NCBI GenBank assembly: GCA_024690725.1
Contig: JAILOQ010000053.1
Coordinates: forward strand, 1 to 33,013
Direction of reading: 5' to 3'
Source: Lachnospiraceae bacterium
GTDB lineage: Bacteria; Bacillota; Clostridia; Lachnospirales; Lachnospiraceae
Length of the DNA stretch: 33,013 nt
In this document: one piece after another, positions 1 through 33,013 of the stretch
Numbering within the stretch: position 1 is the first letter of the stretch
Layout of the letters: each line of letters begins with the position of its first letter
The notes under the pieces: generated by a model
What the model saw: only the letters and a program-made list of their open reading frames with translations
Database searches by the model: none
What the model was told of the DNA's origin: nothing
Program-made: the position numbers and the translations under genes

Positions 1-23
1 AAAAAAGGATGTGAAGGATTATT

Positions 24-57
24 GGACACCTTGTTATAGAGGTGTCCTTTCTTTTTC
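24..57 (+). terminator. Rho-independent terminator of an upstream + strand gene outside the window
   Basis: Perfect 7-bp stem GGACACC (24-30) / GGTGTCC (41-47), followed by TTTCTTTTT. Confidence 0.8.
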
Positions 58-82
58 CGGGTAGGATAAAGGAATGACAAAG

Positions 83-122
83 AAAAAGCACCGCCCCCGG
101 AGTCAAGCTCCAAAAACAGTGC
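83..122 (-). terminator. Rho-independent terminator of the tRNA-Lys transcript
   Basis: On the minus strand: GCACTG-TTTTT-GGAG-CTTGA-CTCC-GGGGG-CGGTGC followed by TTTTT, immediately 3' of the tRNA. Confidence 0.75.
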
Positions 123-128
123 CTCAGT

Positions 129-200
129 GCACCTTCAGGGACTCGAACCCTGGACAAATAGATTAAGAGTCTACTGCTCTACCAACTGAGCTAAAGGTGC
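129..200 (-). tRNA. tRNA-Lys (anticodon CTT); CCA not encoded
   Basis: Reverse complement is GCACCTTTAGCTCAGTTGGTAGAGCAGTAGACTCTTAATCTATTTGTCCAGGGTTCGAGTCCCTGAAGGTGC. It has a clear acceptor stem, D-loop TAGCTCAGTTGGTAGAGC, anticodon loop CTCTTAA and T-loop GGTTCGAGTCC. Confidence 0.95.
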
Positions 201-217
201 TTATAATGCGTCATTTC

Positions 218-246
218 TTGCAACGCAAGTATGATTATAGTATAAT
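218..246 (+). promoter_or_regulatory. Candidate sigma-A promoter for tatD-rsmA
   Basis: TTGCAA (218-223), 17-bp spacer, TATAAT (241-246). Confidence 0.65.
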
Positions 247-262
247 AAACCACGCTTGGCAA
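234..262 (-). promoter_or_regulatory. Candidate sigma-A promoter for tRNA-Lys
   Basis: Minus strand TTGCCA (262-257), 17 bp, TATAAT (239-234). Confidence 0.55.
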
Positions 263-319
263 GACCTTTTTTAGAAAAAATTCAAAACTTTGGTTTTGGC
301 GGAAATATGGATAAAATAC

Positions 320-1099
320 ATGATTATTGATACACATGCGCATTATGATGATGAAAAATTTGATGGTGACAGAGATGTTCTTTTGACAGGATTTCGGGAA
401 CGGGGTGTGGAGCTGGTGATAAATGCGGCAGCCGACCTTGATGGATGTCGAAATACCATGGAACTCATCAATAAATACGACTTTGTATACGGAATGCAAG
501 GTGTGCATCCGGATGATGTTGGTGCGCTGACAGAAGAAGATATGACATTTTTGCGTGAGAATGCCAAACATCCGAAGGTCGTTGCGATCGGTGAGATCGG
601 GCTGGATTATTATTGGGATAAGGCAGAACGTGATGTTCAGAAGTATTGGTTCAAGCGGCAGATTGACTTGGCAAGGGAACTGAAATTGCCTGTCTGTATT
701 CATTCCAGAGAAGCGGCGGCCGATACCCTGGAGGTTTTGAAGGAAGCGAATGCGCAGGAAGTCGGCGGTGTGATGCACTGTTATTCATATAGCGCGGAGA
801 TGACCGAAGAGTATCGGAAACTTGGCTTTTATTTTGGGATCGGCGGAGTTGTGACATTTAAGAACGGGCGAAAGTGCAAGGAGTCTGTGGCAAAACTGCC
901 GTTGGAATGTATTGTCTTGGAGACGGATGCGCCTTATCTTGCCCCGGAGCCGTTTCGAGGAAAAAGAAACGAATCGCCCTATATCCAATATGTGGTGCAG
1001 ATGATTGCTTCGATCAAGGGCGTGACCGAAGAGGAAGTGATGCGGCAGACATCGGAGAATGCAAGAAGAGTTTATCCGAAGCTGGCGAGTATAGGATGA
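320..1099 (+). CDS. tatD: TatD family metal-dependent hydrolase/DNase
   Basis: MIIDTHAHYDDEKF..., GVHPDD, AIGEIGLDYYWD, CIHSREA, HCYS, LETDAPYLAPEPFRGKRNESP are classic TatD motifs. Start trimmed from 290 to the ATG at 320. Confidence 0.93.
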   Translation: MIIDTHAHYDDEKFDGDRDVLLTGFRERGVELVINAAADLDGCRNTMELINKYDFVYGMQGVHPDDVGALTEEDMTFLRENAKHPKVVAIGEIGLDYYWDKAERDVQKYWFKRQIDLARELKLPVCIHSREAAADTLEVLKEANAQEVGGVMHCYSYSAEMTEEYRKLGFYFGIGGVVTFKNGRKCKESVAKLPLECIVLETDAPYLAPEPFRGKRNESPYIQYVVQMIASIKGVTEEEVMRQTSENARRVYPKLASIG

Positions 1100-1145
1100 T
1101 GCGTGTGAAGAAAAGGAATGCATAACGATAGATAGGAAATGACGT

Positions 1146-2021
1146 ATGGCGGATTTGGGAATTCCCGTAAATACCATAGCGATACTGCAGAAATATGATT
1201 TTCATTTTCAGAAGAAGTATGGTCAGAATTTTTTGATCGATACGCATGTACTGGAGAAGATCATCGATGCTGCCGATATTCAGGCCACGGATTGTGTGTT
1301 GGAGATCGGGCCGGGTATCGGTACGATGTCACAGTATATTGCAGAGCGGGCGAGGCATCTGGTCGCGGTTGAGATTGACAAAAAGTTGATACCGATCCTG
1401 GAAGAAACGCTTGGCGGATATGAGAATGTGACCATTATCAACGAAGATGTTTTGAAGGTGGATATTGCTCAGCTTTGCGAGGAATACAACGATGGGAAGC
1501 CGCTGAAGGTAGTGGCAAATCTTCCATATTATATTACGACGCCGATCATCATGGGGTTGTTTGAAAAACATGTGCCGCTGGATTCCATTACGATCATGGT
1601 GCAGAAAGAAGTGGCGGACCGCATGCAGGAAGGTCCCGGTTCCAAGGATTACGGAGCACTTTCTTTGGCCGTGCAGTATTATGCAGATCCGGAAATTGTG
1701 GCCAATGTCCCGCCGAATTGTTTTATTCCGCGGCCGAATGTGGGCTCGGCGGTGATCCGGCTTAGGTGTCATGAAACGCCTCCGGTAAAGCCAAAGGATG
1801 AGGCGCTGATGTTTTCGCTCATCCGGGCTTCCTTTAACCAACGGCGAAAAACATTAGTGAATGCATTGTTTAATGCGGGATTGGCACAGTTGCAAGGCCT
1901 GTCAAAAGAACGGCTGGGAGAATTCCTCGAGGAAATGGGGAAACCGCTTACGATTCGCGGAGAGGCTTTGAGCCTGGAAGAATTTGCAAAATTGTCTGAT
2001 TTGATCAAGGATAACGCATAG
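1146..2021 (+). CDS. rsmA: 16S rRNA (adenine1518-N6/adenine1519-N6)-dimethyltransferase
   Basis: FQKKYGQNFLID, VLEIGPGIGTMSQYI, VVANLPYYITTPI, MVQKEVADRM, FNQRRKTLVNAL are RsmA/KsgA signatures. Confidence 0.95.
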   Translation: MADLGIPVNTIAILQKYDFHFQKKYGQNFLIDTHVLEKIIDAADIQATDCVLEIGPGIGTMSQYIAERARHLVAVEIDKKLIPILEETLGGYENVTIINEDVLKVDIAQLCEEYNDGKPLKVVANLPYYITTPIIMGLFEKHVPLDSITIMVQKEVADRMQEGPGSKDYGALSLAVQYYADPEIVANVPPNCFIPRPNVGSAVIRLRCHETPPVKPKDEALMFSLIRASFNQRRKTLVNALFNAGLAQLQGLSKERLGEFLEEMGKPLTIRGEALSLEEFAKLSDLIKDNA

Positions 2022-2054
2022 TTTGCTAAAGTGAAGTATGCGTTATTCTTTTTT
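2011..2054 (+). terminator. Rho-independent terminator overlapping the rsmA stop codon
   Basis: Perfect 10-bp stem ATAACGCATA (2011-2020) / TATGCGTTAT (2037-2046), followed by TCTTTTTT. Confidence 0.8.
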
Positions 2055-2081
2055 GACATTAAAATAGCGTTATGGTAAACT
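2053..2081 (+). promoter_or_regulatory. Candidate sigma-A promoter for the 1273-aa ORF
   Basis: TTGACA (2053-2058), 17 bp, TAAACT (2076-2081). Confidence 0.6.
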
Positions 2082-2138
2082 GATTTTAACTATGAAAATA
2101 GGGAAAGTGTGCCCAAATTTGGCTTGAGGTGACGTGTT

Positions 2139-5100
2139 TTGGATAAGTACGAATATAAGGTTCGGTCAGAAGAAATCAACAAGTTGATTGAAGAAAGGAA
2201 ATATGCGGAAGCGGTAAAGATTGCCGATACGATCGACTGGCGGAGAGTGAAAAGTACGACGATGTTGTGCAAGGTCAGCGAGTTGTACCGTGCGACCCGT
2301 CGATACATGGATAGCAAAGATGTTTTGCTGTTGGCATATGATAAGCAGCCGAACTCCCGCAAGATTTTATATTCGCTTTGTGAATTGAGTATTAAGCTGG
2401 AAGATCTGATCCCGGCATTGGAATATTATAAAGCCTTTGTAAATGTGGCTCCGCGCGATACCGGACGCTATATTTTGCAATATCGTCTGTATGAACTTCA
2501 GGATGTGCGTTTAGAAGAACGGATCGCCGTTTTGGAAGAGTACAAGAAGCGTGATTATCGCGAAAAGTGGGCGTATGAATTGGCATATCTGTATCATCGC
2601 ATCGGTCTTGCAACACAGTGTGTGGAGGAATGTGATGAATTAATTTTGTGGTTTGGTGAAGGAAAATACGTCATCAAGGCAATGGAACTTAAGATGTTGC
2701 ATGCGCCGTTGACTCCGAGCCAGCAGGAAAAATACGACGCCAGATTCCAACCGAAGCTTACGGTGGTTCCGGAGTTGCCGGAAGAAAATCATGGTACAGA
2801 AGACGGAGAAGCTTCGGAGCAGCAGCGTGAGCAGGAAACCGGAGCGACGACGGATACCATTCCGAATATGCCGATCCGCATCAAATCCGTAGAGCCGACG
2901 GGAGCGCCGACGGTACGCATCCCGGCAAAAGAAGAAGTAGAGCCTCAAGTGGAAGAGGCAGAAGAAGAGCCGTTTGACGCAACGGGTGAGGTAGTAGCGG
3001 AACCGACAGATGAAGCCGAGGAGCAGTTGCGCAGGGCAGAGGCTCTGGTTGATGAACTGAATGAGCCGGACGAGGAGGAAGAACCGGAGGAGGAGATCGA
3101 CCGGGATAATATCAGCATTGATATGCCGTTCATTCCGGTGGCAAAAGTGCCGGAAGACTTGGATATAGAAGTAAAACCGGTTGATGTGGGTGAGTATAAT
3201 ACGATCAACCTTCAGAAAGAGTTGGCGAAGAGCCTGGCCAAGATTTTGGAACAGGAAGATATGGAAGCGTCGGATGCAACAAGAACGCTTCCCGTTGAGG
3301 TACTGCAGAACCTTACGGAGCAGGGATTACTGCCGGATGAAAACGGTGATGTGAAAACGTCGATCCCGGAGGATGAGGAGCTTTTAGAGGAACTTGCCGA
3401 AGAAGAGGAAGCGCCGGATTCGGAAGAGGTCTTCTTTGTGGATTCCGAGGACAAGGATGACGAGGCGGTTGCCGATGAACTCCTGGGTAAGCCGGTGGAA
3501 GTTGCACAAGGACTTGATGAGAATGCTTCCGATGATGCGGCGGACGATGAATATGATGAAGACGGATCCTATGATGCGTTTGATGAGGAAGAAGCAGCGG
3601 CTGAGGTAGATATGGAGCCGGAGCCTGAACCGGAAGTTGAACCGGAACCCGAAGTTGAACCGAAACCCGAAGTTGAACCGGAGCCCGAACCGACCGATGA
3701 GGAGCCGGCAGTGATGGCAGAGCCGGAACCGGTCAAAGAAGAAATATCTAAAGCGGAAAAAGAAGAGTTGTTGGCACAGCCGACAAAGGTAATAAACAGA
3801 GATGCGATCAATGCCGCACTTGCGCAGGAACCGATCGAACTCGCACATACGAAAGTGATCGATACTTCTGCAATCCATGCTGAGATGGCAAGACAGCGTG
3901 CGTCATCTGTTGCAATGCAGGAGACAGGGCCGATCGCAGATGATGCGGGCGAGGAAACGCTGGAAGCACTGGCAGAAGAGGCGTTGAAGCAGATGGAGGA
4001 GCCGGCGGTAGTAGCAGAGCCGGAACCCGAGCCGATCATAGAGGAGCCGGCGGCAGTAGCAGAGCCGGAATCCGAGCCGATCATAGAGGAACCGGCGGCA
4101 GTAGCAGAGCCGGAACCCGAGCCGATCATAGAGGAACCGGCGGCAGTAGCAGAGCCGGAACCCGAGCCGATCATAGAGGAACCGGCGGCAGTGGCAGAGC
4201 CGGAACCCGAGCCGATTGCAGAGGAGCCGGTGGTAATGGAAGAACCCGAACCGGTAGTCAGAAAGACACCGGAAATCGTACCGCTACCGATCTTCACACC
4301 TCCGGTCGAGGAAACACCGGTTGAGGAACAGGTTGCGGGACAGTTGAGTTTTGACGATCTGATGTCCGGATGGAATGAGAAAAAAGAAGAGCCTGTTCTT
4401 TCTCCGGAAGAACAGGAGAAGCAGGCGGCCATGGCAGCAGCCAAGGCAGCAGCGGAGCGTGCGGCAAAAGCAAAGCAGGAAGCAGAGGCATTTGCACCGC
4501 ATTATAATCCCACGATCATGGATACGGCCGAGATCAACGGTTTGGAAGAAAAGCTGCTTTCTTCGTTTGATCCGACAAAGGATGTTCTTTCCCCGGAGGA
4601 TACGGTAGAAGAGCTGACAGAGATTGAGGATACGGAAGAGAGTGCGGCGGAACCGGAGCTTATGAGCTTTATGAACCGAACCCCGGCGCCGAAACCGGTT
4701 GAACCGGAAGAAAAGCCTGCGGTCGGAACGACGACGGAGCAGTTGGAATCTCTTGTGATCCAGGCACTTGCGGAAGCGGAAGAAAAGCCCGCGGACGCAC
4801 CGAAGGGTGATACGGACTTTATCATCCGGGATCTGGTTGCCGATGAGGAAAAGCGTCTGGAAGAAGAACGGTTGGCGCAGGAGCGTCAGGCTGAGGAAGA
4901 ACTGAAGGAATATGAGAATGAAGTTCTTTCCGGCAATGATCCGATACAGAGCGTAGCAACACCGAATTTGCTTGCTGCGGCAGAACGCGAGAAAAAAGAA
5001 GGTCTGGTGATCGAGGATATCAATGAAGAACCTGAGACGTCCGAGCCGGAAGTGGTTGAGGAAGTAACCGTCTCGGAACCGGAAGAGCCGATGGATGAAA

Positions 5101-5960
5101 AGACCAAGCAGCAAAGAGCGATGGAACTTGCGGTTGCTGCGGTAGCGGCCAAGGATGCCGCAGAAAAAGCAGCGAAGGCTGAAGGCGGCGAAGAAGCCCC
5201 GGCAGCGGAAGCGAGACTTCTCACAAGGGAAGAAAAGGATACTTTCGGTTCGGTAGCACAGACAAAGGAAGAGCAGGAGCAGCTGGCATATGCGATCGAT
5301 CATGTGAGTATCGATCCGCGATTCGGGAATGTTCTGATCCTTGGAGAAAAGGGAACCGGAACCGAGAATGTAGCAAAGAATCTGGTAAAGATCTTGTCTA
5401 CGAAGGAATCCGGATTCTCCGGCAAGGTTGCGAAGATCACCGGTGAGCTTTTGAATAAGAAGAATATTCCGGAGACACTGGCAAGTGTATTGGATGGCGC
5501 ATTGATCGTAGAAGATGCGGGAGCGTTGGATGATATCGCGTTGGCAAATATCGGAGAGTATCTCAAGAATCTTCAGGCAGGAGGCGCGTTTGTTGCCTTG
5601 GTCGGCAGCAAGAAGGAGATGGAAGAGATGGTGGCCCGTGAAAATATGCCGCGGGAATTCTTCGATATCCGGATCGATATCGCATCCCTCGACAATGACG
5701 GTCTGGTAGCTTACGGTAAGGAATATGCGAACGAACGCGATTATGCGATCGATGAAATGGGAGTATTGGCGCTGTATACCAAGATTTCCGACAGACAAAC
5801 AAGGGATCATGCCGTAACGGTAGAGGAAGTACAGGAGATCGTGGATGCCGCGATCGCAAAGTCCGAAAAGAAAAACCTCGGACACTTTATGGATGTTGTA
5901 TTTGCAAAGCGTTACGATGATCAGGACATGATAGTATTAAAGGAAAAGGATTTCCAATAA
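2139..5960 (+). CDS. Large protein: N-terminal TPR-like helices, long acidic Pro/Glu low-complexity region, C-terminal degenerate AAA+-like domain
   Basis: TTG start after TTGAGGTGA. Helical repeats such as YRATRRYMDSKDVLLLAYDKQPNSRKILYSLCELSIK; PEPEP repeats; C-terminus NVLILGEKGTGTENVAKNLVKIL ... GALIVEDAGALDD resembles Walker A/B-like AAA architecture. Strong E/P composition and 3-periodic coding. Confidence 0.85.
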   Translation: MDKYEYKVRSEEINKLIEERKYAEAVKIADTIDWRRVKSTTMLCKVSELYRATRRYMDSKDVLLLAYDKQPNSRKILYSLCELSIKLEDLIPALEYYKAFVNVAPRDTGRYILQYRLYELQDVRLEERIAVLEEYKKRDYREKWAYELAYLYHRIGLATQCVEECDELILWFGEGKYVIKAMELKMLHAPLTPSQQEKYDARFQPKLTVVPELPEENHGTEDGEASEQQREQETGATTDTIPNMPIRIKSVEPTGAPTVRIPAKEEVEPQVEEAEEEPFDATGEVVAEPTDEAEEQLRRAEALVDELNEPDEEEEPEEEIDRDNISIDMPFIPVAKVPEDLDIEVKPVDVGEYNTINLQKELAKSLAKILEQEDMEASDATRTLPVEVLQNLTEQGLLPDENGDVKTSIPEDEELLEELAEEEEAPDSEEVFFVDSEDKDDEAVADELLGKPVEVAQGLDENASDDAADDEYDEDGSYDAFDEEEAAAEVDMEPEPEPEVEPEPEVEPKPEVEPEPEPTDEEPAVMAEPEPVKEEISKAEKEELLAQPTKVINRDAINAALAQEPIELAHTKVIDTSAIHAEMARQRASSVAMQETGPIADDAGEETLEALAEEALKQMEEPAVVAEPEPEPIIEEPAAVAEPESEPIIEEPAAVAEPEPEPIIEEPAAVAEPEPEPIIEEPAAVAEPEPEPIAEEPVVMEEPEPVVRKTPEIVPLPIFTPPVEETPVEEQVAGQLSFDDLMSGWNEKKEEPVLSPEEQEKQAAMAAAKAAAERAAKAKQEAEAFAPHYNPTIMDTAEINGLEEKLLSSFDPTKDVLSPEDTVEELTEIEDTEESAAEPELMSFMNRTPAPKPVEPEEKPAVGTTTEQLESLVIQALAEAEEKPADAPKGDTDFIIRDLVADEEKRLEEERLAQERQAEEELKEYENEVLSGNDPIQSVATPNLLAAAEREKKEGLVIEDINEEPETSEPEVVEEVTVSEPEEPMDEKTKQQRAMELAVAAVAAKDAAEKAAKAEGGEEAPAAEARLLTREEKDTFGSVAQTKEEQEQLAYAIDHVSIDPRFGNVLILGEKGTGTENVAKNLVKILSTKESGFSGKVAKITGELLNKKNIPETLASVLDGALIVEDAGALDDIALANIGEYLKNLQAGGAFVALVGSKKEMEEMVARENMPREFFDIRIDIASLDNDGLVAYGKEYANERDYAIDEMGVLALYTKISDRQTRDHAVTVEEVQEIVDAAIAKSEKKNLGHFMDVVFAKRYDDQDMIVLKEKDFQ
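3615..3692 (+). repeat. 18-bp in-frame coding repeat (EPEPEV)
   Basis: Consecutive GAACCGGAACCCGAAGTT-like units. Confidence 0.85.
3996..4220 (+). repeat. Five tandem 45-bp in-frame units encoding EEPAxVAEPEPEPII, plus a partial sixth
   Basis: GAGGAGCCGGCGGTAGTAGCAGAGCCGGAACCCGAGCCGATCATA is repeated with few substitutions. A degenerate partial unit follows from 4221. Confidence 0.93.
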
Positions 5961-5980
5961 AATAAAAAAGAGGTAAAGGT

Positions 5981-7903
5981 ATGGCAAAGAAGGTAGAAAA
6001 TCCGTTGTTTTTAACGGAAGCAGATCAGTATGTATTTGCACAGGGGTCGCATTATGAGATTTATGACAAACTTGGTGCGCATAAGACAAATGTCTTCGGC
6101 GATGACGGCGTATATTTTGCGGTCTGGGCACCTCATGCAAAGGCAGTCAGCGTAGCAGGGAGCTTCAATGACTGGAATGTGGATGAATATCCCATGGAAC
6201 GTCTCGGTGAAGGCGGTATTTACGCGCGTTTCATCCCGGGTGTAAAAGAAAATGATATGTATAAATTCGTCATTACCACTGCGGATGACAGGATCATTTA
6301 TAAGGCCGATCCGTTCGGCAATATGATGGAACTGCGTCCGGGAACGGCGTCTCTTGTAACGGATCTGACCCGTTTTAAATGGACGGATGATGAGTGGCAG
6401 AATGCGAAGAAAACCACCGACTGGCAGAAGCAACCTGTAGCCATTTATGAATGTCATATCGGAAGCTGGATGCGTCATCCCAAACCGGAGGCGGAAGGCT
6501 TCTATAACTACAAAGAGTTCGCGGATCGCATTGTCGATTATTTAAAGAAATTAAAGTATACACATGTGGAATTGATGGGTATCGCAGAGCATCCGTTTGA
6601 CGGGTCCTGGGGCTACCAGGTAACCGGTTATTATGCACCGACATCCCGTTACGGTACACCGGAAGATTTCATGTATCTTGTAAACAAACTTCACAAGAAC
6701 GGCATCGGTGTTATCCTGGATTGGGTACCCGCACATTTCCCAAGAGATGAGTTCGGTCTGGCTGATTTCGACGGACAGCCGCTTTACGAGCATCCCGATC
6801 CGCGCCGCGGCGAGCATCCGGACTGGGGTACCAAGATCTTTAATTATGCAAAGAATGAGGTACGTAACTTCCTGATCGCGAATGCGATGTTCTGGGTAAA
6901 GAAGTTCCATATCGACGGCTTGCGTGTGGATGCGGTTGCGTCCATGCTGTACTTGGATTACGGTAAGCGCGACGGCGAGTGGTTGCCCAATGAATACGGC
7001 AACAACAAGAACCTTGATGCGATCGAGTTCTTCCGCCATTTGAATTCCCAGATGAGAGAACGATTCCCCGGCACATTGATGATCGCCGAAGAATCGACTG
7101 CATGGCCGATGGTAACCGGCGATGTCAAAGAAGGCGGTTTGGGCTTCAGCATGAAGTGGAACATGGGCTGGATGCATGATTTCTGCGAATACATGAAGCT
7201 GGATCCGTATTTCAGAAAAGACAATCATTACAAGATGACCTTTGCCATGAGTTATAACAGCAGTGAGAATTACATCCTGCCGCTTTCGCATGATGAGGTG
7301 GTACACTTAAAGTGCTCCATGCTCAATAAGATGCCGGGCTTCTTTGTCGATAAATTCGCAAACCTTCGCGTGGGCTATACTTTCATGTTTACCCACTGCG
7401 GAAAGAAGCTTCTGTTCATGGGCCAGGAATTCGGTCAGGAGCATGAGTGGAATGAGGCTACGGAGCTTGAGTGGGGTACCTTGGAGGATCCGCTCCACTC
7501 TTCGATGCAGAACTATGTCGCAAAGCTTCTCGAGATCTATCGCAAATATCCGTGCATGTATGAGAACGATAACAACTGGAACGGTTTTGAGTGGATGAAT
7601 GCGGATGATTCGCAGAACAGTATTTACAGCTTTGTGCGTAAGTCCGAGAACGGAAAGAATAATCTTCTGGTCGTACTCAATATGACACCAATGGAGAGAA
7701 CGGACTTTAAGTTAGGCGTTCCTTCTTCCAAGAAGTACAAATTGATCTTGAATTCCGATGCGACGGAGTTTGGCGGAAACGGCCATGAGATCAAGAAGGA
7801 TCTCACCCCCGTCAAGGAGGAGTATGAGGTTAACGGACAGAAGTATTCCGTGACCTTCGATCTGCCGCCGTACGGTGCCGCGATTTTCTCCTTTAACTAC
7901 TAA
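5981..7903 (+). CDS. glgB: 1,4-alpha-glucan branching enzyme (GH13)
   Basis: YFAVWAPHAKAVSVAGSFNDWN, GYYAPTSRYGTPEDFMYLV, DGLRVDAVASMLYLDYG, MIAEESTAWPMVT, LPLSHDEVVH are branching-enzyme signatures. Confidence 0.95.
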   Translation: MAKKVENPLFLTEADQYVFAQGSHYEIYDKLGAHKTNVFGDDGVYFAVWAPHAKAVSVAGSFNDWNVDEYPMERLGEGGIYARFIPGVKENDMYKFVITTADDRIIYKADPFGNMMELRPGTASLVTDLTRFKWTDDEWQNAKKTTDWQKQPVAIYECHIGSWMRHPKPEAEGFYNYKEFADRIVDYLKKLKYTHVELMGIAEHPFDGSWGYQVTGYYAPTSRYGTPEDFMYLVNKLHKNGIGVILDWVPAHFPRDEFGLADFDGQPLYEHPDPRRGEHPDWGTKIFNYAKNEVRNFLIANAMFWVKKFHIDGLRVDAVASMLYLDYGKRDGEWLPNEYGNNKNLDAIEFFRHLNSQMRERFPGTLMIAEESTAWPMVTGDVKEGGLGFSMKWNMGWMHDFCEYMKLDPYFRKDNHYKMTFAMSYNSSENYILPLSHDEVVHLKCSMLNKMPGFFVDKFANLRVGYTFMFTHCGKKLLFMGQEFGQEHEWNEATELEWGTLEDPLHSSMQNYVAKLLEIYRKYPCMYENDNNWNGFEWMNADDSQNSIYSFVRKSENGKNNLLVVLNMTPMERTDFKLGVPSSKKYKLILNSDATEFGGNGHEIKKDLTPVKEEYEVNGQKYSVTFDLPPYGAAIFSFNY

Positions 7904-7908
7904 GAGGT

Positions 7909-7935
7909 TAATAAAACAATCGGAAATGCCGAAAT
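7909..7935 (+). promoter_or_regulatory. Candidate sigma-D/sigma-28 (flagellar) promoter
   Basis: TAAT (7909-7912), N15, GCCGAAAT (7928-7935). Close to the TAAA-N15-GCCGATAA consensus and upstream of the flagellar genes. Confidence 0.4.
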
Positions 7936-7970
7936 ACAGAGTGGATACGTGATCGTGTTCACTCTGTTTT
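7936..7970 (+). terminator. Hairpin downstream of glgB, probable terminator
   Basis: Perfect 8-bp stem ACAGAGTG (7936-7943) / CACTCTGT (7960-7967), then TTT. The T-tract is short. Confidence 0.5.
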
Positions 7971-8042
7971 GTTACATACGAAGGAAACGGATTTCCTTTC
8001 AGGCAAGTCTATGGACAGACGTAATCAGTTACGGGAGTGTCT

Positions 8043-11006
8043 ATGAATATTTCTATGAATCCATTTGATCAGTATAAAGAACAGGTTTCCATCGGCGATT
8101 CGCTGCGCGCACAAGGCGGTATTGCGGCAAATCACAAGGATGATCCGGGCTTATCTTCTTTTTTTCGTTATGACAAAGAGGGGACGGGCTTAAACAACAA
8201 TGCCTACAAAGAACATGCGGAAAAAGAAAATCTTTTGGATGAGGCGGTCAAGAAGGACGGCAAGAGTTCAAAGGATTACATGGTCGTGATGGCAGGCACC
8301 ATGTCCGATGAGGATTATAAAAAACTGCAGGAGGGTGGCGGCGATCCCGGGGATTACGAACCCGGTGAGATGGTGACCGTCATGGACCAGATCAAGGTGG
8401 TATTGGCGCAGGCCGGTGTAGAGGTTGCCGGATACACGGACAATATCGATGCTTCGACCGTAACGAAGATCACGGGAAATGCGGGCTATGCAACGAGCAT
8501 TATGAAGGCGCTCGATAAGACCGATCTTCCCGCCTCGGAAAAGAACATCTTAGGCATTGCCGAAGGCATGAAAATGGCCGAGAGCATCACCGAGCTTTCC
8601 GATGGAGCAAAGAAATACTTACTTGAAAATGAAGAAGAGTTAACCATAGATAACTTATACAAAGCAAGTCATGTGGGAGCAGCCGACAGCAATCGTTCGT
8701 CCGGCGGCTATTACATGGCGGGCGCCGGATATTTGGCACAGAAGGGAAATGCAGCCGATATGGAAGCGCTCTCCGGACAGGTGGAGCGTCTGATCGAAAA
8801 GACGGGACTGCCCGTAAATGACGACACCAAGGGCGAGGCACAGTGGCTTTTGGAAAAGGGACTTGCGCTTACGGAGGAACATGTGCTCCGCCTGCATGAG
8901 ATGAATGAACTCACCTTCCCGATGGCACCGGAAAAGGCAGCGCTTCTTTCCGCCGACGCACTCTCCGTGGGACTTCCCGCGGATAAGGGAAACGTGACGA
9001 TGCAGACGCAGACGGGATCGGTCGGTTACGTGGCGTCTGCGATCGAGATCAATGAAAAAACACAGGTGCTGGGCGAGGATGAGATCGCGATGACCTTGCG
9101 GGAGAATCGCAGCATGACCTTGCAGCAGCTCTTCTATTCTTATGAGAAACTGCATGTGAACACGCAAGACACGGCAAACGCAAATGAGGAAAGCGGTGCG
9201 ATCGTATCCGATGCGTCCGCAGAAAAAACTGCGGATATGCAAAAACTCCTGGTACACGTGCAGATGCAGATGAGTGCACAGGCGAACTTAAAGCTGATGA
9301 AGCTTGGCATTCGCATCGACATGGAGCCGCTCGAGAAGCTTGCGGCCCAGCTGGATAAAGAAGAGTCTCTGTATCACGCTACGTCCGTGGCAAAGGTAAG
9401 CGAGAGCATTGAAAACATCAAGGATGCACCTGCGGCCACCGTCGGTGTTGCCGTGCGCGAAGCCTGGATGAAGAGCGCGACCTTTACGCTCCGCCACGTG
9501 GAAGCAACCGGCAAAGAGTTAGCAGCGACTTACCAAAAGGCCGGTGAGTCATATGAGGCACTTATGACTGCACCCCGTGCGGATCTTGGCGACAGGATTT
9601 CCAAGGCATTTCAGAATGTGGACGTTCTTTTACAGGAACAGGGTTTGGAGCCGACCGAAGAAAACCGCAGAGCGATCCGGATCCTCGGCTATAACAGCAT
9701 GGAGATCACGGAAGAAAACATATACGAAGTAAAAGAGGCCGACAGCCTGTTAAAGCAGGTAACAACGGCCCTGACACCGGATAAGACCTTGGCGATGATC
9801 CGTGAGGGCGTCAATCCCATGGAGATGAACCTCGACGAGCTGCACGCATACTTACGGGACAAAGAAGGAACCGAGGGAGAAATGCTTTCCTACAGCAGAT
9901 TCCTGCAGAAACTGGATGCGTCCGATCAGATCACACAGGAAGAAAGAGATGCGTACATCGGGATTTACCGCTTGCTTCGCCAGGTGGAGAAGGCGGACGA
10001 TGCGGCCGTCGGAAGTGTTGTGCAAAGCGACAGAGCGCTCAGCATGGAGTCGTTGCTTTCCGCAGTTCGTACCAAAAAGGCAGGACACGTGGATACAAAG
10101 ATCGATGATGCGACCGGGCTCTTATCGGAGATCCATGCGAAAGGGACCGATATCTCGGAACAGATCGGAAATTATTTCCGTTTGCGTGCCGGCGAATTGA
10201 AGAGCGAGTTAGCAAACGCTAACTATGGAGAGGCGGCGGAAACGGAGCGTATCATAGATGACGCCGCAGAAGCATCGGAGGAAGTTTACCGTGCACTTGC
10301 GGACATTTCCGTTCCGGAAACCGCAAACAACGTAACGGCACAGCAGGCACTTACGGAAGGCACGCTGTATGCGCAGCTTGCGGCATTTTCCAAGGATGCC
10401 AAAAAAGAAGTGGAGGATAAACTCCGCCATATCACGGATGTTCTTTCCGAAGGAAAAGAGGCCGTGCAAGAAGCGGTGGAAGATATGGTCGAAGCATCAC
10501 AGGATATGATCGAGACGCTGACCTATGAAGAGGGGCGTGTTGATGTACGTTCTTTGACCATGATGAACCGTCAGCTCACCATGGTATCGCACCATGCAAG
10601 GGAAGAGAGCTATTATGTGCCGATGGAAAACGGGGATGATGTGACCATGGTACATGTAAAGCTGATCGGAACGGGCGAAGGAAGAGTCAGCATCGACTTT
10701 AAGGGACAGGAAGATGCGGATCGTACCGGTGCCACATTTGCGGTAAAGAACGGCGCGATCGAAGGCATGATCATGGCCAGGAGCGAAGCGGATACCGAAA
10801 GATATCGTGGAATTTGTGAAAAAATTTCCGAGAATATGCTACAGGAAACCGGTTTAAATGCCGATATATCATGTATATACAGTGAAGAAATGCAATTAGA
10901 TGCATTCCGCTCTGTCACGGACGACGGAGACGACATTTCAACAGGGACGTTATATACGATTGCAAAAGTATTCATCCGGACAATGGAGGATGAAGCAAAG
11001 CAGTGA
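8043..11006 (+). CDS. Large flagellar-operon protein with FliK-like C-terminal region
   Basis: ATG at 8043 preceded by GGGAG. Helical, Glu/Ala-rich. C-terminus VHVKLIGTGEGRVSIDFKGQ...MIMARSEADTERYRGICEKISENMLQETGLNADISCIY resembles a FliK C-terminal domain. Ends 17 nt before flagellin. Confidence 0.75.
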   Translation: MNISMNPFDQYKEQVSIGDSLRAQGGIAANHKDDPGLSSFFRYDKEGTGLNNNAYKEHAEKENLLDEAVKKDGKSSKDYMVVMAGTMSDEDYKKLQEGGGDPGDYEPGEMVTVMDQIKVVLAQAGVEVAGYTDNIDASTVTKITGNAGYATSIMKALDKTDLPASEKNILGIAEGMKMAESITELSDGAKKYLLENEEELTIDNLYKASHVGAADSNRSSGGYYMAGAGYLAQKGNAADMEALSGQVERLIEKTGLPVNDDTKGEAQWLLEKGLALTEEHVLRLHEMNELTFPMAPEKAALLSADALSVGLPADKGNVTMQTQTGSVGYVASAIEINEKTQVLGEDEIAMTLRENRSMTLQQLFYSYEKLHVNTQDTANANEESGAIVSDASAEKTADMQKLLVHVQMQMSAQANLKLMKLGIRIDMEPLEKLAAQLDKEESLYHATSVAKVSESIENIKDAPAATVGVAVREAWMKSATFTLRHVEATGKELAATYQKAGESYEALMTAPRADLGDRISKAFQNVDVLLQEQGLEPTEENRRAIRILGYNSMEITEENIYEVKEADSLLKQVTTALTPDKTLAMIREGVNPMEMNLDELHAYLRDKEGTEGEMLSYSRFLQKLDASDQITQEERDAYIGIYRLLRQVEKADDAAVGSVVQSDRALSMESLLSAVRTKKAGHVDTKIDDATGLLSEIHAKGTDISEQIGNYFRLRAGELKSELANANYGEAAETERIIDDAAEASEEVYRALADISVPETANNVTAQQALTEGTLYAQLAAFSKDAKKEVEDKLRHITDVLSEGKEAVQEAVEDMVEASQDMIETLTYEEGRVDVRSLTMMNRQLTMVSHHAREESYYVPMENGDDVTMVHVKLIGTGEGRVSIDFKGQEDADRTGATFAVKNGAIEGMIMARSEADTERYRGICEKISENMLQETGLNADISCIYSEEMQLDAFRSVTDDGDDISTGTLYTIAKVFIRTMEDEAKQ

Positions 11007-11023
11007 ATTAGGGAGGTAATCAC

Positions 11024-12139
11024 ATGAGAGTAAATTATAACGTTTCCGCCATTATTGCGAACAAGGCACTGAATTTCAATGACAATTCTTTAAGTAATAT
11101 TTCCGAGAAATTATCCACCGGTTTTAAGATCAATCATGCAAAGGACAATCCGTCCGGTATGGCGATCGCAAAGCGTATGAATCTTCAGCTCAGAGGACTC
11201 AGCAATGCATCCCAGAATGCATCCGACGGTGTTTCCATCGTGCAGACGGCAGAAGGTGCGCTGCAGGAAATGCAGGCTATGGTTCAGAGACTGAACGAGC
11301 TTGCCGTTCAGTCGGCAAACGGTACCAACACCGAAGGCGATCGTGCGGCGATCGATGCAGAGGCAGATCAGCTGAAAAAAGAACTTGCGCGTGTAGCCGA
11401 GGATACCAACTTCAACGGAAAGAAACTCTTAAACGGCGATAATGACGTGAAGGGTTATACGGATACCATGGGTGTAAAGGTCTTTACCTATACCGATTCC
11501 GTGGAGACCAAAAACTATTCTTTTACCATAAATAATGTAAGCTTGGACGGAGACGGAAACATCGATCTGAAAGACGGCGATGTAACAATTTTACAAGATG
11601 GATCCGATACAGCCTTCCCCGGAGACTGTACTGTGTCGTATAATGGTAATAAGGTAACCATTTCCGGTGCGGGTGATTTCGAAGTCGTTTACGAGATCGA
11701 AGATCCTGCGGTGACCGGAGACGTGGAATCCGAACTGAAGGGTGTCGGCGCGATGCGCATGCAGATCGGTGCAAACGAAGGAGAAGTGATCGAGCTTCGT
11801 ATTCCTTCCGTAACTCTTGATGCGATGTGTATCGATAAGATCGATATTTCCACACCGGAAGGTGCTACGAAAGCAATTCAGATGACGGCAAACGCAAATG
11901 AGTATATCTCCAAGATCCGTGCCCGTCTTGGTGCTTATCAGAATCGATTGGAGCACACCGAAAACAGTTTGGATGTTACCGATGAAAACGTAACCGGCGC
12001 ATACAGCCGTATCATGGATACCGACATGGCAGAGGCAATGACGGAGTATTCCAATCTTCAGGTTCTTACACAGGCAGGAACTTCCATCCTGACACAGGCC
12101 AACGAAAGACCGCAGCAGGTGCTTCAGTTACTGCAGTAA
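11024..12139 (+). CDS. hag: Flagellin
   Basis: N-terminus NDNSLSNISEKLSTGFKINHAKDNPSGMAIAKRMNLQLRGLSNASQNASDGVSIVQTAEGALQEMQAMVQRLNELAVQSANGT; C-terminus NSLDVTDENVTGAYSRIMDTDMAEAMTEYSNLQVLTQAGTSILTQANERPQQVLQLLQ. Confidence 0.97.
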   Translation: MRVNYNVSAIIANKALNFNDNSLSNISEKLSTGFKINHAKDNPSGMAIAKRMNLQLRGLSNASQNASDGVSIVQTAEGALQEMQAMVQRLNELAVQSANGTNTEGDRAAIDAEADQLKKELARVAEDTNFNGKKLLNGDNDVKGYTDTMGVKVFTYTDSVETKNYSFTINNVSLDGDGNIDLKDGDVTILQDGSDTAFPGDCTVSYNGNKVTISGAGDFEVVYEIEDPAVTGDVESELKGVGAMRMQIGANEGEVIELRIPSVTLDAMCIDKIDISTPEGATKAIQMTANANEYISKIRARLGAYQNRLEHTENSLDVTDENVTGAYSRIMDTDMAEAMTEYSNLQVLTQAGTSILTQANERPQQVLQLLQ

Positions 12140-12158
12140 GAGAAAAGGCAGGTAACGT

Positions 12159-12632
12159 ATGGACAGTGAGTTAAAAAAGCAGTTTGCATTACGGATCACA
12201 CAGGCGTCCCGCACGGAGCTTGTGGTGATCACGTATGAGATGTTCTTGGTCTATATTGATGATGCAAAGAAGGATTTTACAAACGGGGATCAGAAGGCAT
12301 TCCGTTTGAATATTCAAAGAGCCAGAGGTTGTTTGAAGGAACTCATGGATTCGTTAAATTATGATTACGAGTTTGCCGGAAATCTTCTCTCCCTCTATGT
12401 GTATATCAGCAAGCAGCTGGTCATGGCGGATCTGCACAACGATCCGTTGCCCCTCGAAGAGACGATCAAGATCATCTCCAAATTAAGGGATGCATATGCG
12501 GCCATCAGCAATGAGGACAAAGAAGGACCGGTTATGGAGAACGCACAGACCGTAAATTCCGGTCTTACCTATTCCAAAACAGGGTTAAATGTCAGTGTTT
12601 CGGGCACAGACAATCGCGGATTTTTAGTTTAG
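12159..12632 (+). CDS. fliS: FliS-like flagellar export chaperone with a C-terminal extension
   Basis: QASRTELVVITYEMFLVYIDDAKKDF...RARGCLKELMDSLNYDYEFAGNLLSLYVYISKQLVMADLHND matches the FliS pattern. Directly after flagellin. Confidence 0.85.
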   Translation: MDSELKKQFALRITQASRTELVVITYEMFLVYIDDAKKDFTNGDQKAFRLNIQRARGCLKELMDSLNYDYEFAGNLLSLYVYISKQLVMADLHNDPLPLEETIKIISKLRDAYAAISNEDKEGPVMENAQTVNSGLTYSKTGLNVSVSGTDNRGFLV

Positions 12633-12663
12633 TTTTTACTGCTAAAAATCCGCTTTATTTTTC
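12616..12663 (+). terminator. Rho-independent terminator overlapping the fliS stop codon
   Basis: 12-bp inverted repeat GCGGATTTTTAG (12616-12627) / CTAAAAATCCGC (12642-12653), then TTTATTTTTC. Confidence 0.85.
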
Positions 12664-12703
12664 GGCAGATTTTCACAAAAGAAAAAAATTTCCGGAAAAA
12701 GTA

Positions 12704-12732
12704 TTTACAAACATTTGCGACAGTTCTATAAT
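12704..12732 (+). promoter_or_regulatory. Strong candidate sigma-A promoter of the tad operon
   Basis: TTTACA (12704-12709), 17 bp, TATAAT (12727-12732). Confidence 0.75.
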
Positions 12733-12813
12733 CGCAATTACCAAATCAAGTTGCCGATGGCAACGAGCCGCTTCGTTCGAAGCGGAGATTTCACTTTATT
12801 TTATGAGGCAGAT

Positions 12814-13278
12814 ATGAACTATTCCGATTGTATTTTGTTCGGGATTCTTTTCGTGGCCTTGATCATGGATTATAAGAGTAGTAAGATACCGAATCTGCTG
12901 ATCCTTTTCGGGTACGGGCTGGGCGTTGTGCTGTTGTTCTTTTCCCGGGAAGAGCTCTGGTATTTTTATCTGATCGACAGCATCTATATTCTGGCGATCG
13001 GGTATGTGCTCTACATCGGAGGCGTATTCGGCGGCGGAGATGCAAAGCTGTTCGCGGTGATCGCATTGTGGCTCGGGTTTGAACAGACCCTTATGGCCGG
13101 AGTGATCGCTGTGATCGCAGGCTTTATATGTTCCGTGTTTAAGATCATCGATCTGATCAGGAAAAAAGAATTCCAAAAAGAAAATTTTTCACATCTTACC
13201 ATTCATTTCGCACTGCCCATTTTTGTCGGGGCACTCATTTCGGAGGTTATCGTATGGAACCGGTTTTGGCAATTTTAG
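12814..13278 (+). CDS. tadV: Prepilin peptidase (A24 family, TadV/CpaA-like)
   Basis: MDYKSSKIPNLLILFG and GGVFGGGDAKLFAVIALWLG (GGGDxKL) motifs; multi-TM. Start trimmed to the ATG at 12814, downstream of the predicted promoter. Confidence 0.88.
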   Translation: MNYSDCILFGILFVALIMDYKSSKIPNLLILFGYGLGVVLLFFSREELWYFYLIDSIYILAIGYVLYIGGVFGGGDAKLFAVIALWLGFEQTLMAGVIAVIAGFICSVFKIIDLIRKKEFQKENFSHLTIHFALPIFVGALISEVIVWNRFWQF

Positions 13279-14300
13279 ACACGGACGAGCGTTATGTCCG
13301 CAGGCTTTCTGCGGCAATGGAAAAGCAGCAAAAGATCCCGTTTCGGATCATGGGCTTCAGCAAAGCGGAAGCGGCTATGGAATATGCCATGACGCAGAAG
13401 ATCAGCTTTCTTTTGGTGGAGGAAGGGTGCTGGGAGGAGTCAAAAACATATTTTCCGCTCAGGCACTTAAACGAGATCATTCTCCTGGTCAAAGAACGAT
13501 CGCGGGAGGAGGAAGTCTTTGAAACGGAGGAAGGCGCGATCCATGCGATCTGCAAGTACCAGTCCGGGGAGGATATCGTAAACAAGATCTTAAAGATCTG
13601 CCTGGAATACGGGGATGAGAAGGCGATCGCTTCGGCACTTACGGGCTCCGGGCATCACGCGCGGGTGATCGGGATCTATACGCCGATCGGCCGGTGTCTG
13701 CAGACATCGTTCAGTTTGATGTACTGCAAACTCATGGCGGTGGAGCACAAGGTACTCTATATGAATTTTGAAGTGTTTGCCGGTTTTCGCGAATGGTTTC
13801 AGCGGGAATACAAGACCGATCTGATGGATCTGATGTATTACCTGGATGATTCGAGGGAGAAGTTTTTATTGAAACTCGCGAGTCTGTCGGAGCGCTTTGA
13901 CGGGTTTTCCTATATCCCGCCGGCCTTGAGTTTTGAGGACTTTACCCACGTGGAAGAGGAGCAGTGGATCGAACTGATCCGTCTGGTGGCGGAGTCGGGA
14001 GAGTATGAAGTATTGGTTTTGGATCTGGGGGATCAGATGCGCGGACTGATACGGATATTAGAGCGTTGTGACAAGGTCTATACCCTGGCCAGAGGGGATG
14101 CGCTTTCCAAGATGAAGCTCAATGATTTTGAGGATGCCCTGCGTCTTTCCGGAAGAGAGAGCGTGATCGCAAAGATGACGAAGTGCCAGCTTCCGATCTT
14201 TCAAGACATGAGTCAGAAGGCGGAGCAGCTGCCGTATACGCAGCTGGCGGAATATATGAAGAAGAATCTGGCCGAGGATTTCAGGAAGGACAGTGCATGA
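13254..14300 (+). CDS. tadZ: TadZ/CpaE-like protein (receiver-like N-terminus, MinD-like C-terminus)
   Basis: AILDTDERYVRRLSAAMEKQQ receiver-like start; VIGIYTPIGRCLQTSFSLMYCKLMAVEHKVLYMNFE deviant P-loop; LVLDLGDQ; located before tadA. Confidence 0.82.
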   Translation: MEPVLAILDTDERYVRRLSAAMEKQQKIPFRIMGFSKAEAAMEYAMTQKISFLLVEEGCWEESKTYFPLRHLNEIILLVKERSREEEVFETEEGAIHAICKYQSGEDIVNKILKICLEYGDEKAIASALTGSGHHARVIGIYTPIGRCLQTSFSLMYCKLMAVEHKVLYMNFEVFAGFREWFQREYKTDLMDLMYYLDDSREKFLLKLASLSERFDGFSYIPPALSFEDFTHVEEEQWIELIRLVAESGEYEVLVLDLGDQMRGLIRILERCDKVYTLARGDALSKMKLNDFEDALRLSGRESVIAKMTKCQLPIFQDMSQKAEQLPYTQLAEYMKKNLAEDFRKDSA

Positions 14301-15583
14301 AAAGATCCGAAGAATACGAAGCGTTGCGTCAAAGCATAAGGCTTCAGCTGATGGATGATATGGACTATACCCGCGATATTTCGGATGAAGAGATCCTGGA
14401 GATGATCGATAGGGTCATTTCCGGTGAAGGAATGCGAAATCGTCTGTCACTTCAGGAAAAAAGAAATCTGCGAAAGGAACTCTTTGCCGCGATCCGCAAG
14501 CTGGATGCGTTGGAAACATTTCTGTCGGATCCTTCGGTTACGGAGATCATGGTCAACGGAGCGGACTGCATCTTTACGGAGAAAGCGGGCCGTCTGGAAA
14601 AAGAAAGCGTGACGTTTGAGTCTGCGGAAAAACTGGCGGATGTCATTCAGCAGATCGTGGCGAGAGTCAACCGCGTGGTAAATGAAACTTCTCCGATCGT
14701 GGATGCCAGGCTTTCGGACGGATCGCGCGTCAATGTGGTCATGCCGCCGATCGCCTTAAACGGGCCGATACTGACCATACGTAAATTCCCGGAGGATCCC
14801 ATAAGGATCGAGGATCTTTTGCGCATCGGCTCCGTTACCGAAGAAGTCGTGGCCTTCTTAAAGGATCTGGTCGTTGCAAGGTACAACATCTTTATCAGCG
14901 GCGGTACGGGCAGCGGGAAGACCACATTCTTAAATGCGCTTTCCGATTTTATCCCGAAGGATGAGCGCATCATTACGATCGAAGACAATGCGGAATTACA
15001 GCTGCGGGGTGTCGATAACCTGGTGCGGCTGGAGACCAGGAATGCGAACGTGGAAGGGTGCAACGCCATTACGATCCGAGATCTGATAAAGTCGTCTCTT
15101 CGCATGCGCCCCGACCGGATCGTGGTCGGAGAGGTCAGAGGAGATGAAGCGATCGATCTTTTGATGGCTATGAATACGGGACATGACGGTTCGCTTTCGA
15201 CGGGGCATGCGAACAGTGCAAGCGATATGCTGGTGCGTTTGGAGACGATGGTGTTGATGGGAATGGAGATGCCGCTTGCGGCGATCCGCAGGCAGATCGC
15301 ATCGGCCATTGATATCATTGTTCACCTGGGAAGATTGCGGGACCATTCGAGGAAGGTGCTGCAGATCTCGGAAGTCATCGATTATATCGACGGTGAAGTC
15401 GTTCTTTCTCCGCTCTATCGGTTTCGGGAGACGGGAGAGGACGCTATGGGTAAGGTAAAGGGGACGCTGGAAAAGGTCGGCGTCTTGGAACATACAGAGA
15501 AACTGGAAAGATGCGGCATAGGTTTAGCCGGGAATCAAACCTCCATTATAAAAAATGAAACAGATTGCAGACGTATGGAATGA
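14297..15583 (+). CDS. tadA: TadA/CpaF secretion ATPase
   Basis: NIFISGGTGSGKTTFLNALSDFIP (Walker A), RIITIEDNAELQL, LRMRPDRIVVGEVRGDEAIDLLMAMNTGHDGSLSTGHANS. ATGA overlap with tadZ. Confidence 0.96.
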   Translation: MKRSEEYEALRQSIRLQLMDDMDYTRDISDEEILEMIDRVISGEGMRNRLSLQEKRNLRKELFAAIRKLDALETFLSDPSVTEIMVNGADCIFTEKAGRLEKESVTFESAEKLADVIQQIVARVNRVVNETSPIVDARLSDGSRVNVVMPPIALNGPILTIRKFPEDPIRIEDLLRIGSVTEEVVAFLKDLVVARYNIFISGGTGSGKTTFLNALSDFIPKDERIITIEDNAELQLRGVDNLVRLETRNANVEGCNAITIRDLIKSSLRMRPDRIVVGEVRGDEAIDLLMAMNTGHDGSLSTGHANSASDMLVRLETMVLMGMEMPLAAIRRQIASAIDIIVHLGRLRDHSRKVLQISEVIDYIDGEVVLSPLYRFRETGEDAMGKVKGTLEKVGVLEHTEKLERCGIGLAGNQTSIIKNETDCRRME

Positions 15584-16316
15584 AATAGCCAAAAAACGAC
15601 CCAAAACAAAAGAAGAATGGCTTGGCATCTGCCTTAAGATCGTGCCTTTGTTTATCGCGATCGCCGAGTTGTTCTACGATTCCCTTTTGGCACTTCTTTT
15701 CCTGCTCCCCTTTATGATGCTGTTCTTTTTACAGGAGGAAAGAAAACTGGAAACGCGGCGGACGGAGCTTCTGACCATGCATTTCAAGGAGATGCTGCTC
15801 AGTATGGTGGCGGCCCTGAAGGCGGGGTATTCCGTGGAGAATGCATTTCGGGAAAGCTATCGGGATATCTCGTTTCGATTCGGTGAGAACGATGTGATGG
15901 CGCGGGAACTTCAGAAGATACTGCGGCAGACCAAAAACGGGATCCCGGTTGAAAAGCTGTTGCATGCGTTTGCGCAAAAGACCGATGTGGATGCGATCCG
16001 TGACTTTGCCGATATTTTTGCGATTGCCAAGCGAAGCGGCGGAGATATGGGAAAGATCATGGGGCGGACGATCTCCATTATCACCAGACAGATGGAGGTG
16101 AAAGAGGAAATCCGTCTGTTGGTGGCGGCCAAGCGGTATGAACAGCAGATCATGAATGTGGTGCCGCTGGGGATCCTTTTGTACATTCGGATGACGAATC
16201 CGGGATACTTCGACGGTTTATACCATAACGTAAGCGGGATCGCGATCATGACGGTGGTGCTCATCATATATGCACTGGCTTATGTTCTGTCAGAGAAGAT
16301 TTTGGAGATTGCATAG
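15555..16316 (+). CDS. tadB: TadB-like type II/IV secretion F-family membrane protein
   Basis: MVAALKAGYSVENAFRES, FADIFAIAKRSGGDMGKIMGRTISIITRQMEVKEEI, VVPLGILLYIRMTNPGYFDGLY. Confidence 0.9.
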   Translation: MKQIADVWNEIAKKRPKTKEEWLGICLKIVPLFIAIAELFYDSLLALLFLLPFMMLFFLQEERKLETRRTELLTMHFKEMLLSMVAALKAGYSVENAFRESYRDISFRFGENDVMARELQKILRQTKNGIPVEKLLHAFAQKTDVDAIRDFADIFAIAKRSGGDMGKIMGRTISIITRQMEVKEEIRLLVAAKRYEQQIMNVVPLGILLYIRMTNPGYFDGLYHNVSGIAIMTVVLIIYALAYVLSEKILEIA

Positions 16317-17612
16317 ATGAAGAAAGAGATGAAGATGGATCCTTATCTTCTCGATAAGATTGGGAAGATGCATCCGGGGAAGGATGCGAAGGCTTTAACA
16401 AGAGCATATTACGAGCGGAAAAAGAAACTGTGTCTTTTGACGATCTTTGCAGGTATTCTCTTAAGCGGCCTGATGTTCTTGTCGGAATCGGGGAAGGGAA
16501 GAATCGATGAAGAAGGAAAGATCCTGCGGCAGGATTACGGTGGCGAGGAAGTCGTTGTGGATACCGTCGTCGAAAGCGAATGCTACGGAAAGAGGGATGT
16601 AACGGTATCGGTGTCACCGCGAACGCACACGAAAGAAGAATTGCCGGTACTGTTTTCGGAGGCATTTTCGTATCTGCAGGGAGAGCTTTTGGGAGAAAAC
16701 GAAAGTTTGCAGAGGGTAACTAAGGATCTTTGTTTTCCGGATAGTTATGCGGAAGATCAGGTGCAGTTCGAATACCTCTCTTCGGATTATGCCGTGCTGG
16801 ATACGAAGGGGCATGTGCATAACGAGGAGCTTTCCGAGGAGACGAAGGTGACGGTGGAAGTTACGATGTATTACGGGGAAGAATCCAAGAAAGAGCAGTT
16901 TGAGGTCTGTGTCTGTCCGAGAGTGCTTGGCGAAGAGGAAGCGTTTTACGCAGCGCTCGAACAAGAACTTCGGGCGGAGGATGCAAAGAGTGTGGGAAAT
17001 GAGACGTTTGCCCTGCCGGAAACCGTAGAGGCGCAAAGCGTAGTGTTTGCAGAGAAGAAAGAGCACGGCAGCTTGCTTATGCTCGCGCTGACCTTTCTCT
17101 GTGCGCTCGCACTGTTTAAGGGAATGGATCGGGATGTGGAAAAGAATTATGAGAAACGGCAGCAGGAGCTGTTGTTTGCATATCCGGATTTCACCGGGAA
17201 ACTGGCACTTTTGACAGGCGCCGGAATGAGTGTGACGTCGGCACTTCGAAAGATCTTTGCAGACGGAAGCAAAACAAAGGATTCCGCGCTGATCGAGGAA
17301 CTGGGGATATATGTCAGGAGCATGGATAACGGGATGCTGGAAGAACAGGCACTGGCCGGGTTTTCCGCACGTGTGGGGCTGCCGCAGTACAGAAAGTGCA
17401 TCAGTCTGATAGCCACAAATGTGAAAAAAGGTTCTGTGAACCTGGGAGAGTTGTTGGAGCAGGAGGCGGAGGATGCATTTGTGGAGCATCAAAGTAGCAT
17501 ACGAAAAATGGGAGAAGAGGCAGGGACCAAGTTGCTGATCCCGATGGTCATGATGTTATCCGTTGTGATGGTTTTGATCATGGTGCCGGCGTTTCTCAAT
17601 TACCAAGTATGA
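16317..17612 (+). CDS. tadC: TadC-like F-family membrane protein with a large extracytoplasmic insert between TM1 and TM2
   Basis: C-terminal half AYPDFTGKLALLTGAGMSVTSALRKIF...KGSVNLGELLEQEAEDAFVEHQSSIRKMGEEAGTKLLIPMVMMLSVVMVLIMVPAF is T2SSF-like. About 200 aa of non-T2SSF sequence lies between TMs. Confidence 0.88.
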   Translation: MKKEMKMDPYLLDKIGKMHPGKDAKALTRAYYERKKKLCLLTIFAGILLSGLMFLSESGKGRIDEEGKILRQDYGGEEVVVDTVVESECYGKRDVTVSVSPRTHTKEELPVLFSEAFSYLQGELLGENESLQRVTKDLCFPDSYAEDQVQFEYLSSDYAVLDTKGHVHNEELSEETKVTVEVTMYYGEESKKEQFEVCVCPRVLGEEEAFYAALEQELRAEDAKSVGNETFALPETVEAQSVVFAEKKEHGSLLMLALTFLCALALFKGMDRDVEKNYEKRQQELLFAYPDFTGKLALLTGAGMSVTSALRKIFADGSKTKDSALIEELGIYVRSMDNGMLEEQALAGFSARVGLPQYRKCISLIATNVKKGSVNLGELLEQEAEDAFVEHQSSIRKMGEEAGTKLLIPMVMMLSVVMVLIMVPAFLNYQV

Positions 17613-17627
17613 GAAAGGAGAAGAGTC

Positions 17628-17795
17628 ATGAAAGCATGGAAAAAGTTTTGGATGGATGAACGTGGCATCGGTACGGTGGAGATGATTCTGATTCTCGTCG
17701 TTCTGATCGCTCTCGTACTCATCTTTAAGGACCAAATGACAGATCTGGTCAACACCATTTTCAAAAAGATCAACAGTCAAAGCAGTAAGGTTTAG
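17628..17795 (+). CDS. flp: Flp-like type IVb pilin (55 aa)
   Basis: MKAWKKFWMDERGIGTVEMILILVVLIALVLIFKDQMTDLVNTIFKKINSQSSKV. GAGAAAGGAG Shine-Dalgarno, prepilin site G|IGTVE with Glu+5, hydrophobic helix. Not in the supplied ORF track because of its length. Confidence 0.9.
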   Translation: MKAWKKFWMDERGIGTVEMILILVVLIALVLIFKDQMTDLVNTIFKKINSQSSKV

Positions 17796-17808
17796 GATAG
17801 GAAGCATT

Positions 17809-19290
17809 ATGAAGAATAACTCATGGAAAGGTTCGGTCAGTATTTTTCTGGTTCTGGCATTTACCGTAATATTATCGTTGCTACTGACCTTGATCGAAGG
17901 CGCCAGGCAAAATGCGATTCGATTAAAGGCAGAGTGTGCCTATGACTTGGCTATGCAGTCCGTATTTGCGGAATACAACAGAGAGCTGCTGGAGCAATAT
18001 GAGTTATTCTTCATTGATGTGACATACGGAAACGGCGGAAACATACATTGCCTGGAAGATCATTTTAAGGGGTATCTTACGGACAATACCGACCTTGGAG
18101 AGACCTACGGACTCATAAAGGATCTGACGGCGGTATATCCGCAAAACGTCACGGTGGATGCGTATTCCCTCGCCACCGACGCAGGAGGGGAAGTGTTAAA
18201 ACGACAGGCCGTTGGCTATATGAAAAATCTGTACGGCATGGATTACTTAAAGGAAATACAGAGCGAACTGGCTACGGTGGAGGATTACGATCTGGTGGAA
18301 AGAGACATTACTTCCGAACGGCTTTCCAATCAGAGCGCGATCGATAACTTTGAAATCCCGCCGAAGAAAAAGGATGCGACGGAGGATGAATGGGAAGAAG
18401 TGGAGATTGACAATCCGGCCGATGCGGTGAATGCAACAAGGGGAATTCTTTCGCTGGTGATCGATGCGGATACGGAGATTTCGACGATGGCCGTAAATCC
18501 GCAAAACTATGTTTCCGGGCGCAGTCTGAATGTCGGAAGCGGGCTTGGAAAAAGAGAAGGGGTCGGCGCAGCCGATGAACTGATCTTTCATGAATACCTT
18601 CTGCAGTTTTGCGGGTATTATACGGAGCCGAAAGAAGAGGGACTGTTGCAGTACCAGGTGGAATACATCCTGATGGGAAAGAGCAGCGATATCGATAATC
18701 TCAAAGCGATCGTAAATCGGTTGTTGTTGCTTCGGGAGACCGCAAATGTGACCTATCTGTTTTCGGATGAAGCAAAAGTGGCGGAAGCCGAGGCTTTAGC
18801 GGCAACGGTCTGCGCTGCCGTGGCGCTTCCGGAACTGACGGAGCTTGTGAAGATTTCCCTTCTGTTTGCCTGGGCTTATGCCGAGAGTGTGTATGATGTG
18901 AAACAACTCCTCAAAGGCGGGCGGGTTCCCATCGTAAAGACGGCAGAGACCTGGCACTACAGCTTGGAAGGGATGCTGCAGTTCACACAGGACGGATCGG
19001 CGGATGTGGTGGAGCAGACGGCGGATGATGCCGATACCGTCGGTGCATCGGACGAAACGATCGCCGATGGATTAAGCTACAAGGATTATCTGCGTGTTTT
19101 TCTGGCATTGGAGGGAAGCGAAAAGAAGACGAAACGAGCGATGGATATCATAGAAATGGATATCCGAAAGACACCGGGAAATGCGGGCTTTCGCCTGGAC
19201 TGCTGTGTGGACCGGGCAGTGATCACGGCGAATTTCGCAAGCAAGTACGGGGGATCGTGTGAGATCACGAGAGAGTGGTATTACTACTGA
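17809..19290 (+). CDS. TadG-like / possible DUF5702 extracytoplasmic protein
   Basis: N-terminal TM GSVSIFLVLAFTVILSLLLTLIEGARQNAIRLKAECAYDLAMQSVFAEYNRELLEQYELFFID; inside the tad operon. Family name is from memory. Confidence 0.7.
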   Translation: MKNNSWKGSVSIFLVLAFTVILSLLLTLIEGARQNAIRLKAECAYDLAMQSVFAEYNRELLEQYELFFIDVTYGNGGNIHCLEDHFKGYLTDNTDLGETYGLIKDLTAVYPQNVTVDAYSLATDAGGEVLKRQAVGYMKNLYGMDYLKEIQSELATVEDYDLVERDITSERLSNQSAIDNFEIPPKKKDATEDEWEEVEIDNPADAVNATRGILSLVIDADTEISTMAVNPQNYVSGRSLNVGSGLGKREGVGAADELIFHEYLLQFCGYYTEPKEEGLLQYQVEYILMGKSSDIDNLKAIVNRLLLLRETANVTYLFSDEAKVAEAEALAATVCAAVALPELTELVKISLLFAWAYAESVYDVKQLLKGGRVPIVKTAETWHYSLEGMLQFTQDGSADVVEQTADDADTVGASDETIADGLSYKDYLRVFLALEGSEKKTKRAMDIIEMDIRKTPGNAGFRLDCCVDRAVITANFASKYGGSCEITREWYYY

Positions 19291-19310
19291 AAAGAGAGGA
19301 GTGTCCGACC

Positions 19311-20249
19311 ATGCCCTTTGTGGGAAACGTCACAAAAAAAACAAGAATTAATAATTCTCGGAAACATACTTCGAATAGCGTTTATAAAAACAATCCATTC
19401 CGGATCCCCAAAAAAGAAAAAACGCCACAAAGGGTTTGGTCGGGCATTGACCTTCTTTCATTAGGGATGCGGGGCAGTCTTACGGTTGAGGCTGCCCTGG
19501 TCTTCCCGATCTTTTTATTTGCGATCATGTCGCTTCTTTCGTTTGTCAGCATCCTTCAGCTGGAAATGAAGGTAAACGGGAGTCTGTCATCCGTGGCAAA
19601 AGAAACGGCCGTTTATGCCGCTGTAGGGGAAGATGCATTGGGGGAGCTCGGAGAATCCGGGATACTCGGCGGTACACTTCTTTCGGAGACCTATGTGCGG
19701 GCCATGGTAATGAAGGATCTGGGCAGTGAGTATATTGCAAAGAGCCCTGCGGAATCTGCCATGAACTTTTCCTTCCTGGGAAGCACCTTCATGGAAGACG
19801 ACAGGATCGAGTTGCATTGCAATTATAAGGTGGAACCGTTCTTTTCTCTGAGCCCGCTATCCGGTTTTTTCGTCGGTGACGTTGCTCTGGCACGCGCCTA
19901 TACCGGATACGATAATGCGGGGCAGGCGCTTGCAAACGAAAAGGAAGAGATCGTATATATCACGCCGTATGGGACGGCATATCACAAGGACAAGAGTTGT
20001 AACTATCTGGACCTGAGCATACAAAGGTCTCTCGGAGAGCAGGTGGGAGCGTTGCATAACAAAGACGGCGGCCGTTATCATGCCTGTCCGATCTGTGCGC
20101 GGGGAAAGAAGGATGCGGTGGTTTATATTACGGATTACGGAGATTGCTATCATAACGATGCGTTTTGTTCCGGACTGAAACGCACGGTGGAAGCGGTTCC
20201 GATTTCCAAAGTCGGAGGGCGAACACCATGTATGAAATGTTATGGGTAA
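19311..20249 (+). CDS. TadE-like pseudopilin with two C-terminal Cys/His repeats
   Basis: RG|SLTVEAALVFPIFLFAIMSLLSF type IV pilin-like segment; C-terminal VYITPYGTAYHKDKSCNYL...CPIC and VYITDYGDCYHNDAFCSGL...CMKC. ATG at 19311 follows GAGAGGAG. Confidence 0.85.
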   Translation: MPFVGNVTKKTRINNSRKHTSNSVYKNNPFRIPKKEKTPQRVWSGIDLLSLGMRGSLTVEAALVFPIFLFAIMSLLSFVSILQLEMKVNGSLSSVAKETAVYAAVGEDALGELGESGILGGTLLSETYVRAMVMKDLGSEYIAKSPAESAMNFSFLGSTFMEDDRIELHCNYKVEPFFSLSPLSGFFVGDVALARAYTGYDNAGQALANEKEEIVYITPYGTAYHKDKSCNYLDLSIQRSLGEQVGALHNKDGGRYHACPICARGKKDAVVYITDYGDCYHNDAFCSGLKRTVEAVPISKVGGRTPCMKCYG

Positions 20250-20662
20250 AAGGGGGACTGGCGTTGTTTTTGACCGGGTTATCCATCGTTGATCTGAAAA
20301 GAAAACAGGTTCCGCGACTCCCTTTGGTCGCTGTCGGAGTGCTTGGGATCATCGGAGTGTCCGGTGCGGGCCGGGCGGAGACTGCCTCGGTTTTGATCGC
20401 ACTACTCGTCGGGGCGGCATTTCTTTGGCTCGCTTTTGTAACGGAGCAGGCGATCGGATACGGCGATGTGGCAACGATCGTTGTTTTGGGCCTGTACTGC
20501 GGGATCTATGTTCTGATACTTTCTTTGATGATCGCATTTCTCGCGGCCTTTCTCGTCGGAATGATCTTGTGGATCACGAAACGCAAGGGCAAGAAAGATC
20601 AGATCCCGTTTCTGCCGTTTTTGACGATCGGATATGTTGTCGGAGGTTGTTTATGGACATGA
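20228..20662 (+). CDS. Second A24-like prepilin peptidase
   Basis: SIVDLKRKQVP and EQAIGYGDVATIVVLGLY resemble the two A24 catalytic Asp motifs; polytopic membrane protein. Confidence 0.75.
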   Translation: MYEMLWVKGGLALFLTGLSIVDLKRKQVPRLPLVAVGVLGIIGVSGAGRAETASVLIALLVGAAFLWLAFVTEQAIGYGDVATIVVLGLYCGIYVLILSLMIAFLAAFLVGMILWITKRKGKKDQIPFLPFLTIGYVVGGCLWT

Positions 20663-21090
20663 AGTTTATCAGGGATGAAAGGGGAAGCTTTACTGTGGAA
20701 GCGGCGGTGATCGTCTCGTTTATGTTCTTTGTGATACAGGCATTTATTTTTCTGTCGTTTTATCTTTTTAATCTATGCTCGGTCACGCGTGCCGCGGAAA
20801 TGGCGGCGTTGCGTGCAAGTCAGGCCGTGTGGGAAACGTCGCAGGAACGCTATAACATTGCAAGTGCTGCTGTTGCGGAGATTTTGGAACACAATCTGAT
20901 CGGAGAAGCGCAGATTTCATCGAAGATCACATCCAAGGCGCATAAGGTAACGGTGGAGGTCGGATGTAAAAGCACATCGTGGCAGCAGACGGTCACGGCT
21001 TCCCGCAATGTGATCCATCCGGTCCAGCTGCTTCGGGAGGCGAGAAAAATTAAAAAACTTGGTGAAGACAAAGGAGAGACGGAAGAATGA
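20653..21090 (+). CDS. TadE/TadF-like pseudopilin
   Basis: MDMKFIRDERG|SFTVEAAVIVSFMFFVIQAFIFLSFYLFNLCSVTRAAEMAALRASQAVWE. The ORF-track entry at 20425 is trimmed to the ATG at 20653. Confidence 0.82.
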   Translation: MDMKFIRDERGSFTVEAAVIVSFMFFVIQAFIFLSFYLFNLCSVTRAAEMAALRASQAVWETSQERYNIASAAVAEILEHNLIGEAQISSKITSKAHKVTVEVGCKSTSWQQTVTASRNVIHPVQLLREARKIKKLGEDKGETEE

Positions 21091-22484
21091 GAACAGAATT
21101 CAGAAGAGAAGACCATAAGAATCTTTTGGTGATCCGCATGGATCCGTTACAGGTGAAGGATGCGGGAGAGTTTGCCTGTACGATGTTGAAAGAGAACAGG
21201 ATGAAATATCTTCTTCCCACGGAAATCCGTTCGTTCAACGGCGAGACGGAGATCGGTTTTGATATAACGTCGAGACAGCCGCTGGATATTCTCTATGAAA
21301 AGCAGACCATGGACAAAGAAGATATCCGCGCATTGCTTGCGGGCATCTTAAAGGTATCGGAAGAGCTGGAGCGGTTCTTATTGGATGAAGAAGGGCTGGT
21401 GTTGGAACCGTCCTATATATACGGCGGGCGCAAGGGCGAAGTCCGTTTTCTTTACGATGCAGGGTTCTCGCTGGATTATAAGGAAGAAGTGGACCGGCTT
21501 CTTGAGTTTTTGCTGGAGCATGCGGACAAAGAAGATAAGGACGCGGTGATGGCATCCTTTGGTTTTTATCAGAAGGCGCGGGAATATGAAGGCGATATGA
21601 TCCGGGCGATCCGGGAATTTCTGGAGGATCCGGCACAGCCTTCAAGGTCCGTCGAAGTCGCAGGACCGATGGGGGATGAGAATGAAAAGGATGAATTCTT
21701 CGTGTTTCCAGAAGAAGAGGAGGCAGAGGATATGTCGACGGAAGCGGAGAAACTGCCCCGCCGGAGAAAAGAAGGATTTATGGCATCCATGGTATTTTTC
21801 GGAATTCTGGGTGTCGGAGGACTGGGCCTGTTTGGATATACGTGGATGGCGTTTTCCATACAACGTCCGCAGGAGCTTCTTAATTACAGCGGCTGTATGG
21901 CAGGTATCGCGTTGGCCGCATTCTCGCTGATCGGTATCATCGTATGTATCCTGAAAAAGAAAGCGGAAAAGAGCCGGGGAAAACAACGTACAGATAGCGG
22001 AGCCGGCCGATCGGATGAGGCAGATCTTCTGTCCGAAGTACAAGATTTCGGGGAAGGGAGCGAAGCGCGGGAGGTAAGCATGAAGCGGGAGGCAGGCGAG
22101 GATATGCATGAGCCGCGCGAAAGGGGATGGTCCGAAGATGACGGAAAGGCAGAAGAGAGGACCGTTCTTTTGGAGGAAAACAGTTACAAGGAGCAGAGGA
22201 TCTTAAAGGGACGTATCCGCGGGCGGCAACGGGAGATCGATCTGTCGGCTTTCCCGTTTGTTATCGGGAAGAACAAAGATCAGGCGGACTACGTCATAGA
22301 AGATAATTCGATCTCAAGGATCCATGCCAGATTTACGGAGCGTGACGGGATCGTGTTTATCACGGACTTAAATTCCTTAAACGGGACATTTCTGAACGGG
22401 ATCCGTCTGGTCCCGCAGGAGATGAGCATGTTAGAGTCCGGCGATGAGGTAACGATGGGAAGGCTCAGCTTTACATACACCTAG
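21087..22484 (+). CDS. Tad-operon protein: N-terminal pseudokinase-like domain (DUF6382-type), TM segments, C-terminal FHA domain
   Basis: FHA motif FPFVIGKNKDQADYVIEDNSISRIHARFTERDGIVFITDLNSLNGTFLNGIRL; TMs MASMVFFGILGVGGLGLFGYTWMAF and CMAGIALAAFSLIGIIVCIL; N-terminus EIGFDITSRQPLDILYEKQTMDKEDIRALLAGILKVSEELERFLLDEEGLVLEPSYIYGG. Confidence 0.85.
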   Translation: MRTEFRREDHKNLLVIRMDPLQVKDAGEFACTMLKENRMKYLLPTEIRSFNGETEIGFDITSRQPLDILYEKQTMDKEDIRALLAGILKVSEELERFLLDEEGLVLEPSYIYGGRKGEVRFLYDAGFSLDYKEEVDRLLEFLLEHADKEDKDAVMASFGFYQKAREYEGDMIRAIREFLEDPAQPSRSVEVAGPMGDENEKDEFFVFPEEEEAEDMSTEAEKLPRRRKEGFMASMVFFGILGVGGLGLFGYTWMAFSIQRPQELLNYSGCMAGIALAAFSLIGIIVCILKKKAEKSRGKQRTDSGAGRSDEADLLSEVQDFGEGSEAREVSMKREAGEDMHEPRERGWSEDDGKAEERTVLLEENSYKEQRILKGRIRGRQREIDLSAFPFVIGKNKDQADYVIEDNSISRIHARFTERDGIVFITDLNSLNGTFLNGIRLVPQEMSMLESGDEVTMGRLSFTYT

Positions 22485-22527
22485 CCGGGACAATGAAAAT
22501 CCGAAGCGTTTGTGGTAAAATAGACGC

Positions 22528-23574
22528 ATGAAACGGAAAATCATTTATTATCTCGGACAGCTCGGATATCGGGAGATGAATACCACCCATCCCGAGATCA
22601 CCCTGTTATTCAAAAAAGAAGAGAGTTTCTGCGATCTTTTGCTCATCATGGATATGATGGCAAATCCCTATCTGACAAAGGACGTGGTCGCACAGGTGAC
22701 GAAGCACAGCGTTTGGCGGTTTCACGATCTGGGAATTGCGGAAGTGCATCATTTGACGCTGTTATACAGCGGAGATTATGCCACGGCAGAGAAGGTAGGT
22801 GAAGATGAGCCGTTTTGCTGGATCCTGGATCCCATGGCGAAAAAGGTAGTCGTTCCTCCGGGCAAGGTGGAAGACTACTATGGGATGCGCAGTCAGCTGG
22901 ATGATTTTATGGTGGCACCCGATCCGCCCGAACAAAAAGAACGGATCAAGTACGGCACAGACGGAAAACCGCTATTGAAACTCAAACAACAGCCCCTGGT
23001 CAACCATGGGCTTTTTGTCGTGAATGTCATTGTATTCATGCTCTCCACACTTTCCGGGTTTGGCCTGAATCAGCTGGGAAAACTGGAAGTGCGCTCATTT
23101 TTGGACGGGGAGTATTACCGGATCGTTACGGCGATGTTCTTACACGGCGGGATCGAACATATCGCCGGAAATATGCTGATGTTATATTATCTCGGGAACA
23201 TGATAGAAAAAGAAATGGGACATATCCGCTATTTTCTTTTGTACATGCTTTCCGGTGTTTGTGCGGGTTTTGCGAGCATGGCATTTCAATGGTATGTTCT
23301 TTCACAGGGAGGGGACATCGGCGGCAGTGTCGGTGCCAGCGGTGCTATTTTCGGTATCCTGGGAGGATTCCTCTGGATGTTTTTAAGGGATAAAGATCGT
23401 TTTCGGGGCATGACGATAAAAAAAGTCATATGGCTGATCGTCTATCCGCTTTACACCGGATTTGTTTCGGAAAACGTGGATAATGCGGCGCATGTCGGTG
23501 GACTGATCGCAGGTTTTGTCCTGGCGATCTTCTTATACAAAAAGAAGTTACAAAAGACGGAAGAAAGGCTATAA
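22528..23574 (+). CDS. Rhomboid family intramembrane serine protease
   Basis: FLHGGIEHIAGNMLMLYYLGNMIE, GGSVGASGAIFGILGG, NAAHVGGLIAGFVLAI. N-terminal soluble extension of about 150 aa. Confidence 0.93.
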   Translation: MKRKIIYYLGQLGYREMNTTHPEITLLFKKEESFCDLLLIMDMMANPYLTKDVVAQVTKHSVWRFHDLGIAEVHHLTLLYSGDYATAEKVGEDEPFCWILDPMAKKVVVPPGKVEDYYGMRSQLDDFMVAPDPPEQKERIKYGTDGKPLLKLKQQPLVNHGLFVVNVIVFMLSTLSGFGLNQLGKLEVRSFLDGEYYRIVTAMFLHGGIEHIAGNMLMLYYLGNMIEKEMGHIRYFLLYMLSGVCAGFASMAFQWYVLSQGGDIGGSVGASGAIFGILGGFLWMFLRDKDRFRGMTIKKVIWLIVYPLYTGFVSENVDNAAHVGGLIAGFVLAIFLYKKKLQKTEERL

Positions 23575-23612
23575 TAAAAGAGGGAAAGAAATCGTAGGAA
23601 AGGGAATGAGCT

Positions 23613-24605
23613 ATGAAGATCAATATCTATTACGGCGGCAGGGGGTTGATGGACGATCCGTCGCTTTATGTGATAAATAAGATGAAGGAAGTCCTGGAAG
23701 AACTCAATGTCAAGGTGGAGCTCTTCATGCTTGCGGAATTAAAGAGCAGCATCACCACACTTCCGCAGTCCTTAAAGAGTGCGGACGGTATCATTTTGGC
23801 GACGACCGTGGAATGGTACGGGATCGGCGGATATATGCAGATGTTCTTGGATTCCTGCTGGCTCTACGGGGACAAAGAAAAGATCAGTCAGATCTATATG
23901 TGTCCCATCGCCATGAGTACGACAAGCGGCGAGCGTGATGCGAAACTGAATCTCTCCGTGGCCTGGGAGATTTTGGGAGGAAAGCCTTGCAGCGGTATCT
24001 GCGGCTACATTCCGAATACGGCGTTGTTTGAGGAGAATCCGGAATACAACCAGATCATCGAGAAGAAAGCAGAGAATATGTACCGGACCATCAATCAGAA
24101 GATGGCATCGCTTCCCGCAAGTAACCGCGCCGTTAATCAGACGGTGGCGATCAACCGTGGCATCAATCTGACCCCGCAGGAGTCGGAGCAACTTTCAAAG
24201 TATGTGGCGGATGAGTCTTATGTACAGACACAAAAGGAAGATATCAAAGAACTTGCTTCTTTATACAGAGGGAAGATGGACGAGGACGAGGATGAGGATC
24301 ATAAGTTGATCGTAGCCTTTTCCGAACATTTCCAGGCGAACACCACGGATAAAGTGATCTATAAGATCGTGATGGACAGTAAGGCAATGCCGTTATATTT
24401 ACGTGTTAACGGCAGAGAATGCGAATGCGACTTTGCGCAGGATGACGATGCGGATGTGACCATTGCAACCGATGTCGGTACGGTGCGTGAGATCGTAAAA
24501 GGCAATATGTCCTTCCAGAAAGCGTTTATGAGCGAAGGACGTGCCAGAGTCAAAGGTGATTTTAAGATGCTGAGACTGCTTGATCAGCTCTTTGTGTTTT
24601 CATAG
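23613..24605 (+). CDS. Flavodoxin-like/FMN reductase-like domain fused to a C-terminal SCP2 (sterol carrier)-like domain
   Basis: MKINIYYGGRG...ADGIILATTVEWYGIGGYMQMFLDSCW is flavodoxin-like; C-terminus YLRVNGRECECDFAQDDDADVTIATDVGTVREIVKGNMSFQKAFMSEGRARVKGDFKMLRLLDQLF is SCP2-like. Confidence 0.8.
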   Translation: MKINIYYGGRGLMDDPSLYVINKMKEVLEELNVKVELFMLAELKSSITTLPQSLKSADGIILATTVEWYGIGGYMQMFLDSCWLYGDKEKISQIYMCPIAMSTTSGERDAKLNLSVAWEILGGKPCSGICGYIPNTALFEENPEYNQIIEKKAENMYRTINQKMASLPASNRAVNQTVAINRGINLTPQESEQLSKYVADESYVQTQKEDIKELASLYRGKMDEDEDEDHKLIVAFSEHFQANTTDKVIYKIVMDSKAMPLYLRVNGRECECDFAQDDDADVTIATDVGTVREIVKGNMSFQKAFMSEGRARVKGDFKMLRLLDQLFVFS

Positions 24606-24620
24606 GAGGAAGAATAAGAT

Positions 24621-25028
24621 ATGAAAGATCCAAATTGTATTTTCTGTAAGATTGCAAACGGAGAGATCCCGACGAATACCGTTTATGAAGACGATCATTT
24701 TCGCGCGATCCTCGATGCGGGTCCGGCAACAAAGGGACACACTCTGATCCTTCCCAAGGAACATGCCGCAAATCTCTTTGAACTGCCTGAGGATATGGCA
24801 GCAGAGGCCATGAAGGTGGCAAAGAAGGTAGGAGAGATGTTAAAGGAGAAACTCCATGCCGATGGGCTGAATCTCGTACAGAATAACGGGGAAGTGGCCG
24901 GACAGACTGTGCATCACTTCCATATTCATGTTATTCCGCGCTTCGAGGGAGACGGGCAAAAGATCGGTTGGAATCCGAAGAGCCCCACTGCCGAGGAGCA
25001 GGAAGCGATCTTAAAAGAGATCCTGTAA
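24621..25028 (+). CDS. HIT family (histidine triad) hydrolase
   Basis: CIFCKIANGEIPTNTVYEDDHFRAILDAGPATKGHTLILPKEH...QTVHHFHIHVIPRF. Confidence 0.95.
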   Translation: MKDPNCIFCKIANGEIPTNTVYEDDHFRAILDAGPATKGHTLILPKEHAANLFELPEDMAAEAMKVAKKVGEMLKEKLHADGLNLVQNNGEVAGQTVHHFHIHVIPRFEGDGQKIGWNPKSPTAEEQEAILKEIL

Positions 25029-25030
25029 AG

Positions 25031-25059
25031 TTGACAAAAGAGTTAGCATAGGCTAACAT
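25031..25059 (+). promoter_or_regulatory. Sigma-A-like promoter with embedded inverted repeat GTTAGC-ATAG-GCTAAC
   Basis: TTGACA (25031-25036), 17 bp, TAACAT (25054-25059); inverted repeat at 25042-25057. Confidence 0.65.
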
Positions 25060-25116
25060 ACAGATAAGCGGGGTGCCGCTTTCTACGGCGATATTGTTTG
25101 GAGGGAGGATTTGTAA

Positions 25117-25488
25117 ATGCTGGAATCAAGAGAAAACTATCTGTATACCATCTACAGCCTGAAAGAGCAAAACGGTGTGGTACATTCCGTTGATGTGGCG
25201 AAGGAATTGGGATATTCCAAACCCAGTGTCAGCCGTGCCATCGGGATCTTAAAGGAAAGCGGATGTATTGAGACCGCAAAAGGCGGTGCCATTACTCTGA
25301 CAACTGCAGGAAACAAAGCAGCCAAGGAGTTTTCCGCAAAAGTTGATATGATCCAAAAGTTTTTGATGTATACCGCCGACGTGGATGGAAAGGTCGCAAA
25401 AGAAGATGCCGTGCGTATGGCGCATGACATTCAGAAAAAGACCTATCAGGGAATCGTTCGTTTCGTAAAAATGGTGGAAGAGCAGTAA
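25117..25488 (+). CDS. MntR/DtxR-family-like transcriptional regulator
   Basis: ESRENYLYTIYSLKEQNGVVHSVDVAKELGYSKPSVSRAIGILKESGCIETAKGGAITLTTAGNKAA is a DtxR/MntR-style winged helix. Confidence 0.85.
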   Translation: MLESRENYLYTIYSLKEQNGVVHSVDVAKELGYSKPSVSRAIGILKESGCIETAKGGAITLTTAGNKAAKEFSAKVDMIQKFLMYTADVDGKVAKEDAVRMAHDIQKKTYQGIVRFVKMVEEQ

Positions 25489-25491
25489 AGA

Positions 25492-26064
25492 ATGACCGAT
25501 ACAAAACAAGACGTGCAAAAGGATTTAATGGAAGGTTTTAAGAGACTTTGCGTTAAAATGCCCGTCGAAAAGATGACAATCAAAGATATTACGGATGAAG
25601 CCGGTGTGATCCGTCCCACGTTTTATCACCACTTTCGTGATAAGTATGCCGTGATCGAGAAGATCTTATGGGATGAGGTTCTCATGCCGGTTATTCCTTT
25701 GCTTGAAAATCAGATGATCAATGAGGCGATCCTTTTGATCTTCAAGAATCTCTACAAGGAGAAAGAGTTCTATTGCAGCCTTTCTCATATGGAAGGGCAG
25801 AACTCCTTTTCCCAGATCGTGACGGAAAATGCGACCAAATTGCTCGGAGATTATCTGAAGCAGAATACCGAGAGAAAGCATTTTAAAAAGAAGTGGATCA
25901 CGGTGGATATGGTTGCGGAATACTATGCGAAGTCTCTGGCTTTGATCGCACTGTCCTGGATCTCACAGAAAATGCCGATCCCGCCGGAGGAGTTAGCAGA
26001 GGTTTACTTCTATCTGATGACGAACTCGATGGAAGATGTTGTCGCACAGATGGAGAGCGAATAG
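25492..26064 (+). CDS. TetR/AcrR family transcriptional regulator
   Basis: MPVEKMTIKDITDEAGVIRPTFYHHFRDKYAVIEKILWDE is a TetR HTH. Confidence 0.92.
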   Translation: MTDTKQDVQKDLMEGFKRLCVKMPVEKMTIKDITDEAGVIRPTFYHHFRDKYAVIEKILWDEVLMPVIPLLENQMINEAILLIFKNLYKEKEFYCSLSHMEGQNSFSQIVTENATKLLGDYLKQNTERKHFKKKWITVDMVAEYYAKSLALIALSWISQKMPIPPEELAEVYFYLMTNSMEDVVAQMESE

Positions 26065-26141
26065 ACCAAACAGTTTTCGGAATATGTTCCGGGCACGAAT
26101 ACAAATCGGGTGATCTGTATCTGAAAAGAAAACATTTTGAA

Positions 26142-26176
26142 AAGACTGAATCTGTAAGGATTGCGGTCTTTTTTTT
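26142..26176 (+). terminator. Rho-independent terminator after the tetR gene
   Basis: AAGACTGAATC / GATTGCGGTCTT imperfect stem followed by TTTTTT. Confidence 0.65.
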
Positions 26177-26262
26177 ATACTCGTTTTTGAACAGAGGGTT
26201 CACGGACCGGACAGAAACAAAGAAGAGGGCCGTACATGTATCAAATAAGGAAGTGTGAAAAG

Positions 26263-28365
26263 ATGAAGAGTTTTGGAGGCTGGGTGGTAAAACACAGAAT
26301 CGTGATATTGATCGTATCGGTCCTTTTGCTGATCCCTTCGGCGATCGGTTATTTCGGGACCAGAGTCAATTACGATATCCTCTCTTACCTGCCCAAGGAC
26401 ATTGAAACCATGAAAGGCCAGGAGATTTTGGAAAACGAATTCGGAACGGGTGCGTTTTCGATGGTCGTCGTGGAAGGAATGGATTATAAGGATGTGGCGA
26501 AGCTGAAGGAAAGCGTGGAGAACGTCGATCATGTGAAGAGCGTGATCTGGTACGATTCCGTTGCGGATCTTTCCTTCCCGGTAGAGTTTCTTCCCCAAGA
26601 AGTGCGGGATGTGTTTAACAACGGCGATGCCACATTGATGGCGGTACTGTTCGATACGACGATGTCATCGGATGAGACGATGGATGCCATTCATGAGATC
26701 CGAAAGGTGACGGCCGGACAATGCTTTGTAAGCGGCATGTCAGCTGTGGTCACGGATACGAAGGATCTGGCGGAGAAAGAGGAACCGATCTACGTGTTGA
26801 TCGCAGTCTTGCTTTCCGCGATCGTACTTTCTTTGACCATGGATTCGTATCTGGTGCCGGTATTCTTCTTAAGCAGTATCGGTATGGCGATCATTTATAA
26901 CCTGGGAAGCAATATTTTCAAAGGCGAGATTTCTTATATTACGATGGCGCTGGCCGCGGTGCTGCAGCTCGGTGTGACGATGGATTACTCCATTTTCCTC
27001 TGGCACAGCTACGAAGAGAATAAGGAGACGGCGCCGAATAAGGAAGCGGCCATGGAGAGGGCGATCAATCTGACGCTCTCCTCCGTGATCAGCAGTTCCA
27101 TTACAACAGTGGCCGGGTTCATCGCACTTTGCTTTATGAGTTTTACGCTCGGCATGGACTTGGGAATCGTCATGGCGAAGGGAGTTGTGTTCGGTGTGAT
27201 CGGTTGTGTGACCATCCTGCCGTCCATGATCCTTGTCTTTGATAAAGCGCTTGAAAAGACGAGGCACAAGCCGCTGATCCCGGAATTTCGGATCTCCAAG
27301 GTGGTCGCAAAGGCCTATATTCCGATCCTGATCCTGTTTGTGCTTTTGTGGATTCCCGCAGTGATCGGATATAAAAAGACGGATGTGTATTATAACCTCG
27401 ATTCCACCTTGCCCAGGGATCTGCCCAGTATTGTTGCGAATGAAAAGCTGAATGAAAACTTTGAAATGAACGCAACGCATATGCTCCTTGTGGACAGCTC
27501 GATGAGCGGTAAGGACGCGAAGAGTATGATCGCTAAGATCAAAGACGTTGACGGTGTAAAGGCAGTCATCGGAAAAGCTTCTTTGTTGGGAGAGGCGGTG
27601 CCGGAGGCCCTGCTTCCGGAAGGCGCCCTGGAAGATATCGAAAACGACGAACTGCAATTGATGCTGGTGACGAGTGAATATGCGGTGGCTTCGGATGAAG
27701 TCAATGCGCAGTGTGATAAGATCAACAAGATCGTAAAGAGCTACGATCCGAAGGGAATGTTGATCGGTGAGGCACCCTGTACCAAGGACCTGATCGAGAT
27801 CACGGATGAGGATTTCAAAAAGGTCAGTGCCGTTTCCATCGGTGTGATCTTTGTCATCATCCTGCTGACATTCAAGTCTGTATCGATTCCCGTCCTTTTG
27901 GTGGCAACCATTGAGTTTGCGATTTACGTGAACATGGGGATTCCGTACTACACGCATACCGTGATCCCGTTTATCGCCTCCGTGGTGATCGGAACCATCC
28001 AGTTGGGTTCGACCGTGGACTACGCGATCCTCATGACAACGAGATATCGGAGGGAGCGGGCCGAAGGAGCGGCAAAGAAGGAAGCCGTGATCACCGCGCA
28101 TCAGGCAAGTATCCAGTCCATTTTCGTAAGTGCTCTGTCGTTCTTTGCGGCAACCTTTGGCGTAGGGCTTTATTCGGATATTGATATGATCAGTTCCCTT
28201 TGCAATCTGATGGCAAGAGGTGCGTTGATCAGTATGGTAACGGTTATTCTGGTCCTGCCGTCGCTGTTCCTGCTTTTTGATAAGCTGATCATCGCAACCA
28301 GCTATCGATTCTTGGGAGGAGCAAAAACAAACGTAGCCAAGGACCTTAATGAGGCAGAAGCATAG
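26263..28365 (+). CDS. MMPL/RND family transporter
   Basis: Two repeated RND-like halves: FGTRVNYDILSYLPKDIETMKGQEILENEFG...LQLGVTMDYSIFLWHSYEE and DVYYNLDSTLPRDLPSIVANEKLNENF...IQLGSTVDYAILMTTRYRRE. Start trimmed to the ATG at 26263. Confidence 0.93.
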   Translation: MKSFGGWVVKHRIVILIVSVLLLIPSAIGYFGTRVNYDILSYLPKDIETMKGQEILENEFGTGAFSMVVVEGMDYKDVAKLKESVENVDHVKSVIWYDSVADLSFPVEFLPQEVRDVFNNGDATLMAVLFDTTMSSDETMDAIHEIRKVTAGQCFVSGMSAVVTDTKDLAEKEEPIYVLIAVLLSAIVLSLTMDSYLVPVFFLSSIGMAIIYNLGSNIFKGEISYITMALAAVLQLGVTMDYSIFLWHSYEENKETAPNKEAAMERAINLTLSSVISSSITTVAGFIALCFMSFTLGMDLGIVMAKGVVFGVIGCVTILPSMILVFDKALEKTRHKPLIPEFRISKVVAKAYIPILILFVLLWIPAVIGYKKTDVYYNLDSTLPRDLPSIVANEKLNENFEMNATHMLLVDSSMSGKDAKSMIAKIKDVDGVKAVIGKASLLGEAVPEALLPEGALEDIENDELQLMLVTSEYAVASDEVNAQCDKINKIVKSYDPKGMLIGEAPCTKDLIEITDEDFKKVSAVSIGVIFVIILLTFKSVSIPVLLVATIEFAIYVNMGIPYYTHTVIPFIASVVIGTIQLGSTVDYAILMTTRYRRERAEGAAKKEAVITAHQASIQSIFVSALSFFAATFGVGLYSDIDMISSLCNLMARGALISMVTVILVLPSLFLLFDKLIIATSYRFLGGAKTNVAKDLNEAEA

Positions 28366-28413
28366 ACAGGTTCCGCGTAGTAAACGGCGGGAAAAAGAAG
28401 GAGAGATGTAATT

Positions 28414-30822
28414 ATGAAAAGACCGAATTTTATTCATGTTGTGAAAAAAGAAGAGTTTGATAAGAAGAAGGCAAAGAGAGCCGCATATGCGGGCTCGGCA
28501 ATCTTCCTTGCAACGGCGCTTACCGTATCGGGAATGTCGTTTCTGCCGGTTTCGGCCGCAAAGACGGAAGAAGAGATCACGGAAGAAGCGGAAGGTGAGA
28601 CGGAAGATGTTTCCGAAACGGAGGAAATCCTGACACAGCAGCTTGCCGATACCATGGGATCCGGAACGTCCGATGCGGACAAGGAAGAAACCGTATACGT
28701 GATCACCGATGCAAGCGGTGTCGTGGATGAGACGATCGTTTCCGACTGGTTAAAGAACAGCGACAACAAGACGAAGGTAAACGATGCCACGACCTTAAGC
28801 TGCGTGACCAACGTAAAGGGTGATGAGACCTATGAAGAGGAAGGCGATGGTGCGATCGTCTGGGATGCCGAGGGAAAGGACATTTACTATCAGGGTGAGA
28901 CGGATGAGAAAGCTCCGATCGATGTAAAGATCACCTACTATCTGGACGGAAAAGAGATCGCGCCCGGCGATCTGGCGGGAAAGAACGGAAAAGTGAAGAT
29001 CCGTCTGGATTATACGAATAACACAAACGAGACAATGGAAGTCAACGGGAAGACGGAAGAAGCAAAGGTTCCGTTCACGATCGTAAGCGGCATGATCTTA
29101 CCGGTCGATCACTTCAGTAACGTGGAAGTGGAAAACGGCCGTGTGATCTCGGACGGCAGCAGGAACATCGTAGTCGGTGTGGCAATGCCCGGTCTGGAAG
29201 AGACGATCGATCCGGAAGGAAAGCTGAAGGAAAAAGGAGACTATTCCATTCCTTCCTATGTTGAGGTAACGGCGGATGCAACGGATTTTGCACTGGATAT
29301 GACGATGTCGGTGGCAATGTCCGATGTGCTTGGAAGCTTCGATCTGACCGGGGGCATTGATGCGGGCTCGATCGAGGATTCTCTCGATAAGCTGACGGAT
29401 GCATCGGATCAGCTCATCGACGGTACGGCCGAATTAAAGGACGGTACCGGGAAACTCTTGGATGGAGGAACGACGTTAAAGAATGGTATAGGCACCCTGC
29501 AAAGCGGCGTCGGTGAATACACAAACGGGGTCGGACAGCTTTCTGCGGGACTCGGACAGTTATCCTCCGGGTCAGGACAGCTTTCGGACGGCGCGTCGCA
29601 GGTGAGCGCAGGCGTGAATCTTTTGGCAGGGAAACTTACCGGCATGTCCACGAAACTGAACGATGCGATCGCTGAGCAGAAGGCCAACCAGGATGCTTTG
29701 GCGCCGACGGTGGAAGCGGATAAAACAAGTGTGACAAGTGAGATCACAAGCTATGCTACCAATATCGCTACGGCTTCCGCAACGGCTGCGGCACCGGTTG
29801 CGGCCAAGGTCGGTGCGAGTGCGGTAGGCTCTGCGGTAAGTAACGCAGCCGGAAGTACAGATCTGGCAAATGCGGTAAATGCAGCGGTAACATCTGCAGC
29901 AGGAGGATATGCGGCTTCTTACGGAGCGAGCAATGCGCCTTCCGTAGCCGCTTCTGCGGCAGCAGGCTCTGCAGCTTCAGCAGCGGAATCTGCGCTTGCG
30001 GCCGCGCAAACCGACGGCACCATAACGGCTACGGGTATCGCTCTGGAGAATATACCAAACTATACCAATGCGGTTACAAATGCCGTTGCAAATGCGGTAG
30101 CTACCTCCGTGGCACAGGCCATCATTTCGGATTACACGGCAGGACTCGCACAAACGTCCGCAACAACGGCAAGTTCAACCATTCAGTCATCCCTGTCCGC
30201 TTCTTTAACGGAGGAAGCGCTTACGGCAGCAGTGACAGCGGCAATGTCATCTCCCGAAACGCAGGCAGCGATCGGGAATGCTGCGGCATCTGCGGCACAA
30301 AATGTATCCGCACAGGGCGTCAGTGATGCGGTAACGAAGCTCGGTACCGATGCCGGTAATCTGGGCGGAGCGGTCGGTGCGCAGACAGCGCTCAGTACCA
30401 TCAACGGGAACATGGATCTGTCGCAGTTAAATACTCTGGTACAGGGTGCGGCCGATCTGGCAAACGGTGCATCGACGTTAAATGCGGGAATCCAATCCGC
30501 AAATGACGGAGCGGCAAAGTTAGCCGGTGCTTCCGGAGAACTCAACGGCGGAACGGCAAAGCTTTCGGATGGAGCGGGACAGCTGGTAGACGGGATCACA
30601 CAGCTTGACGAAGGCGCCGGCCGATTGAAGGAAGGTATGATCACCTTTGATGAGGAAGGTATCAAAAAGATCACCGATGCGCTCGGAGATGATGCGGTCG
30701 CCGTCGTTGATCGTATACAGGCGGTTACCGACCTGGGAAAAGAATATAATACCTTTACCCGTTTGGCTGACGGCCAGACCGGAAAAGTAAAATTCATCAT
30801 TCGCAGCGGCAGTGTGAAATAA
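28414..30822 (+). CDS. Secreted/membrane-anchored LxxG heptad-repeat protein (YhgE/Pip-associated type) with an Ala-rich insert
   Basis: N-terminal TM GSAIFLATALTVSGMSFLPVSAA; heptads TELKDGTGKLLDGGTTLKNGIGTLQSGVGEYTNGVGQLSAGLGQLSSGSGQLSDGASQVSAG and again LANGASTLNAGIQSANDGAAKLAGASGELNGGTAKLSDGAGQLVDGITQLDEGAGRL. Confidence 0.88.
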   Translation: MKRPNFIHVVKKEEFDKKKAKRAAYAGSAIFLATALTVSGMSFLPVSAAKTEEEITEEAEGETEDVSETEEILTQQLADTMGSGTSDADKEETVYVITDASGVVDETIVSDWLKNSDNKTKVNDATTLSCVTNVKGDETYEEEGDGAIVWDAEGKDIYYQGETDEKAPIDVKITYYLDGKEIAPGDLAGKNGKVKIRLDYTNNTNETMEVNGKTEEAKVPFTIVSGMILPVDHFSNVEVENGRVISDGSRNIVVGVAMPGLEETIDPEGKLKEKGDYSIPSYVEVTADATDFALDMTMSVAMSDVLGSFDLTGGIDAGSIEDSLDKLTDASDQLIDGTAELKDGTGKLLDGGTTLKNGIGTLQSGVGEYTNGVGQLSAGLGQLSSGSGQLSDGASQVSAGVNLLAGKLTGMSTKLNDAIAEQKANQDALAPTVEADKTSVTSEITSYATNIATASATAAAPVAAKVGASAVGSAVSNAAGSTDLANAVNAAVTSAAGGYAASYGASNAPSVAASAAAGSAASAAESALAAAQTDGTITATGIALENIPNYTNAVTNAVANAVATSVAQAIISDYTAGLAQTSATTASSTIQSSLSASLTEEALTAAVTAAMSSPETQAAIGNAAASAAQNVSAQGVSDAVTKLGTDAGNLGGAVGAQTALSTINGNMDLSQLNTLVQGAADLANGASTLNAGIQSANDGAAKLAGASGELNGGTAKLSDGAGQLVDGITQLDEGAGRLKEGMITFDEEGIKKITDALGDDAVAVVDRIQAVTDLGKEYNTFTRLADGQTGKVKFIIRSGSVK

Positions 30823-30831
30823 GAGGAAACT

Positions 30832-31407
30832 ATGAAGACATTTGGGATCGTCCTGTTGATGGGACTGGGTTTAACTGCATATTTTTACGGTATTTCCGTT
30901 TGCAAGGGAGCGCAGTTGATGCGCGTGGAAAAGAAACAGGCAATACTTTCGTTGCTGTTTGCGATCGCATGGTTTGTGATCACGCTTTCCGCAGGGTATG
31001 GCCTTGCCGCGCTCCTTTTGCATATGGATATCACCGACAGGACGTATCCCATAAACAGTATCCTCTGTGTTTTGGTCTTTGCCCTGATCGCGATCCGTAT
31101 GTTCTTTGCGGCGATCCGACAGACACCGGTAAAAGAAGAACGTTTGGATGAGGCGTTTGTAAAAGAGGCAGTGCGGTTTTGCCTTTCCGTCGGCATCTCG
31201 GTATTCCTTGCCGGTTTTGCTTTGGGCTTATTGGAAATATCCTATACATTATTATTATGCTGCGTGGCTTTGCTTCCGATCCTTGGGATCCTTGCGGGGC
31301 TTCGTGTGGGATATTTTTACGGTTATTGGCAAAGAGTATGGGCCTATGTCGTTGGCGGCCTTCTTATGCTCGCAGGAAATATTTCCCTGATTTGCGGGCT
31401 TTTCTAG
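30832..31407 (+). CDS. Polytopic membrane protein, possibly a divergent MntP/DUF204-like family member
   Basis: About 6 hydrophobic segments in two halves: FYGISVCKGAQLMRVEKKQAILSLLFAIAWFVITLSAGYGLAALL and GFALGLLEISYTLLLCCVALLPILGILAGLRVGYFYG...VGGLLMLAGNISLI resemble the MntP layout. Confidence 0.55.
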   Translation: MKTFGIVLLMGLGLTAYFYGISVCKGAQLMRVEKKQAILSLLFAIAWFVITLSAGYGLAALLLHMDITDRTYPINSILCVLVFALIAIRMFFAAIRQTPVKEERLDEAFVKEAVRFCLSVGISVFLAGFALGLLEISYTLLLCCVALLPILGILAGLRVGYFYGYWQRVWAYVVGGLLMLAGNISLICGLF

Positions 31408-31446
31408 ATCTTTCGGATCGCAATTTTCAAGCATTTCTAATTTTTT

Positions 31447-31493
31447 CAAAAAAATTTCTTTTCTACCCCATTTTTTTTCATGCATACCTCGTA
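31447..31493 (+). promoter_or_regulatory. Candidate sigma-I-type promoter elements (A-tract, ACCCC, CGTA)
   Basis: CAAAAAAATT (31447-31456), ACCCC (31465-31469), CGTA (31490-31493), upstream of an operon containing a sigI-like gene. Spacing compared only from memory. Confidence 0.25.
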
Positions 31494-31569
31494 TATCTGT
31501 ACAGAAGGATAAGTTACTTATTTCTGACTTAAAGAAAACAAAAAAAGTATAGTATAGGAGGACAAAACT

Positions 31570-32733
31570 ATGAAGAGAAGAACGATCATGAAATTTTCGG
31601 CAATCGCACTTGCGGCAGTGGTAGCCGCACAGACAGCAGGTACGGTATATGCAGCACCCGGCGGAGACATGGGCGGCATGCAGCAGGGCGGACAGATGCA
31701 GCCCGGCGGAAACATGGGCGGCATGCAGCAGATGCAGCCCGGCGGAGACATGGGTGGCATGCAGCAGATGCAGCCCGGCGGAGACATGGGTGGCATGCAG
31801 CAGATGCAGCCCGGTGGAATGACACAGGGATCCGAGCAGATGCAGGCACCGACCGGACAGGCACCGACGGATGCACCGGAAGTACCGGACGGTGAGACAG
31901 TACAGACACCCGATGATCTTCCTGAGTTACCGGAAGGAACCGACGGAGAACTTCCCGAACTTCCCGCAGATGCTGACGGACAGGCACCGCAGGGACAAAA
32001 CGGACAGATGCCTCAGATGGGACAGATGCCGCAAGGCCAGAACGGTCAGCAGATGGGTGAGCCCATGGAGTTACCGGAAGGCGCATTGAACATCGGAGCT
32101 GTACAGGCAGCCATCGATGCAGTGGAAGATGAAGATACAAAGACCGAGTTACAGTCCTTACTGGATGCATATACCACAGCACTTGGCGAGCCCGGCACAG
32201 AGCCTTCCGAGGATGCGGAAGATGTGATCGCTGCAGCGCAGACCGCATTACAGGATGCGATCGATGCAGCAGGCGTTGAGGTTTCCGATGAGATGCCGGA
32301 GTTGCCGGAAATGGGTGCAAACGGACAGATGCCTCAGATGGGACAGATGCCGCAGGGACAAAACGGCAAGCAGATGGGCGAGCCCATGGAGTTACCGGAA
32401 GGTGCATTGAACATCGGAGCCGTACAGGCAGCCATCGATGCTATGGAAGACGGTGACAGCAAGACAGAGCTGCAGTCCTTACTGGATGCATATACAACAG
32501 CGCTTGAGGAGACCGGCACAGAGCCTTCCGAAGATGCAGAAGATGTGATCGCAGCAGCACAGACCGCATTACAGACAGCCATCGACGATGCAGGACTTAC
32601 CATCTCCGATGAAGCACCGGAAGCACCGGAAATGGACGAGCAGGCAAGCGAGAATTTCTTTCAGAGAACCGCTTCCACACTTGGCAATCAGTTGGAAAAC
32701 TTCTATAATTGGTTAAAAGGACTTTTTGAATAA
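31570..32733 (+). CDS. Secreted Met/Gln/Gly/Pro-rich repeat protein
   Basis: Signal peptide MKRRTIMKFSAIALAAVVAAQTAGTVYA|APGG; MGGMQQMQPGGD repeats; two copies of a ~107-aa module. AGGAGG Shine-Dalgarno upstream. Confidence 0.85.
   Translation: MKRRTIMKFSAIALAAVVAAQTAGTVYAAPGGDMGGMQQGGQMQPGGNMGGMQQMQPGGDMGGMQQMQPGGDMGGMQQMQPGGMTQGSEQMQAPTGQAPTDAPEVPDGETVQTPDDLPELPEGTDGELPELPADADGQAPQGQNGQMPQMGQMPQGQNGQQMGEPMELPEGALNIGAVQAAIDAVEDEDTKTELQSLLDAYTTALGEPGTEPSEDAEDVIAAAQTALQDAIDAAGVEVSDEMPELPEMGANGQMPQMGQMPQGQNGKQMGEPMELPEGALNIGAVQAAIDAMEDGDSKTELQSLLDAYTTALEETGTEPSEDAEDVIAAAQTALQTAIDDAGLTISDEAPEAPEMDEQASENFFQRTASTLGNQLENFYNWLKGLFE
31656..31820 (+). repeat. 36-bp tandem coding repeats (PGGDMGGMQQMQ)
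   Basis: GCCCGGCGGAGACATGGGTGGCATGCAGCAGATGCA repeated with minor variation. Confidence 0.9.
31998..32639 (+). repeat. Tandem duplication with a 321-bp (107-codon) period
   Basis: ACGGACAGATGCCTCAGATGGGACAGATGCCGCA...GAGCCCATGGAGTTACCGGAAGG(T/C)GCATTGAACATCGGAGC occurs twice, offset by 321 bp. Confidence 0.9.
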
Positions 32734-32747
32734 CCAATAGGAGTTTT

Positions 32748-33013
32748 ATGGATCAGAATAAGGAAGCGGAAAATTTAAAAGCCCGCCGGGCAAGGGATGA
32801 TAAAGATAGACGGAATACTTTTTTACTGGATGAGGAGCAACATATCCTTCGCTTGGCGGGCAAATTGTGTAACAGGGTGGTCACGAAGAGTGATGACGAA
32901 TGGTCCATCGCACTGATGGCCGTAGATGAAGCTCTGGACAGATACGATGAGACCAGAGGCGACTTCTGGTCTTTCGCTTCCTATGTGATGAAAAACCGGC
33001 TGACCGATCATTA
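32748..33013 (+). CDS. sigI: RNA polymerase sigma factor, SigI-like (truncated by window end)
   Basis: MDQNKEAENLKARRARDDKDRRNTFLLDEEQHILRLAGKLCNRVVTKSDDEWSIALMAVDEALDRYDETRGDFWSFASYVMKNRLTDH. The DEWSIALMAVDEALDRYDETRGDFWSFA stretch is sigma-I region 2-like. Confidence 0.8.
   Translation, partial: MDQNKEAENLKARRARDDKDRRNTFLLDEEQHILRLAGKLCNRVVTKSDDEWSIALMAVDEALDRYDETRGDFWSFASYVMKNRLTDH

Follow-up and report, generated by a model that had tools for sequence, protein, structure and literature searches.

The TadE/F/G minor pilins of Tad pili have been proposed to form tip complexes with variable domains (Herrou and colleagues, PMC12075869). Work on Micrococcus luteus counts against placing such proteins at the tip, since no TadE/F was detected in sheared pili of this species, for which a position at the base was favoured (PMC4322843). 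The protein described below is a Tad minor pilin that carries tandem, remotely Ada-related His-Cys3 modules. In a literature search, with subscription journals mostly outside its reach, we found neither a description of this tail nor a paper explaining the function of these Lachnospiraceae minor pilins.

The window analysed is a stretch of 33,013 nucleotides, in which a complete Tad cluster surrounds the focus gene, with all of the genes listed here on the forward strand. The first copy of a prepilin peptidase (Peptidase_A24, Pfam PF01478; 12715..13278) is followed by a TadZ-like protein (13254..14300; Pfam PF21194) and a TadA-type ATPase (14294..15583), which was recognized by Pfam T2SSE and scored under the cut-off of TIGR03819. 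A TadB-like membrane protein (15555-16316) was assigned from its position and by eye, a TadC-like membrane protein (16317-17612) from a match to Pfam T2SSF, and a 55-aa Flp pilin with the site RG/IGTVE (17628..17795) by eye. The focus gene has two conserved neighbours, a DUF5702 protein upstream (17809..19290; Pfam PF18960, E 9.9e-91) and a DUF6382-FHA protein downstream (21087..22484; Pfam PF19909 and PF00498). Between the focus gene and the latter lie a second A24 prepilin peptidase (20228..20662; Pfam PF01478), whose ATG already lies within the focus gene, giving an overlap of 22 bases at the 3' end of the latter, and a second TadE-type pilin (ERGSFTVEAA, 20657..21090, start chosen by eye) that scores 16.3 bits, under the cut-off. 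Two other genomes share the order DUF5702, focus gene, A24 peptidase, DUF6382-FHA; the DUF5702 neighbour is seen at loci L108 and L111. No paper on DUF5702 was found in the literature search.

Several further features of this region were observed. Two prepilin peptidases occur within one Tad cluster, and the second is also found behind the focus orthologue in other genomes. The TadC-like protein (16317-17612) shows a weak match to aBig_2 (atrophied Ig-like) on the N-terminal side of T2SSF, at 26 bits against a cut-off of 27; such a domain is unusual for TadC. A rhomboid-like membrane protease, recognized by eye, is encoded 3' of the cluster (22528-23574). A flagellin-like protein and a small FliS-like protein, also identified by eye, are encoded directly 5' of it (11024-12632), so that flagellar genes adjoin the Tad genes.

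The reading frame of the focus gene (19275-20249) is open from a GTG at 19275. The ATG at 19311, preceded by GAGAGGAG, is the likelier start and was chosen by eye, giving a TadE-like minor pilin gene at 19311..20249. The prepilin cleavage site RG/SLTVE and the hydrophobic N-terminal helix (19467..19571) were located from 26 orthologues, the TadE match and a structural model. The G codon of the site begins at 19473 and the S codon at 19476, and both the Ser and the Glu are invariant in the alignment of the 26 orthologues. The sequence RG/SLTVEAALVFPIFLF combines the G/XXXXE prepilin site with the hydrophobic helix of TadE proteins, and a long N-terminal helix is present in the AlphaFold model. 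The first-pass annotation had called the N-terminus TadE-like, and this holds in that the prepilin site G/SLTVE is present, though the score against Pfam TadE (PF07811; 22.0 bits, E 1.8e-4) falls narrowly under the curated cut-off of 22.9. The genomic setting also corresponds to that of TadE proteins, the gene being located in a tad locus together with Flp, TadA, TadB/C, TadZ and a prepilin peptidase.

The same annotation had placed two tandem Cys/His modules at the end of this pilin, and these were found in frame at codons 19950-20246. Their limits were set from the translation, the orthologue alignment and profile comparison. Module 1 (19953..20105, forward strand) and module 2 (20121..20246, forward strand), which runs to the stop codon, share the pattern His-x4-Cys...Cys-x2-Cys. 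The codons of the four putative ligands have their first bases at 19983 (His), 19998, 20085 and 20094 (Cys) in module 1, and at 20151 (His), 20166, 20229 and 20238 (Cys) in module 2. In order to assess the kinship of the two modules, their profiles were compared using hhalign, which returned a probability of 97.9 and a score of 66. The best score reached in 40 column shuffles with Cys and His held fixed was 15.2. Since the observed score lies far above those of the shuffles, the modules represent a true repeat and not a chance pattern of Cys and His residues. AlphaFold modelled the whole protein with a mean pLDDT of 83.5 and the module tandem with a mean of 88.1, both being fairly confident models, and the predicted order of elements in module 1 is strand-strand-strand-helix.

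Of 299 genomes of the same family, 286 gave a homologue in a full-length search. Judging from the named close relatives (mostly Lachnospiraceae metagenome-assembled genomes from gut and rumen), this family is the Lachnospiraceae. All eight ligand residues are invariant in the alignment of 26 orthologues, in which the mean identity per column is 47%. Other sequence sets were picked partly by motif, so that invariance is partly built into them, and for this reason we prefer the figure from a search of 100 genomes in which the query consisted of the N-terminal 155 residues only. This search gave 80 matches in 76 of the genomes. When the full genes were read, both modules were intact in 72 matches; seven were other TadE-type pilins or unrelated ORFs that lack the tail, and one, L236, is a true orthologue in which one Cys is missing from each module. 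Non-conservation of the Cys pattern in orthologues had been set beforehand as a refutation test, and the pattern withstood it, all eight ligands being kept in 72 of the 73 true orthologues obtained with the N-terminal query. The L236 protein (genome G062, reverse strand) represents a natural double loss of one ligand Cys per module. This suggests that the two sites function together and may become dispensable; given this case, the ligand sites are not indispensable everywhere.

In all of the 27 proteins compared, the best match of module 1 was the module 1 of another protein, and module 2 likewise paired with module 2. This kinship was judged from nearest-neighbour scores, as about 45 residues carry little tree signal, and it indicates that the duplication predates the radiation of the family. 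A search for other TadE proteins with this tail had been suggested in the first-pass annotation. Besides the near-universal occurrence within the family, a class-wide sample yielded tandem-bearing TadE-like proteins at two loci, L155 and L163, in genomes G590 and G785, both of which belong to one other family.

To find relatives of the module on other proteins, we searched with a profile of the tandem and then with profiles of the single modules. SNase-type nucleases, MBL-fold proteins and a DNA/RNA non-specific endonuclease were found to end in the module. It also ends Cu_amine_oxidN1 proteins, one of which (L049) has two modules, as well as a peptidoglycan-binding protein (PG_binding_1) and lipoprotein-like and coiled-coil proteins. 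Both Tad modules have the form that we call VYIT-type, V-Y-[IV]-T-x2-G-x2-YH-x3-5-C...C-x2-C located close to the C-terminal end of an exported protein, and they match the VYIT-type secreted module with profile probabilities of 98.0 and 97.2, with shuffles scoring 16.2 at most. The likeness that had been noted from the sequence, to a module ending some secreted nucleases and MBL proteins, is therefore borne out, by these probabilities of 97-98 and by the recovery of such proteins. No name for the VYIT-type secreted C-terminal module was found in Pfam, and the C-terminal His-Cys3 module of secreted proteins is apparently without one. Loci including L049, L070, L073, L055 and L115 carry an Ada_Zn_binding-related C-terminal His-Cys3 module across the Bacillota.

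On unrelated exported proteins, including the PG_binding_1 protein, the module usually ends no more than five residues from the stop codon. Such a placement would suit a generic C-terminal tag that fixes exported proteins to the cell wall, and on the pilin the tag would anchor the pilus base or the minor pilin itself. We regard this as unlikely: neither a ligand in the wall nor a mechanism of sorting is known, many of the carriers are already lipoproteins, and the C-terminus of a pilin is also the place for a tip domain.

A second group of relatives connects the module to the Ada_Zn_binding family (PF02805). In this YIGN-type form (YIGN...KFHxPxC...EEAIxAGYxPCKxC), the module passes the PF02805 cut-off in several nucleases and MBL proteins, among them relatives such as L070 and L073. 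The tail of the focus pilin gave no match to PF02805, and direct profile comparison of the Tad module with Ada gave values near zero. As far as profile comparison can tell, the Tad modules reach Ada only via two intermediate profile steps. After the step from the Tad modules to the VYIT-type form given above, the chain runs from the VYIT-type to the YIGN-type form with a probability of 95.7 and from the YIGN-type form to Ada with 98.2; its scores lie between 49 and 71, and shuffles reach 16.2 at most. When a profile of the secreted module was compared with the PDB, Ada structures ranked first, at an E value of 0.34 that is not significant. Foldseek found no match in the PDB for either the whole protein or the module pair, so that the connection with Ada is one of sequence profiles, and phmmer found none for the tail. 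Profile matches to zinc-finger proteins and to CHCHD5 were rejected, as what aligned there were short segments of linker-like or CxxC character.

In the alignment with both modules, Ada Cys38, the methyl acceptor, corresponds to His, while Cys42, Cys69 and Cys72 correspond to the three Cys residues. Because the position of Cys38 is His in all forms, Ada-type repair chemistry is not expected; the four-ligand site is retained. The proposal that the tail forms a metal-binding or redox-sensitive tip can accordingly be divided. Its metal-binding part is favoured by the conservation of the ligands and by the distant link to the Ada zinc domain. For the redox part, it could be argued that an exported protein with a Cys-rich tail uses its cysteines for disulphides or as a redox switch in place of metal sites. 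We consider this highly improbable, as three Cys residues and one invariant His per module fit a metal site and not disulphide pairs. At codon 20145 the focus tail has one additional, non-conserved Cys ('GDCYH'); the commonest residue at this position is Arg (57%). The remote kinship with Ada and the gut or rumen habitat of the carriers, which are mostly anaerobes, also count against a redox role.

The presence of the same module at the end of many extracellular nucleases, together with its remote link to the DNA-binding Ada domain, raises the question of whether the tandem is a DNA-binding head with which the Tad pilus catches extracellular DNA for import by ComEC. ComEC was found in all of 60 family genomes; none of the 60 reached the cut-off for ComGA, and 33 contained a strong match to a PilB-type ATPase (E below 1e-70). 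Moreover, tad genes are required for the Flp-dependent transformation of M. luteus (PMC4322843). ComEC is nearly universal across bacteria generally, and this tempers its weight as evidence. Since many carriers of the module are non-nucleases and the basic character of the modules is mild (net charge averages +1 for module 1 and +2.9 for module 2; it is +1 and +2 in the focus pilin), we assign the DNA-binding head a low probability. It is about equally possible as the wall-anchoring tag. The fuller proposal, that the Tad tip bears a zinc-built DNA receptor and that the pilus is the DNA-uptake machine of the Lachnospiraceae, appears less probable still.

From the results presented above, it seems probable that the focus protein is a TadE-like Tad minor pilin in which two structural-zinc modules form an exposed, ligand-binding head, probably in a tip complex. 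As a minor pilin of the Lachnospiraceae Tad (type IVc) pilus, it would be cut by prepilin peptidase at G/SLTVE, and its N-terminus would pack into the filament base. The outward C-terminus would then bear the two tandem, anciently duplicated modules. Each of these most likely binds one structural Zn(II) through His-Cys-Cys-Cys, which would fold about 45 residues into a rigid knuckle; we infer zinc as the metal. The two knuckles would constitute the exposed head of the pilin, placed at the tip by analogy with the TadE/F/G tip complexes (PMC12075869), where the DUF5702 protein and the adjoining second TadE protein would be natural partners. Such a head would bind a surface ligand at the tip. A near-invariant, two-site predicted metal head offers a concrete handle on what the pilus of a dominant gut family binds.

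Comparison with described systems places the focus pilin close to TadE-like minor pilins (PF07811) and to the TadE/F/G tip complexes of Tad pili, such as the Kil tips of Myxococcus (PMC12075869), with which it shares a Tad locus, a G/XXXXE site, a single N-terminal helix and an outward C-terminal domain. It differs from them in its tandem His-Cys3 domain and its Gram-positive Lachnospiraceae host, and its own tip position is proposed by analogy. The VYIT-G-KYH-C...C-x2-C tail of secreted nucleases and MBL proteins matches the Tad modules in ligand pattern and spacing; enzymes and lipoproteins usually carry this tail only once, whereas the Tad pilin has two diverged copies. An apparently unnamed tail of secreted proteins is thereby tied to a remote Ada relative in which the methyl-accepting Cys is replaced by His. 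The Ada_Zn_binding domain itself (PF02805; the N-terminal domain of Escherichia coli Ada, PDB 1ADN, 1EYF, 1U8B, 1WPK and 1ZGW) resembles the Tad module in its four-ligand site and terminal C-x2-C. In Ada, a repair protein, the first ligand is the methyl acceptor Cys38, whereas the Tad module has His at this position and is exported.
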